In this document: piece after piece, positions 1-64,000 of the stretch
Layout: the number at the start of each line of letters is the position of its first letter
How positions within the stretch are numbered: the stretch's first letter is position 1
NCBI GenBank assembly: GCA_030603445.1
Contig: JAUVXU010000007.1
Coordinates: forward strand, 22,019 to 86,018
DNA: 64,000 nt
Origin: Methanomicrobia archaeon
Lineage (GTDB): Archaea > Methanobacteriota_B > Thermococci > Methanofastidiosales > NM3
Direction: 5' to 3'
The notes under the pieces: model-generated
Databases searched by the model: none
The model's input: only the letters and a program-made list of their open reading frames with translations
What the model was told of the DNA's origin: nothing
Position numbers and translations under genes: made by a program

Positions 1-432
1 ATATCCTATTATGCCAATGTTTTTTCCAGCAAGCTTCATGTTAAGAGGGGATAATTGTGAAAAAATACCTGATTTTAATGCATTTTGATGTATGGTTAGA
101 TTTTTTGATAGGGATAATAAGAGTGCGAGTGCATGTTCAGTAACAGATGCTGCGTTACTCCCTGAACCAGAAGCAACTAAAATTTTATTTGGAATAATGG
201 AAAAATCAATTCTATCCACTCCAGCAAAAAGAAACTGAATAAAACAGATATTATTCATCTTTGGTATTAGTGGGGCTACCTCCCTCCATGCTGGAACTAG
301 AAGTATATCGGCCCCGGATATATTGCACACCGGCGGCCCCTCATCAAGGAAATGTAAAGATTGGCCGCTCAATAATCGTTTGTATAGGGATTTTTCCTTT
401 TTAGTATATTTTCCGCCGATAAAGATTTCCAT
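1..432 (-). CDS. 2-hydroxyacid / phosphoglycerate dehydrogenase-like protein, partial (C-terminal part beyond window start)
   Basis: Hand translation of the minus strand from ATG at 432: MEIFIGGKYTKKEKSLYKRLLSG...ADILLVPAW...FLFAGVDRIDF...ASGSGSNAASVTEHALALLLSLSKNL...LAGKNIGIIG. Resembles the D-2-hydroxyacid dehydrogenase N-terminal domain running into the NAD-binding GxG. Open at the window edge. Confidence 0.65.
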   Translation of the reverse strand, partial: MEIFIGGKYTKKEKSLYKRLLSGQSLHFLDEGPPVCNISGADILLVPAWREVAPLIPKMNNICFIQFLFAGVDRIDFSIIPNKILVASGSGSNAASVTEHALALLLSLSKNLTIHQNALKSGIFSQLSPLNMKLAGKNIGIIGY

Positions 433-519
433 ATTAATAATATTGTGATACTACATTATATTATTAATTGTTCTTGAAAAAAATATGATCTTGTGGACGA
501 TGCGATTGAATTCTTTATA

Positions 520-1026
520 TTATAAGAAATCGTTATCTGCCAACCAAGTGTCTATCTGTTCATCGACTTCATCTTGTTTCTTATTCATGTACTCTATGAT
601 AGATTCGTACTGTTTTGCAAGTTCAGTCTCTTTTAACCATTCCCCAATAGCAACGTTGGCCTCATCTTCTTTTTTCTCAATATGCTCTTCGATTTTTCCA
701 TAGACTTCCATAAGGTCATTTTTCTCTAACCAATTGTCTATTTGTTCATCATTTAGGTCTTCATCTTGCATATACGCCTCTATTTTTTTATATTCGTCTT
801 TACAGCTGTTATCTTCTAGCCATTTGTCAATTGATTTGTTTATTTCTACTTCTTTTTCTTGAATGAATGAATTTATCTTATCGTAGGATTCCTTAAGGTC
901 ATTTTCCTCCAACCAACTGTCTATTTGTTTATCGACTTCATCTTGTCTTGACTGTATGTATTCTATTATCTTGTTTTGTGCTTCAAGATTCTCTGCAGTG
1001 TTATTTTCCATTTTTATTCCCTCCAT
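520..1026 (-). CDS. Acidic helical repeat protein (five ~31-aa repeats)
   Basis: ORF of 168 aa. Repeats of the form I..YI..+.DEVD.QID.WLEENDL...Y.K visible by eye. Start may be internal Met at 1011. Confidence 0.7.
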   Translation of the reverse strand: MEGIKMENNTAENLEAQNKIIEYIQSRQDEVDKQIDSWLEENDLKESYDKINSFIQEKEVEINKSIDKWLEDNSCKDEYKKIEAYMQDEDLNDEQIDNWLEKNDLMEVYGKIEEHIEKKEDEANVAIGEWLKETELAKQYESIIEYMNKKQDEVDEQIDTWLADNDFL

Positions 1027-1217
1027 TCTAATAATTTATATTATAATAGGTATGTTTTGGTAAGAGAGTTAATACGCCTTTTATTACTTTTGGTGATTAG
1101 TGGGGTTTAGGATAAATTGGATGGATAAAAATATTTTTGTATTTTTAAAAGTTATAAAGAATGTAATCTATATTATTAAATGATGTTTTTATTACTATTC
1201 AAAAAACCATGCCACAG

Positions 1218-1544
1218 TTAAATTAAAGATACATCTTTCCAAAAATCGGAGTCAAGTTTAAGTTCTTCAGAAGATTTTATCCATAAACAAAGTTCATCTA
1301 GTTTTTCTTGGACCCACCTTTTTTCTTTTTTTATAGAGTTATACCACAGATATTCTAAATAATGCCCTAGTGTAGGAGGGTAATCTACTTGATCCAAGTT
1401 TAGCATATCATAGAGGTATGGTTCTCCTCTTTTATCACAGTCGCCACTAATTCCTGCATGTTTTACATACCAACCATTATTTGTAAATTTGATGCCATAA
1501 ACATTTTCATGTTTCCACTTGTTTGAATATACTGTAAACTTCAT
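1218..1544 (-). CDS. Hypothetical protein
   Basis: 108-aa ORF, no recognised family. Confidence 0.5.
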   Translation of the reverse strand: MKFTVYSNKWKHENVYGIKFTNNGWYVKHAGISGDCDKRGEPYLYDMLNLDQVDYPPTLGHYLEYLWYNSIKKEKRWVQEKLDELCLWIKSSEELKLDSDFWKDVSLI

Positions 1545-1600
1545 TTTATTATCACTTTGATTAATTTATATCCGTGGCTATTGCAATTATGCACTCTTTT

Positions 1601-2164
1601 TTAGATATTTCTATTTTTAAGTGAGAATCCATAGCTGCCTATGATATCTCCTATCGCGTAATATTGGCCTTGTGTATACACTAGAATGTCCATATTATCC
1701 AGGTCAGGTGCATTGTTTTTCAAAATACTGGAATCTATTGCAACATTGACTATCTGTCCTATAAACAGGTCATGGGAGCCTATATGTATTGTTTTGTCAA
1801 GATAACACTCTATACTGATTGGGCATTCTTTTATGCGAGGGGAGTTGACTTTAGTTGATCTTTCTATGGTAAAATCACATACATCGAATTTAGAATGGTT
1901 CCTTCCAGAAATATTTCCGCACAAATCTACTTTCTCTACATCGGAAGCGCGGGGCAAATTTATTACAAAATCTTTGTTCTCAAGTATCAGGTTGTATGAG
2001 TATCTTGAAGGTGTCATAGCTATAGAAACCATTGGAGGATCACGGCATACTGTGGAAGCCCATGCAATTGTTATGATGTTTGGGTTTTCGAATGTTCCAC
2101 ATGAAACGAGTAGTGCAGGATTTGGAAAAAGCGCTGTAAACGGCGGTACATCTTGCTTTCGCAT
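1601..2164 (-). CDS. Flavin reductase-like (flavoredoxin family) FMN-binding protein
   Basis: Sequence pattern 'PNPALLVSCGTFENPNIITIAWASTVCRDPPMVSIAMTPSRYSYNLI...FVINLP' typical of flavin reductase-like domain proteins. Confidence 0.85.
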   Translation of the reverse strand: MRKQDVPPFTALFPNPALLVSCGTFENPNIITIAWASTVCRDPPMVSIAMTPSRYSYNLILENKDFVINLPRASDVEKVDLCGNISGRNHSKFDVCDFTIERSTKVNSPRIKECPISIECYLDKTIHIGSHDLFIGQIVNVAIDSSILKNNAPDLDNMDILVYTQGQYYAIGDIIGSYGFSLKNRNI

Positions 2165-2204
2165 AATATATCTTTTGAATCAATAATATAAAAACTTACG
2201 GTAA

Positions 2205-2579
2205 TTATAAAGTGGATTGCCTTTGATATTTATCAAGACCCATTTTTTGATCTCCTAAAAAATAAGACAATATAAATTCCCAAGCATGTTCATATCCTAT
2301 CATTGCATTGTCTCTGAAGTTTTGTTTTATCCTACGTTTGCATATTTCTCGTTGATTATTTATCATCTCTGCGGGCAACTGCGAATTCACAAGTTTATAA
2401 AAAATACTGTCTTTTTCTTTGTTAACGCATGCGCCAACAAGTCCATTAAGTGCTAACTGGTATCCCTTTTCATAATTTGACTCCGGGGATTTAAATGTGG
2501 AGAGTATGTCACGGGCCTTAGGAATATCATCTTTTTCAAGAAATCTTACAATAGATATTATGTCTAGTTCTGTAATCAT
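2205..2579 (-). CDS. Conserved archaeal hypothetical protein, overlapping the FAU-1 gene
   Basis: 124-aa ORF overlapping the downstream end of the 2576..3967 ORF by 4 nt; operonic. Confidence 0.6.
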   Translation of the reverse strand: MITELDIISIVRFLEKDDIPKARDILSTFKSPESNYEKGYQLALNGLVGACVNKEKDSIFYKLVNSQLPAEMINNQREICKRRIKQNFRDNAMIGYEHAWEFILSYFLGDQKMGLDKYQRQSTL

Positions 2580-3967
2580 AGTATCTCACTTTCGTCTAAG
2601 TTTTTCAATGTGACTGCTTCATTCATTACAATCTCTGCTATTTTTTTTGAGAAAATACCTTCTTCCACACGTTTATAGACAACGTCCTCGTTTAGTATCT
2701 TAGATACGCCATCAGGATATTTTATGACAGCTGCTTCAAGGTCAACATAGCGAATTTTTGTTGGAAATATTTCTATTGGTGTGCATATGTTGTAATATTC
2801 GCCTTTTATGTTGTTGTTCTTGTCGTAATATACATATTTAAAATGCCATTGTCCTTCTTCCATCTCTGTTAAGGCATAATCTCCGTTTTCTTTTTTTATG
2901 TTTAATCCTTCATAGTAGCCACGTGGAAGAAAATATCGTTTTAGCTTAATATAGGGGGGCGCGTATTTTTTTACTTTGCCACCTTCAATATAAATGGGGC
3001 GGGCTGCAGGTTTTACATGTTCTAATACAATATCGTCTCCAATCTTTGGGCCTTTTATTTGCCTGAATACAGAATGAAATATTTGATCTATAGTTGGAAC
3101 ATCGCACTCTACTTTGATTTTTTCGACGACATCTACTGCAAAAGATACGTCCCTTCCTGATGATTTTAGCATATGATGGAGAGATAGAGTTGGGGCAATG
3201 CTACTTCTTAAGTTGTCAAGTTTTTTCTTTGCAGGGCCCCCGAATATTATATTCATGTGGCTTTTACCTGCTTTAATTATGCCTGGTTCTTCAAGTTGTG
3301 CAAATTTTTCCATGACGTACTCTGCATTGCTTGAAAGCTTTTCTGCTTCACCAAGCAATATTTTCTCTTCCACATATTCAGAGGACGTCCTCCACAATAT
3401 ACCAAAGTTTTTCTGCTTTGCTTTGTTCCCTATATCAAATAGTCTTCTACGTTCGTTTTCGTCATGTATCTTTCTTGATATTTTGACATCGTCTTCTGGA
3501 ATAATCACGCAATACTCTCCGGAGAATGTAATACGCATTGTCAGAATGGGTTTATCATTCATTTCAAGTACTTGTACTAATACATCCTCATCTTTTGTGA
3601 GTTCGGGCAATATTCCTACGTCCTGTCCAAGGTTAACGATTGATTCGTTATTGGTTTTAATTACCCTGCCTTTGTATATGCCATATAAATCGATATTTGA
3701 TTTTAGGATAAATATGTCAGTGAAAGATTCTTCAAAGTCTTTGGCTATCTTGTTTAAAGATTCCCTGTCCCCGACTAATGAGATTCCATTTAAGTCTCTG
3801 GAATGTTTTATATCTACATTTGGCGCATCATGCGTTTCTTGATTTGGAAAACGTTCGCGCATTGCGTCTGACATCTGATTTACCATATACCCTTTGCTAA
3901 CTAAGAATTTTGTAAGGGCAGAAGTGTAAATTCCCCTAATCCTTATTATTGTCATCTTGTTCACCAT
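2576..3967 (-). CDS. FAU-1-like RNA-binding/ribonuclease protein (RNase E/G-like + DUF402)
   Basis: 463 aa. 'DLYGIYKGRVIKTNNESIVNLGQDVGILP' S1-like segment and C-terminal 'YFLPRGYYEGLNIKKENGDYALTEMEEGQWHFKYVYYDKNNNIKGEYYNICTPIEIFPTKIRYVDLEAAVIKYPDG' DUF402-like domain. Confidence 0.8.
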   Translation of the reverse strand: MVNKMTIIRIRGIYTSALTKFLVSKGYMVNQMSDAMRERFPNQETHDAPNVDIKHSRDLNGISLVGDRESLNKIAKDFEESFTDIFILKSNIDLYGIYKGRVIKTNNESIVNLGQDVGILPELTKDEDVLVQVLEMNDKPILTMRITFSGEYCVIIPEDDVKISRKIHDENERRRLFDIGNKAKQKNFGILWRTSSEYVEEKILLGEAEKLSSNAEYVMEKFAQLEEPGIIKAGKSHMNIIFGGPAKKKLDNLRSSIAPTLSLHHMLKSSGRDVSFAVDVVEKIKVECDVPTIDQIFHSVFRQIKGPKIGDDIVLEHVKPAARPIYIEGGKVKKYAPPYIKLKRYFLPRGYYEGLNIKKENGDYALTEMEEGQWHFKYVYYDKNNNIKGEYYNICTPIEIFPTKIRYVDLEAAVIKYPDGVSKILNEDVVYKRVEEGIFSKKIAEIVMNEAVTLKNLDESEIL

Positions 3968-4733
3968 ATTTGTATACTTTTATTCCCCCTCGCATTTTGT
4001 ATTGTAATATTTCATATTGTGCGAGCTCTTCAAGTGCTTCATCTATTCTCTTTTTTGTAATAGGAAGTGTCTTTTCTATAAATCTTGGTTCAATCCATGA
4101 GACATTTTGTTTGTGTAATTCAATAACCTCTTTTAGGACATGGGCTTCATCATTTTCTAAAAAGTCTGTAGGATTCTTCTTTATCATAAGAGATATTTTC
4201 TTTTCGCATTTCTCTACTCTACTATTGAGCTGGGCCATATTTTTTGTTAGTTCTTCTGTTTTTGTTGTGATGTTCTGTGTTTTTTTCTCTTCAATTAGCG
4301 GTCTGAAGAGTGATTCAGTTATCTCAGATGCAAGTTCACCAATAAGTAAAGAGAGTACGTATTCTGTACTTGTGATGTTTCGTTTTAATGATGTTAAATA
4401 TTTGTTGTAAGTTGTTCTATCCTTTGCAAGGTATGCTTCTTTTAGGGATTCGATTTTCAATAAGATCTGATAGAAATATTTTGAGAGTTCGGTTGAATCA
4501 GTGTATAGATTTTTATTTACAAATAGTGCACTACTTTTTTTTCCAATTTCTTCCATGTTAAAAATTAAGTATGAAAAGGAGTTGTAAAGCACATTTAGAG
4601 TTTCTATTTCGGGCTTATTTAATTCCATTTGTTGTATTAAATCAGTAATTTGTAGAAATTCATTTTTTATGTCCTTTATTTGATTTTGTAAAACATCTAT
4701 TTCATCTTTGTGTAGGGATTTCATATTTTCCAT
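3936..4733 (-). CDS. Coiled-coil protein with C-terminal winged-helix-like region
   Basis: 265 aa. C-term 'EVIELHKQNVSWIEPRFIEKTLPITKKRIDEALEELAQYEILQYKMRGGIKVYKYG' looks like a wHTH. Overlaps the FAU-1 ORF start. Confidence 0.55.
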   Translation of the reverse strand: MENMKSLHKDEIDVLQNQIKDIKNEFLQITDLIQQMELNKPEIETLNVLYNSFSYLIFNMEEIGKKSSALFVNKNLYTDSTELSKYFYQILLKIESLKEAYLAKDRTTYNKYLTSLKRNITSTEYVLSLLIGELASEITESLFRPLIEEKKTQNITTKTEELTKNMAQLNSRVEKCEKKISLMIKKNPTDFLENDEAHVLKEVIELHKQNVSWIEPRFIEKTLPITKKRIDEALEELAQYEILQYKMRGGIKVYKYGEQDDNNKD

Positions 4734-4881
4734 TGTATATCTATTGTTTATTTTTTATATATTAATATTTTGTATTTTTTGTTTGTTTAATGAACAAAAG
4801 AATCAATTAATTATAATTTTCTTGATATTGGCATAATATTCTAATAGTGGAGTAGAACATAACTTCTTTTGGTGACAATAA

Positions 4882-5220
4882 ATGTCTAAAGAAAAATCGA
4901 CTAAAAATGTTATTTTATATTATACCCGTGGCATGCATAGTCAGGAGATTGCAGCTAGGCTGCTAATGGACGTATCCTCAGTAACTGAGATTATTAATGA
5001 TTATGAAAAAGAAGCAAAAGGAATCATAAAAAATGATAAGCAATACTCTTTCGTATTAGATCAACTTCATAATATTATTATTGCATTACAAAAAAACATC
5101 GAAAGTTTCCTTGAAGAAAAAAAATATATGGAACACAATAGAAGTTATGACAACTTATTATCGGCTATTGAGTTATATATCAAGGCTTTGGAACTAAAAG
5201 AGAAGAAAAAATCAGAATAG
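4882..5220 (+). CDS. Small HTH-like protein
   Basis: 112 aa. 'YYTRGMHSQEIAARLLMDVSSVTEIINDYEKEA' is HTH-like. Confidence 0.5.
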   Translation: MSKEKSTKNVILYYTRGMHSQEIAARLLMDVSSVTEIINDYEKEAKGIIKNDKQYSFVLDQLHNIIIALQKNIESFLEEKKYMEHNRSYDNLLSAIELYIKALELKEKKKSE

Positions 5221-5284
5221 AATTCTTGACAAAAAGTATTAATAACTTTGAGGACAATATTTTTTAGAATTAGGGAGTTAAATT

Positions 5285-5665
5285 ATGATAGAGGAAATAA
5301 TTGGACTTAGCATAGTTCTGTTTATAATTGGTGTTATAATATCTTTTCTGACCTTAGCACTCTTTATATGGTTCGGTGCAAAAGTTGCATCAATAAAAAA
5401 TGCATCATACGGTAAAGCATTTTCTGCAGCAATTGCTATCACTATTTTTATTACGATAATAAATATAGTATTTATGACATTAAATATAGTTAGTAATGGT
5501 ATTATAGGTGTTTTAATTACTATATTGATAGCTATATGGGTTATAAAGTCTATTTTTTCTACTAATTGGGGAAAAGCATTCATAGCGTGGATATTTTCAA
5601 TAGTTGGCGCTATTTTAGCATGGATTTTCCTGATATTTGTTCTTGGTGCATCCTTTTTGTTCTAA
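5285..5665 (+). CDS. Small integral membrane protein
   Basis: 126 aa, about four hydrophobic segments. The antisense ORF 5278..5583 is a mirror artefact. Confidence 0.6.
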   Translation: MIEEIIGLSIVLFIIGVIISFLTLALFIWFGAKVASIKNASYGKAFSAAIAITIFITIINIVFMTLNIVSNGIIGVLITILIAIWVIKSIFSTNWGKAFIAWIFSIVGAILAWIFLIFVLGASFLF

Positions 5666-5920
5666 TCTCTTTTTTTCCTTCTTCTTCAGAAAAAAAATAT
5701 TATTTGGAATTTTGTGAAAGATTGTTTCACTTGTTTTAGAAATACTTTTATAATAATTATTTATATTGGTATTTAAAATATTAAAGATTTTAATAAAGTG
5801 TCATGTTTTTTGACAATAAATATTTAAATAGTCAAAAAAAGTGAACGTTTCAATGATTAATAACTTTGTATTATTTAGAAAATAAACATTTAGTTTTATG
5901 TTAACACACGGTGGACATGT

Positions 5921-6358
5921 ATGTTGAATAGTATACACTCCTGCATGAAATGCGGAACATGTACTGGTTCTTGCCCTTCGGGTAGGGTCGTATCTTTTAG
6001 GACTCGCCAGCTTGTGGAGGAGCATTGTCTTGGTGAGATAGATCTTGATGACATTGCAATATGGTACTGTACTACTTGTTATAATTGTATGGAGCGGTGC
6101 CCACGAAATATTGATATAACTGATGATATTTTGCGTATTCGTGAGGAAGCATATAAACAAGGAAAAGTCTTACCTCAACACAAAGATATAATGTCTTATA
6201 TTTATAGAACGGGGCATGCAGTGCCCATTAATGAGGAGATAAAAGACCTTCGTGAATCATTAGGTTTATCTCGTATTCCGCCTACGACGCATAAATTCGA
6301 GGAAGCGCTCGGAATTGTCAGACTGTTGTTAGAAGAGGGGGGCTTTAATGACAAATGA
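5921..6358 (+). CDS. hdrC: Heterodisulfide reductase subunit C-like
   Basis: Two CxxCxxCxxxC motifs: 'CMKCGTCTGSCPSGR' and 'CTTCYNCMERCPR'. First gene of the hdrCBA cluster. Confidence 0.9.
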   Translation: MLNSIHSCMKCGTCTGSCPSGRVVSFRTRQLVEEHCLGEIDLDDIAIWYCTTCYNCMERCPRNIDITDDILRIREEAYKQGKVLPQHKDIMSYIYRTGHAVPINEEIKDLRESLGLSRIPPTTHKFEEALGIVRLLLEEGGFNDK

Positions 6359-7163
6359 TGAATTTGCTTTTTTTCTAGGATGTTTAATTCCAAACAGGTT
6401 ACCTGCGATCGAAAAAGCTTCACGTCTTGTTTGTGATAAGCTTGGTATTCGTCTATATGATATGGATGGGGCATCATGCTGCCCTGCGCCAGGCGTGATG
6501 AAGTCATTTGATAAGAATTTATGGTTAAAACTTGCTGCACGAAACCTCCAAATTAGTGAAAAAATGGGATATGATCTAATTACCATGTGCAATGGTTGTT
6601 ATGGCACCTTAAAGGACGCTTCAATGGAGCTAAAAGAAGATAAAGAGAAGTTATCTGATGTTAAGGAAACTCTAAATCGATTGGGGTTGTCTTTTGAAAA
6701 TGTGCCTAATGTATATCATCTCGTAGAGTACCTATACTTTGACTATGGGCTAGATAGGATAAGAGAGACTATTACAAACAAATTAAATCTTAATGTAGCA
6801 GTACATTATGGATGTCATTTGCTAAAACCAGTAAAGTATAGGCGCAGCGAGAATTTTGAGGTACCACAATTCTTCGATGAACTTGTTGAAATTACTGGTG
6901 CAAAAAGCATAAATTACCCAGAAAAAAGCACTTGCTGTGGCGCAGGTGGGGGCGTCCGCTCCGGAATGAAAGATGTTTCTCTTGAAATTGCTAAGAGAAA
7001 AGTTGCTTCGATTAAAGGAGCAGATTGTATTGTAACACCTTGTCCATTTTGTCATATGCAGTTAGAACAAGTCTCAAATATCCCTGTTTTGTATTATACA
7101 CAACTTTTGGCACTGGCAATGGATATTCCAAAAGATGTTTTGGGATTGGAGGTGGAGCTATGA
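6348..7163 (+). CDS. hdrB: Heterodisulfide reductase subunit B-like (two CCG-type cysteine domains)
   Basis: 'FFLGCLIPNRLPAIEKAS...SCCPAPGV' and 'HYGCHLLKP...STCCGAGGGVRSG...CPFCHMQLE'. Confidence 0.92.
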   Translation: MTNDEFAFFLGCLIPNRLPAIEKASRLVCDKLGIRLYDMDGASCCPAPGVMKSFDKNLWLKLAARNLQISEKMGYDLITMCNGCYGTLKDASMELKEDKEKLSDVKETLNRLGLSFENVPNVYHLVEYLYFDYGLDRIRETITNKLNLNVAVHYGCHLLKPVKYRRSENFEVPQFFDELVEITGAKSINYPEKSTCCGAGGGVRSGMKDVSLEIAKRKVASIKGADCIVTPCPFCHMQLEQVSNIPVLYYTQLLALAMDIPKDVLGLEVEL

Positions 7164-10153
7164 ACAAGACCGCGGCTGTTGTGGGAGCAGGAATATCTGG
7201 AATGCAGGCTGCCCTTAGCCTAGCAGAACGGGGTGTTAAAGTATATCTTATTGAAAAAACATCAAGTATTGGCGGCATTATGGCTCGTCTTGATAAGACA
7301 ATGCCGACACTTGACTGTTCTATATGTATTCTTTCTCCATTCATGCTTGCAGTAGATAGGAATCCTATGATAGACATACTTACCTTAACTGATATTATCG
7401 GCGCTGAAAAAAGCGATATTGGTTACAAGCTAACGTTGCGAAAACGTCCGCGCTATGTCGATATGGACAAGTGTACTGGATGTCGTGATTGTATGTCAAA
7501 GTGCCCAAAGAAGATAACGCTCGAACATGAGGAGCCGTTTGGGACTGTAAAGGCCATTCACTTTGATTTTGACCAGGCAATACCTGCTGTGCCATATATA
7601 GATGCAGAGAACTGCCTTATGCTAATAAAGGGAACATGTGGCAACTGTGCCAAGTTTTGTGACAAAGATGCAATTGATTTTGAACAAAAGGAAGAAATTG
7701 TTCCCTTAGAAGTTAGTAGTGTTATTTTGGCCACCGGTGCCCGCCCATACATTCCGCTGGATCGTATGGAGTACGGCTATGGGAGATATAAGAATGTTAT
7801 TACTGCCATGGAGCTTGAACGCCTGCTTTCTGCATCAGGCCCGACCGAGGGTAATGTAGTACGGGCAAGTGATGGTAAAGAACCAAAGAATATAGCATTT
7901 ATAAATTGTGTTGGTTCTAGGGATTTGAAAACAGGGCGAGGATACTGTTCAAAAGTATGTTGCATGTATGGGATTAAAGAGGCCCTTCTTGTAAAGGACC
8001 ACGACCCGGGTGCAAATGTTACAATATTTTATATTGATATTCGTGCAAGCGGGAAAGGCTATGAGGAGTTTTTCCAAAATGCTAAGGATTCTATTCGCTT
8101 TGTGCGAGGCCGACCGGGTGAAATATTAGAACATGAGGGCAACGATTTATTAATTCGTTATGAGAATACGGAGACCCAGGAAGTTATTGAAGAATGTTTT
8201 GATATGGTTGTCCTAAATACGGCGCTTGTTCCCTGCGAGGAAACACAACAACTTTCTGAGATGTTTGATATTTCTGTAAATAACTATGGTTTTTTCATGC
8301 CATCCAAAGACATTTCATGTCCGATTGATACAAAACAAGACAACGTATTTGTTGTTGGTGCTTGTCAGGGTCCAAATGATATAACCGATTGCGTTTCACA
8401 ATCAATAGGGGCTGTTTCAAAAACTTTCTCTATGAAAGGAGATATCAAACAAAAGGAGAAAAGGTCTTTGCCCGGGGCGTCAGGTAAAGATCCACGCATA
8501 GGAGTATTTGTTTGTCATTGTGGGAAAAATATAGGCAAGTATGTGGATGTGAAGGATGTTGTAGAGTATGCAAAAAAGCTCCCCGATGTTGTTTATGCGG
8601 AAGATTCGCTGTTCACCTGTTCAGATCAAGGTCAAAAATCAATTAAGGACACGATAAAAAAGGAAAAGCTAAATCGCGTCGTCGTTGCCGCATGTTCACC
8701 AAAAACACATGAAAACACATTTCAAGAGGCTCTGATTGAAGCAGGATTGAACCCGTATATGCTTGAAATGGCAAATATCAGAAATCAGTGCTCATGGGTG
8801 CACTCGAAACAATACGATTTGGCGACCCAGAAAACTAAAGATCTTGTTCGTATGTCTGTTGCAAAAGCCAGATTGCTAGAGCCATTGTATCAACGCGAAG
8901 TTGATGTAGTTCAGCATGTTGCTGTTATTGGCGGGGGATTTACCGGTATGGCTAGCGCGTTGGAAATGGCAAAAAATGGTTTTAGGGTCTCTCTTATCGA
9001 ACGTGAGTCTAAGCTTGGGGGAAAAGCAAGCGTTACAAACAAACAAAAAGATGGCACTATTCCCGAGGAATTGGCGGAAATGATGGCAAATCATCTAGAA
9101 GAGAGTAATAACATTTCCGTGTTCTTATCAAGCGAAGTTGAAAATGTCGAAGGGTTTGTTGGAGATTTTATACTAGACGTGTCAACTCCTAATGGTATTG
9201 AAAAGATAGAATGCGGCACAGTTATAATTGCTACTGGATTCGATTCTGCTGATGTAAAAAGCAGTGGTTACACAACTTCTGAAAGTGTAATTACCGATGA
9301 AAAGTTCAGTTCAATGGTTAATTGTGGCATGCTTGATGGGAAGAATTATGTCTTTATTTTATGTGTTGGCGCACGAAATGAACAAAATCCATATTGTTCT
9401 AAGTTTTGTTGTATTTCTTCTCTTAATCATGTGCGGTGTCTGTTAGAGGATAAACCAGATGCAAATGTAACGGTTCTGTATCGTGACATAAGGGCGTATG
9501 GTTATCATGAGGATACATACAGGGAGGTATCAGAGAAAGGTGCTAACTTCATACGTTACAGCCCCGAGATGATGCCACATATAGATATAGATAAAAAAGT
9601 AGTGGAAGTGTACGATACAACATCTTCCAAAACAAGGACTATAGAGTTTGATTACTGTGTGTTAGAACGAGGAGCCATACCTTCAAAAGGTACAACAAAA
9701 TTACGTAAACTATTCAAAATGTCTGTTGTTTCATCTGGATTTTTTGCTGAAGCGCACCTCAAGCTCGCTCCTTTAGACACGGCACTTGATGGGGTCTTTA
9801 TTGCAGGTAGCTGCCAGTATCCAAAAGGGATATCAGAGGCCATAACACAGGCAGTATCTGCTGCAGGAAGGGCATCTATAGCCATGGGGGGAGGTACGTA
9901 TAGTGCAATTCCAATAACTGCATCAATTGATGAGAATAAGTGCATTGCTTGTAAATTATGTATGGATATGTGCCCATACAAGGCGCTGCAGATGTCAGAG
10001 AACGGAATACATATGGAAGTAATCACAGTTTCTTGTAAGGGGTGTGGCACTTGTGCAGCATTTTGCCCATCAAATGCAATAACAATCTCAGGTTTTACTT
10101 ACAAGCAAGAAAAAGAGAAGTTAAAGGCTATTTTTGAGGGGTCGATGGAATGA
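7160..10153 (+). CDS. hdrA: HdrA-like FAD/Fe-S protein with two FAD modules
   Basis: ATG at 7160 (in frame within ORF 7025..10153) starts [28 protein letters not shown]. There is a second Rossmann GxGxxG '[21 protein letters not shown]', an HdrA N-domain '[11 protein letters not shown]...FTCSDQGQ' between the modules, and C-terminal ferredoxin clusters. Confidence 0.92.
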
Positions 10154-10566
10154 GCTTTGAACCCAAGATATTGGCATTTTTGTGCAACTGGTGCTCGTAT
10201 GGGGCAGCAGATATGGCAGGGACCTCCCGTTTGCAATACCCTTCCAATATTCGCATCATTCGATTCATGTGTAGTGGAAGGATAGATCCAAATTTTGTAA
10301 TTGAAGCATTCTTGCGCGGCGCTGACGGGGTGATGATAACTGGATGTCATATTGGCGACTGTCACTATATAGATGGAAATTACAAGACTGTGCATCGTTA
10401 TGAATTCCTTAAAGAATATCTTGACACACTTGGAATTGGCTCAGAGCGTCTTACATTAGAGTGGTGCTCTGCGGCAGAGGGGATGAAATTCTCCCAAAAA
10501 GTTACCGAATTCACAGAACGTATTCGAAAACTTGGACCAAGCCCAATAAAAGGTGATGAGCAATGA
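10150..10566 (+). CDS. mvhD: MvhD-like [2Fe-2S] subunit
   Basis: '[44 protein letters not shown]...[13 protein letters not shown]' is a clear MvhD signature. Confidence 0.93.
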
Positions 10567-11720
10567 ATTCAAAATCATTTTGGGGTTGGTCATCAACTGA
10601 AGCATTGCGTGAGGGTGGTGAGTCAGGGGGATTTGTCACATCGTTTCTTGAAAGTATTGTGGGTAAGTACGACAATATACTAGCAGTACGCAAGACAGGC
10701 ACCGTTTTTGAGGGGGCGGTCATGTCAATTGACAGTAAAGAGGATGCGATAAAGACGCAGGGCGCTTTGCATGCTGTATGTATGGAGCTATCCCATTACA
10801 TCAAGAAAGGAGAAAGGACCGCCATTGTCCTAAAACCATGTGATGCACGTGCGGTCATAGAGAATATGAAAAGGAATCATGTCGAACGCGAAAATGTGCT
10901 GTTGATAGGTTTAAATTGCGGTGGGACTCTGCCGCCAGTAGACACAATGAGATTTATTGACAATTATTTTGAATTGGCTCCAGAAGATATTGTAAAGGAA
11001 GAAATAGCTAAAGGAAAAATCATTTTTAAAACCACTTCTGGTAAAGAGTTTTGGAAAACCATCGATGAAATCGAGGAAGAAGGATTTGGCAGGCGTGAGA
11101 ACTGCAGATACTGCGATGTTAAGATCCCTTCGATGTGCGATATAGCTTGTGGAAATTGGGGCACTCCAGCAGGAAAGAACATCACATTTGTAGAAGTATT
11201 CACTGAAAATGGAAATAATGCGCTCGAACAGGCTGTTAGAGAAGGTTTCATTAATGTCGGGGAGCCTTCTGAGAAGATGATAGCCGTCCGATCAAAGATA
11301 AATGGCATCATGAAGAAGATGGCAGGTGGCTGGAATAAAAGAATAATTGGCCGTTTGCGAAATATGCCAAACGAGGAGCGCCTGGCATATATTAAAAATG
11401 TGCTATCTCCTTGTATCGCATGTTACGCATGCAGAAAGGCATGTCCAGTGTGCAAATGTGGCGATGATTGTAAATGCATGCAGATGGATCCTGACGATTC
11501 CCTCCCTATATCTATTTTTCATTCAATACGTTTGTTGCACCTTACAGAGTCATGCATAGGGTGTGGAAATTGTAGTGACGTCTGTCCTGTTGACATACCA
11601 CTAGCACATTTGCATCAGCTTTTTGCTAGAAACTATGAGAAAAAGACAGGATATAAACCTGGGATGTCTATTGAGGACATACCACCCTTATCTCGAGGTG
11701 ATCTGCCTGAAGGTTATTGA
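10563..11720 (+). CDS. FrhB/FdhB-family Fe-S flavoprotein (formate dehydrogenase / F420 hydrogenase beta-like)
   Basis: 385 aa. '[16 protein letters not shown]', '[10 protein letters not shown]', Cys clusters '[22 protein letters not shown]' and '[14 protein letters not shown]', '[16 protein letters not shown]'. Confidence 0.88.
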
Positions 11721-13137
11721 TTCACATTGTCCTGGATGTAGCATACTATGCGGTGTTCATATAATCGATGATGATGAAGGGATTGATATAGAATTTATGA
11801 AAAGTTGTACTATTAATAGCGGAAAGCTATGTAAGTTTGGAATAGATCTTCCAAAATTTTATTCTTCTCCAAAACAGGAACCTTATGTCTATGGGAAAAA
11901 GGTTTCATATGACGATGCAATAGCGGCAACAGCAGATGCACTAAAATCATGGGAAAATACTCGTGGCATGAGTGAAGGAGTAATATTGTGTACAGGCGAT
12001 GCAACATGTGAAGAATTGTTGGTATTGGGCAAGCTTGCTAAAAAAGCAGATATGGTCTGTGCAACAGGTCTTGGGAAGATAGTTAGCACGATAGGAGGTA
12101 CGACACTACTTCGCAAGTCATCTAATTTTAACATAATAGAATATGCAAAATCGATTATTCTTGTAGATATAGACCCCTATTATCAGTATCCATTAATTGC
12201 CAGAAAGCTACAAATTGCTAAATCCAACGGCGCCCATATTATTTCAATTGGAACAGAAAAGCCCCATATAGACCATATTGTGGATGAGGTAAAACTCATA
12301 CATCCCTCCAAAATGCAAAAGGAACTTGAATCTTTGTGCGAATCGGTTTCCTCAGAAACACTGTTTATAACATCATTAGGAATATATTCAGATCTTTCTA
12401 CTATAGCAGCGATAAACAATAATTGTACAAAACAATATTCTCGCATAATGTATATGAAAGACTTTGCAAATACTGAAGGGTCTTTAGTACTTGGTATTGA
12501 TACCAAGAATAATAGTATTGAGGATATCATAGAAGGCATGGAATCAGGAAAGATAACAGCTCTTTTTTTGATAGAATCTCCCCTTTATGAGAGTTATATA
12601 GACAATGAACGTTTTAGGAATGCTTGTCAGAATCTACAACACCTAATAATCTTGCAATCACGTGCTACATCTGTTCCAAACAACGCAATAATGCTACCAT
12701 TACCCTTGTTTTATGAACGAAAGGGCACTCTTATAAACGTTTGTGGTAGATTTCTTTCCCTCAAGGGAGACAAGGAAGGTGTAGCAGGGGTAAGCAATGA
12801 CATATTAGAAAAATTAGGTGCTAAGAAACTTAGCTTTGAAACGCTTACACAAGAAGCAGTGGATCGTTATAGTAAGTGGAAGTCATTGATACCAGAACGT
12901 AGCACTGTAGAGGTCCCAAAATCCGCAGTAGATAGTGGTCCGTGCCACAAGTATATTTCTAATCCTTTCTTAGTTAGAGGTTTGCCATATACGCCTTGCA
13001 AGAGGGTTGGCAAAGGACTATATCCTAAGGCAAAGAAAAAGGAACGATACGCAGTGTTACAAGATATCGCTGAGAATGTTGTTTTATCGTATGAAAAGGA
13101 CACAAGGTTTAGAAAGGTATTAGATATTTATGAATAA
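11623..13137 (+). CDS. Molybdopterin oxidoreductase-like protein (FdhA/FwdB/NuoG-like) with apparently degenerate active site
   Basis: 'HCPGCSILCGVHI...GKLCKFGIDLP' [4Fe-4S] motif, 'SIILVDIDPYYQYPLIARKLQIAKSNGAHIISIG', 'LPLPLFYERKGTLINVCGRFLSLKGD'. True start uncertain; homology begins near 11707-11713, overlapping the preceding gene. Confidence 0.8.
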   Translation: MLETMRKRQDINLGCLLRTYHPYLEVICLKVIDSHCPGCSILCGVHIIDDDEGIDIEFMKSCTINSGKLCKFGIDLPKFYSSPKQEPYVYGKKVSYDDAIAATADALKSWENTRGMSEGVILCTGDATCEELLVLGKLAKKADMVCATGLGKIVSTIGGTTLLRKSSNFNIIEYAKSIILVDIDPYYQYPLIARKLQIAKSNGAHIISIGTEKPHIDHIVDEVKLIHPSKMQKELESLCESVSSETLFITSLGIYSDLSTIAAINNNCTKQYSRIMYMKDFANTEGSLVLGIDTKNNSIEDIIEGMESGKITALFLIESPLYESYIDNERFRNACQNLQHLIILQSRATSVPNNAIMLPLPLFYERKGTLINVCGRFLSLKGDKEGVAGVSNDILEKLGAKKLSFETLTQEAVDRYSKWKSLIPERSTVEVPKSAVDSGPCHKYISNPFLVRGLPYTPCKRVGKGLYPKAKKKERYAVLQDIAENVVLSYEKDTRFRKVLDIYE

Positions 13138-13164
13138 CCTAATATCTCATTATATTTTTTTTAA

Positions 13165-13356
13165 TCATTCAACATTTGATATCTTTAGCTCTGCTTCTTT
13201 GAGTAGTGTGTTGCAATGATCGATTATTTTTTTTCCAAGTTCGTAGTTATCCATAGCATCATTAAGTGAAATATCTCCTATATCAAGTTCTTTTACTATC
13301 TTTTCTAGCTCTTGGATACTATCCTCAAAACTTAATGTTTCAATATTACTGCTCAT
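13165..13356 (-). CDS. xseB: Exodeoxyribonuclease VII small subunit
   Basis: 'LSFEDSIQELEKIVKELDIGDISLNDAMDNYELGKKIIDHCNTLLKEAELKI' is canonical XseB. Confidence 0.95.
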   Translation of the reverse strand: MSSNIETLSFEDSIQELEKIVKELDIGDISLNDAMDNYELGKKIIDHCNTLLKEAELKISNVE

Positions 13357-14578
13357 TTTTGTTGTCTCCTTTTCTTATTTCTGCCTGCAACGTACCATCC
13401 TTTAGTTGCAGTGTTACTATATCACCCAAATGCACAGATTTCACTGATCTTATCAATTTTCCTTCTTTATATACTAACGTATAGCCACGCTCCAACACGG
13501 CAAGTGGGTTAATAGATTCGAGCACTTCTATTTTTTTAGATATCAGATTGGACATCTTTTCAAGTGTGCGCTTATATGTTGTGTCAAGATCGCGGGAAGT
13601 ATAAACTAATGCTTGCTGTTTTTGTTCAAGCATTATGCGGGGGCTCTTTCTTTCTAACTTTAGGTCCAATGCTTCTAGCGTCTGTTTGCTTGAGGCCATA
13701 TAGTATATTGTGGCCTTCTTGAGCTGTTCAAACATGCGCTTCATTTTGGCCATTTCATCATAAACATTAACAGTGGCCTTCTCTGCAGCTTGGGTAGGCG
13801 TTGTTGCTACAACGTCTGAAACGAACTCTGCTATGGTGTGGTCTACTTCGTGTCCCACTCCACATATCACCGGCTTCTTTGTTTTAGCTATTGCTCTAGC
13901 AACTATCTCTTCATTAAAAGGCCATAGTTCTTCTATGGATCCCCCGCCTCGTGCTAGAATAATTGTGTCAATTGAAGGGATGTCATCTGCTAACATTAGA
14001 GAGTGTGCAATATCTTTTTCAGCTCCTTGCCCCTGAACGCGGGTGGGTATTACAATAAGCTCAACGAAAGGATTGCGTCTAAAGAATTGGTCTATGATGT
14101 CTTGTAGTGCAGCACCGTCTTTTGATGTAACTATTGCAATTTTTTTAGGAAATGGGGTTATACTCTTTTTTTCGGAAATATCAAAGAGGCCTTCTTGGCT
14201 TAGCTTGGATTTAAGGGTCAAGAATTGGGCATATAGTGCTCCTTTTCCTTTGTCAATTACATCTTTTACAATGCAGCTAATTTGTCCATAAGGGGCATAG
14301 AAGTTTATCTTGCCTCTAACGATTATAGTTTTTCCTTCCAAAGGGAGGGATGTACATTTACTCACGTTATTTGAGAACAAGGCACATTTTATCCTTGCGT
14401 GTTCATCTTTTAAATCAAAATACATATTCCCGTGGGAATGTGACACGCGAAATATCTCTCCAACTACATAGACGTCTTTAAGCATTTCTTGATTATCAAT
14501 AGCTATTGAAACCTCTCTACAAAGTTCCTTTACAGTTATTGGGTGTTCTGGGTCCATTTGTATAAAAAGCATTTTCAT
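13346..14578 (-). CDS. xseA: Exodeoxyribonuclease VII large subunit
   Basis: OB domain + 'IAIVTSKDGAALQDIIDQFFRRNPFVELIVIPTRVQGQGA', 'LARGGGSIEELWPFNEEIVARAIAKTKKPVICGVGHEVDHTIAEFVSDVVATTPTQAAE'. Confidence 0.97.
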   Translation of the reverse strand: MKMLFIQMDPEHPITVKELCREVSIAIDNQEMLKDVYVVGEIFRVSHSHGNMYFDLKDEHARIKCALFSNNVSKCTSLPLEGKTIIVRGKINFYAPYGQISCIVKDVIDKGKGALYAQFLTLKSKLSQEGLFDISEKKSITPFPKKIAIVTSKDGAALQDIIDQFFRRNPFVELIVIPTRVQGQGAEKDIAHSLMLADDIPSIDTIILARGGGSIEELWPFNEEIVARAIAKTKKPVICGVGHEVDHTIAEFVSDVVATTPTQAAEKATVNVYDEMAKMKRMFEQLKKATIYYMASSKQTLEALDLKLERKSPRIMLEQKQQALVYTSRDLDTTYKRTLEKMSNLISKKIEVLESINPLAVLERGYTLVYKEGKLIRSVKSVHLGDIVTLQLKDGTLQAEIRKGDNKNEQ

Positions 14579-14601
14579 TTTATTTAAAGATTATGAACAG
14601 A

Positions 14602-15033
14602 TTAATTTTTCTGTTTTGAAATGCGGTATTCTTTCCAGGATACGTTTCCCTTTAATATCGTTTCACGCAAATTGCGTTCAGTTGTTGAAAGTTTTGAATT
14701 TCCAGTTTTTACTTCTACAAAGACCACTTCATTAATATTTTTATGTTCCATGCCTTTGAAGACTATGAAGTCTATTGGTTTACCGATAAATCTTACTTCT
14801 GTCGGTGCATAAGGAAAATCAGGAAGGTAAGGTGCAAGTTGTTCTGTGAACTGTCCTTCTAGTACAGCGCGCGAACGGGTCGTGGCGTCTTTGCGTATAG
14901 ATGGCACTTCTTTTTCCCACATCCTGTTAGTTTTTGCAATTCCTAGTTTAACTCCAAAATATGTGCCTATAATCAAAAAAATAATGGCTATTATTAGAAA
15001 TATCGTTAAATCATACATTTTTTCACCTAACAA
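14602..15033 (-). CDS. Membrane-anchored endonuclease related to archaeal Holliday junction resolvase
   Basis: N-terminal TM, then 'VLEGQFTEQLAPYLPDFPYAPTEVRFIGKPIDFIVFKGM...VVFVEVKTGNSKLSTTERNLRETI' (PDDEXK-like D..ExK). Confidence 0.85.
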   Translation of the reverse strand: MLGEKMYDLTIFLIIAIIFLIIGTYFGVKLGIAKTNRMWEKEVPSIRKDATTRSRAVLEGQFTEQLAPYLPDFPYAPTEVRFIGKPIDFIVFKGMEHKNINEVVFVEVKTGNSKLSTTERNLRETILKGNVSWKEYRISKQKN

Positions 15034-15257
15034 TTATGCCTTTGGGCGCATGGTATTTGTTTATATGTTTAATAAAATAAATTCTTGAAAATATAATTTG
15101 GAAGAAATGTGTTGTTTATATAAACAATTATCTGACATGCAATTTATATATTTAGTTAGAGAGAGCGATTAAAAGTAAAGATATACGTGTTATATTCTCC
15201 ACGTTTTGTAATAATTTGCGGGATTTGTCTTTTTTTTATTATATTGTGAAAATATGG

Positions 15258-15342
15258 TGCGGGGGAAGGGATTTGAACCCTCGAACCTCTACAAGACTAG
15301 GCCCTGAACCTAGCGCCTTTGACCAATCTCGGCAACCCCCGC
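15258..15342 (-). tRNA. tRNA-Leu(CAG), CCA encoded
   Basis: Minus strand gcgggggttgccgagattggtcaaaggcgctaggttCAGggcctagtcttgtagaggttcgagggttcaaatcccttcccccgca(cca); 7-bp acceptor stem, type II variable arm. Encoded CCA occupies 15255-15257. Confidence 0.95.
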
Positions 15343-15482
15343 AAAACACTTTGATAATTTGGTGTTCAGTCTGTATGTTTATATTTAAAGTTTTCTTTTT
15401 TGATTTGTGCATAAAAAAGAGACCATTTTATTTCATATATCTTATTATGGGCACCATACATAAGGCCGCCCTATCAGCCCCT

Positions 15483-16337
15483 TTAGTTTAGGGGGATGAA
15501 TTCGAACTTGTTTATTATTACTTCTATATCGTCCTCAGTAGAGGGAGGGGTATTTTCAAGAACATATAGATTCATATGTACTTTCTCATTTCCTTCAGGC
15601 GGGATATACTTTCCTCTGTATACCCATGAGGCCAGAATATAATCTTTTGTCAGCGGATGGAAGGGGTATCTTTGGATACTTATGAAGGATATGGATTGTG
15701 GCGTCCAGTGGAAGAGATGGATTGAAGAACAAGACCACTGATCTGGGGAAAAGTAATAAATATTTTTATCAATGCAGCTTGGTTGCACCACGTATTGTGC
15801 GCCATTATTATTTTTATCCCCCCATTTTGCGAATTCAATATCTATTTCAGTGTGGTAATTCTTTTTTTTATCACTATAGGTAAATAGGCCAAGAACAGTA
15901 TCTGCACTGAATTGATCTACTCTACTATCTAAAGAGAATATATATGTGCCATAACCAAAACTTTGTTCTGTGTATACTTCTGTACAATACCAGACCCCCC
16001 CTCTACAGTGGAGTGTCATGTGCAAATATCCAAACTCGTCAACCCAGATATCTTCCCCACTATTGGAGAATATGTTATTTTGTGGTCCAACACGATTTTC
16101 TGATTTTTTTACATCCCAAATATAATTAGAAAATTCTATTTTATCATATATTGCATTAGGTTGCGGGGATAATTGGAACGATATTGTGCTAGGCTTGATT
16201 AAGGAATCAATCGTTAAAGTTAATGCTTGCTTTTCATTCTCTTTAGATGAACAATTCAACGTTATTGGCATAATAATGATTGTAATTATTATAACAATTG
16301 CAAATATTATGGGGATTTTCTTTTTTATTTTATTCAT
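15483..16337 (-). CDS. Secreted/membrane-anchored GH16-like glycoside hydrolase fold protein
   Basis: N-terminal signal/TM; jelly-roll-like 'EQSFGYGTYIFSLDSRVDQFSADTVLGLFTYSD...TEIDIEFAKWGD' resembling the GH16 ExDxE catalytic strand. Confidence 0.65.
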   Translation of the reverse strand: MNKIKKKIPIIFAIVIIITIIIMPITLNCSSKENEKQALTLTIDSLIKPSTISFQLSPQPNAIYDKIEFSNYIWDVKKSENRVGPQNNIFSNSGEDIWVDEFGYLHMTLHCRGGVWYCTEVYTEQSFGYGTYIFSLDSRVDQFSADTVLGLFTYSDKKKNYHTEIDIEFAKWGDKNNNGAQYVVQPSCIDKNIYYFSPDQWSCSSIHLFHWTPQSISFISIQRYPFHPLTKDYILASWVYRGKYIPPEGNEKVHMNLYVLENTPPSTEDDIEVIINKFEFIPLN

Positions 16338-16551
16338 TAGTGTCGATATTTATTATTATCGTCTTTTTTATAATTTGCTTGGATAATCGGTTAATTTTAA
16401 TAAACAAATACATACTCCCCGAAAGATTTTTATTAATAAATTCTCTGTGTAACCCTGTGGATGTGTGATATGTGCCAATTTTGAGTGATGCATTAGAACG
16501 ATGTAACAAATTGTGCATTGATGAATTTTTTATTACTAGGGGGCTTCTTCT

Positions 16552-18063
16552 TTGAATGTTTCAGATAATTCTAGCATTATCAATAATTTATCAAATGATG
16601 AGAAGTTATTGTTAAAGCGTTTAATTGCGATTAAGAATGAAAAAGCAACTGTGACAGAGCTTGAGGACAAGGACATGCCATCAGTTGCAATCAATCGCGC
16701 TGCACTTGGATTGGAGTCAAAAAGGCTTATTACAATAAAAGAATCTTTAAAAAAACGTATTATTATTACCAAAGAAGGAAAATCTCTCAAAAAATCAGTG
16801 CCAGAGCGCGAAGTTGGGGAGAAGATTGTTTCTAGTGGATGTAAAGTTGTATTTCTTGATGATCTGGGCATTGACAAGCGCGTAGTAGGAATTGCTATGG
16901 GCTGGCTTAGAAAACGAGAATGGGCAATAGTATCCAAAGAAGATGGAAAAATTAAGGTTTCTTTAACCGAGAAAGGCATAAAGGAGCTTTCTAGCCCTTC
17001 ATGGATTCAGGAGATATTAAGTAAGGTAGAAAAAGAATGCGTTTATCTTGACGAGGGTATATCATCTGAACAATATTCTATCTTGAAAGGTAGAAAAGCT
17101 GTCGATATAAGGGAGGAGAAGGAACGCTATCTTGAACTTGAAGTCAGAGGCAGGGAAATAGCACCAGAAGAGCTGTTGGTTCATAAGAAGATTTCACAGC
17201 TAACAGCAGAGCTGCTAAGAAATAATAAGTGGCGCGATTGCGAATTCAAGCGTTTTGACGTCTCTTTGCCTGTGAAAAGAATTTATCCTGGCAAGAAACA
17301 ACCTTATCTCGCTTTTCTCGATGATTTAAGATCTACTCTTGTTGCATTGGGATTCCAAGAGATGCGTGGCCCTCTAATAGAAACAGAGTTCTGGAACTTT
17401 GATGCACTGTTCCAACCACAGAATCATCCTGCCAGGGACTGGACAGATACATATCGTTTAATACACCCAAAAAAGGGGCATTTGATAGATGAAGGTGTGG
17501 TTCAGGCAGTAAAGGCGGCCCATGAATCTTCTTGGAAATATATGTGGGGGCCAGAAAAAGCAAGAAATCTCATGCCTCGTGCACACGGCACTTGCCTTTC
17601 TGCACGACAATTGCAAATGGGTATTGAAGTGCCAGGGAAATACTTCTCTATCGCCCGTTGTTTCAGACCAGATGTGCTCGATAAGACGCACCTTATAGAA
17701 TTCAATCAGATTGAGGGCATAATTTGCGATCCTTCTTTAAATTTCAAGAATTTGCTTGGAGTATTAAAACAGTTCGCAATCGAGATTGCGGGCGCAAAAG
17801 ATGTACGTTTTTATCCAGATTATTATCCATTTACTGAACCTTCAGTACAGATGTCTGCAAAACACCCAGAACTTGGGTGGGTGGAATTTGGTGGAGCCGG
17901 TATTTTCAGAAAAGAGCTTACAGAACCATTGGACGTATCAATACCTGTTATCGCATGGGGGCTTGGAGTAGATAGGCTTGCCATGTTCAAGTTAGAGATT
18001 GACGATATTCGCTTCTTGTTTTCGGATGATATTGTTTGGTTGCGTGATGAGGCGATGATCTAA
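16552..18063 (+). CDS. pheS: Phenylalanine--tRNA ligase alpha subunit
   Basis: Class II motifs: 'MRGPLIETEFWNFDALFQPQNHPARDWTDTYRL', 'YFSIARCFRPDVLDKTHLIEFNQIEG', 'GGAGIFRKELTEPLDVSIPVIAWGLGVDRLAM'. TTG start. Confidence 0.97.
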   Translation: MNVSDNSSIINNLSNDEKLLLKRLIAIKNEKATVTELEDKDMPSVAINRAALGLESKRLITIKESLKKRIIITKEGKSLKKSVPEREVGEKIVSSGCKVVFLDDLGIDKRVVGIAMGWLRKREWAIVSKEDGKIKVSLTEKGIKELSSPSWIQEILSKVEKECVYLDEGISSEQYSILKGRKAVDIREEKERYLELEVRGREIAPEELLVHKKISQLTAELLRNNKWRDCEFKRFDVSLPVKRIYPGKKQPYLAFLDDLRSTLVALGFQEMRGPLIETEFWNFDALFQPQNHPARDWTDTYRLIHPKKGHLIDEGVVQAVKAAHESSWKYMWGPEKARNLMPRAHGTCLSARQLQMGIEVPGKYFSIARCFRPDVLDKTHLIEFNQIEGIICDPSLNFKNLLGVLKQFAIEIAGAKDVRFYPDYYPFTEPSVQMSAKHPELGWVEFGGAGIFRKELTEPLDVSIPVIAWGLGVDRLAMFKLEIDDIRFLFSDDIVWLRDEAMI

Positions 18064-19724
18064 TGCCTACCATTACAATTTCTAAGGACGATATTTCTCG
18101 CCTTTTGGGAAAAGAAATATCTTTAGAAGAACTTGATGAACTTATCTTGTATGCAAAAGGAGAGATCGATGGAGTCGATGGGGATTTGATTAAAGTAGAT
18201 CAAAAGGACACGAATCGCCCTGATTTATGGTCTACTGAAGGTATAGTTCGCCAGCTGCGCGGAACGTTAGGTGTGGAAAGTGGGATGCCCAATTATGAAA
18301 TAATAAAAAGCGATATCAACATCTATGTGGACCCCCTACTAAAAGATGTACGGCCTTGTTGCGTCAATGCAGTGGTAAAAGGGCTTGATATCGATGAGGC
18401 GTTTTTGTCCCAAATAATACAATTACAGGAAAAGATAGCTCTGACATTTGGCAGGAAGAGACGCGAGGTGGCTGTTGGAATAATAGATTTTGATAAGATA
18501 ACTCCACCGATATACTACAAGGCAACTAAACCAGATGAGAATGCTTTTATCCCGCTTGCTTTTGAAAAGCCACTTACTCCTAGAGATATACTTGAGCGGC
18601 ACCCAAAGGGAAAGGAGTATAGGCATCTAGTAGATAAAAGCGAGATATACCCCATTTTGGTAGATTCAGATGGTGTCGTTCTTACCATGCCGCCAATAAT
18701 AAATTCGGAGCATACAGGAAAAGTTACCACAGAAACAAAAAATATATTCATCGATGTGACCGGATTTAACATAGAAACCCTTAAGACAGCGCTCAATGTG
18801 ATCGTATCTGCATTTGCAGAGCGTGGAGGTAAGGTATACAGCGTGACCGTTAATTATCCTGATGAATCTATAAGTGTCCCAGACATGACGCCTGTAACTT
18901 TTTCAATTGAAAAACAATACATTTGCTCAACGCTTGGAATAGATTTAGATAATTCAGATATCATACGCTTGTTAGGCAATATGCGCTATGATGCAACGAT
19001 AAAGGATGAAACGATAAGTGTGACCTATTTGCCGTATCGCAAGGATATAATGCATGCAAGCGATGTCATAGAGGATATCTGCATAGCATATGGCTATAAT
19101 AATATTCTCCCAGAAACACCCACTCTTTACACTATAGGAAGACAGTTGCCCATTTCCAGGAAATTGCTTATTGCCCGTGAGCTAATGATAGGGCTTGGTT
19201 TTCAGGAGATTGTGTCTTTCACGTTATCTAACAACGAGGCATTATTTGGGAAAATGAGGCTTTCACGTCCAGATGATATAGTTGAGATAGAGAATCCTGT
19301 TGCCGTGTCATGGTCTGTATTGAGGAACTGGCTAACACCATCATTGATGGCGTTCTTATCTAAGAACACGCATCATGATTATCCTCAAAATCTCTTTGAG
19401 GTATCTGAAGTGGTAAGTACAGATGAAAACAAAGAGACGATGGTTGACAGCAGATATAAGCTAGCTTTCTCAATTTGTCATTCACAGGCGAATTACACAA
19501 AAGCAAGAGAGGTCCTGGATAGCTTTATGTTAAACACAGGCATATCATACTGTGTGGAGACAGATACTCACCCGTCATTTCTTGATGGGCGCATAGGTAA
19601 GATAATGGTAAATGGAAAGGAACGGGGCATCATAGGAGAGATACACCCAGAAGTTATTGAAAATTGGGGAATTGAGTCTCCTATAGCGATAGTAGAGTTT
19701 GAATTAGAAAAGATTTTAGAATGA
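18063..19724 (+). CDS. pheT: Phenylalanine--tRNA ligase beta subunit (archaeal type)
   Basis: 'DQKDTNRPDLWSTEGIVRQLRG', 'VAVGIIDFDKITPPIYYKA', C-terminal PheT domain. Directly follows pheS. Confidence 0.97.
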   Translation: MPTITISKDDISRLLGKEISLEELDELILYAKGEIDGVDGDLIKVDQKDTNRPDLWSTEGIVRQLRGTLGVESGMPNYEIIKSDINIYVDPLLKDVRPCCVNAVVKGLDIDEAFLSQIIQLQEKIALTFGRKRREVAVGIIDFDKITPPIYYKATKPDENAFIPLAFEKPLTPRDILERHPKGKEYRHLVDKSEIYPILVDSDGVVLTMPPIINSEHTGKVTTETKNIFIDVTGFNIETLKTALNVIVSAFAERGGKVYSVTVNYPDESISVPDMTPVTFSIEKQYICSTLGIDLDNSDIIRLLGNMRYDATIKDETISVTYLPYRKDIMHASDVIEDICIAYGYNNILPETPTLYTIGRQLPISRKLLIARELMIGLGFQEIVSFTLSNNEALFGKMRLSRPDDIVEIENPVAVSWSVLRNWLTPSLMAFLSKNTHHDYPQNLFEVSEVVSTDENKETMVDSRYKLAFSICHSQANYTKAREVLDSFMLNTGISYCVETDTHPSFLDGRIGKIMVNGKERGIIGEIHPEVIENWGIESPIAIVEFELEKILE

Positions 19725-21029
19725 GTTTACTATCATTTCAAGAGGTCCAGTATATCCCTCTTCTTTTGCCTTTTCTTTAGTGTACGAGCGTTCTTTTGCC
19801 ATTTTTTGTAATATGGTGTGTATGCCACAACCATATTGCATTGCCTTTTTGTTGCGAATACATATTTCCATAGGGAGGCAGTTTTTTTCAGCTATTTTCC
19901 TAAGCACGATTTTATTATGTAGTACATTAATTTTTGTCATAGTTTCTGTAGACAGTGCAATAGATGCGAGTTCTGGTGTGAGGTATGGTGTTGAGAGGTG
20001 GCTTCCTCCTGCTTTTACAGCGAGCTGATCTCTTTCCAAGTTTTTTTCGCTTAGATTAATAATATCATACAGCTGTATTTTCTCGAATTCTTCTGGTGAT
20101 TTTTTATATGCTTCATTATATCTGAAATATCCTCCGAAAAGCTCATCGGCCCCCTGTCCAGATATCAAAAGATCCGCTTTAGTGTGGAGTGCTGCAAGAT
20201 AAGAAGGCAAGGCAATCTCAAAGTCAAGCACGCTCCTGCTTCCAATGGCATCGATAACAGTTCTAGCATGCTTTTCTACTACTTCTGGATCTAGCTCGAT
20301 TATATCAAGTTTCAATCCAAATAGATCCTCAAGCTTTTCGGCATTTATCCTGTCTTCTGCACATTCTGAGCCTATGGTGACAAGTGAAATATCTGCGTAT
20401 TTCATACCAATCTTTGCGAGCAGGGTGCTATCAAGCCCTCCTGAGAACATAATAGTGAGTTTTTTGTGGTGCTGTGCCCGTCGTTCTATGGCCGCCCCAA
20501 GCTCTTTTTGGATAAGTGGCATTGCAGTGAAAAAATCCAAACGTTTTTTCTTGAATTTTAGTTTTGGCCTAATATGGCGTTTTGTTATCTTTCCGTTTTT
20601 TACAACAACAGAAGAACCTTCGGGTACTCTAGCCACATTTTTTGATTTTTCAAATCCTTTTTGTGAAGTGGAAAATTGGAAAACTGGTTTCTTTTGAAAA
20701 AATAGGGGCATCTTTCCAAAATAATCTCTAGATATGCATAATTTATCAGAGTGAAATGCTGTTATGATAAATTCGCCATCTGCTTTTCTCGCTATTGCAG
20801 CAAAGGATTTAGCTATATCATCTATTGTGCCTTCATAACATGCATCTATCTCTTCATCAGAATATATATTTCCATAAAAGAATCCATCACCAAAACAGCG
20901 GCCTCTATTGCCTATCAAGGCAACACCGGGGTTTTTTACATATAATTCTCTTTCATCATTTTCTCTTATTTTTTTTGCAATGGACTCAAGTTGGGCACTG
21001 CTTCCAAAAGAACCACATATTCCCCCCAT
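19716..21029 (-). CDS. Asparagine synthase (glutamine-hydrolysing)-like protein
   Basis: ATP-PPase loop 'LTIMFSGGLDSTLLAKIG', 'DLLISGQGADELFGGYFRY'. N-terminus MGGICGSFG. Confidence 0.88.
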   Translation of the reverse strand: MGGICGSFGSSAQLESIAKKIRENDERELYVKNPGVALIGNRGRCFGDGFFYGNIYSDEEIDACYEGTIDDIAKSFAAIARKADGEFIITAFHSDKLCISRDYFGKMPLFFQKKPVFQFSTSQKGFEKSKNVARVPEGSSVVVKNGKITKRHIRPKLKFKKKRLDFFTAMPLIQKELGAAIERRAQHHKKLTIMFSGGLDSTLLAKIGMKYADISLVTIGSECAEDRINAEKLEDLFGLKLDIIELDPEVVEKHARTVIDAIGSRSVLDFEIALPSYLAALHTKADLLISGQGADELFGGYFRYNEAYKKSPEEFEKIQLYDIINLSEKNLERDQLAVKAGGSHLSTPYLTPELASIALSTETMTKINVLHNKIVLRKIAEKNCLPMEICIRNKKAMQYGCGIHTILQKMAKERSYTKEKAKEEGYTGPLEMIVNSF

Positions 21030-21176
21030 AATGCTAGTTTGGGATTCTCTTATATATAATTATAGCTTATTTATGAATGGGCATTTTTAAACTATTATTA
21101 TATGGGCGGCATCTATACTTAAATTTAAAAATCTCTAATTACCAAAGAACTGTAAAGATCAAAAGGTTGAGTGCAT

Positions 21177-21458
21177 ATGTGCAAGTGTATTAGAATTGTA
21201 GTTAAGGGAAAAGTTCAGGGAGTTTATTATAGGGATTCAACAAGGGCAAAAGCACAATCATTAGGAATTGTTGGGTGGGTGCGAAATCTTTCCAATGGGG
21301 ATGTGGAAGCTATGGCGATTGGAAAGGAAGAGGATTTGAAAAAAATCGTTGACTGGATGTGGGAAGGACCCACCATAGCGAAAGTTGATGAAGTATTGGT
21401 ATATGAAGAGAGGCTTATTGATGAGTTTAAAATATTTAAAGTGTTATATGCTCGTTAA
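21177..21458 (+). CDS. acyP: Acylphosphatase
   Basis: 'IRIVVKGKVQGVYYRDSTRAKAQSLGIVGWVRNLSNGDVEAMAIG'. Start shown at the internal Met of ORF 21171..21458. Confidence 0.96.
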   Translation: MCKCIRIVVKGKVQGVYYRDSTRAKAQSLGIVGWVRNLSNGDVEAMAIGKEEDLKKIVDWMWEGPTIAKVDEVLVYEERLIDEFKIFKVLYAR

Positions 21459-21772
21459 TCCTCTTTGGTAATTTCTATTGTAACATCTTTTGGCACTGCC
21501 AGCTCCGCTTCAACTTCAATAGTTTTTAGGATAGCACATGGAACAGGGCATGCAACGTGTTTTATACATTCAGATGCCTTCTTGTATACCTTGGAGTTAT
21601 TATATCCATTGAATAGATCTTTCGTAGCATCCACAATCCCAATGTTCATTTTTAAAACGTCTTCGCATCCGGATTTAATTGAAACATATACATGGCATGG
21701 TGCAACTTTTTTGGCTTCAATTATAGTTACAAAGCCACAAGGACCAGGTTCTACTTTTGTAGTCGTCGTCAT
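21455..21772 (-). CDS. Conserved hypothetical cysteine-containing protein
   Basis: 'VEPGPCGFVTIIEAKKV...VSIKSGCEDVLKM...CIKHVACPVPCAILKTIEVEAELAVPKDVTIEI'; preferred over the antisense ORF 21465..21776. Confidence 0.6.
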   Translation of the reverse strand: MTTTTKVEPGPCGFVTIIEAKKVAPCHVYVSIKSGCEDVLKMNIGIVDATKDLFNGYNNSKVYKKASECIKHVACPVPCAILKTIEVEAELAVPKDVTIEITKED

Positions 21773-22011
21773 ATAAAATAAAATATATTAGATGGCATTT
21801 ATACTTTTCTGTAGGGAAAAAAGCGTATAATATTCCATAAGTAATGAATAAAATACACATACGATATATGAAAATGTCTTGTGATTTTTTTATTTTAAAT
21901 TATGTTTGAAACAATAACGAAAGTTTTTTATATAACACCATAAATGTTTCAACAGCGGTAGTAATTAGATATATATTTAATACTTTTAAAGAACTACCGA
22001 CCTACATTAAT

Positions 22012-22020
22012 AAGGAGGAA
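22012..22020 (+). promoter_or_regulatory. Shine-Dalgarno sequence upstream of TTG start
   Basis: aaggaggaa just upstream of the TTG start at 22026. Confidence 0.7.
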
Positions 22021-22025
22021 GAAAT

Positions 22026-23456
22026 TTGGCAGGAGATCCAAATATCTTAAAAGAACTTCAAGGGATAGTCGGCGAAGAGCACGCAACCTCAGACACACAT
22101 ATCATGTACGCATATTCGTACGATATGTCATTTGTTAAGAATAGGTTGCCAGCATATGTCGTCATGCCCCAAACAGTCGAAGAAATTCAACAAGTAATGA
22201 AGTTTGCCAACAAAACTAAAACCCCTGTGATACCATACACAGCAGGTACTAATATAGGCGGACTTTGTATTCCAGAGAAAGACGGTACTATTGTAATGGA
22301 CCTTAAGAGGATGGATAAAATCATCAAAATCGATGAGGAATCCAGATACGCAATAATCGAACCAGGCGTATCCCATGCGCAACTTGCAGAAGAACTCTAT
22401 AAAAGGGGATTAAGGTTCGGTTGGCCTGTTGGCCCACCATCTGGGTCTGTCATGGCCTGTGCACTTTGTCATGGTATCGGGGGCATAACTGGACGATATG
22501 GCCTTAACAGTGAGCAGATTACTAGTATGGAGGTAGTCCTTCCAACTGGTGAGCTTACCCGTGCTGGGTCATGCGCCCTTCAAAAGGATGCATGGCATTC
22601 ACTTTTGCCGCTGCCTTTGGTAAATGGCTTATTTACAGGATGGCTTGGAACTACAGGTATTGTTACAAAGTTGGGTATTTTTACGCCAGCAGTACCACCA
22701 CATGTAGACATTGTTACCACAGCAACTGATAACTTAAAGGATATGTATAAGTACATGCTTGAGTTTTCAAAGTACGAGGCAGCTGATGATCTTACAGCTG
22801 TAAGTTGGTGGCTTTCACAAGTTCCAATTCCATACCCATTCAAGGCGAAACCAAAAGATGCGCCAGAATGGAACAGTTATGCTGTTTTGTATGGTTATAC
22901 GGAAAAAGAGTTGGAAGCGAAGGTCGAGATGTTCGAAACAACTGTAAAGAATCAGCAAAAGAACGGCAGCTCACTTTCAGTTACCCAGTATCCTGAGGAA
23001 GCAAAAAGGGCAAGAACAGCACTTCCATCACAAATTATCGGTTCTACGAAGAACTACTCAAAACAGGCTGGTGGAGGAATTTCATGGCCAGGCACATTTA
23101 CACCTGCTAACAAGTGGGTAGAGGTGTGGAATAAATGGGAAAAGATTTATGAGAAGAGGAACTTGTCACCGGCAGTTCGTGTCACCATGTATAGAGGTAC
23201 ACACTACGGTATGCTTAGAGCAATGACACCAATCAATAAACATTACCCAGACCAGGTAGAAAATGCAAGACTTGCTATTGTAGAAGCTCTTATGGCTATT
23301 CTCGATGCAGGAGGCATCCCCTACAAGCCACCAGTAGATTTCGCAAAGGAGATTTACTCTCGTGCGGATCCAGGGTATGTAGAGCTCCTAAAACGTGTTA
23401 AGGACTTCATAGATCCAAATCAGATCATGAATCCTGGGAAGTTATGGATTAGGTGA
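22026..23456 (+). CDS. FAD-linked oxidase, GlcD/lactate dehydrogenase-like
   Basis: 476 aa. 'PAYVVMPQTVEEIQQVMKFANKTKTPVIPYTAGTNIGGLCIPEKDGTIVMDLKRMDKI', 'HGIGGITGRYGLNSEQITSMEVVLPTGE', C-terminal 'DFIDPNQIMNPGKLW'. Confidence 0.92.
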   Translation: MAGDPNILKELQGIVGEEHATSDTHIMYAYSYDMSFVKNRLPAYVVMPQTVEEIQQVMKFANKTKTPVIPYTAGTNIGGLCIPEKDGTIVMDLKRMDKIIKIDEESRYAIIEPGVSHAQLAEELYKRGLRFGWPVGPPSGSVMACALCHGIGGITGRYGLNSEQITSMEVVLPTGELTRAGSCALQKDAWHSLLPLPLVNGLFTGWLGTTGIVTKLGIFTPAVPPHVDIVTTATDNLKDMYKYMLEFSKYEAADDLTAVSWWLSQVPIPYPFKAKPKDAPEWNSYAVLYGYTEKELEAKVEMFETTVKNQQKNGSSLSVTQYPEEAKRARTALPSQIIGSTKNYSKQAGGGISWPGTFTPANKWVEVWNKWEKIYEKRNLSPAVRVTMYRGTHYGMLRAMTPINKHYPDQVENARLAIVEALMAILDAGGIPYKPPVDFAKEIYSRADPGYVELLKRVKDFIDPNQIMNPGKLWIR

Positions 23457-24784
23457 TATCGATGCAGTGGAATTTTAAAAACATAGACGATGAGGGAGAA
23501 TTTAACCTCGAACACTTTTTCTGGAAGTGTACAGCATGTGGTACATGTAAGAGTGGTTATACCTATGGTCCACCACCTACTTTCAGGAGGATTTGTCCCC
23601 AAGGTGAGAAATTTGGATTTGAGGGTTTCTTCGCTTCAAAAGGCAAAGCAGCACTTGCGCGCTGGATGACGTCTGATCCTATCCTCAAAAATAAATTTGA
23701 ATGGACTCCGGAGTACCTTAATACTCTTTACACCTGTATAGGATGCGGAGGTTGTCAGAATCAGTGCCTTGTTGATTTCAAGCCATTCATTATCGAAACT
23801 ATAGAAGCTATGAGGGCAAAAGCTGTAGAGGATGGACAAGGCCCTTTGAGAGAACACCACATACTTGTTACTTCAATGAAGAACAATGACAACCCGTACA
23901 CCGGACCCAGAGGTATAAGAGCTAAATGGATGAAAGGTTTGGATGTCAAAGACATTAATAAAGAAAGTTCACCTGTGCTATACTATGCCGGGTGCACACC
24001 AGCTTACAATGCGCCAGTGCGTCAGCTAGCTGTTAAGACTGTTAGCGTCTTTAATAAAATAGGCGTTGACTTCGGTGCACTTGGAAAGAAAGAAGTATGT
24101 TGTGGTTCAACAGTCCTAAGACTTGGTGCAAGAGATGAATTCAAGCGTATTGCTGAGAAGAATCTGGAACAATTTAAGTACCTCCACGATGAGCGTGGTG
24201 TTGATACAATAGTTTCATCTTGTGCAGGTTGTTACCGTTCTCTTCTTGAAGACTACGCAATCTCGGAGGAATACAAGGATTACATGGATGGCATAAAGGT
24301 CATGCATACTGCAGACTACCTCTACAAACTTTACAAGGAAGGAAAGTTCGAACCTAAGAACGAGATTAAGATGAAAGTAACCTACCACGACCCATGCCAT
24401 CTTGGCCGCCACATCAAAGAGTGGATCATAGATTGGGATGGAAGCAAGCAGTGGAAGGGTTCTTACATGGATCTTGTAGACAAAGGAACCTTTGAATCAC
24501 CACGTGAACTCATTAAAGCCATTCCTGGAATCCAGTTCGAGGAGATGCGACGCAACCAGAACAACTCATATTGTTGTGGTTCTGGCGGAGGCGTAAAGAC
24601 AGCATTCCCTGATTGGGCAGCCGAGAACGCAGCTTTGAGGGTTGAAGAAGCAGAGCAAACTGGAGCAGAGAAGATAATAACCTGCTGCCCATTCTGCCAC
24701 GCCAACCTTAACGATGGTGCCAAGGTTAAAAACTCTGCACTGAAAACTATCGATTTAGTAGAGCTTCTTGACGAAGCACTCTAA
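23453..24784 (+). CDS. HdrD/GlcF-like Fe-S oxidoreductase (two CCG domains)
   Basis: 'CTACGTCKSG', 'CIGCGGCQNQC', 'YYAGCTPAYN...EVCCGSTVLR', 'DPCHLGRH...YCCGSGGGVKTAFP...CPFCHANL'. Confidence 0.92.
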   Translation: MISMQWNFKNIDDEGEFNLEHFFWKCTACGTCKSGYTYGPPPTFRRICPQGEKFGFEGFFASKGKAALARWMTSDPILKNKFEWTPEYLNTLYTCIGCGGCQNQCLVDFKPFIIETIEAMRAKAVEDGQGPLREHHILVTSMKNNDNPYTGPRGIRAKWMKGLDVKDINKESSPVLYYAGCTPAYNAPVRQLAVKTVSVFNKIGVDFGALGKKEVCCGSTVLRLGARDEFKRIAEKNLEQFKYLHDERGVDTIVSSCAGCYRSLLEDYAISEEYKDYMDGIKVMHTADYLYKLYKEGKFEPKNEIKMKVTYHDPCHLGRHIKEWIIDWDGSKQWKGSYMDLVDKGTFESPRELIKAIPGIQFEEMRRNQNNSYCCGSGGGVKTAFPDWAAENAALRVEEAEQTGAEKIITCCPFCHANLNDGAKVKNSALKTIDLVELLDEAL

Positions 24785-24822
24785 TCTTTTTTTTTCTTTT
24801 TTATTTTTTAGGAGGTTTAAAT

Positions 24823-25158
24823 ATGACTATTCAAGTTGACCCACAAAAATGCATTAACTGTGGTGCCTGTGAATTAGGCTGTAGCTTTTACAGGGATGAA
24901 GTTTTCACCACGATGTCTTCATCTGTTATGATGTACCGAGAGGAAAAGAGAAATTACTTTGGACTTATGCTAAAAAGAGAAGATGATATGATTCTCGGAC
25001 GACCCGAAGGCGTTGAAATACAGAAGGAAGGAGAGGCTTCCGACAGCGATGCAGGAGCATCAGCGAAACCTATTCTCCTAAGGGAACCTTGTGATGAGTG
25101 CAAAGACGCATTATGTGTGCGTTTCTGCCCAACAGGCTGTTTGATAGAGGTGGACTAA
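24823..25158 (+). CDS. 4Fe-4S ferredoxin-type protein
   Basis: 'VDPQKCINCGACELGCSFYRDEVF...LLREPCDECKDALCVRFCPTGCLIEVD'; preceded by aggagg SD. Confidence 0.92.
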   Translation: MTIQVDPQKCINCGACELGCSFYRDEVFTTMSSSVMMYREEKRNYFGLMLKREDDMILGRPEGVEIQKEGEASDSDAGASAKPILLREPCDECKDALCVRFCPTGCLIEVD

Positions 25159-26391
25159 ATGGATAACATGTATACTGAATATTATCTTGTAGTTGATCTT
25201 GCCACTGGCGAAGCCGAGGAGATTGAACTCGAAGAGGAGTTCGTACAAGAATATGTTGGTGGAGCAAAACTAAATATGGCGCTCTACGAAGAGCACAAGG
25301 ATGGAGACCCAATTGTTCTGGGTACAGGATTACTCACTGGCACACTTGTTCCAGGTTCTTGCTTGGGCGTAATAACAGCAAAAAGTCCGGTCACCGGAAA
25401 AGTTGCTCATGCACCATTCACATGGAGCGCAGGAGCTGAACTAAAGCTGACTGGTTACTCCTTTGTCGTCATAAAGAATAAGGCTGCAAATCCAACCTAC
25501 TTGTGGTTACACGATGAGATAGCTGATTTTGTGGATGCTTCAGAACTATGGGGAAAGAACACATGGGATGCTGTTGATGTAATTAGGGATGAACAAGGAG
25601 AGGACAGGATCCAGCTTCTATCAATAGGGAAGGCAGGAGAAAATAAACTAAGCACTGCAATGATTACGAACAATTACTGGGGCACCGGAGACAGATTTGG
25701 TTTCGGAGCACTTTTCGGAGAAAAGAATCTTAAATCAGTTGCAATGAGGGGAATGGGCGAGCTTGAGGTCGACGATCCCGATGCATTTATTGAAAAAACT
25801 AAAAGTGTTTTTGATGATGTAAAATCCCAGGTAGGGGATGCAAAAGGATTAGATGCCATTGACTATGCCAAGATCCCAGCAGATCTCAAAGATGCGGCAA
25901 AGAAGCAGCTACATCGTGTTGAAGCAGACTTTAATAGTCCTCTTGCATACAAGTTCTTTCTAAAGTACAGGGAGGATCCAAGCGTCATGCTATCCACAGA
26001 TGTGGAAGAACCTGGCGTTCTTGTATCAGATCCTATTGGTTACGCAGCAATTGCAAATGCAGGTGTTGTGCCAGCTGATGCAGGAGAGGTACTAGAAGCA
26101 ATGTTCAAGTTAGGTCTTAATCCGGTAGCTGTGGCATCAAAGCTTACAGCAAAAGACAAGGCCGGCGCAATTGCAGAACTTGAGAAGTTTGCAGAGTCCT
26201 CAGAGGCTGACAAGTTTGATGCTGTATTTAGCCCAATTGCTCCAATGAGTGATAGAACCGAGGCAGCTTATATAGCGGGAATATGCCCGGTACTTGTTGC
26301 AAAGGCTGAGGCACTAAATGCAGATATCTTTGCAGAACTTGCAAGCATAGGAACAGGTCTAGACTTTAAAGCAGATGCTTTTAAAATGTAG
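25159..26391 (+). CDS. Truncated/divergent aldehyde ferredoxin oxidoreductase-like protein (AOR N-terminal domain)
   Basis: 'YYLVVDLATGEAEEIELEEEFVQEYVGGAKLNMALYEEH...LLTGTLVPGSCLGVITAKSPVTGKVAHAPFTWSAGAELKLTGYSFVVIKNKA...RFGFGALFGEKNLKSVAMRG'. 410 aa with no CxxCxxxC. Confidence 0.85.
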   Translation: MDNMYTEYYLVVDLATGEAEEIELEEEFVQEYVGGAKLNMALYEEHKDGDPIVLGTGLLTGTLVPGSCLGVITAKSPVTGKVAHAPFTWSAGAELKLTGYSFVVIKNKAANPTYLWLHDEIADFVDASELWGKNTWDAVDVIRDEQGEDRIQLLSIGKAGENKLSTAMITNNYWGTGDRFGFGALFGEKNLKSVAMRGMGELEVDDPDAFIEKTKSVFDDVKSQVGDAKGLDAIDYAKIPADLKDAAKKQLHRVEADFNSPLAYKFFLKYREDPSVMLSTDVEEPGVLVSDPIGYAAIANAGVVPADAGEVLEAMFKLGLNPVAVASKLTAKDKAGAIAELEKFAESSEADKFDAVFSPIAPMSDRTEAAYIAGICPVLVAKAEALNADIFAELASIGTGLDFKADAFKM

Positions 26392-26393
26392 AT

Positions 26394-26420
26394 GGGACCA
26401 TATTTTTGGTTCCTTTTTTT
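26394..26420 (+). terminator. Intrinsic-terminator-like hairpin plus T-run
   Basis: gggacca-tatttt-tggttcc followed by ttttttt, just after the AOR-like stop codon. Confidence 0.6.
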
Positions 26421-26441
26421 ATCTTTTTTGTGGAGTGGAGG

Positions 26442-27614
26442 GTGAAAAGCATCTCTTTGTCATTAAAGATAGGGATATTCATAGGCAAAGGCGCATCCTA
26501 TTCATGGATTTGGTTCGTAAAGACTTTTGATTTACTAGATTTCAATGAAATATACTTCATTGATGAAAGTGATGTGCTAAACGATGCTTTAACAAATTTT
26601 GATTGTTTCATTTTGCCTGGTGGAGATCCATTTCAAGTGGCCGAAGGCCTCGGCGAGATAGGTCTTACGAAAATTCGATCTTTTATAGAGTGTGGTGGAA
26701 CATATATTGGGGTTTGTGCAGGTGCTTATTTATCAATAATGTTTTGCAACAATCCAATGCCTTGGTTGAATCTTGTTGATATGCCAATCAATAACTATTC
26801 TTTGAATCCTCCCGAAGCGATACGGATGAAGTACAAGTATCTTGTGCCTTATCGCGATGGGTTTGTGTATCATCCTGTTCGGGGCCCTTTAGAAGTGTCA
26901 TGCAATGGACAGTCTTTTAAAGCGCCTTTATTTGGGGGACCACCAATGCTGGCTCCAAAAGAGAATCAATTAGCGGAGTATAAGGGCTTTGATGACAAAA
27001 CGTTGTACTTAACTAATGAAGAAGAAGCAAAAAGAACTATGTTAGGGTATGCAGCCGGAGTGAAGGTTTCAGTTGGGAAAGGCAATTTATTTCTTTTTGG
27101 CCCCCATTTTGAACATCCTAACTACCCAGAGGCAAACAAATTCTTATTTTCGCTTTTATGCACTCTGACACCATATGCAAGAGGACCTCCACGGCATGAA
27201 GTTTCTATTCTTGAGGGCAATGAATTCAAACGTTGGATAAAGAGTATAAAAAGAGAGCTTTCTTCAGCAAGAGTCATTGCTAATGGTATGACAAATCTGA
27301 GGTGGAAGATCGGGGAGAAGATATGGGAAGATGAAAAAATCATATACTTCTTGAATGAAATTTGGAAGACTGTTAAGATCTTGCAGAAATACGGTGCACT
27401 ACCCGTGGAGCGGCCTCAAGAGCTGGAAGAAAATGCAAGGAAAATACACTCCCTCCTTGCCGAGATTCATGTTTTATCCAAAGAAGGGAAAAGTACTAAT
27501 ATCCAGGCAAGCTATCTAATTGAACACACCAAAAAATTATCAAAAGGACTATTTGAATCATATTTTAATATAAAAAGAAATGAGTGGTGGACTAATGGAA
27601 GAAAAGACAGTTGA
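26442..27614 (+). CDS. Class I glutamine amidotransferase-like / BPL_N domain protein
   Basis: 'IGIFIGKGASYSWIW...DCFILPGGDPFQVAEGLGEIGLTKIRSFIECGGTYIGVCAGAYLSIMF', 'GKGNLFLFGPHFEHPNY'. GTG at 26442 preferred because the hairpin overlaps the ORF-track start. Confidence 0.75.
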   Translation: MKSISLSLKIGIFIGKGASYSWIWFVKTFDLLDFNEIYFIDESDVLNDALTNFDCFILPGGDPFQVAEGLGEIGLTKIRSFIECGGTYIGVCAGAYLSIMFCNNPMPWLNLVDMPINNYSLNPPEAIRMKYKYLVPYRDGFVYHPVRGPLEVSCNGQSFKAPLFGGPPMLAPKENQLAEYKGFDDKTLYLTNEEEAKRTMLGYAAGVKVSVGKGNLFLFGPHFEHPNYPEANKFLFSLLCTLTPYARGPPRHEVSILEGNEFKRWIKSIKRELSSARVIANGMTNLRWKIGEKIWEDEKIIYFLNEIWKTVKILQKYGALPVERPQELEENARKIHSLLAEIHVLSKEGKSTNIQASYLIEHTKKLSKGLFESYFNIKRNEWWTNGRKDS

Positions 27615-28083
27615 AAGCATTGTGAATGAGGGGCGCGCGTATGCTTGCATACAATGCGGCAAGTGTACCGGGTCATGTCCTTCAGGAAGGGAATGTGGTC
27701 TAAGGACGCGAAAAGTCATACATATGGCCAGGCTTGGTATGGACATATATAAAACGGAAGAGCTATGGGACTGTACTACATGTTATACATGTCAGGAACG
27801 ATGCCCAAAAGACGTTAAGATAACAGATATTATAATAGAACTGCGAAATATGGCAGTTAAGAATAGTTTCTATCCGACAATGGCCGAGGTACCAAAAATA
27901 ATTATCCAAAATCTATATTCTACTGGAAATGGACAACCGTTGTCCCCAGAAGTATCCAAGATACGCTCTATCATAGGCTTGAATAAGGAACCATTGGATG
28001 CTTCCACAAATAAGGATACACTTAAAAAATTCCAGAAACTTCTTGATGGATTGCCACTCATGCAATGGGGGGAAACACAATGA
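27595..28083 (+). CDS. hdrC: Heterodisulfide reductase subunit C-like
   Basis: 'CIQCGKCTGSCPSGRECGLRTRKV...CTTCYTCQERCPK'; overlaps the preceding gene end. Confidence 0.93.
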   Translation: MEEKTVESIVNEGRAYACIQCGKCTGSCPSGRECGLRTRKVIHMARLGMDIYKTEELWDCTTCYTCQERCPKDVKITDIIIELRNMAVKNSFYPTMAEVPKIIIQNLYSTGNGQPLSPEVSKIRSIIGLNKEPLDASTNKDTLKKFQKLLDGLPLMQWGETQ

Positions 28084-28955
28084 AATATGCATTTTTCCCT
28101 GGCTGTATCGCTAAGAATGTCTATCCTGGAATAGAGAAGGCCACACGATTAGTATCTGCTAAGCTTGGCATTGACTTAGTTGATTATGAATATTCCTGTT
28201 GTCCACCACCAGGTGTTATTGCCTGTTATGATAAGGACTCGTGGTTAACACTTGGCGCACGCAATCTTTCATTATCAGAAAAAGATAATCATGATATCAT
28301 GACAATTTGTGCAGGATGTTATGGTACACTGCATAACGTTTGGCATACGCTAAAACAAGACCAAGATAAAATGGAATTTGTGAACGAGCATCTTTCCCGT
28401 ATTGATACAGAATATAAGGGGAATATTAGGCCTGTTCATTTTGTTGATTTACTTTCAAAAATGAGAGATGAAATCAAGCAGAATAAGGAGATTGATTTAG
28501 ATTTTAGAGTGGCTGTGCATTATGGCTGCCACTATCTTAAACCCTCTGATGTAACAGGGGAAAACAGCGAGGCGCCTAAAATTCTCGATGAAATAGTGTC
28601 GCTTCTTGGATGCGAGAGCGTTCCTTTCAAGGACCGTCTTACGTGCTGTGGTGCAGGAGGGGGCGTAATGAGCGGGGAACCAGATCTCTCTCTTAAGATA
28701 ATAGATCGTAAATTGAAGAATATTGAAAAAGCAGATGTGGATTGTATAATAAATATTTGTTCTTTTTGCCACATGAACTTTGACCAGAGCCAGAAGAAGT
28801 TGCATGCATATGATATACCTGTGCTTCATCTCAACCAATTACTTGGTCTTGCTTTTGGATTCAAGCATAAGCATCTGGGCCTTCATACGAATCTGGTGTC
28901 GACTCGTGACATAGTAAAGAAGGTTAAGGGCGCAAAAAGGGAGTCGATGAAATGA
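28080..28955 (+). CDS. hdrB: Heterodisulfide reductase subunit B-like
   Basis: 'KYAFFPGCIAKNVYPGIEKATRLV...CCPPPGV', 'HYGCHYLKPSDV...LTCCGAGGGVMSGEP...CSFCHMNFDQSQ'. Confidence 0.95.
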   Translation: MKYAFFPGCIAKNVYPGIEKATRLVSAKLGIDLVDYEYSCCPPPGVIACYDKDSWLTLGARNLSLSEKDNHDIMTICAGCYGTLHNVWHTLKQDQDKMEFVNEHLSRIDTEYKGNIRPVHFVDLLSKMRDEIKQNKEIDLDFRVAVHYGCHYLKPSDVTGENSEAPKILDEIVSLLGCESVPFKDRLTCCGAGGGVMSGEPDLSLKIIDRKLKNIEKADVDCIINICSFCHMNFDQSQKKLHAYDIPVLHLNQLLGLAFGFKHKHLGLHTNLVSTRDIVKKVKGAKRESMK

Positions 28956-30901
28956 AAGTAGGCGTGTACATTTGTCATTGTGGGGTTAATATTGCAAATA
29001 TGGTTGATATCCCAAAAGTTGTTGAGGCGATAAGTGGCCAAACTAATGTTGCTGTTTGCAAAGAATACCAGTACATGTGTTCTGATCCTGGCCAAAACAT
29101 GATAAGAAAGGATATTGAGGATATGGGGTTAGATCGTGTGGTAGTTGCCGCATGTTCTCCTCGTATGCATGAACCTACGTTTAGGGCGACAGTAGCTGAC
29201 GCTGGCATGAACCCCTATTGTTTTGAGATGGCTAACATCCGTGAGCAGTGTTCATGGGTGCACGAGGATAAAGAAGAAGCTACGCAAAAAGCTATAGACC
29301 TTGTAAAGAGCTCTGTTGCGAGAGCATCACTTCTTGAGCCACTACAAAGCACCGAGATACCTGTGACCCACAGCGCGCTTGTCATAGGTGGCGGAATTGC
29401 AGGCATACAGGCTGCACTTGATATTGCTAATTCAGGATTTAAGACATACCTTGTAGAGAAGGAACCATCTATTGGTGGACGCATGGCACAATTTGATAAG
29501 ACATTTCCAACACTGGACTGTGCCGCATGCATCCTGACACCAAAAATGGTGGATGTTGCCCGTCATCCTAACATAGATCTTTTGACCTATAGCGAGGTTG
29601 AGCATATCGATGGGTCTATTGGCAACTTCCATGTGCAAATTAAGAAGAAGCCACGATACGTTGATCCTGACCTGTGCACAGGATGTGGCCTATGTGCGGA
29701 AGCATGCCGCTTGAAAGGGCGCATCTCTTCAGAGTTTGATATGGGTATTGGAAAGCGTGGTGCAATATACGTTCCTTTTCCACAGGCAGTGCCTTTGCTA
29801 TATACCATAGATCCTGAGAATTGTTTGTTATTAAAACACGGCAAATGCGGAAAATCACCAAAATGCGAAGATATATGTGATCCTGGAGCCATTCGTTTTG
29901 ACCAGGAAGAGGAACATATAGATATTGATGTGGGTGCAATCGTTGTTGCCACAGGTTATAATGAATTCTCTCCTGTTGTAAAAGAGGAGTATGGATACGG
30001 TAAGTTCAAGAACGTTATGACTGGGCTTGAACTAGAGCGTATATTCTCCCCATCAGGACCAACAGGCGGTAATCCAATAATCAATGGCACCGAACCAAAG
30101 AATATCGTTTTTATCTCTTGTGTAGGTTCACGCGACAAACGCATAGGGAATCCTTACTGTTCACGTGTTTGTTGCATGTATATTGCAAAACAGGCGCATT
30201 TGCTAAAGGAGAAGATCCCTGATGCCAATATCACAGTAATGTATACAGATATGCGGGCTTTTGGTAAAGGCTATGAAGAGTTCTACGAACGTGTACAAAA
30301 AGAAGGCATAAGATACAGAAGGGGAAATGCTGCTGAGGTGTATGAAGAGGATGACCTGCTTTTTGTGCGTGCAGAGGATACACTTCTTGGTGAACCTTAT
30401 GAACTGCCTGCTGATTTGGTTGTCTTGGGAACAGGCCTTGTGCCTTCCCCTGATGCAGATTCTATAGGACAAATGTTGCACTTATCACGAAGTGCTGACA
30501 AGTTCTTTTTAGAGGCGCATCCAAAACTCCGCCCAGTTGATACTGTCATTGATGGTGTTTTCTTGGCAGGTGCGGCTCAAGGGCCAAAGGATATCCCTGA
30601 CTCGGTCGCACAGGCATCAGGTGCTGCTTCACATGTTGTCAATCTATTAGTTAAAGAGAAGATACATGCCGAACCTATCATCGCTGAGATAAATGAGGAT
30701 GCCTGCGTAGGATGTAAGACTTGCATTGTACTTTGCCCGTATGAGGCCCCCTTGTATGACGATGAGAAGAAAGTCGTGACAATCAATCGTGCTGTCTGCA
30801 AAGGATGTGGAAGCTGTGCTGCAGCATGCCCTTCTGGTTCTATAAAGATGAATCATTTCAAGAACGAACAGATAGTTGCACAGATACTTGAGGTGATCTA
30901 A
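28952..30901 (+). CDS. hdrA: Heterodisulfide reductase subunit A (single FAD module)
   Basis: 'GVYICHCGVNIANMVDIPKV...MCSDPGQNMI', 'ALVIGGGIAGIQAALDIANSGFKTYLVEKEPSIGGRMAQFDKTFPTLDCAACILTPKM', C-terminal ferredoxin domain. Confidence 0.97.
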   Translation: MKVGVYICHCGVNIANMVDIPKVVEAISGQTNVAVCKEYQYMCSDPGQNMIRKDIEDMGLDRVVVAACSPRMHEPTFRATVADAGMNPYCFEMANIREQCSWVHEDKEEATQKAIDLVKSSVARASLLEPLQSTEIPVTHSALVIGGGIAGIQAALDIANSGFKTYLVEKEPSIGGRMAQFDKTFPTLDCAACILTPKMVDVARHPNIDLLTYSEVEHIDGSIGNFHVQIKKKPRYVDPDLCTGCGLCAEACRLKGRISSEFDMGIGKRGAIYVPFPQAVPLLYTIDPENCLLLKHGKCGKSPKCEDICDPGAIRFDQEEEHIDIDVGAIVVATGYNEFSPVVKEEYGYGKFKNVMTGLELERIFSPSGPTGGNPIINGTEPKNIVFISCVGSRDKRIGNPYCSRVCCMYIAKQAHLLKEKIPDANITVMYTDMRAFGKGYEEFYERVQKEGIRYRRGNAAEVYEEDDLLFVRAEDTLLGEPYELPADLVVLGTGLVPSPDADSIGQMLHLSRSADKFFLEAHPKLRPVDTVIDGVFLAGAAQGPKDIPDSVAQASGAASHVVNLLVKEKIHAEPIIAEINEDACVGCKTCIVLCPYEAPLYDDEKKVVTINRAVCKGCGSCAAACPSGSIKMNHFKNEQIVAQILEVI

Positions 30902-31333
30902 ATGACAGAGGAATTTAAACCTAAAATTGTTGGTTTTTTATGTAACTGGTGTTGTTACGCAGGTGCAGATATGGCAGGAACATCACGCATGAAGTATCCT
31001 TCGAATATCCGTATTATACGCGTAATGTGTTCTTCGCGCATAAATACTGAGATGATAATAAAAGCATTTCAAACAGGTGCGGACGCCGTATTTATCGGCG
31101 GATGCCATTTTGGGGACTGCCATTACGTAGATGGAAATTATCGCACTAAAAAACGCATCGATGTATTGAAGCGTCTGCTTTCTCACATGGGTATAGAGCA
31201 GGAACGCCTGCGCCTGGAATGGGTCTCGGCTGCAGAAGGCGAGAAGTTTTCCAAGACTATGGCTGAATTTACCGATACGATAACATCCTTAGGCCCGAGT
31301 CCATTAAGGGAAATAAAAGAGGAGGCGATTTAG
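30902..31333 (+). CDS. mvhD: MvhD-like [2Fe-2S] subunit
   Basis: '[39 protein letters not shown]...GGCHFGDCHYVDGNYRTKKR'. Confidence 0.96.
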   Translation: MTEEFKPKIVGFLCNWCCYAGADMAGTSRMKYPSNIRIIRVMCSSRINTEMIIKAFQTGADAVFIGGCHFGDCHYVDGNYRTKKRIDVLKRLLSHMGIEQERLRLEWVSAAEGEKFSKTMAEFTDTITSLGPSPLREIKEEAI

Positions 31334-32110
31334 ATGGAGCCTGAACTTAGAGATTACGTCGGAGAATTACTAGATTCAGGGACCGTTGCCGGAGTTTTGG
31401 CACTAAAGGATGAATTAGGTGCAGTTAAACCATACTTGTTCACAAAAAATAATGAGATTGGCGATCTGGTTCTAACTTCAAAATACCCATTGGCATCTGT
31501 TATGTCAATGTTACAAAAGGAAGATCCATCAATCAAACTTGCTATAGTATGCCGAGGTTGCGATGAAAGGGCACTTATAGAGTTGGCAAAGAGAAATCAG
31601 ATCAATTTGGATAATATTGTCTTTGTCGGCATACCGTGTGATGAGGAAATGGCAGATAAATGCAACTGTTTACAACCATACCCTAAAGAGATAGTAACTG
31701 GTGAGAAACTTAGTAATTGGGTCCCTAAAAACAATTATGAGGATTTCAAAAACATGAGCACCGAAGAAAAGCTGATATTTTGGAAGGGGCAACTTGAGAA
31801 ATGTAATAAGTGTTATGGTTGCAGAAATGCATGCCCGCTATGTTTTTGCAGTGATTGTGAACTTGAGAACGCTTTGTGGGTAAAACATGGCCGTTTGCCT
31901 CCAGAGTTTCCTATATATCACGTGATTAGAGCATTTCATCTGGCAGGAAAATGTGTTGGGTGTGGGGAATGTGAAAATGCATGTCCCGTAGGCATACCTT
32001 TGATGACACTAAACCACCTCTTAAGGGAAGATATAAAAGATTTATTTGGGTATATGACAGGGCAGGATATCGAAGATGAGAATCCAATAAACACAAAGGA
32101 GGAATACTAA
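31334..32110 (+). CDS. Short FdhB/FrhB-related Fe-S protein
   Basis: 258 aa. 'CRGCDERALIELAKRNQ', 'CNKCYGCRNACPLCFCSDC', 'CVGCGECENACPVGIPL'. Lacks much of the FrhB/FdhB middle region present in the 10563..11720 paralogue. Confidence 0.85.
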   Translation: MEPELRDYVGELLDSGTVAGVLALKDELGAVKPYLFTKNNEIGDLVLTSKYPLASVMSMLQKEDPSIKLAIVCRGCDERALIELAKRNQINLDNIVFVGIPCDEEMADKCNCLQPYPKEIVTGEKLSNWVPKNNYEDFKNMSTEEKLIFWKGQLEKCNKCYGCRNACPLCFCSDCELENALWVKHGRLPPEFPIYHVIRAFHLAGKCVGCGECENACPVGIPLMTLNHLLREDIKDLFGYMTGQDIEDENPINTKEEY

Positions 32111-34162
32111 ATGAAGTATGACAATATTCTTACGACTTGCCCATATTGTGGATGTGGTTGCAAATATTATATTCAAGTCATCAACGGAGTTGCAAAAGGT
32201 GTTATGCCATGTAAGGAAGACCCCGTTAGTGAGGGCAAATTATGTATTAAAGGATGGAACGTTGTTGACTTTGTATATAGTGAAGGTAGACTTACAAAAC
32301 CTCTTATTAAGGAAAATGGTAAATTTCGTGAAGCGTCATGGGATGAGGCATATAATTTAATTGTTTCTAAATTTAAGAAGATAAAGGAGCAGCATGGTCC
32401 ACAGGCATTTGGCCTGTTATCTTCTGCCAAGACGACTAACGAAGAGAACTACCTCATGCAGAAGTTTGCGCGCAGCATAATTGTTACCAATAATGTTGAT
32501 CACTGTGCTCGCTTATGTCATGCATCTACGGTTGCAGGTCTTGCAGCAGCATTCGGGAGCGGGGCAATGACTAATAGCATACCTGAATTTGAAGATGCCG
32601 ACTGTTTCTTGATAACAGGGTCAAATACAACAGAGCAACATCCGCTTATTGGTTCACGCATCCTTCGTGCAAAGGAGAGGGGAGCAAAGATAATTCTTGT
32701 AGATCCCAGATTGATACAATTAGCAAAGTTTGCTGATATTCACTTAAGACAAAAGCCAGGAACCGATGTGGCATGGCTCAATGGACTCATGTACGTCATA
32801 ATAAAAGATGGTTTAGTCGATGAGGAGTTTGTGAAAAATCGCACCGAAAACTACGAGAAATTAAAAAAAGAAGTGATGAACTACCCACCTGAAAAGGTGG
32901 AGGAGATAACAGGTGTCCCAAAAGAAGATATAATCTCTGCGGCCCATATATTTGGCAATGCCAAGACTGCTTCTATAATTTATAGCATGGGTATCACTCA
33001 ACACACAACAGGAGTTGATAACGTGAAGTCTTGCGCAAATCTTGCCATGATAACAGGAAATATGGGCAAGGCATGTACAGGTGTAAACCCACTAAGGGGA
33101 CAAAACAATGTACAAGGCGCATGCGATCTTGGGGCACTTCCAAATGTGTTTCCTGGCTACCAGGCAGTGGCAAATGGAGAATTTAGGGAAAAATTCGAGA
33201 AAGCCTGGAAAATGGATGATAAAATTCCAGAAAACGTTGGGTTAACTGTAGTAGAGATGACAAACGAAGCCCATGCTGGAAATATCAAGTGCCTATATAT
33301 TATGGGCGAAAATCCAATGGTATCAGATCCGGATATTAATCATGTTAAAGAGAGTTTGGAATCGTTGGATTTTCTTGTGGTGCAGGACATATTCCTCACC
33401 GAGACCGCCGAGCTTGCCGATGTAGTCCTTCCTGGAACATCGTTCCTTGAGAAGGATGGCACATTTACCGGAACTGATCGCAGGGTTCAAAGGGTGCGCA
33501 AGGCTATTGAACCTTTAGGAGAATCCAAACCAGATTGGCTTATTATATCCGAACTTGCTAGCAGGATGGGATCATCAGCCTTTGAATATAACTCGCCAAA
33601 GGAAATACAAGACGAGATTGCTTCATTAACGCCGCTTTACGGGGGGATATCCTATGAGCGACTAGATGATCTCGGGTATTTACAATGGCCTTGCTTAGAC
33701 AAAGATCATAAAGGGACCGTATTTTTACACAAAGGTAAATTTACCAGAGGCCTTGGATGTTTCTTTCCTATAACGTATAAACCACCAGCTGAGCTTCCAG
33801 ACAAAGAATACCCTTTTACTTTGACAACCGGGCGAATATTGTTCCATTTTCATACTGGAACGATGACGCGCTGTGTGCCAAAGCTTGACAAAGAGGTGCC
33901 AACTGGATACGTTGAGATACATCCTGTCGATGCTGATAGGCTAGGAATCAAAGATGGTGAAATTATAAAAGTAAGCACAAGAAGAGGAACAATTAATATT
34001 CCCGCATACATCACAAGAAAAGTTCCAGAAAAAATAGTGTTTATACCGTTCCACTTCAAAGAATGTGCTGCAAATATTTTAACAAATCCTGCACTAGACC
34101 CAATAGCAAAGATACCTGAATTAAAAGTCTGTGCCTGTAAAGTAGAGTCAATAGGTGAATAA
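32111..34162 (+). CDS. fdhA: Formate dehydrogenase alpha subunit (Cys type)
   Basis: 'CPYCGCGCKYYIQVINGVAKGVMPCKEDPVSEGKLCIKGW', 'NNVDHCARLCHASTVAGLAAAFGSGAMTNSI', MopB C-terminal domain 'FTLTTGRILFHFHTGTMTRCVPKLDKEVPTGYVEIHPVDADRLGIKDGE'. Confidence 0.95.
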   Translation: MKYDNILTTCPYCGCGCKYYIQVINGVAKGVMPCKEDPVSEGKLCIKGWNVVDFVYSEGRLTKPLIKENGKFREASWDEAYNLIVSKFKKIKEQHGPQAFGLLSSAKTTNEENYLMQKFARSIIVTNNVDHCARLCHASTVAGLAAAFGSGAMTNSIPEFEDADCFLITGSNTTEQHPLIGSRILRAKERGAKIILVDPRLIQLAKFADIHLRQKPGTDVAWLNGLMYVIIKDGLVDEEFVKNRTENYEKLKKEVMNYPPEKVEEITGVPKEDIISAAHIFGNAKTASIIYSMGITQHTTGVDNVKSCANLAMITGNMGKACTGVNPLRGQNNVQGACDLGALPNVFPGYQAVANGEFREKFEKAWKMDDKIPENVGLTVVEMTNEAHAGNIKCLYIMGENPMVSDPDINHVKESLESLDFLVVQDIFLTETAELADVVLPGTSFLEKDGTFTGTDRRVQRVRKAIEPLGESKPDWLIISELASRMGSSAFEYNSPKEIQDEIASLTPLYGGISYERLDDLGYLQWPCLDKDHKGTVFLHKGKFTRGLGCFFPITYKPPAELPDKEYPFTLTTGRILFHFHTGTMTRCVPKLDKEVPTGYVEIHPVDADRLGIKDGEIIKVSTRRGTINIPAYITRKVPEKIVFIPFHFKECAANILTNPALDPIAKIPELKVCACKVESIGE

Positions 34163-34163
34163 G

Positions 34164-34991
34164 ATGAAGATACTAAATAAACCAGATATGATGATGATAG
34201 TAGCGGTGTTGGCAGGTACAATTAGTACATGGTACCTCAACAATGAATTAGAATTAGGCGCTGTCGTGGCTTCAGCAATAGTTGGACTTATCGGAGGGGC
34301 CTTGTTTAATAAATATTCTCCACAGATTTTTTGTGGATCTTTTGTGGGAATGTGTTCAATGATAGTTATTTTTAACATCTATTATACACTTCTATTTGGA
34401 TTTGTGGCAGGGCTAATATACGTGGCCTGGAAGGGATACTTCTATGGGCATGGAGGTAAATTAGGAACAACTGCGTTTATGGCCGTTCTTTTTTCCTTAA
34501 TATTAGTTGCATTAGCAGGCAAAGACTATCAGGCAGTTAGCCATGCAGCTGTAGAGTCCCTGACAGTTAGCTGGTTCTTGCTAGTTTTAGTTGTAGGGGT
34601 CGTAGCCTCTGTAGCAACATATTACATGAGAAAGGATGTCTTCATAAGGCTGTTTTCTAACAAGTGTGCAGACGCTGTTTTAGGGTCTGCAACAATTGGA
34701 CTAATAGCAGGACTGATATTCCCGGAGATCTCAGTAACATATGGCGCCACACTGTCTTTTGTAGCATACTCTGCTTCCTTTGCCGGAATGACAGCTTATC
34801 CACGTATTTTTGATAGCGTTTTGCATTATGCAGTCGCTGGTGTGTTCGTGGCCATACTATATACTGCTACTGTGGATTTGGTTCCCGGTGGCGGAGGAAA
34901 GCTTGGGACTATAGGTTTTACCTCTGTGATAATAACAAAATATATCTTTGAGCATTATAGGGAAGTACGATCCAATACTTGTGAATCATAG
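34164..34991 (+). CDS. Polytopic membrane protein with internal duplication
   Basis: Hydrophobic throughout; repeated 'GHGGKLGTTAF' and 'GGGGKLGTIGF' elements. ATG at 34164 directly follows the fdhA stop. Confidence 0.75.
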   Translation: MKILNKPDMMMIVAVLAGTISTWYLNNELELGAVVASAIVGLIGGALFNKYSPQIFCGSFVGMCSMIVIFNIYYTLLFGFVAGLIYVAWKGYFYGHGGKLGTTAFMAVLFSLILVALAGKDYQAVSHAAVESLTVSWFLLVLVVGVVASVATYYMRKDVFIRLFSNKCADAVLGSATIGLIAGLIFPEISVTYGATLSFVAYSASFAGMTAYPRIFDSVLHYAVAGVFVAILYTATVDLVPGGGGKLGTIGFTSVIITKYIFEHYREVRSNTCES

Positions 34992-35540
34992 GTCAGTTGG
35001 CCTATTGATGTTCTTGAACATCGATGCTTTAATGAATCCCTGTTCTATTAGGGATTCTATCCCTACTTTTTTTACATCAAAATGATCGTAGATAGAAGAT
35101 ATCTTAAAATTCTCATTAAGAATGTTGTATTCTAACAAGGAGATTACCTTTTTAGAATAAATTGCACACAATGGTTCTAGATTTCCATTTCTCCAAGATG
35201 GAACAACTATATCGTTTTTCATCTTGTCAAGATAGGAGACAAATACACGTGTTATATTTGGCATATCACACCCAACTATAAACATACGTTTGTATTTTGC
35301 GTGTTTTAGCGCAGAATAGATTCCCCCTATCGGGCCCAAATCAAGGTAGTCGTCATTGTTTGAGTGCTCAGAGTACGATGCCGCATCTTTTTTCCCGCAT
35401 TGTATAAATATGTCGTCTGTCATTGGAAGGAGCTTATCATACGCGTGCCTGTAAAGGGGAATTCCTTTATACATGTGGAATGATTTATCCTTGCCAAACC
35501 TCCTCGAATATCCTCCACAAAGTATTGCTATGCTCAACAT
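34986..35540 (-). CDS. mobA: Molybdenum cofactor guanylyltransferase
   Basis: 'IAILCGGYSRRFGKDKSFHMYKGIPLYRHAYDKL', 'DLGPIGGIYSALKH', 'MFIVGCDMPNI', 'WRNGNLEPLCAIYSK'. Confidence 0.95.
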   Translation of the reverse strand: MLSIAILCGGYSRRFGKDKSFHMYKGIPLYRHAYDKLLPMTDDIFIQCGKKDAASYSEHSNNDDYLDLGPIGGIYSALKHAKYKRMFIVGCDMPNITRVFVSYLDKMKNDIVVPSWRNGNLEPLCAIYSKKVISLLEYNILNENFKISSIYDHFDVKKVGIESLIEQGFIKASMFKNINRPTDL

Positions 35541-35546
35541 TGTGAT

Positions 35547-36293
35547 TCATCCTGTGTATATTGTAAAACGTTTTTCCCGTGAGAAACCTATAATCGTAAT
35601 CCCCTCATCTTTTGCTTTTACAATGGATTCATAGAATGGGGGGGCTTTTGAGATAATATAAGGAATGTTAAGTGCTATGGCCTTTTCCACAGTTCGTTGT
35701 GATATGCGCCCAGTAGTATATAATATCTTATCAGAAAGAGGGATTTCTTCTATTATGCATTTCCCGCATGCTTTGTCAATGGCATTAAATCTGCCAATAT
35801 CATAACCTTGTTTTATTTGTGTGCCATCAGACGCGAATATAAATGCATAGTGAAAAGCTCCAGTTAGTAGAAAGAGGGGGGTGTTATTTGTGACATATCT
35901 ATTGATGGAGTAGATTGTTTTTGCAGAAGGGCGATGCATCTTGATTTTTGGGGACGTATATTTTCCATTATTTACAACAACCTTTGCATAGATTGTCTCA
36001 TTTTCTTTTCTTATTACAATATCTCTAATATTTTCTGCTTTACTAATAATGCCTATTGAGGCAAGATGACCAGTAATAAATTCTGTTATTTCTTCAGGGG
36101 TCATGTAGGTAGTTAAATTATATTTATCACAGGAAAGTTCTAGTTTTTGCTCATGTGCAATATCATCATTTACCTTGTAACATTTGTCTAATTTCCATTG
36201 GGTCACAGGTATTTTTTCCATTATGCTACAAATGTTAATTACTTCTTTTATATATTTTCCAATAAAGCTTATAAATGATAGTTGTAAAATCAC
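35547..36293 (-). CDS. fdhD: FdhD-like formate dehydrogenase accessory protein
   Basis: 'LTGAFHYAFIFASDG...GRFNAIDKACGK', 'TTGRISQRTVEKAIALNIPYIISKAPPFYESIVKAKDEGITIIGFSREKRFTIYTG'. Confidence 0.92.
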   Translation of the reverse strand: MILQLSFISFIGKYIKEVINICSIMEKIPVTQWKLDKCYKVNDDIAHEQKLELSCDKYNLTTYMTPEEITEFITGHLASIGIISKAENIRDIVIRKENETIYAKVVVNNGKYTSPKIKMHRPSAKTIYSINRYVTNNTPLFLLTGAFHYAFIFASDGTQIKQGYDIGRFNAIDKACGKCIIEEIPLSDKILYTTGRISQRTVEKAIALNIPYIISKAPPFYESIVKAKDEGITIIGFSREKRFTIYTG

Positions 36294-36296
36294 TTT

Positions 36297-36947
36297 GTGA
36301 CAGAATCAATTGATAGATCTTTTATTATTCAGCAAGCGAAACAATATTTCAATGATGCAAAACCTACTCACGATTGGTGTCATGTAGTGCGCGTGCATGC
36401 ATTATGTATGCATATTGGTCTTGTGGAAAATGCAGATATGGATATTTTGTCATGTGCTGCATATCTTCATGACATAGGCCGAATTTTTGAAGAACAAGAC
36501 GCTTCAGTATGCCACGCGGAAAAGGGAGCGGAGATAGCGCATGAGATTCTTTTGAAAGCGAATGCATATTCAACAGAATTTATAGAATCAGTGCTTCATT
36601 GTATATTGGCCCATAGATTCAGGAATAATAATGTCCCAACGTCTATAGAAGCTAAAATATTGTATGATGCGGATAAGTTGGATGCGATTGGCGCTATCGG
36701 TATTGCGAGGGCATACTCATATGCAGGAGAACATAATCAACAGCTTGTGACAAGCTTTGATAGCTTTTCTGAAGATCTTACTATAGATCATAATACTCAC
36801 TCCCCAGTTAAGGAATATAATGTAAAATTATCGAAAATAAGGGATAAAATGCTGACTGATGAAGGAAAACGTATAGCCAAGGGGCGTGATACATTTATGC
36901 GTCTATATTTTAGTAGATTACAAGATGAGATAGAGGGCGTGTTATAG
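36297..36947 (+). CDS. HD-domain phosphohydrolase
   Basis: 'DWCHVVRVHALCMHIG...CAAYLHDIGR...CHAEKGAEIAHEIL...ILYDADKLDAIGAIGIARAY'. GTG start. Confidence 0.93.
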   Translation: MTESIDRSFIIQQAKQYFNDAKPTHDWCHVVRVHALCMHIGLVENADMDILSCAAYLHDIGRIFEEQDASVCHAEKGAEIAHEILLKANAYSTEFIESVLHCILAHRFRNNNVPTSIEAKILYDADKLDAIGAIGIARAYSYAGEHNQQLVTSFDSFSEDLTIDHNTHSPVKEYNVKLSKIRDKMLTDEGKRIAKGRDTFMRLYFSRLQDEIEGVL

Positions 36948-36949
36948 TT

Positions 36950-37702
36950 ATGCGCAGAGACAGATATTATAAGATTTATAGGCGCCTAGAATCAGTAAAA
37001 GATATTCCTCATGTGGCGAAGAAGTATGAGGTAGATGACGATATTTTGTATAGTATCCTTTCCCAAAAAATAGTAAGAATGACCAAGAAGGATTTCCATA
37101 TAGTGGCCCGGCAAAGCGCCGCTATGTTGAGGGAATGGAATAGGGGAAAATCATTGTTACAAATAGCCGAGGAACGTAAATTTTCTCCAGTGCTCATTTC
37201 TTCATTTATTTTAAAGGAAAACGGCTTATCAAAGAGGGATTTCAAACAATACATATCACAGCCAGATATAATCAAGAATAAACGTTTGAAGAATGAAATA
37301 ATAGATGCGTTAAATGCTGATTTTATTTATTCTCCTTCTGGTTCAGACAGCCAAAGGGAGCGGGGAATATCTTGTGAGTGTCGTATGCAGGAATGGCTTG
37401 ATATTGCGTCTATCTCTTATATGACTGAGGATGATTCAAGAAAAATGGGTAGGGAGAAAACCCCTGATTTTCTTTTTCATGACGGGCAGATACTTCTTGG
37501 GAAAAAGGCGTATTGGTTTGAAAGCAAGGGTAGCTTTGGATCACCATACCAAGCGAAATCCGATTATAATAAACAACTCAAACATTATGTAGATTTGTTT
37601 GGTCCAGGTATAGTTGCCTACTGGCCTGGTTTCGTGGATGATATTTCACTTAGTAGTGATATTATTATCGTTGACAAAACATTTTTTGAAAAAAACAAAT
37701 AG
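36950..37702 (+). CDS. CDIN1/C15orf41-like (TPD motif) PDDEXK nuclease family protein
   Basis: 'KTPDFLFHDGQILLGKKAYWFESKGSFGSPYQAKSDYNKQLKHYVDLFGPGIVAYWPGFVDDI': TPD...ExK plus the FGPG.V.YW.GF motif, with an N-terminal helical/HTH region. Confidence 0.75.
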   Translation: MRRDRYYKIYRRLESVKDIPHVAKKYEVDDDILYSILSQKIVRMTKKDFHIVARQSAAMLREWNRGKSLLQIAEERKFSPVLISSFILKENGLSKRDFKQYISQPDIIKNKRLKNEIIDALNADFIYSPSGSDSQRERGISCECRMQEWLDIASISYMTEDDSRKMGREKTPDFLFHDGQILLGKKAYWFESKGSFGSPYQAKSDYNKQLKHYVDLFGPGIVAYWPGFVDDISLSSDIIIVDKTFFEKNK

Positions 37703-37830
37703 TTCAAGGAACTACATATTTGTATTGAACACCAATATTTTATCTATTTTTATGATATTATTACCGATAAATTTAAATAGTATTGATGAGCAATATTATA
37801 TACATTCGTTTAGCCTCCCCTCAAATAGGT

Positions 37831-37865
37831 GATAGGAGAATCCCCTCAGTTTCTCCTATCTTTTT
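37831..37865 (+). terminator. Perfect 10-bp hairpin followed by T5
   Basis: gataggagaa (37831-37840) / ttctcctatc (37851-37860), loop tcccctcagt, then ttttt. Confidence 0.6.
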
Positions 37866-37886
37866 AAAAATGGCATGGTGAAAAAC

Positions 37887-38027
37887 ATGAAAAACATAGA
37901 AATAAAAAATTGTGAAGAAGAATTATATGAAAAGGCGTGGGACATGCGCCTTAAAATAAAGGCAAAATCATGGGCAGATTTTCTTGAGAGAGCAGTGGAT
38001 TTGGTAGAAGGAACAAAAACCGTATAA
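37887..38027 (+). CDS. Small ORF, 46 aa (below ORF-track cutoff)
   Basis: Hand translation MKNIEIKNCEEELYEKAWDMRLKIKAKSWADFLERAVDLVEGTKTV; resembles short ribbon/helix DNA-binding or antitoxin-size proteins. Confidence 0.5.
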   Translation: MKNIEIKNCEEELYEKAWDMRLKIKAKSWADFLERAVDLVEGTKTV

Positions 38028-38049
38028 ACTTTTTTGTCACTTTAGCTAT

Positions 38050-39579
38050 ATGAAGCGATTATCTCTTTATGATGTTGCTAGCATTATTATTATTTTTATC
38101 TTTATTATTTTAACAATCTACAGAAGATCGATTTTTCCTATTTTTGTAGATATGTATTATCACCTAGCCGTAATGCTGTCCTTTGACTATGCAGGTGGCA
38201 TAGTACTGCATGATTTTTTACAATACTCACCTTTTGGGCGACCGCATATTTATCCCCCTTTTCTGCACCTCTTAATGCTTATACCATATAAGATGGGCTG
38301 TTCTGTTCTAAATATCGGCAAGTTTTTCAGTGCTGTTTTATATCCTATGACACTTTTGACGCTTTGGTTTGTTGTGCGAGAGCTTTTCTCACGCAAAGCT
38401 GCTTTTTTTTCATTGTTATTTATTATTTCCTCGTGGACGTTTTATGAGTCTACCGCTATAGTCACCGCGTCTGCACTTTCAATAGTTTTGTCTTTTTGGG
38501 CATATTATTTTGTCTACAAGAGGCGCTTCATCGCTGCTACTATTATGTTGACGTTTTCACTATATTCACATTTGAGCATGCCACACCTTCTTGTAATGCC
38601 GCTGATAATATGGGCTATTTTTGATGCAGTATATCGGCGAAAGATAATATATGCTGTTTTAGTATCATATCTACTTTATACTCCTTGGGCGCTTCATATA
38701 TTTCTTAATCGAGAACATTTTCATACGTTGCATTTTTCAGCTTCATATAGTGTTGATGTCGTGCTTTTATTATTTGCATTAGTGGGGGCGTACGTATCTC
38801 TTTCTTCAATGCGTTTCAAAGGGAAACACTATATTCTTCCTTTCGCTATTTTGGTAGGAATGATGCCAATTCTTTTTTCATACACTCAACGCTTTTGGTT
38901 TCATTCAAAAATCCCGCTAGCAGTGCTTGCAGGACTGGCATTGTCACATTTATCCATTTATTTGAAAAATAGATCTAAAAATGCTTTTCCAGTATTGGCT
39001 GTATCTACATTAGCAATTACTTACCTTCTCCTTTTTCATAATGTTGTGTACACATCTCCTCAACAACATCAACCCAACGAAATGATAGATGGCGGAATTA
39101 ATGTGAAAGACACCACTCTTGAATGGCTGCTTGATAGTTCCTCACGTATGCGTCCTAATCTTATTTCCCCTCATACATTACAGCTTATGGAAACTATTAT
39201 TGCTACAACATCTTCGGATGATATCATCGCTGTTAAGAATGGGCCATTTGGTTGCATGATAACTACGTTTACAGGAAGGGCAACTACAAACGGCATGTTC
39301 AATGAAATTCAGCCAAATGTTGCTAATTTGCATAAGGTGCCTGTGAAAGCTTATGTTTTTGAAGGCCCAATCCCAGTACAGTTTCCGAACAGTGATGTGT
39401 ACCGTTTTGGGAAAAATACCCTTATAGTAAGGAATAATCCATTAGAAGTTTCAAAATGTTCAATCTCTTCCTCTGCTTTTAACGAAATTATGGCTTTAGG
39501 GATAATATTGTTTGGATTTTTACTTACCATTGGAGATCTTATTGGATTTAGACGTATATGCGATAAGTTTGTAAAGTAG
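38050..39579 (+). CDS. Polytopic membrane protein, possibly glycosyltransferase C-like
   Basis: 509 aa with many TM segments and 'FVDMYYHLAVMLSFDYAGGIVLHDFLQYSPFGRPHIYPPFLHLLM', reminiscent of dolichyl-phosphate-mannose/GT-C type proteins. Confidence 0.6.
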   Translation: MKRLSLYDVASIIIIFIFIILTIYRRSIFPIFVDMYYHLAVMLSFDYAGGIVLHDFLQYSPFGRPHIYPPFLHLLMLIPYKMGCSVLNIGKFFSAVLYPMTLLTLWFVVRELFSRKAAFFSLLFIISSWTFYESTAIVTASALSIVLSFWAYYFVYKRRFIAATIMLTFSLYSHLSMPHLLVMPLIIWAIFDAVYRRKIIYAVLVSYLLYTPWALHIFLNREHFHTLHFSASYSVDVVLLLFALVGAYVSLSSMRFKGKHYILPFAILVGMMPILFSYTQRFWFHSKIPLAVLAGLALSHLSIYLKNRSKNAFPVLAVSTLAITYLLLFHNVVYTSPQQHQPNEMIDGGINVKDTTLEWLLDSSSRMRPNLISPHTLQLMETIIATTSSDDIIAVKNGPFGCMITTFTGRATTNGMFNEIQPNVANLHKVPVKAYVFEGPIPVQFPNSDVYRFGKNTLIVRNNPLEVSKCSISSSAFNEIMALGIILFGFLLTIGDLIGFRRICDKFVK

Positions 39580-40377
39580 CTTTGCAGCGGCCAAGGCACT
39601 TGCATCTGGGGATCTGGAACAAAGTTCTACAATATCAAATCCAACAACGGTGTTGGAGTCTATTATCTTTTTGAGAAGTATGGTCATATCATTAAAAGAT
39701 ATTCCTCCTGGCACCGGATTGCCCACGTTAATATAACCTTCTAGCACATCAAGATCGATTGTTATATACAATTTTTTATTCTTTGGAGGAGAAAAAGAAG
39801 AAAGTTCTGATGGGTGTACTAATTGTATCTTGTGCTTGTTTGCATATTCGTACTCGTTTTTTGAACTTTCTCGTACACCAATGACTGCACAATCTATTCC
39901 CTTTTCGTGAATGCGTCGCATCACACAGGAGTGGGAGAGGGATAAGCCCATATAGTCATTGCGTAAATCTGGGTGAGCGTCAAATGAAATTACAAAATCT
40001 GGTTGAAGTTCTTTTACAAGAGGAAACGTAATGGAGTGTTCGCCACCAAGCCCGATCCAGATGGGGCCATGTGGAATGTGTGAAGCAGTACTAGCTATCC
40101 TTTCAAACGTTTTTGATGGGGAACCTGGAACACAATCAACATCTCCTATATCATATACTGTGATTGTAGAAAGATCTACTGCAGTCTCTATATCGAAAAG
40201 TTCAAGTTCAAAAGTAGCATTGCGAATGCTTGTAGGCCCATATCTGGCGCCAGTATGTCCAGTTTGTGTGCCATCAAACGGTATTCCCAATAGAATGTAT
40301 GATGCCTCATCAATAGATGGAGATTTTAGTGGGATACAATTCTTTTTGAATGTGTAAAATGTAAGGTCTTCTGTCAT
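39520..40377 (-). CDS. speB: Agmatinase
   Basis: 'YILLGIPFDGTQTGHTGARYGPTSIRNAT', 'IGLGGEHSITFPLVKELQPDFVISFDAHPDLRNDYMGLSLSHSCVMRRI', 'LYITIDLDVLE', 'VGFDIVELCS'. Confidence 0.96.
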   Translation of the reverse strand: MTEDLTFYTFKKNCIPLKSPSIDEASYILLGIPFDGTQTGHTGARYGPTSIRNATFELELFDIETAVDLSTITVYDIGDVDCVPGSPSKTFERIASTASHIPHGPIWIGLGGEHSITFPLVKELQPDFVISFDAHPDLRNDYMGLSLSHSCVMRRIHEKGIDCAVIGVRESSKNEYEYANKHKIQLVHPSELSSFSPPKNKKLYITIDLDVLEGYINVGNPVPGGISFNDMTILLKKIIDSNTVVGFDIVELCSRSPDASALAAAKLLYKLIAYTSKSNKISNGK

Positions 40378-40784
40378 CAGGACCCCTTTACACGTAAAAT
40401 TTTCATCCGTCCCATGGTTTCCATATATTCTACTTGTACTCCTTCCTGGATGTCGCCTTCTATGTCATCATTAATGGGCAGTTCATAATATTCATATGTT
40501 GTCATATCCATTATTTGCACTGAAGATCCCATTATTGCAGTTACCATTCCACTTGCTTTGTCTATTATAGGTATATGGACCTTGGCATCTACTGGTTTAA
40601 TAATGCTCTTTTTTTGATTATCAAAAATTCCTCTGGCGTCTATACGGGCCTTTGCAGACCCATGTTTTCCTGGTGAAGACGTCGAATATGCTATGATCTT
40701 ACATGGTTCATCGTCAATGACAATATATCTTCCAATTTTTAATTGTCCTACTCTTTCTGGCTTAGTTGTACCCATTATTTTCAC
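40377..40784 (-). CDS. Translation initiation factor 5A (aIF5A)
   Basis: 'LKIGRYIVIDDEPCKIIAYSTSSPGKHGSAKARIDARGIFDNQKKSI' contains the hypusine site context SSPGKHGSAKAR. Confidence 0.98.
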   Translation of the reverse strand: MKIMGTTKPERVGQLKIGRYIVIDDEPCKIIAYSTSSPGKHGSAKARIDARGIFDNQKKSIIKPVDAKVHIPIIDKASGMVTAIMGSSVQIMDMTTYEYYELPINDDIEGDIQEGVQVEYMETMGRMKILRVKGS

Positions 40785-40939
40785 CTGATAAGATATATAC
40801 TAAAAAATATAATTTATAAAGTTATCTATATAATCTTACTTAAGTAAAACGTTCTATTGTTTCAATAAGTATTTGGATATATCTGGCATATGCATTTTAC
40901 GCATGGTGTCTTTTTATCCAAAAACTTAAAAGCCATTCT

Positions 40940-41422
40940 ATGATACTATCAGCAATGATAACGCCACATACTTACGTTTTGCTATCGGGATCTGCAAACG
41001 GAAAAACACCATTAAACGCTTTTGACCAAGCATTGATTGATTTAGATATTGCAGATTTTAATTATATCACTGTTTCGTCCATTCTTCCTAAAGAATGTAG
41101 TAAAGGTGATATACAGGATATAAAAAAAATTGAATTAGGTTCATTTGTTTATTGTGTGATGTCGCGCATTTATAGTGAAAAACCTAAAGATAGGATATCT
41201 TCTGCAATAGCATGTGTTCAGACAAAAGAAACTGTTGGATGTATTACTGAATATAGTGGGCACTGCTCCAAGAAAGAAGCTGAACGACAAGCTTTGAAAA
41301 GAGCAGAGATTATGGTGGAGCAAAGAAAGGATGCCACAATAAATAACATCGATATAACATCCTCTACACTTGTTGTGGAGCAATGTGGATGTAGTGTTTC
41401 TCTTTGTCTACTTTTGTATTGA
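40940..41422 (+). CDS. pdaD: Pyruvoyl-dependent arginine decarboxylase
   Basis: 'ALIDLDIADFNYITVSSILPKEC' with the S-S cleavage site, C-terminal 'TSSTLVVEQCGCSVSLCLLLY'. Confidence 0.88.
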   Translation: MILSAMITPHTYVLLSGSANGKTPLNAFDQALIDLDIADFNYITVSSILPKECSKGDIQDIKKIELGSFVYCVMSRIYSEKPKDRISSAIACVQTKETVGCITEYSGHCSKKEAERQALKRAEIMVEQRKDATINNIDITSSTLVVEQCGCSVSLCLLLY

Positions 41423-41431
41423 GATGATATA

Positions 41432-42181
41432 ATGAATGATAGGATGCTTTGCTGGAAACTTTCAGAAATTATAAAATTGTCGCTTGAAAATACAATGCGA
41501 TCAGGAAGGGCCCATGAGATTGTAGGTGAAGGTCAACTTGGAGGAACGACGCATTATCTTGATAAGGTGGCTGAAAATGCTGTAATCGACTATATAACTA
41601 AACATGAGCTTCCTGTAGAATTTGTAAGCGAAGAGATAGGCAGACTAAACTTCGGAAATGAGTATACAATATATTTGGACCCAATCGACGGGTCGAATAA
41701 TGCGCTTTCTGGGCTTCCATTTTACTGTACATCTATTGCACTCTTTAGAAAAGAAAAACAGTATGGATTAGTACGAAATCTTGTATGGGATGAATGGTTT
41801 GAAGGAATAAGTTATTATGGTTCTCTTTTGAATGGAAAGCCATTAAAACAGCAGCTTCACTCTCAAATGATTTCTGTTTATACAAAAAAAGGACGTTACA
41901 TAGATGAATTACGTCAATCTTACAACAAGATGCGTTGCCTTGGGTCCGTGGCATTAGAACTATGTTATGTCGCAAAAGGAAGCCTTTTGGCTTTAGTTGA
42001 CATTCGTGACAAGGTGCGTACCACAGATATAGCAGCAGGCAAAGTTGTGCTTGAGAATGTAGGAGGGGTAATAACCGATTTAAATGGGGAAATATTGGAT
42101 ATGGATGCAGAGCATATGAACATAGTTGCTGCCTGCAACCCAAAAATACATAAGAAAATTATAAATATTCTAAAGGAGTAA
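41432..42181 (+). CDS. Inositol monophosphatase / fructose-1,6-bisphosphatase family (IMPase)
   Basis: 'FVSEEIGRLNFGNEYTIYLDPIDGSNNALSGLPFYCTSIAL', 'DIRDKVRTTDIAAGKVVLENVGGVITDLNG'. Confidence 0.95.
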   Translation: MNDRMLCWKLSEIIKLSLENTMRSGRAHEIVGEGQLGGTTHYLDKVAENAVIDYITKHELPVEFVSEEIGRLNFGNEYTIYLDPIDGSNNALSGLPFYCTSIALFRKEKQYGLVRNLVWDEWFEGISYYGSLLNGKPLKQQLHSQMISVYTKKGRYIDELRQSYNKMRCLGSVALELCYVAKGSLLALVDIRDKVRTTDIAAGKVVLENVGGVITDLNGEILDMDAEHMNIVAACNPKIHKKIINILKE

Positions 42182-42190
42182 GTGAATAAA

Positions 42191-42937
42191 ATGAGAATTG
42201 GCCTTGTTTCTCGTACGGATCGTAATGATTCTATTGAACTTACAAAAGAAATTATTTCTTTACTATCAGACTATAAAATATTTATAGACCCACTATTGAA
42301 ACCTTATGTTGACATCCCTATAATTGAAAGTGTCGATGTGATTATCGCCGTTGGTGGTGATGGCACAATACTTAGAACATGTAAACAATATGGGGACATA
42401 CCCATACTAGCTGTGAATATGGGCACCTACGGATTTATGTGTGAACTCAATTCAGGGAATATATCCGAAATACCTGCCCTATTAAAAGACAATGATATAG
42501 ATAGGCGCAGTAAACTGGCGGTATTTTACCATGGCGAACTTTTGGGGCATGTTTTAAACGAAGTTGTTGTCCGTTCAACTTCCCCAATAAAAATGGATCA
42601 TCTTACTATATCCATCGATGAGGAAACTTATGAGGTATATGGGGATGGCGTTATTGTTGCAACACCTAATGGTTCAACTGCTTATTCCCTCTCTGCAGGG
42701 GGTTCTATTATACACCCTAAGGCAGATGTGCTAATAGTTACACCAATATGCCCTCTGTTTAGGGAAGCGCACCCATACATTGCGCCTGATGACTGCGAAG
42801 TCGTAGTTTTGAATTCTGGAAAAGAATGTTATATCATACTTGATGGTCAACCAATCTCAATGCTACATAACGGAGAGCATATATCAGTGACAAAATCTTC
42901 AGAGACTGCGCGCTTTATCCGGAGGAAAAAAAAATGA
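42191..42937 (+). CDS. NAD kinase
   Basis: 'VDVIIAVGGDGTILRTCKQYGDIPILAVNMGTYGFMCEL', 'GDGVIVATPNGSTAYSLSAGGSIIHPKADVLIVTPI'. Start at the internal Met of ORF 42182..42937. Confidence 0.97.
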   Translation: MRIGLVSRTDRNDSIELTKEIISLLSDYKIFIDPLLKPYVDIPIIESVDVIIAVGGDGTILRTCKQYGDIPILAVNMGTYGFMCELNSGNISEIPALLKDNDIDRRSKLAVFYHGELLGHVLNEVVVRSTSPIKMDHLTISIDEETYEVYGDGVIVATPNGSTAYSLSAGGSIIHPKADVLIVTPICPLFREAHPYIAPDDCEVVVLNSGKECYIILDGQPISMLHNGEHISVTKSSETARFIRRKKK

Positions 42938-43401
42938 GGTATGTACTTGACGCCTCTGCTCTTTTTTCGCGCCATATCCCTGAAAATAATTGTTATATCA
43001 CGCCAGAAGTTGTTTTAGAGATAAAAGATCAGCGTTCAAAAGATGCTGTTGAGGGATATATTAGTGCAGGAAAGATCATTATCCGAACTGCAAGTGAAGA
43101 TGCCATAGATGCAGTGCAAATAGCGTTGAAAACTACTGGGGACAATATATCTGGACCGGACATGTCTATAATAGCTCTTGCCATTGATATGGATGCAACT
43201 ATAATCAGTGATGATTATGGAATACAAAACGTTGCTAGCACAATTGGGGTAAGTTGGATATCACCAAAAACGGAGGGCATTAATAAAGTGCTGGTCTGGA
43301 AGAAGAAGTGCGTTGCATGTGGTAAGATTTACAATTCAACATATACTGATTCTTGCAATGTATGTGGCAGCGAACTTAAACGCATTGCAAGACGAAAATA
43401 A
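42934..43401 (+). CDS. Nob1-like endoribonuclease (PIN domain + zinc ribbon)
   Basis: 'YVLDASALFSR', 'GPDMSIIALAIDMDATIISDDYGIQNVASTIGV', C-term 'KKKCVACGKIYNSTYTDSCNVCGSELKR'. Confidence 0.92.
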   Translation: MRYVLDASALFSRHIPENNCYITPEVVLEIKDQRSKDAVEGYISAGKIIIRTASEDAIDAVQIALKTTGDNISGPDMSIIALAIDMDATIISDDYGIQNVASTIGVSWISPKTEGINKVLVWKKKCVACGKIYNSTYTDSCNVCGSELKRIARRK

Positions 43402-43646
43402 GAATACATAATATACGTTTTTAATAATCAGTTCTAATTATTTTTTTATATTGCCATCTTATGTTAACACTATATGATAATATTTAAATAGAAATTGAGT
43501 TCTAAATAATATGTATTAACAGGAATTTTCTGCACACATTGAAAAGTTATATATTATATTTGGATAGTTCAATTTATTGGTGGAAAGGATTTTTGCTTTA
43601 TGATAATACTATCTCTTTTTGCTGGAATGCATATTAGGCAGGGGAA

Positions 43647-44900
43647 ATGGATATGGCGACAAAGACCATAGATGAAATAAATGAAAAAATCAGAAAGGGC
43701 GAGGTTGTTGTTTATACTGCTCATGAACTAAAGAAACTTATAAGGGAAGGAGAGCGCATTACTCCTTCTACTGTGGATGTTGTCACTACAGGCACATGCG
43801 GGCTAATGTCTGGGACGGCTTCAATACTGACTATACCTGTTGCTAAGAAGGGAACTTTTGCCAAGGCGCAGTCTTTATGGATGAATGGTGTACCTGCAAT
43901 ACCAGGCCCTTGTCCTAACGAGAACCTTGGCATTGTGGATGCAGTACTATATGGGACATCTTATGCAAACTCAAGATATGGGGGCGGCCATGTTCTGCGG
44001 GACTTAGTTGAGGGTAAGGAAGTAGAGATTCGTGTAGAGGCTGATGGCAACATATATGAAAAAAACGTAGTACTTGATGATATTTCCTACTCTAAACTTT
44101 TCACGACACGCGGAGCTTTCAAAAACTATGTTGCATTCTTAAACGGCAAACAAGAGACATTCAAAACCATTTTTTCTGTCACAGGATTAAAAGGTCCTCA
44201 AAAGGAGATTACAACAAGTGGTTGTGGGGAAGTGAATCCTGTGGAAAACGACCCCCCATTAAATGTGATTGGTGTTGGCACAAGAATCCTGGTAAACGGG
44301 GGTGAAGGATTTGTAATTGGTCAGGGAACCAGAAGCAGCAAGGAGAAGCCGAACCTTTCTGTCTACGCCGATCTAAAAGGGATGGATGCACAGTATATGG
44401 GTGGATTCAAGACATCAAAGACCCCGGAATGTATAACATCAGTTGCTGTACCAATACCTGTAACAAATAAAACATTGCCATATCTACAAGTTCTGGATGA
44501 GGATGTGAAGCTGCCCTTAGGCGAGATCCACGACAGGGTGCCATTTACTAACTGTTCATATGCTGACGTATGGCAAGGAACGGATCTAGTAGTTGTCTAT
44601 AACTATGAGAAGTGCATAGATTGTGAAGTATGTGATATTGAGGAGATATGCCCAACATCGGCATTTGCAACTAAGAAAGGTATAGATAAGAATAGATGTT
44701 TTAATTGTGGTGCGTGCGTTTCTGAGTGTCCTGGAGAAGCTTTCAAGGCCGACCTTGGCAGCATGAAAATAGATGGTACTAGTATCCCAATTACATTGCG
44801 TCAATCCAATCGGGCACGGGCAAACTCGCTTTGTGAAGATTTAAAAGACCGTATCCTTGATAAAAAGTTCTATCTTTCTGCCCCTGTTGGAAAAATATAA
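43647..44900 (+). CDS. Homocysteine biosynthesis family protein (DUF39) fused to a 2x[4Fe-4S] ferredoxin domain
   Basis: 'TCGLMSGTASILTIPVA', 'LWMNGVPAIPGPCPNENLGIVDAVLYGTSYANSRYGGGHVLRDLVEGKEVEI', C-term 'CIDCEVCDIEEICPT...CFNCGACVSECPGEAF'. Confidence 0.9.
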   Translation: MDMATKTIDEINEKIRKGEVVVYTAHELKKLIREGERITPSTVDVVTTGTCGLMSGTASILTIPVAKKGTFAKAQSLWMNGVPAIPGPCPNENLGIVDAVLYGTSYANSRYGGGHVLRDLVEGKEVEIRVEADGNIYEKNVVLDDISYSKLFTTRGAFKNYVAFLNGKQETFKTIFSVTGLKGPQKEITTSGCGEVNPVENDPPLNVIGVGTRILVNGGEGFVIGQGTRSSKEKPNLSVYADLKGMDAQYMGGFKTSKTPECITSVAVPIPVTNKTLPYLQVLDEDVKLPLGEIHDRVPFTNCSYADVWQGTDLVVVYNYEKCIDCEVCDIEEICPTSAFATKKGIDKNRCFNCGACVSECPGEAFKADLGSMKIDGTSIPITLRQSNRARANSLCEDLKDRILDKKFYLSAPVGKI

Positions 44901-44953
44901 TGCGGTGTTTACTATACCACCATATTTTGTGTTATATTTAGGTGCTTTTTGTT

Positions 44954-45160
44954 TTATGATTGGGATTTTACTAATACTATGTCGTTTACAGCTATCACGT
45001 CACTGTATGGTATGGCCACATTATCTATCCCCTGTTCTTGTCCAACAGCAAGACCAAAGATGTCTCCTTTTGTGAACTCTAGTACCACATCGTTGACTAT
45101 GCCAACATATTCTGCCTTATCATTAAAAATCTTCAATCCGTAGTATTTGGAAACCCTCAT
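44954..45160 (-). CDS. PRC-barrel domain protein
   Basis: 'YYGLKIFNDKAEYVGIVNDVVLEFTKGDIFGLAVGQEQ...VAIPYSDVIAVNDIVLV'. Confidence 0.88.
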   Translation of the reverse strand: MRVSKYYGLKIFNDKAEYVGIVNDVVLEFTKGDIFGLAVGQEQGIDNVAIPYSDVIAVNDIVLVKSQS

Positions 45161-45247
45161 TTAAATCACTAGAATATTATCAATTAGTATTTAAATAGTT
45201 TTTTCTTTAAAAAAAGTGATAATAAACGATAAAATCTTCTACAATGG

Positions 45248-45322
45248 TAGCGGGGAGTGGATTTGAACCACTGACCTGCGGGTTATGGGCCCGCCGGGCA
45301 CTCCTAACTGCCCCACCCCGCT
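45248..45322 (-). tRNA. Initiator tRNA-Met(CAT), CCA encoded
   Basis: Minus strand agcggggtggggcagttaggagtgcccggcgggccCATaacccgcaggtcagtggttcaaatccactccccgcta(cca); A1:U72 and G-rich anticodon stem are archaeal initiator features. Confidence 0.93.
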
Positions 45323-45431
45323 TCAAAGTAGTAACAATTCAGAAAGTTGTATTTAAAAGCCTTTCGTATCATACGTTTATAGTCATTTTTACTAAAATAT
45401 TGGGGCATATAAAAATTGTTTCTAAAGGATG

Positions 45432-45785
45432 TTAATTTCCAGAAATATACTTTTCTACAGTGTCCAAAAGCTTTTCAAGTGAAAACGGTTTTTCAATAAC
45501 GCATTTCGCTCCTGCTTCTAAAAATTCCCTTGTCTTGTCGGTAAACCCTGTAGCACCGATTATTCGTGCATCAGGATTGATGGAAAGAATCTGTTTTGTA
45601 ATCTCTATTCCATCGCCATCAGGCATTTTCGTATCCATTATAACAAGATCCGGATGTTTGCTTTTGTAGATTTTTAAAGCAGTTTCTCCATTTTCAGCCT
45701 CAAACACATTGTATTTTTTTTCAAGTGTTTTAGAGTATATGAATCTAATATCTTCATCATCATCCACTATTAATACAGATAGCAT
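45432..45785 (-). CDS. Single-domain response regulator (REC)
   Basis: 'LSVLIVDDDEDIRFIYSKTLEKKYNVFEAENGETALKIYKSKHPDLVIMDTKMPDGDGIEITKQI...AGAKCVIEKPFSLEKLLDTVEKY'. Confidence 0.95.
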   Translation of the reverse strand: MLSVLIVDDDEDIRFIYSKTLEKKYNVFEAENGETALKIYKSKHPDLVIMDTKMPDGDGIEITKQILSINPDARIIGATGFTDKTREFLEAGAKCVIEKPFSLEKLLDTVEKYISGN

Positions 45786-45861
45786 ACAATCAAACAGATA
45801 TATTATGGATATAAAAATATATTGTGGCATGTCATGCGAAGATTAATTTAATAAAAGCAAG

Positions 45862-45936
45862 TGCTCCGACCGGGATTCGAACCCGGGTCTCAGCCTCGAA
45901 AGGGCTGGATGATTGGCCGGACTACACTATCGGAGC
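45862..45936 (-). tRNA. tRNA-Glu(TTC)
   Basis: Minus strand gctccgatagtgtagtccggccaatcatccagcccttTCgaggctgagacccgggttcgaatcccggtcggagca; anticodon loop ctttcga. Confidence 0.94.
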
Positions 45937-46331
45937 TCTTTATATGAAAAATATTATTATATTTAAAAAACTTTCGTCTGGCGCGACTTTGCATAATTAG
46001 TTTTTTTTCTTTAACTTACAAAAATATCCTCTGAAATATATTTAAAAATTTATAAAGCCATTTGGCATTAAGAACACACAAGAACCTCTACTATGGAGCT
46101 AATCAGGCATAGGCGCTAATGTAAAAAATATTATCGCACACGTTAAGCACACATGATAATGGGCGTATGACAAAAAAGAAAACTACCCATCCTTTTGATA
46201 GATCATGATTGTTTATTACTATAGTAACATGGGCCTTTTATCCGAAAGTGTTAAAAAGGATTTTATAAAATCTAACAGCATCAACCATATCAATTACGAT
46301 GATAATGATTTAAAATGTCAATGGTGAGAAT

Positions 46332-46904
46332 ATGGCAAGAAGATCAGGACAAATCAAAGACACTTGGAAAGACAAGAAATGGTATAATGTTTATGCCCCC
46401 GACATGTTTGGAAAACAGAGCTTGGGTGAGATTGTGTCAAATGACCCAAAAAACATTGTTGGTCGTGTAATGATGACTTCGCTAAGGGACCTTACAGGTG
46501 ACTTTTCAAAGACGCATATAAAATTGTACTTCAGGGTCAATGAGGTGCAGGGAGAAAATGCATACACAGAGTTCAAGCAGCACGAACTTTTACGCTCCTA
46601 TATACGATCACAGACAAGAAGAAACAACACTAAGCTGGACAATATTATTGACTTGAGAACGAAGGATGACGAAAAATTGCGTGTAACTATAACTGCAATC
46701 GCCCCCAGAAGAATGCAAAGATCACAGTCCGATGCTGTAAATGCCCTTGTCAGGACGCATATAAAAGATGCTGCATCACAAATGGATATGGTGCCTTTAA
46801 TTCAAGAGTTGATTTTAGGGAAGATCACATCTGACATATACAGAAAATCAAAGAAAATCTACCCAATTCGACGTATTGAAGTCGTAAAGATAAAAAGACT
46901 ATAA
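46332..46904 (+). CDS. rps3ae: Small ribosomal subunit protein eS1 (S3Ae)
   Basis: 'DTWKDKKWYNVYAPDMFGKQSLGEIVSNDPKNIVGRVMMTSLRDLTGDFSKTHIKLYFRV'. Confidence 0.97.
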   Translation: MARRSGQIKDTWKDKKWYNVYAPDMFGKQSLGEIVSNDPKNIVGRVMMTSLRDLTGDFSKTHIKLYFRVNEVQGENAYTEFKQHELLRSYIRSQTRRNNTKLDNIIDLRTKDDEKLRVTITAIAPRRMQRSQSDAVNALVRTHIKDAASQMDMVPLIQELILGKITSDIYRKSKKIYPIRRIEVVKIKRL

Positions 46905-46916
46905 AAAATCGGTTTT

Positions 46917-46990
46917 GGGCCCGTGGCCAAGTTGGATATGGCGTCGGCCTTCTAAGCCGAAAATCCCGGGTTCGAATCCCGGCGGGTCCG
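46917..46990 (+). tRNA. tRNA-Arg(TCT)
   Basis: gggcccgtggccaagttggatatggcgtcggcctTCTaagccgaaaatcccgggttcgaatcccggcgggtccg. Confidence 0.94.
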
Positions 46991-47031
46991 CTTGGATAAC
47001 GGTTAAGAATAGCAAAAATATAGGTGTTTAT

Positions 47032-48225
47032 ATGATAAGGGATACCTTTCTGATTGCCCAGAGGGGTTTGTATGAAACTTGGCATCAGAAAAAAGTATTG
47101 TTATTTCTTGTAGCTTATCCCTTAATTTTCATGGTAATATTTGGCAGTAGTTTCGGTGGAGAAAGTTATTCTGTCAATGTTGATATGGCCATTGTACAAC
47201 CATATGAGGATATAACAGACCCCCTTGTTCAAGAATTCATCAAGCAGTTTGAAAATATCGATGCATTAAATATTGAGTATGTAATTTCTTCTGATATACC
47301 GCCTTTAGACCAAGCTAAGGAGCTAATAGAGAATAAAGGCATTATGTTAGTAATGTTTCTTCCAGACCATCTCATGACAGATGATGGTAGCACTGTTGAG
47401 ATACCAGTATTTTATGATGATAGGGCTGATCTGACAGTTCAAAGTATAGCACTGGGAATAACAGAAGGGGTAATTGATGGTTTTTCATCTGTTATTTTCG
47501 AGCAAAAGATGTCAAATGCCAAAATGATGGGCTTTCTATCAGACGAACAGGTCCAGTTTGTTCGTAGTGCGGCAAATCCAATTTTCTCAGATATGGAGCC
47601 TGTCACATCCTCAGACGAGACCATACTAAACTATATTGATTTTTTGATTCCGGGGCTTGTTGCAATGTCAATTCTCTGGACTGCAACTACGGGTGTTGCC
47701 TCAAATATTGTTGAAGATAGGGTTAAAGGCATTAGAAAAAGAATATTATCAACACCAGCATCAAGAGGTTCCATACTTTTAGGTTATATGCTTTCACACT
47801 TAGTGACAATATTATTTCAGGTAATTATTCTGTTACTTGTAGCCACTGTGATGTATAACTTAAATATTGTGGGTTCGTTGTGGTTGATGTTTCTCATTAT
47901 TGTTGTAGGCACGTTTTCTATGATAAGTATAGGACTTGTCATATCTACAATTGCAAAGACATCTGATGAAGCTTCTCAATTAGCAATGCTTGTCAATTTT
48001 CCCATGATGTTCCTATCTGGGATCTTCTTTGTCATACCAGAAGGTTTTATGAGTTCTATATCGAAGATTTTCCCTTTGACATACGTCAATGACGCATTGA
48101 GGGATGTAATGGTAAGGGGCAAGGGATTTTCAGAAGTTTCTGTGCCATTGGCAATATCTATTGCATTTACTATCTTCTTTTTTTCAATAGGGATAATGTT
48201 GCTAAATAGGGGTGAGGAATCATGA
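47032..48225 (+). CDS. ABC-2 type transporter permease
   Basis: MIRDTFLIAQRGLYETWHQKKVLLFLVAYPLIFMVIFG plus six-TM topology and 'FPMMFLSGIFFVIPEGFMSSISKIFPLTYVNDALRDVMV'. The ORF-track start runs through the tRNA; ATG at 47032 preferred. Confidence 0.93.
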   Translation: MIRDTFLIAQRGLYETWHQKKVLLFLVAYPLIFMVIFGSSFGGESYSVNVDMAIVQPYEDITDPLVQEFIKQFENIDALNIEYVISSDIPPLDQAKELIENKGIMLVMFLPDHLMTDDGSTVEIPVFYDDRADLTVQSIALGITEGVIDGFSSVIFEQKMSNAKMMGFLSDEQVQFVRSAANPIFSDMEPVTSSDETILNYIDFLIPGLVAMSILWTATTGVASNIVEDRVKGIRKRILSTPASRGSILLGYMLSHLVTILFQVIILLLVATVMYNLNIVGSLWLMFLIIVVGTFSMISIGLVISTIAKTSDEASQLAMLVNFPMMFLSGIFFVIPEGFMSSISKIFPLTYVNDALRDVMVRGKGFSEVSVPLAISIAFTIFFFSIGIMLLNRGEES

Positions 48226-49145
48226 GTTCCATAATTGTAGATGAACTTGAGAAAAAGTTCGGTGACCTCACGGCTGTTGATCGTATATCATTTTCTATTG
48301 AAGAAGGAGAAATATTCGGATTCTTAGGTCCAAATGGTGCTGGCAAGAGCACTACTGTTAATCTATTGACATGCCAGCTTAAACACACATTTGGAAGTGC
48401 CAAGATATGTGGTTTAAATATTGAAGAGGCCGCTAAAATAAGAAAGATAATTGGCATAGTTCCACAGGAACTTTCGTTAAATGAGCTTCTTACTGCTGAG
48501 CAAAATATGCATTTATATGGGTCTTTATATGGTGTTCCAAGAAAGGTTCTTAAGGAAAAATCTAAAATGCTTCTTAAAGCCATGGGACTTGAAGAACGCA
48601 AAAATGATCTTGTAAAAAATTTTTCCGGGGGCATGAAACAGCGTTTAAACGTTATTCTAGCTCTTATGCACGAACCTAAGGTACTTTTCCTTGATGAACC
48701 TACAACTGGTATGGACCCACAAGCTAGACGAACGATCTGGGATTTTATAAAGGAACTCAATTCAAAAGGAATGACAATTTTCCTTACCACTCATTATATG
48801 GAAGAAGCTGACTTTTTGTGTAATCGTGTGGCTATTATTGATGAAGGAAAAATAAAAGCAATGAACACCCCTAAAGAATTGAAGCGTCGGTTAAAAATGG
48901 AAGACGTAATAGAGATACAAATTAACAATGACACTACTCTTATTTCAGATATTGAGGGAGTCAATGGTATTAATAAAGCCGTTTATATGGATGGAGTCCT
49001 AAAACTTTATATAACTGATAGGGATGGATTGCTTCTTGATATAGCTAAAGCTTTGTCTAATAGGTCAATTAAATCTATCATGTCTGTTGAGCCGACGCTT
49101 GAGGATGTATTTATTTCCTTGACCGGCAAACGATTGAGAAACTGA
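48222..49145 (+). CDS. ABC transporter ATP-binding protein
   Basis: Walker A 'GFLGPNGAGKSTTV', signature 'FSGGMKQRLNV', Walker B 'KVLFLDEPTTGMDP'. Confidence 0.97.
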   Translation: MSSIIVDELEKKFGDLTAVDRISFSIEEGEIFGFLGPNGAGKSTTVNLLTCQLKHTFGSAKICGLNIEEAAKIRKIIGIVPQELSLNELLTAEQNMHLYGSLYGVPRKVLKEKSKMLLKAMGLEERKNDLVKNFSGGMKQRLNVILALMHEPKVLFLDEPTTGMDPQARRTIWDFIKELNSKGMTIFLTTHYMEEADFLCNRVAIIDEGKIKAMNTPKELKRRLKMEDVIEIQINNDTTLISDIEGVNGINKAVYMDGVLKLYITDRDGLLLDIAKALSNRSIKSIMSVEPTLEDVFISLTGKRLRN

Positions 49146-49356
49146 TTCCCTTTTTCCAAATGTTTTCTACTTTTTAACAATTAAATCATAACTATATTAT
49201 AGCAAGTGCATTATTTAGTTACAAAGAATTTCAATGAGAATTTAAACCACAATGTTTATAAATATAAAAATAATTGTTCTTTTGAATTTGGTCACTTTAT
49301 GCGACTAAATTATGTACGTTGTCTTGATATAAAGATACGTTAAAACTATTTTATTT

Positions 49357-49441
49357 GCGGGGGTTGCCGAGATTGGTCAAAGGCGCTAGGTTGAGGGCCT
49401 AGTCTTGTAGGGGTTCGTGGGTTCAAATCCCATCCCCCGCA
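49357..49441 (+). tRNA. tRNA-Leu(GAG), CCA encoded
   Basis: gcgggggttgccgagattggtcaaaggcgctaggttGAGggcctagtcttgtaggggttcgtgggttcaaatcccatcccccgca(cca). Encoded CCA occupies 49442-49444. Confidence 0.95.
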
Positions 49442-49623
49442 CCAACGCGCAACAAGAATTAAGATCCATAAAAACAAATCCAATGTTTTTAGCTGAAAAA
49501 GGCAATGAATCTGAAATTCGCAATTGTTAGCTATTTTACAAGGAAATTTCTGATAAACTTATATGGGCACATTATTTAACAAAAAAAGATAACTTTATAT
49601 AACCTTGTGCCCATACAATTAAC

Positions 49624-50571
49624 ATGGTTTATTTGGAGAAGCTTGAAAGGAATGATAAAACATATTACTACGTCACGAAAAATTTTAGGGTTAGTGACAA
49701 AAAGTGGAAGAAAATAAGAAAGTATGTCGGTAACAAAACTCCTTTCAAAGAACAGATAAAGAAAGCAGTTGAAGAAATTGAAGCAGATGCATTAAAAAAA
49801 GGGCTCATGAAAACCGTTTCTAAACACAACTATCTAAGCGATGATGAAACAGAGAAGTTACAGGATTTGAAAGAAGTTTTTAACAAATGGTACGGAAAAC
49901 TAAATGCTGCTGAGAAAAAAAAACATGAAGAAGACTTTGTTGTGAGGTTCACCTATAACTCAAATGCAATTGAAGGCAATCGCTTAAGTCTTCGTGAGAC
50001 AAGTATGATATTAACCGAGAACATGATACCTGCTGGCGTTACTCCTAATGATTACAACGAAGCAATAAACTCAAAAGACTGCAACGAATTCATGAAACAG
50101 CATAACGGGGAGTTTAATCAAAAGTTCTTGCTGAAGATTCATGAATTACTTACTAAGAACACCAACTGCAAAATTATAGGTAATTACAGGGACCATGAAG
50201 TTAGAATTTCTGGTTCTGAGTGGACTCCACCCCCTCATGAAAAAGTTAAGGAGAATATGAGGAAAGTTTTTCAGTGGTACTATTCTGCTAAGAAGAAACT
50301 GCATCCTGTTGAATTAGGTGCGATTTTGCATAATAAATTAGTGCGAATTCACCCATTTGCTGATGGAAATGGAAGAACATCGAGAGTTGTGATGAACTGG
50401 ATATTAATGAAGAACAAGTCCCCTCTGTTTTACATAGAGCTAAGGGATAAGATAAAATATTACGAAGCAGTTGAAGAAGGCGATAAAGGTGGCGACGATG
50501 CAATGGTGCATTACATTGCCAAAGTGTTGATGGAACAGCACACATTTAGATCAGAAGACAAACAACATTAG
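49624..50571 (+). CDS. Fic family protein
   Basis: Fic motif 'HPFADGNGRTSRVVMN', inhibitory-helix-like 'FTYNSNAIEGNRLSLRET'. Confidence 0.95.
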   Translation: MVYLEKLERNDKTYYYVTKNFRVSDKKWKKIRKYVGNKTPFKEQIKKAVEEIEADALKKGLMKTVSKHNYLSDDETEKLQDLKEVFNKWYGKLNAAEKKKHEEDFVVRFTYNSNAIEGNRLSLRETSMILTENMIPAGVTPNDYNEAINSKDCNEFMKQHNGEFNQKFLLKIHELLTKNTNCKIIGNYRDHEVRISGSEWTPPPHEKVKENMRKVFQWYYSAKKKLHPVELGAILHNKLVRIHPFADGNGRTSRVVMNWILMKNKSPLFYIELRDKIKYYEAVEEGDKGGDDAMVHYIAKVLMEQHTFRSEDKQH

Positions 50572-50779
50572 CATATGGCGGGTTCGAATATCTTACACAG
50601 CATTACAATGCCGGGTGTAGAGGCATATTATCACTTTTGGTAAGTATTATGTATATGGGATTGAGGTATTTGAAAAGACCGCATATACACACTGCCACGA
50701 GCGTTGACTTTACAGCTGCTCTTTCTCTATGCTTTTATCTCTTTACTACATACTTTTGCATGTGGTAACGCTTAATAAG

Positions 50780-51979
50780 ATGATACAACTTGCCCAAGCA
50801 AGTGCTTTTGATACAGATGGACCTGAGTTTGGGGCTACTTTTGATAATCAGAAGGTCTTTGCATTGGGTGAGGCAACAAAACACGACATATGCGTTTCTA
50901 CGTCATCTCCTCGCGTTGTATCGGGCACATCAAGAGTGGGTGATGTTACGGGCGGAGGCATTTGTCATGCATATGCCCATGATGGGCGGTGTGTTAGTCT
51001 GTTTAAAACATTATATACCAATAAGTGTTCACATCAATGCACATATTGTTCAAATGCAACGTGTTCTAATCGCCAGCAGACATATTCATATACGCCACAT
51101 GAACTTTGCCGTGTAATGCTTCACTTGTACAAGGGAAACTATGTTGAAGGGCTTTTCTTGAGCTCAGGCGTTGGAAAAGATGAAGATGTAACTATGGAGG
51201 AGATGATCGAGGCTATTCGGCTGCTAAGAGAGCATTATAATTTCGCAGGATACATTCATCTTAAGATCCTTCCAGGGACAGATAAGGACCTTATCAGCCG
51301 GGCAATGTCGTATGCTGATAGGGTAAGTATCAATATTGAGGTGCCTTTTTCTTCATATATGGATGAGATGAGCCCTACAAAAGATTTCAAAAGAGATATC
51401 ATAGCAAGACAACGCATGGTACAATCCTTAATGAAGCGTCAAGAACTTCCGGCAGGACAGACAACGCAGCTTGTCATAGGCGGGGCAGGTGAAAATGATG
51501 TGGAGATCTTTCGCACCATGATACGAGAATATGAAAAACTTGGCCTTAAAAGAGTATATTACTCCGCATTTACCCCTGTGGAAGGAACAGTGCTTGAAGA
51601 TACGCCTATTCAACCGTTGTGGCGTGAACATCGGCTTTATCAAGTAGATTGGTTATATAGGCTATATCACCTTAGATCGCATGAGATCTTTGAGGCATTC
51701 ACAGATGATGGATACTTGATGAATAGGGATCCAAAGGTTGTTATTGCACAAAAAATGCTCGGCGATCCATTAGATCCTACTACCGCATCCTATGAGGAGC
51801 TCTTGCGAGTGCCAGGTATTGGGCCTATAAGTGCTTCACGCATCGTTTCTGTAAGGAAGTCAACACATATTTCAACTCGCATGCAACTTCAAGCACTTGG
51901 CGTTGTTATAAAACGGGCATGTCCATACATTTCATTGGGTGGATGGCAGGATTCATTGCTTGATAGGTGGATGACATGA
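50780..51979 (+). CDS. Putative DNA modification/repair radical SAM protein
   Basis: CxxxCxxC 'NKCSHQCTYCSNA', C-terminal HhH 'LLRVPGIGPISASRIVSVRK', N-terminal 'LAQASAFD'. Internal Met at 50780 preferred. Confidence 0.85.
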   Translation: MIQLAQASAFDTDGPEFGATFDNQKVFALGEATKHDICVSTSSPRVVSGTSRVGDVTGGGICHAYAHDGRCVSLFKTLYTNKCSHQCTYCSNATCSNRQQTYSYTPHELCRVMLHLYKGNYVEGLFLSSGVGKDEDVTMEEMIEAIRLLREHYNFAGYIHLKILPGTDKDLISRAMSYADRVSINIEVPFSSYMDEMSPTKDFKRDIIARQRMVQSLMKRQELPAGQTTQLVIGGAGENDVEIFRTMIREYEKLGLKRVYYSAFTPVEGTVLEDTPIQPLWREHRLYQVDWLYRLYHLRSHEIFEAFTDDGYLMNRDPKVVIAQKMLGDPLDPTTASYEELLRVPGIGPISASRIVSVRKSTHISTRMQLQALGVVIKRACPYISLGGWQDSLLDRWMT

Positions 51980-52602
51980 AAACCCCGATTAACTATATGA
52001 AATACCTTAAGCGTCACAACAAATGTACCCGAGAAATTCTTGCAGTAGCAAACAAACGAAGCGCAAAGGAGATAGAACTTGCCACAGATCGTGCAGGTGT
52101 TCGGATACGTAGTATGGTGTCTGTGGTACGTATGGAGATTCATAAGTTAAGGGGATTTGTCCGTCTTACGCAATTAGGTGAGTGCGTGCTTTATGGATAT
52201 CTCAATCCACGACATGATATAGCTGATGTTGTAACGGAGGTCTTGGCATACCGTTATCCCCATCATATAATTATCTTAGGAAATACCTATCGTTCTTGGG
52301 CTGCGCTCTATACTGCCGAAGGCTTTTATAATACTTCAAACGGCCCTCTTGAATCAACACTTGATCATATTCGTTCTTTTATTAAAGAAGATGACAGTTG
52401 CGTTTCACAAAAGGATCTTTGGGATATATACTATAAAAGCCAATATAGATCAAAGAGAAGGAATCTATCTTATTTTCATAAGAACATGACGTATTCGTCC
52501 CTGCGCTCAACACGAAATGTTGTTGAGTCTAATACATGTGGGACGACTTTGGACATTTACATGACCCCTACTAAGGGCGCTATAGTGAAAAAGGACACAT
52601 AG
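51976..52602 (+). CDS. DUF4130-like probable DNA metabolism protein
   Basis: 'RAGVRIRSMVSVVRMEIHKLRGFVRL...YLNPRHDIADVVTEVLAYRYPHHIIILGNTYRSWAALY'; overlaps the end of the radical SAM gene. Confidence 0.7.
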   Translation: MKTPINYMKYLKRHNKCTREILAVANKRSAKEIELATDRAGVRIRSMVSVVRMEIHKLRGFVRLTQLGECVLYGYLNPRHDIADVVTEVLAYRYPHHIIILGNTYRSWAALYTAEGFYNTSNGPLESTLDHIRSFIKEDDSCVSQKDLWDIYYKSQYRSKRRNLSYFHKNMTYSSLRSTRNVVESNTCGTTLDIYMTPTKGAIVKKDT

Positions 52603-52744
52603 CCGAGATTTAGCCATTTAGTTCTTCGAACATTAAGATTGTTCCACTCCACTTGTCACAAAAATTTTCCATAATATATGTACTATCTTATTGATGCACA
52701 AACACACCCATAATATTTTTAAGCAGTGCATCTGTTAATAGGGT

Positions 52745-52817
52745 GGGCTCGTAGTCTAGTGGATAGGGCGCAAGGCTTCGGACCTTGATATCCCGGGTTC
52801 GAATCCCGGCGAGCCCG
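52745..52817 (+). tRNA. tRNA-Arg(TCG)
   Basis: gggctcgtagtctagtggatagggcgcaaggctTCGgaccttgatatcccgggttcgaatcccggcgagcccg. Confidence 0.94.
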
Positions 52818-52904
52818 CTATATATTTCTCAGTTTTTTATAATCAATATTTGTATCATTTTTTATAGGGGCCCAAAATATAGTGAGTGAAAAAGAAGGCA
52901 TAAT

Positions 52905-55334
52905 CTATTCTTCTTTTTCTAGTTTCTCGGCAATCTTTGCAACTGCCGCGACTTTGTCATCCTTGCGTAGTCGCATCATAGTAACACCTTGTGTATTTCT
53001 TCCAACTACAGATATGTTTTCAGTTGGGGTGCGTATCATAGTGCCGTCATTGCTAATTATCATTAGTTCGTCCCCATCTTTAACAGTACGCAGTGCAACT
53101 GCATGCCCGTTGCGCCCTTTGGTTTTTATGTTTATGACGCCTTTACCTCCCCGTCTTTGTAAAGGATAATCTTCTATTTTTGTTCGTTTCCCAAATCCAT
53201 TTTCAGTAATTGTGAACACATTGGCATCCGTTTCGGCTATATCCATTCCTATCACCTCATCCTTGGAGGAGAGACGTATACCTCGCACACCTCTTGCAGT
53301 TCGCCCCATCTCTCTTACGTTTTGTTCGTTGAACATTATTGTGTATCCCTTTTTCGTCCCAATGATAATGTTATTAGTGCCATTGGTCATGCGCACTTTC
53401 ATGAGTTCGTTGTTTTTATCCAAGGTCAATGCTATTATGCCCCCTTTACGAGGATGAGAATATGCCCTTAACGGTGTTTTTTTTACTATGCCTTTTTTCG
53501 TTGTGAAAAACAGGTAATTATCGTTAAACTCGTGTATGGGTATCAGGGCAGAAATGAGCTCTCCTGGTTCTGTGTTTAGAAGGTTTATTATCGCTTTTCC
53601 TTTGGATTGCCTTCCTCCAGGAGGTATCTGGTAAGCCTTCCTCCAGTACACCTTACCTTTGTTTGTGAAGAAAAGGATATAGTGGTGCGTGTTTGTGACA
53701 AATATATGCTCTATAAAGTCGTTGTCTTTAGTAGCCGACGCCATAATGCCTACGCCCCCTCTTCTTTGCATTTTGTATGTGTCGGCTGAAATTCGTTTGA
53801 TATAACCATCATGAGAGATTGTTATAACAACATCTTCAGATGGAATTAGATCTTCGTCCTCAAATTCAATACCTTCTAATACAATTTCAGTGCGCCGCTT
53901 GTCCCCATATTTGTCTTTAAGATATATAAGCTCCTCTTTTATTATGGCATAAATACGTTCGCCCTTTTCCAAAATATCTTTTAGATCTGTAATTCGTATT
54001 ACAAGTTCCTTGAGATCATTGCGTATTTTTTCTTGTTCTAGGCCGGTAAGGCGTGCAAGGCGCATATCTAATATTGCCTGTGCCTGTTCGTTACTAAGTG
54101 AGAATTTTTCTAGCAACGTTTTTTTCGCTACATCAGGATTTGGAGCTGTTTTTATTATCTTTATGACTTCTTCAATGTTATTTAGGGCAACTATCAATCC
54201 TTCAAGTATATGGGCACGTTTTTGTGCCTTTTTGAGCTCGTATTTTGTCCTGTTCCTAACCATGGTGCAACGGTGTTGAAGGAAGTATGTCATGATGTCT
54301 CTTAACGTTAGTATAACAGGCTTATTGTCTACCAAAGCCAGCATGTTTATGGAAAATGTTGTTTGCATAGTTGTGTGCTTGTAAAGCTGATTAAGTATGA
54401 CGTTAGGGTTAGCATCTCTTTTTAGGTCAATGACTATACGCATGCCCTTTCTATCTGACTCATCCCTGAGGTCACGTATGCCAACAATACGTTTAGTCTT
54501 TGCCAGTTCTGCTATATTCTCTATTAGCGTTGTCTTGTTAACCTCATATGGTATCTCGGTCACTATTATTCTAGTGGAAGATTCCTTTTCCACTATCTCG
54601 GCTTTAGCGCGCACTTTTATTAATCCTCTTCCAGTTTTGTATCCTGATAGGATCCCATGGCCGCCATAGATAGTTGCGCCTGTTGGAAAATCAGGTCCTT
54701 TTATTATACTGAAAAGTTCTTTGTCAGAGAGATCTGGGTTATCGATTATAGCTACAATACCATCTACTACTTCACAAAGATTGTGTGGCGGTATCTTGGT
54801 GGCCATTCCTACTGCTATTCCAGAAACGCCGTTTATGAGCAGAGTAGGGACTTTTGAGGGAAGCACAGTAGGTTCTTTGAGCGAGTTATCATAGTTTGGC
54901 AGGAAACTGACAGTATCCTTATCGATGTCCTGAACGATTTCTTCTGCTACTTTTGATAATCGTGCTTCGGTGTATCTCATCGCTGCGGCAGAGTCACCGT
55001 CTATGGAACCAAAGTTTCCTTGCCCATCAATTAGAAGATAACGCATCGAGAATTTTTGTGCCATACGTACCATTGCATCATACACGGCACTATCACCATG
55101 TGGATGGTACTTACCAAGCACGTCACCGACAACACGTGCAGATTTCTTGTGTGGTTTTGAGGAAGTTATGCCAGTTTCATACATTGAGTAGAGTATCCTG
55201 CGCTGTACAGGTTTTAATCCATCCCTAACATCTGGGAGCGCACGGCTTACAATAACGCTCATAGCATAGTTCATGTAGGATTCTTTCATTTCATCTTCGA
55301 TATCGATTGGTTTTATATTGCTCTCAGCTTCCAT
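52905..55334 (-). CDS. gyrA: DNA gyrase subunit A
   Basis: '[31 protein letters not shown]', '[24 protein letters not shown]', '[11 protein letters not shown]', C-terminal beta-pinwheel repeats and GyrA-box-like 'QRRGGKG'. Confidence 0.97.
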
Positions 55335-55597
55335 TTATACTCCCCTTTTACACACACAAATTTCTTTATATGAACACATTTTCATTCATGCTTTTAAATA
55401 TTCGCATCAAACGTCTGTGATATATTTAATCGAATATTTTGTGTTACTATTAGTGGCACAAATTCGTTATATTATACACCATATATATTGTGAAAACATT
55501 CCTATTTTACATACACTAATTTTTCCAGATGAAATTATATTTTGGAACTATAAAAGAGTTTAGAAAGCTTTTTTAGCTACATTTATCTAAATATTCT

Positions 55598-56098
55598 ATG
55601 AAAAAAGATGTGGGGAAACTTTATGACTCAACATCGCCGTGTTATGACACCAGATATAAGGATTTGCAATTTGCAAAATATAATCGTGCTTTGATGGTTT
55701 GTGGATCTGTTGAAGGCAAAATATTAGATGTCGGTTGTGGCACAGGACTGTTTGGTGAATATATTGATCAAAAAGTATGGGGCATAGACTCTTCTAAAGG
55801 AATGTTGCAACACTCCAAAGGGCGCATCTATCCAATCTTTGGTGATGCTAAATCGATGCCTTTTCTTAATAATAGCTTTGATTGGATATTTTCATTTACA
55901 GCGCTACAAAATATACATGATTACAAGCTTGCGCTAAATGAAATGCAAAGAGTGTTAAAATTATCAGGAAGATTGGTGATTACATATCTTGACAAAAGGG
56001 AGTTTGATCCCATAGGTAGATCGATACGCACAATATTTGAAGTTAAGGAATGTTTCTCTTTCAGTGAAGACATGTTCTTTTTTTGCACCATCAAATGA
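55598..56098 (+). CDS. Class I SAM-dependent methyltransferase
   Basis: 'KILDVGCGTGLFGEYIDQKVWGIDSSKGMLQHSKG...GDAKSMPFLNNSFDWIFSFTALQNI'. Confidence 0.93.
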   Translation: MKKDVGKLYDSTSPCYDTRYKDLQFAKYNRALMVCGSVEGKILDVGCGTGLFGEYIDQKVWGIDSSKGMLQHSKGRIYPIFGDAKSMPFLNNSFDWIFSFTALQNIHDYKLALNEMQRVLKLSGRLVITYLDKREFDPIGRSIRTIFEVKECFSFSEDMFFFCTIK

Positions 56099-56783
56099 TG
56101 TTGCCCACATTACCCAGGAACGTTCCATCCAATAGATATGCATTGAGTGATAGTTTTTCAGGCGAATATTTCATAAAAAGTTGGCCAGGTATGTGAGTTT
56201 TTGGGTTGTTAAATGATATGCCTTTAATAAGAGTATTGAAAGCTGGCATAATAACTAGTTCTTCTCCATCTGGAAGCACACCTTTTATCCAGCATTTTTC
56301 CTTTGAACGTTTCCCTAATTCATCTGTTATCTCTACGGCGGGATGGGAATGTCCGATGACAATTGTTTTGAATGGAATATTTGGAATTTTTGTATGTCCA
56401 TGCATTAAAAGAATATCGCCAATTGACATATATTGATGTACCCTATTGTTAGTCAGGGTTTCTATATTACCGTCATGATTTCCTTTCACAATATCGCACG
56501 TTATTGAGAAGTTTAGGAATGAAGGTAAATCTCTTGATTCTATCATTGAAATTGTAGGTATATTATGTTTTATATCTCCAAGCAGGATTAATTTTCTTGC
56601 CTGGGTTTGCTGTATTAATCTTTCGATTTGCTCTTTTATCAAAGCAGTTTGATTGGGTAAATTGATGCCTTTTTTTAATAATTCGTATTCTATGCCAAGA
56701 TGTATATCAGCAATGACTAAAGTGCGCACTTTTGCATCAATAACAAGCGCTGCCTGATCTGGAACAGGGAGCATGTCATACAT
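56091..56783 (-). CDS. Metallophosphoesterase (ICC-like)
   Basis: 'TLVIADIHLGIEYELLKKGI', 'KLILLGDIKH', 'CDIVKGNHDGNIE', 'DILLMHGHTKI', 'TIVIGHSHPAVEI'. Confidence 0.94.
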   Translation of the reverse strand: MYDMLPVPDQAALVIDAKVRTLVIADIHLGIEYELLKKGINLPNQTALIKEQIERLIQQTQARKLILLGDIKHNIPTISMIESRDLPSFLNFSITCDIVKGNHDGNIETLTNNRVHQYMSIGDILLMHGHTKIPNIPFKTIVIGHSHPAVEITDELGKRSKEKCWIKGVLPDGEELVIMPAFNTLIKGISFNNPKTHIPGQLFMKYSPEKLSLNAYLLDGTFLGNVGNII

Positions 56784-56940
56784 AGAACGAAAATAGATGA
56801 AAACCTATATAGATTTTGTCTTTTTTGATTAGTATCCTTTTGTCATAATGAGGAATTATCACAAATATTTATAGAAATAATTTAAAAAAGGATAAAATGG
56901 AGTGGATACCAAAAAAAAAGAACACTGTTCCTTTTTTAGT

Positions 56941-56960
56941 AAATCCCCTAAAGGGGATTT
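56941..56960. repeat. 8-bp perfect hairpin between convergent transcripts
   Basis: aaatcccc-taaa-ggggattt, at the 3' end of the 56959..57681 minus-strand gene. Confidence 0.6.
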
Positions 56961-57681
56961 ATATTATTATGGGGGAAATTTGATGTTTAAGAACTCTATT
57001 AAGTTTTAAATCATAAATATCTTTATCACTTGGATCTTTTTGTATTTTTACCTCACATTTAAATTCTGTCTTTATCTCATAATCATATAATCCCAAGTAT
57101 GTGGCTGTAACATACAGTATCAAAATTGGTATATCCCCCTGATTAGTATTTTCATGCCATAGTATCCTATCATAAAGCTTGTCTTCTTTTAAAAAATTAA
57201 AATCTATAGAATGAGGCACCGTTTCTTTAGTATGGGGTAAAAATGAGCATTTTTCACGCTGTTCTTTCATTCTCAAAGAATTGCCATCATATTTTATATA
57301 TGAATCAAATTTTAAATGAGAAGCTGGAGCATTGCCGTAATTATTTATTTTGAGATTTATTGAGAATTCTGGTGGATCAAGTTTAAAGGAGCCACTACTA
57401 TATTCTATACCAACATAAGGCATATACATATATCTAAGTTGATTTTGCATAATCTTCGTTTGTTCTTGTGCATATTCAGTCTGTTCTTGTGTAGATTTAT
57501 ATAAAAAGAAAGTAAAAGTTGCATATAGTAGCGTACCAGTGGCTAAAATTATAGTGCCAGTGCCTATTAAATCAAGCCCATAATGATTTGCAATTATTAA
57601 TATTACTGCTGAAATAATTGTATATGCAATGAAAAAATAAAATATATCTTTATAACTCATCCTTTTAGTGTCGGTTTTCAT
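56959..57681 (-). CDS. Membrane protein with two N-terminal TM segments and a large soluble domain
   Basis: 'MSYKDIFYFFIAYTIISAVILIIANHYGLDLIGTGTIILATGTLLYATFTFFLYKST' followed by a beta-rich domain. Confidence 0.65.
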   Translation of the reverse strand: MKTDTKRMSYKDIFYFFIAYTIISAVILIIANHYGLDLIGTGTIILATGTLLYATFTFFLYKSTQEQTEYAQEQTKIMQNQLRYMYMPYVGIEYSSGSFKLDPPEFSINLKINNYGNAPASHLKFDSYIKYDGNSLRMKEQREKCSFLPHTKETVPHSIDFNFLKEDKLYDRILWHENTNQGDIPILILYVTATYLGLYDYEIKTEFKCEVKIQKDPSDKDIYDLKLNRVLKHQISPIII

Positions 57682-58502
57682 TTTTTATCATCATCAGTTT
57701 TTAGAAATTCTTCCCAAGTTAAATTATTAAAATTTTCTTCTGTTTTTAGTTTTTTCGTTGCTTCAAAACTATTGTAAATTTCAGGCATGTGTTTCTTAAC
57801 TATTGGTGAAATTGAATTTGCAAAACTATTCAGATCGTCTGTAGCACTCAAAAGATTATTCAACCAAATCCAAAACTCTTTAGATCCTTCTTCTTTGAAC
57901 ATTATTGTATATGCAAAAATTGGAGTTTTTTGAAAGTGTGGAACAAGGTAATGTATATATTCATCTGGAAAATCTTCTAAAAATCTTTCGTTTTCATCTA
58001 TAAATTTTATTGCCATAAATCGGGGATTATTTTCTAGAGGATATAGTTTTCTTCCAACTAATTGATATCCCTTTTTAAGATATTTATAACCATTTTTCAT
58101 CCAATCTGATACCCATTCTGCAATGCGTTCTGATGTTAGATATTTTTTGTATAGGGATGTATCCATTAATTCTACTCTATTGTCAGATTTTATTAATCTT
58201 CCAAAAATTATTTCAAAATTTGAATAGGTTTCATTTATCGAATATTGATATGGCCTATATGATTCATCTCGGTTTATTAGATTATGTTCAATAAGATTGT
58301 TAATATGTGAGTATACTAAATTTTTATTTATGTTGTAAGGATAAATAGTAAAACAATCGTCAATAATATCATTAGTATCTATTGTTTCAGCTTCATTGTA
58401 AATAAGATACTCAAGAATTCTATTTTCAGCTACTTCTTTTCCTAGTGTTTCACCTTGTCTTTTACGTGGTTTACGTGGTTTTGGTTTTTTGGGGCGTGCC
58501 AT
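57678..58502 (-). CDS. Basic-N-terminus winged-helix-like protein
   Basis: 'MARPKKPKPRKPRKRQGETLGKEVAENRILEYLIYNEAETIDTNDIIDD...SHINNLIEHNLINRDESYRPYQYSI'. Overlaps the next gene by 4 nt. Confidence 0.6.
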   Translation of the reverse strand: MARPKKPKPRKPRKRQGETLGKEVAENRILEYLIYNEAETIDTNDIIDDCFTIYPYNINKNLVYSHINNLIEHNLINRDESYRPYQYSINETYSNFEIIFGRLIKSDNRVELMDTSLYKKYLTSERIAEWVSDWMKNGYKYLKKGYQLVGRKLYPLENNPRFMAIKFIDENERFLEDFPDEYIHYLVPHFQKTPIFAYTIMFKEEGSKEFWIWLNNLLSATDDLNSFANSISPIVKKHMPEIYNSFEATKKLKTEENFNNLTWEEFLKTDDDKK

Positions 58503-58634
58503 CTTATTTTTGATGTACATCCAAATAATAATAACTTTACCCTATGAACAAGCTGTTCATTAGGTAATGATTACTATAATCATTGGAAAATGAATCTATG
58601 GCATCATTTCTAAGTATAGATTGCCATAGTAGTA

Positions 58635-59330
58635 TTGAGCATGTCATTTAAAGGCATATCACAAGAGGAGATGATTCGCCTCCTCTCTAAAAAGGAAAAA
58701 CGAATCAAGGAACTGGAGCGTAAAGTGGAATTTCTAAAGAGATTCCAAAAAAAAGACGTTCCAAAGGCTAAATTAACGACCTTGGTAAAACAAGGGAAGA
58801 CCAACAAGCAGTTATCAGGTATCTTCAAGGTCAGCAAGCGAACAATAGCACGAAGGATAAAAGAATACGATCTCAAGGGAATAAGAAAGCCTGGAAGGAA
58901 AACAATTATCCCAAAGAGAAAGAAGCCATCAGGAAAATGGATCTCAGTGGAACGCTACATTGACAAGCTCAGGGGAAAGTATCAGTTTGTAAATCTCCAG
59001 TACCCCCATACACGCTACATCAACGAGAAGACAAAGGTGTGTTCAGACACGAAGGCCAATCCACAGGGGAGCTACACCACAGCAGGAGTATACTACGTAG
59101 CCCAGAACTCTGGCGTGCATCTTATCTACAGGACACGGATACGCTATTCTGAGGAATCAGCCCCCTTTGACGAGATTCATGCTTGGATTAAGGGAAATGC
59201 TAGGGACATACTTGCAAACTCCTGGTTGGAGACGCCATTAACAGTCGTTAAGATCATAGGCTACACCTTCATCAATCCACAGGACAAGCCTGAGCAGATC
59301 ACGTTTGAACGGGGTGTTGTCAATGGATAA
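58635..59330 (+). CDS. HTH-containing protein of putative mobile element, overlapping polB
   Basis: Coiled coil then resolvase-like HTH 'LTTLVKQGKTNKQLSGIFKVSKRTIARRIKEYDLKG'; unrecognised C-terminal domain. Overlaps the PolB ORF by 26 nt. Confidence 0.75.
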   Translation: MSMSFKGISQEEMIRLLSKKEKRIKELERKVEFLKRFQKKDVPKAKLTTLVKQGKTNKQLSGIFKVSKRTIARRIKEYDLKGIRKPGRKTIIPKRKKPSGKWISVERYIDKLRGKYQFVNLQYPHTRYINEKTKVCSDTKANPQGSYTTAGVYYVAQNSGVHLIYRTRIRYSEESAPFDEIHAWIKGNARDILANSWLETPLTVVKIIGYTFINPQDKPEQITFERGVVNG

Positions 59331-61239
59331 ACACATCACAATACCCCACTACCTCGTCCTGGGCGTGTTTCCATCCAAGAGGGGATTTCCCAAAGATCAT
59401 GAGATAATAGTCTGCGATACCGAGACGGCCATGGGGAAGCCGTACCTCATACAGTTCTATGACGGGGAGGATATCACATTAAGGGAAGTTGACACGGACA
59501 CTATATTCCCTGTGTTCATCAAGTATCTCAATGAGAAATGTATGCACAAGGGCACGTCAAGAATAGTGTTTTTCCACAATATGCAGTTTGACATAACGGC
59601 AATTCTTGACAAGTATCCAGAGATCTTCCAGTACAACAAGTCCCCCACCGTTATCTGCCCAGGTGAGGATGGCAACGAGATAGGAAGAGTAAAGCTATAC
59701 TGCCAGAAGACCTGGTACGGTAGTGTAAAACTCCCGAATAATGCAACGGTGAATCTGGTAGATTCAGCGAACTTTATGCAGGGAAGCCTCTACGACCTCT
59801 CAAGGAAGCTCAATCTCAAGCACAAGAAACCAGAACGGCCAAAGGGCGTGGAGGAAGGGAAGAAGATACAAAGCCTGGATGATCCAGAGTTCAAGAGCTA
59901 TGTTGAAAAGGAGATACTCTCAGAGTACGACCTTGCCAGCTACATAATAAACATGCACAGTCACTACAACGTGAACTTCAGCGTGTCCTCCTCGCAGTTT
60001 GCTTCTAAAGTTTTCAAGAAACACTTCCTTGACAAAGTGATACCCCAGTGCCCCCAGGAGATCAGGAAAACCGTGGAGCAAAGCCTCCATGGTGGAAGGG
60101 CTGGGAACTTTGTTGAAGGCATACAGGTGATCCCCGATGTAAGGCTTTACGACTACAACAGCTTCTACCCCCATGCGATGGCCAGCCTTCAACCAATGAC
60201 CTCTGGGAAGTGGGAGAAAGTGGAAGAGTTCGTTGACGGGTCTGAGGGATTCTACTTGGTGGACGGGAAAGTGAAGGACTGCAAGTGGCCGATTGTCCTT
60301 AAGAATCCTGGGAACTTTGCATACGCCAACAATGAGGATATCAAGGGCGTTGCCATATCCTCTTATGAGCTTAAAGAGGCGTTGGGGTCTTGTGAGTTTG
60401 CCCCTTCCAGTATCAAGGGATGGATATGGGTTCCCAATGAGGACAGCAAAAATCCATTCAGGGATTATGTCCATGAGTTCTATGAAAAGAAGAACACAAC
60501 TCCAAAAGATGACCCCAGGTATGTCATGTACAAGCTCCTTCTCAATCAGCTCTATGGCAAGACGTACCAGACGATACGATCAGATGAGTACCAGGAAACG
60601 CCAGAGTACACCTGGAATAATGGATCTATCCGAAGATCGGAGATAAGGTACAGGGCTGGTGGCCTTTATCTTCCCCATGTCGGGGCATGGATAACTTCCC
60701 TGTGCAGGGCACAGCTACACCAGGATCTCCACAGCTATGAAGCCCTTATGTGTGCAACAGACAGCTTCCTGACCACAAGGAAGGCCAGGACGGGAAAGAA
60801 GCTAGGGGATCTCAAGCTCGAATGCGAGGGGCTGGGACTTCTCATAAGGCCTAAGATGTACTTTGTGTTCAGCAGGGATATCCAGAAGGAAGTGGAAGGC
60901 GAGGGAGACCTCAGGGCGTATCTTACGAAGAATCTTGGTAACTTAGAATTGGAAAAGGACATCGTGAAGTATGCAACCCATGGCTTCTGGGGGACACCTT
61001 ACCAGTTGCTCGACCTCTACGTAAAGGGAGAGGCAGACTACTCGTATAGGCACATGAACAAGATAAGGGAAAGCCTCATACAGCACAAGACCCCAAGGGT
61101 AATGGAAGAGGGAAGGCGATCCCTCAAAATTGACTGGAAAGAAGAACGTGGATTCTGTGGGATGCTGAAGCATGAGGCCATGAGAACAAAAGAGCTTTGC
61201 AACGGGTGTTGTTTCACATGTGCGTACAGTTATTACTAA
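59305..61239 (+). CDS. Family B DNA polymerase, organellar/viral (protein-primed) type
   Basis: Exo I 'VCDTETAMG', Exo II 'FHNMQFDITAIL', Exo III-like 'EYDLASYI', Pol A 'LYDYNSFYPHAM', Pol B 'KLLLNQLYGKT', Pol C-like 'CATDSFL'. ATG of 'MDKHITIPHYLV' is at 59323. Confidence 0.9.
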   Translation: MNGVLSMDKHITIPHYLVLGVFPSKRGFPKDHEIIVCDTETAMGKPYLIQFYDGEDITLREVDTDTIFPVFIKYLNEKCMHKGTSRIVFFHNMQFDITAILDKYPEIFQYNKSPTVICPGEDGNEIGRVKLYCQKTWYGSVKLPNNATVNLVDSANFMQGSLYDLSRKLNLKHKKPERPKGVEEGKKIQSLDDPEFKSYVEKEILSEYDLASYIINMHSHYNVNFSVSSSQFASKVFKKHFLDKVIPQCPQEIRKTVEQSLHGGRAGNFVEGIQVIPDVRLYDYNSFYPHAMASLQPMTSGKWEKVEEFVDGSEGFYLVDGKVKDCKWPIVLKNPGNFAYANNEDIKGVAISSYELKEALGSCEFAPSSIKGWIWVPNEDSKNPFRDYVHEFYEKKNTTPKDDPRYVMYKLLLNQLYGKTYQTIRSDEYQETPEYTWNNGSIRRSEIRYRAGGLYLPHVGAWITSLCRAQLHQDLHSYEALMCATDSFLTTRKARTGKKLGDLKLECEGLGLLIRPKMYFVFSRDIQKEVEGEGDLRAYLTKNLGNLELEKDIVKYATHGFWGTPYQLLDLYVKGEADYSYRHMNKIRESLIQHKTPRVMEEGRRSLKIDWKEERGFCGMLKHEAMRTKELCNGCCFTCAYSYY

Positions 61240-61330
61240 AGTAAAGTAAAAGTAAACAGGAAATAAGTAAAGTTTACGTACTCTTTACTTTCCTTTTACT
61301 TTAGTTTCTTTACTTTCTTTACTTTCTTTC
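61235..61330. repeat. GTAAA/TTTAC iteron-like tract with imperfect inverted repeat
   Basis: 11-bp perfect arms actaaagtaaa (61235-61245) / tttactttagt (61295-61305), inner 8-bp arms aagtaaag (61265-61272) / ctttactt (61283-61290), further tttactttc copies to 61330. Confidence 0.75.
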
Positions 61331-61389
61331 ATGTTCTTTTTTACAGTATCTCCCTATAAATTCTTTTTAAAAATAGGGAAAAAAAACAA

Positions 61390-61644
61390 CTACTTGTCTT
61401 TTTTGATCCTATCGATAATGTAAATCAAAATGCCACAAACAGTTATGAACGGTATTGTTACAATTGGCATCCCAACAGTAAACGAAACGAAAATGCCCAA
61501 AATGTTTGAGGGTACATTCCAAAAACCAATCCATAAAAGGAAGTATCTTCCCACTGCTATGGCAAGTAAAGATACTATTACCATTAGAACAATAATACCA
61601 AAGGTTCCAAGAATAGAGAATATATTTTCAAGTCGTTTATTCAT
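61390..61644 (-). CDS. Small membrane protein
   Basis: 84 aa, two to three hydrophobic segments; preferred over antisense 61430..61660. Confidence 0.55.
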   Translation of the reverse strand: MNKRLENIFSILGTFGIIVLMVIVSLLAIAVGRYFLLWIGFWNVPSNILGIFVSFTVGMPIVTIPFITVCGILIYIIDRIKKDK

Positions 61645-61669
61645 TATTTATCTTTCCTGAAACTTATTC

Positions 61670-62251
61670 TTAAACTATTTTATCGCTTGTTATTTGTGCC
61701 AATGAAATTATAATACTTTCGATATCGTCTCCCCAATTAAATTGTAAATCAACATCGCTATCATCAATCAAATAAATATCTACCATTATATCTTTTTTAA
61801 TAAATGCAATATTGTACATAAACTCATTCTCATCGTAAAGAGTTGCAATCTTACATGAAAACGATGCGTCCCCTATCTGGGAAAGATCTAATTCTTTATA
61901 TGTGGGGTCACCCCTATAATTGTGCCTTGTATTATCTATGGAATCATTAAATTTTTCGTTTATACGATTTATATCAAATCTAGATATACTTTGGAGTCCA
62001 AAAGCTAGATTATTTTTGTCATATATCTGCAAAAATACTATTTCTTTTGCCCCCCATTTAATATAATCGTCTGCTGCTGCTTCATCATAGAATTCGTTTA
62101 CATTTGCTCCCAAGATGCTCAATTCATCTGCAGTAAGCATTAGTTCTTTGATATTGCCATCATATTGTGCATCTTCGTTGTTTCCTGAATTAATACATCC
62201 TGAAAATAAAGCCATCAAAATAATACTAAAAAGCAGTAAAACTTTTTTCAT
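61670..62251 (-). CDS. Lipoprotein-like secreted hypothetical protein
   Basis: 'MKKVLLLFSIILMALFSGCINSGNNEDA' has a lipobox-like LFSGC. Confidence 0.7.
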   Translation of the reverse strand: MKKVLLLFSIILMALFSGCINSGNNEDAQYDGNIKELMLTADELSILGANVNEFYDEAAADDYIKWGAKEIVFLQIYDKNNLAFGLQSISRFDINRINEKFNDSIDNTRHNYRGDPTYKELDLSQIGDASFSCKIATLYDENEFMYNIAFIKKDIMVDIYLIDDSDVDLQFNWGDDIESIIISLAQITSDKIV

Positions 62252-62376
62252 AATAATTCCTTCTAAAAATTATTACAAAAGAATAATAAAAAGATGTCCC
62301 CTGATAAGGCACTACATACACTCTACTCTTCCTCTTTTTTATGCATTAATATAGGCAAAAACTAATATTTCAATAA

Positions 62377-63123
62377 TCATTTGTACACATGATTTAATTT
62401 ATAATATTTATAGTAATTTGGATCTATTATTAGCTTTTCATTTTCAATGATGGGGGATTTATTGACTAATTCAATAAGAGTAATTAGGTCATTGGTAATA
62501 GGCAATAAAAAATCCCATGTTATAAAATTAATCAATTTATTTTCCTTAAATTCATAATTTTTTCCTTTATATTCGATAGTATCATCTGGATGTTTATAAA
62601 TACCATTGTTATGTGAAGAATTTCTAATATTGGTAAGTAATTTGAGTAATAATTTATTATTTTGTGTATCAATGTATTCTAAGTTTATATTGTTTAAAAA
62701 TTTTGGATACAAGTCGCTAAAATTAAATATATTACCACCATACAATTTTTCATTAAGAATTCTAAGAAAATTTTCTATAGCAGAATGGGTACGTGAAATA
62801 TATCCAAATTGATGAAACATTTGCCAATCACTTATCTGAAAATCATAATTTTTATTTTGTGTATCCCCTACGAAATCCCAAAAAGTATTACTCTCCTTTG
62901 ATTTAGCAATTTTAGTACATTTGAATAAAAGCCTTAAACTATATAAATTGCCTACTAATCTTTTTATTACCGATTTTCTGATATCTTTTTCCAAAAAATT
63001 TTCATATGTTGGATAATATAATAATTCACATCGGCCTATAATAGGATTTATCTCTTGTAATAATACATTTAAAGATTCAATAGAGTGATGTGTTACAGTT
63101 ACAGGCAATTTTTCAGAAGACAT
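62377..63123 (-). CDS. Hypothetical protein with HEPN-like R-N-x-x-H motif
   Basis: 'LLKLLTNIRNSSHNNGIYKHPDDTIEYKGKNYEFKENKLINF' resembles the RNxxHNNG region of HEPN-like proteins. Confidence 0.6.
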   Translation of the reverse strand: MSSEKLPVTVTHHSIESLNVLLQEINPIIGRCELLYYPTYENFLEKDIRKSVIKRLVGNLYSLRLLFKCTKIAKSKESNTFWDFVGDTQNKNYDFQISDWQMFHQFGYISRTHSAIENFLRILNEKLYGGNIFNFSDLYPKFLNNINLEYIDTQNNKLLLKLLTNIRNSSHNNGIYKHPDDTIEYKGKNYEFKENKLINFITWDFLLPITNDLITLIELVNKSPIIENEKLIIDPNYYKYYKLNHVYK

Positions 63124-63429
63124 TGAAATAATATAAGGAGTTAAGTATTATAATATTTTTTATTTGAGAGCTAAAGATATAATGAATTCTGGAAGAAGAG
63201 TTTTGTTGTCTACTAAAAAAAGAATTAATTTTATTACAAAAGAAAATTCTTGAATATGAATATAATTTTTTATAAAAAGACTGTCAATTCTTTTCCTTTC
63301 CCCTTTCAAATAGCCTGCACTCATCCAGGCCTGGAACTTGATAATGGTTCCCAAGAAGTGTTTTTGTTATGAAGCCTATAATATACTACCAAGGACAATA
63401 TTTTAATAAGTATTTGAAAATATAATATT

Positions 63430-64000
63430 GTGATTAATAAAAAATTGATAATATACTCATTTTTAGATAAAACAAGAGTAAAAGAATGGAAATATTACAA
63501 TAGACCAGAAAAATCAAAGACCTTGGAAGATAATTATAAATTTTATGTAAAAATAGTTTTAGGCCTTTTGTTTACTATTTCCTTTCTTATAGCATTATTT
63601 TTTCCCAATATAAATATTTTAAAAAATAATATTTTAATAATAAGCCAAATTCTTGCACCAATATTTGCAATTATTTTATCATTGATTTTTATTTCAGGTC
63701 AAATATCTTCAAAAATAACTACTAATCCACTAAAACCAATTGTTTTTTCAGCTGAAGTATTAATTTATATAATATACATAATATTTTCCATTTGTTTTCC
63801 ATTAATAATATCAAATAATAGTAATACATCGTTGATACGGTTGTCTTTATTTTTTTTATTCTCTTCTTTATGGTTGTTCATTCCATTTTTGGTGTTTATT
63901 ACCACAATTATTAGTTTAAACTCTGTTATTATCAGAAAATTAGAGAATATAAGAAAAAATTTTAGATATTTTTTCTATATAAATAAAGAGGAAAAATTAT
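63430..64000 (+). CDS. Membrane protein, partial (runs off window end)
   Basis: Hand translation from GTG 63430: VINKKLIIYSFLDKTRVKEWKYYNRPEKSKTLEDNYKFYVKIVLGLLFTISFLIALFF..., no stop to 64000, about four TMs. Confidence 0.5.
   Translation, partial: MINKKLIIYSFLDKTRVKEWKYYNRPEKSKTLEDNYKFYVKIVLGLLFTISFLIALFFPNINILKNNILIISQILAPIFAIILSLIFISGQISSKITTNPLKPIVFSAEVLIYIIYIIFSICFPLIISNNSNTSLIRLSLFFLFSSLWLFIPFLVFITTIISLNSVIIRKLENIRKNFRYFFYINKEEKL

Follow-up and report, generated by a model that had tools for sequence, protein, structure and literature searches.

A candidate terminal protein gene upstream of a predicted protein-primed PolB gene in a likely casposon of a Methanofastidiosales archaeon

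Results

The gene at 58641–59330 of the window (the whole 64,000-nt stretch of DNA analysed here) probably encodes the terminal (primer) protein, TP, of a casposon, a kind of transposon that integrates by means of a CRISPR-type Cas1. TP is the best reading because of the position of the gene, the class of the polymerase encoded next to it and the predicted order of strands and helices in the protein. A preliminary description had proposed a TP or another priming partner of PolB. This is the best-supported reading, to which the basicity of the protein and its DNA-binding-type N-terminus also contribute, but in neither sequence nor structure searches did the C-terminal domain match any known TP. 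The features are listed in Table 1.

The candidate TP gene overlaps polB

The open reading frame first delimited at 58635–59330 on the forward strand is present, and encodes 231 aa if its TTG codon is used as start. The ATG at 58641, two codons further on, is the likelier start and yields a protein of 229 aa. The 26-nt overlap with polB given in the preliminary description holds with TTG starts for both genes (59305 for polB); with the ATG codons at 58641 and 59323 it shrinks to 8 nt, ATGGATAA. The latter spacing (gene end minus polB start = +7) is the same in six viral PolB relatives. The predicted product is strongly basic (pI 10.2), especially in its N-terminal 95 aa (pI 11.0, charge about +23). 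No other gene of the element lies upstream of polB on the same strand.

Table 1. Features of the element within the window and of the candidate TP. A dot in the strand column marks features with no strand assigned.
Feature	Position	Strand	Remark
Left target-site duplication GAACACTGTTCC(TT), 12–14 nt	56920..56933	.	other copy G000:C24:80562-80572
Left TIR TTTTTTAGTAAATCCCCTAAAGGGGATTTATATTATTAT	56932..56970	.	compared with right TIR on contig C24
Accessory gene, 240 aa, membrane-associated	56959..57681	-	
Accessory gene, 280 aa, basic N-terminus, possible winged HTH (weak)	57678..58520	-	divergent from the TP-polB operon
Candidate terminal protein, 229 aa	58641..59330	+	coiled coil 8–37, HTH 42–75, C-terminal domain about 96–215
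Candidate DNA-linking site, residues 193–201 (NSWLETPLT), predicted alpha2-beta4 loop	59217..59243	+	S194, T198 and T201 beside P199; from a low-confidence model and PRD1-type topology
polB	59323..61239	+	ATG 59323; 644 aa from TTG 59305
Repeats and imperfect 32-nt hairpin AAAGTAAAGTAAAAGTAAA...TTTACTTT after polB	61238..61329	.	
Accessory small membrane protein, 84 aa	61390..61644	-	
Accessory putative lipoprotein, 193 aa	61670..62251	-	
Accessory gene, 248 aa	62377..63123	-	
Cas1 C-terminus remnant, 24 codons	63277..63348	-	75% identical to complete Cas1 on C24
Membrane protein cut by contig end	63430..64000	+	340 aa with the C24 part

PolB is of the protein-primed kind by its predicted fold

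PolB matches the DNA_pol_B_2 family (PF03175, E=4e-23). Its structure was modelled with AF2 from 34 aligned relatives (pLDDT 77, pTM 0.79). All nine best PDB matches of the model were phi29 DNA polymerase (lowest E 2.7e-20, highest TM 0.67), among them the phi29 polymerase–TP complex 2ex3, while the archaeal RNA-primed PolBs reached a TM of at most 0.42. By this predicted fold, PolB is of the protein-primed kind. The motifs of the exonuclease and of the polymerase are retained. Motif C has ATD in place of DTD, as it also has in the viral contigs L066–L068 and L073 and in His1; loss of its first Asp is described for several protein-primed PolBs (pPolBs) and for pipolins (PMC11071308).

No relative of PolB was detected in 115 genomes of the host phylum. 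The closest one found is encoded by the IMG/VR viral contig L073 (33% identity, E 5e-63), followed by L066–L068 and then by phage phiG2. A tree built without primer-independent PolBs (piPolBs) supports these groups, the sister group of PolB being L073 together with L066–L068, and then phiG2 (97/93 and 96/95). Each of these relatives carries a same-strand gene directly upstream of polB.

The region directly 3' of the polB stop codon contains AAAGTAAAGTAAAAGTAAA and several CTTTACTTT repeats, which are reminiscent of the phi29 end, AAAGTA. The hairpin region 61238–61329 is probably a T-rich terminator. The hairpin at 61235–61305 had been considered as an end of the element, and this was ruled out by the terminal inverted repeats (TIRs) found elsewhere.

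The gene occupies the position expected for a TP

According to the preliminary description, TPs or accessory priming factors are encoded beside the polymerase in several protein-primed replicons. Among the viral relatives of PolB, an upstream gene was counted if it was on the same strand, encoded at least 120 aa and had its end between -43 and +96 nt from the start of polB. Such a gene was present in 51 of 56 relatives; for other long ORFs in these contigs the count was 69 of 163 (42%; Fisher p about 3e-11). In PRD1, the gene directly upstream of polB is that of the TP. The upstream proteins of PRD1 and 16 PRD1-like contigs align and keep the priming Tyr190. In an autolykivirus, the corresponding gene is annotated 'putative terminal protein', and the product of the gene upstream of polB in phiG2 begins with an HTH (HTH_3, E=9e-6). 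Given the 51 of 56 relatives and the cases of PRD1, the autolykivirus and phiG2, 58641–59330 thus sits where a TP gene is expected.

Contigs L066–L068 (IMG/VR) were also inspected by eye. They encode terminase-, portal- and capsid-like proteins of tailed-phage type, and appear to be metagenomic tailed phages. Besides a protein-primed PolB, they encode a candidate TP, 241–245 aa long, that retains a Tyr after its last predicted helix. In L007 (Methanosarcina spherical virus, 2313–3967), the deposited polB is apparently frameshifted, the N- and C-terminal halves lying in different frames.

The candidate TP combines a generic HTH with a C-terminal domain of PRD1-like predicted order

The candidate TP was modelled with AlphaFold2 from its single sequence. 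The coiled coil claimed previously was recovered at residues 8–37 (pLDDT about 90). An HTH, which the preliminary description called resolvase-like, was predicted with similar confidence at residues 42–75. HTH_28 matched with E=2.5e-4, below the Pfam cut-off, and the resolvase family HTH_7 with E=0.11 only; the match to phrog_30671 (E=1.5e-5) was confined to the HTH region. The closest fold neighbours of the HTH in Foldseek were LuxR/GerE-type HTHs, with E>1. The HTH being generic, the label 'resolvase-like' is no guide to function.

As stated in the preliminary description, the C-terminal domain is unrecognised: nothing in Pfam, PHROGs, NCBIfam, BFVD or the PDB sequences matched its 130 residues significantly. 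Searches with the whole protein and with its C-terminal half (BLASTP, phmmer, Pfam, PHROGs, NCBIfam, PADLOC, PDB sequences) returned weak HTH matches only. No sequence similarity was seen to any of the known or candidate TPs searched, and no relative was detected among 60 related genomes, in IMG/VR or in the phage collection. The structural comparison that had been recommended did not yield a TP either: none was among the Foldseek matches of the model, and nothing in BFVD and PDB reached E<=0.001.

The TPs of PRD1 and adenovirus have been modelled as a four-stranded sheet with two helices in the order beta1-alpha1-beta2-beta3-alpha2-[linking residue]-beta4, so that the linking residue follows alpha2 and precedes the C-terminal beta4, next to Gly or Pro (PMC11071308). 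The predicted order in the candidate TP is E100–102, H103–110, (E126–128), E146–154, E158–167, H176–192 and E202–208 (E, strand; H, helix). It agrees with that of a PRD1-type TP, on a model whose C-terminal part is of low confidence (pLDDT 30–60). Transferred onto this topology, the DNA-linking residue might tentatively be sought among S194, T198 and T201. The predicted loop contains no Tyr. The Tyr-rich patch (residues 106–126), which had been highlighted, does not fit this role, as it falls between alpha1 and beta2, outside the predicted linking loop. The candidate TPs of LCBv1, MetSV, L015, L039, L066–L068, L073 and PRD1 showed, by eye, strand-strand-helix-strand patterns similar to that of the window protein. 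The MAFFT alignments of these proteins were unstable, hence no homology claim is based on them.

The gene pair very likely sits in a casposon

The element measures 8,632 bp between 40-nt TIRs with a duplicated GAACACTGTTCC, and continues from the window into contig C24. The left and right TIRs are identical in 34 of 40 alignment columns (score 50, as compared with a best score of 42 among 2,966 random pairs). Each contains the palindrome AAATCCCC(C)TWWAGGGGATTT, and a T-run is found at the TIR tip. The target-site duplication (TSD) is 12–14 nt long, that of the A. boonei casposase 15 bp. An unoccupied paralogous target site was found at C45:126926, upstream of a near-identical SipW gene. The single Cas1 of the genome is encoded on C24 (E 8e-43), at the right end of the element beyond the window; no Cas2 was found in this 96%-complete genome. 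Cas1 retains E191, H258 and D270 and is only 20–30% identical to the CRISPR Cas1s of the host order. Profile scans of the main element ORFs detected no other recombinase or transposase, the tyrosine integrase matches of the genome being confined to contigs C5, C8 and C11. The presence of the TP-polB pair in a casposon is therefore very likely. A provirus remnant had also been considered for the pair and was dropped when Cas1, the TIRs and the TSD were found. The Cas1 remnant at 63277–63348, inside the element, suggests that a Cas1 gene was present earlier or that recombination or re-insertion took place.

The window contig (C40) was joined to C24 on three grounds: synteny, an overlap of 10 nt and an ORF that runs on without a break. 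C40 ends at 64000, and its last 10 nt are the first 10 nt of C24 reversed. This 10-mer occurs 3 times in the 207,596 nt checked, which makes it unlikely that it matches a given contig end by chance. A single ORF of 340 aa crosses the junction in frame. To the left of the element lies mpp (56091–56783), and the genes beyond it are missing at the corresponding place in relatives. In G001, a genome of the same genus, 35 bp separate mpp from a SipW-like gene; G003 has retained the order gyrA-mt-mpp. In the window's own genome, SipW genes are located at the end of C24, followed by the Cas1 gene.

Six copies of the palindrome GAACACTGTTC are present in the genome (C11, C13, C24, C40, C41 and C45; window copy at 56920–56930), as compared with three of the reversed control. 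On C24 and C45 it is found upstream of SipW-like genes. It may be an operator that is used by the casposon as target.

Discussion

Alternative functions of the upstream gene

The gene could instead encode a DNA-binding regulator or an origin-binding accessory protein co-translated with PolB, in which case the primer would be another protein of the element, or PolB would start without one. We consider this rather unlikely. The confidently predicted coiled coil and HTH, the weak profile matches falling nearly all on HTH families (phrog_30671 covering the HTH only) and a C-terminal domain that matches no TP are what a regulator would show. However, about 130 residues beyond the HTH would be left unexplained, the element has no other same-strand gene upstream of polB to act as primer, and the TP holds this same position in related systems, where the HTH-led protein of phiG2 is likewise placed.

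That PolB is primer-independent as in pipolins, its upstream neighbour having no priming role, is improbable. This option draws on the grouping of pPolB and piPolB in one cluster (PMC7544198) and on pipolin PolBs also missing the first Asp of motif C (PMC11071308), but all the near relatives found are viral contigs with an upstream gene, and PolB stands beside viral pPolBs in a tree that contained no piPolBs. An element-specific recombinase or resolvase, which the preliminary description had kept as its alternative, is hardly credible: profiles of resolvase HTH_7 and transposase HTHs do match at E=0.004–0.11, yet the candidate TP contains no serine, tyrosine or DDE recombinase catalytic domain, and the element already has casposon-type TIRs, a TSD and Cas1, very likely its recombinase, at the far end.

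A possible mechanism of replication

If the upstream gene encodes the TP, the two overlapping genes would form one operon from which both TP and PolB are produced. With its basic coiled-coil/HTH part, the TP would take the TP-PolB pair to the ends of the casposon, where the palindrome AAATCCCC(C)TWWAGGGGATTT of each TIR is perhaps its docking site. PolB would then link the first dNMP to the hydroxyl of S194, T198 or T201, in the loop that joins the last helix of the C-terminal domain to its last strand. From there it would extend the DNA over the whole element, and might slide back on the T-run of the TIR tip. Finally, Cas1 would integrate the element copy at a GAACACTGTTCC site.

Comparison with known systems

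Family 1 casposons are defined by a protein-primed PolB, and their gene upstream of polB has been suggested to encode a TP (Krupovic 2014, PMC4046053). They were placed in Thaumarchaeota by a 2019 survey and a 2023 review (PMC6563490, PMC9939771). The present element shares with them a solo Cas1, a protein-primed PolB, TIRs, a TSD and the suggested TP gene upstream (PMC4046053; PMC6563490). As known from the descriptions of family 1, its members have 3–4 shared genes upstream of polB, whereas the present element has one same-strand gene. The family 1 host is thaumarchaeal, unlike the present one, an archaeon of the Methanofastidiosales, which GTDB places in the class Thermococci; heterodisulfide-reductase-like genes were noticed by eye in the window, and the host does not appear to be thaumarchaeal.

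The candidate TP resembles PRD1 P8 and the other PRD1-type TPs (Tectiviridae, adenovirus) in being basic and, on a low-confidence model, in its predicted beta-alpha-beta-beta-alpha-loop-beta order, and, like the P8 gene, its gene is directly upstream of that of pPolB. It differs from them in having no detectable sequence similarity, an N-terminal HTH and no Tyr in the linking loop. Gene 7 of the Lysinibacillus tectivirus phiG2, whose role is putative, is a counterpart in layout: its 233-aa product is HTH-led and encoded directly upstream of pPolB in the same supported clade. However, its HTH is of HTH_3 type, and the C-terminal halves of the two proteins show no sequence match. The phi29 DNA polymerase (PDB 2ex3) is the best fold match for PolB, whereas the phi29 TP is elongated and helical (PMC11071308) and the domain of the candidate TP is predicted to be alpha/beta.

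The idea that the gene upstream of polB encodes a TP is thus already known. As far as could be checked, what is new is the element itself, its host branch, the lineage of its polymerase and a candidate TP that begins with an HTH. No publication joining casposons with Methanofastidiosales was found in the literature covered, which was mostly open access and did not extend to the 2016–2017 casposon papers. Protein-primed PolBs in casposons are reported from thaumarchaeal family 1 only in the accessible casposon literature, where the TP of such elements has so far been a suggestion, none having been demonstrated.

The CRISPR adaptation machinery has been proposed to derive from casposons. With the present element, the range of protein-primed casposons grows by a second branch of archaea, and their polymerase is linked with specific viral relatives. 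The element may represent a protein-primed lineage outside thaumarchaeal family 1 that took its polymerase-primer pair, independently of family 1, from a virus lineage related to L073, L066–L068 and phiG2, with an HTH-fused TP that would recognise the TIRs and prime on Ser or Thr. The element is also small and complete, its ends are defined, and the search for its primer is narrowed to one candidate protein and a few residues.
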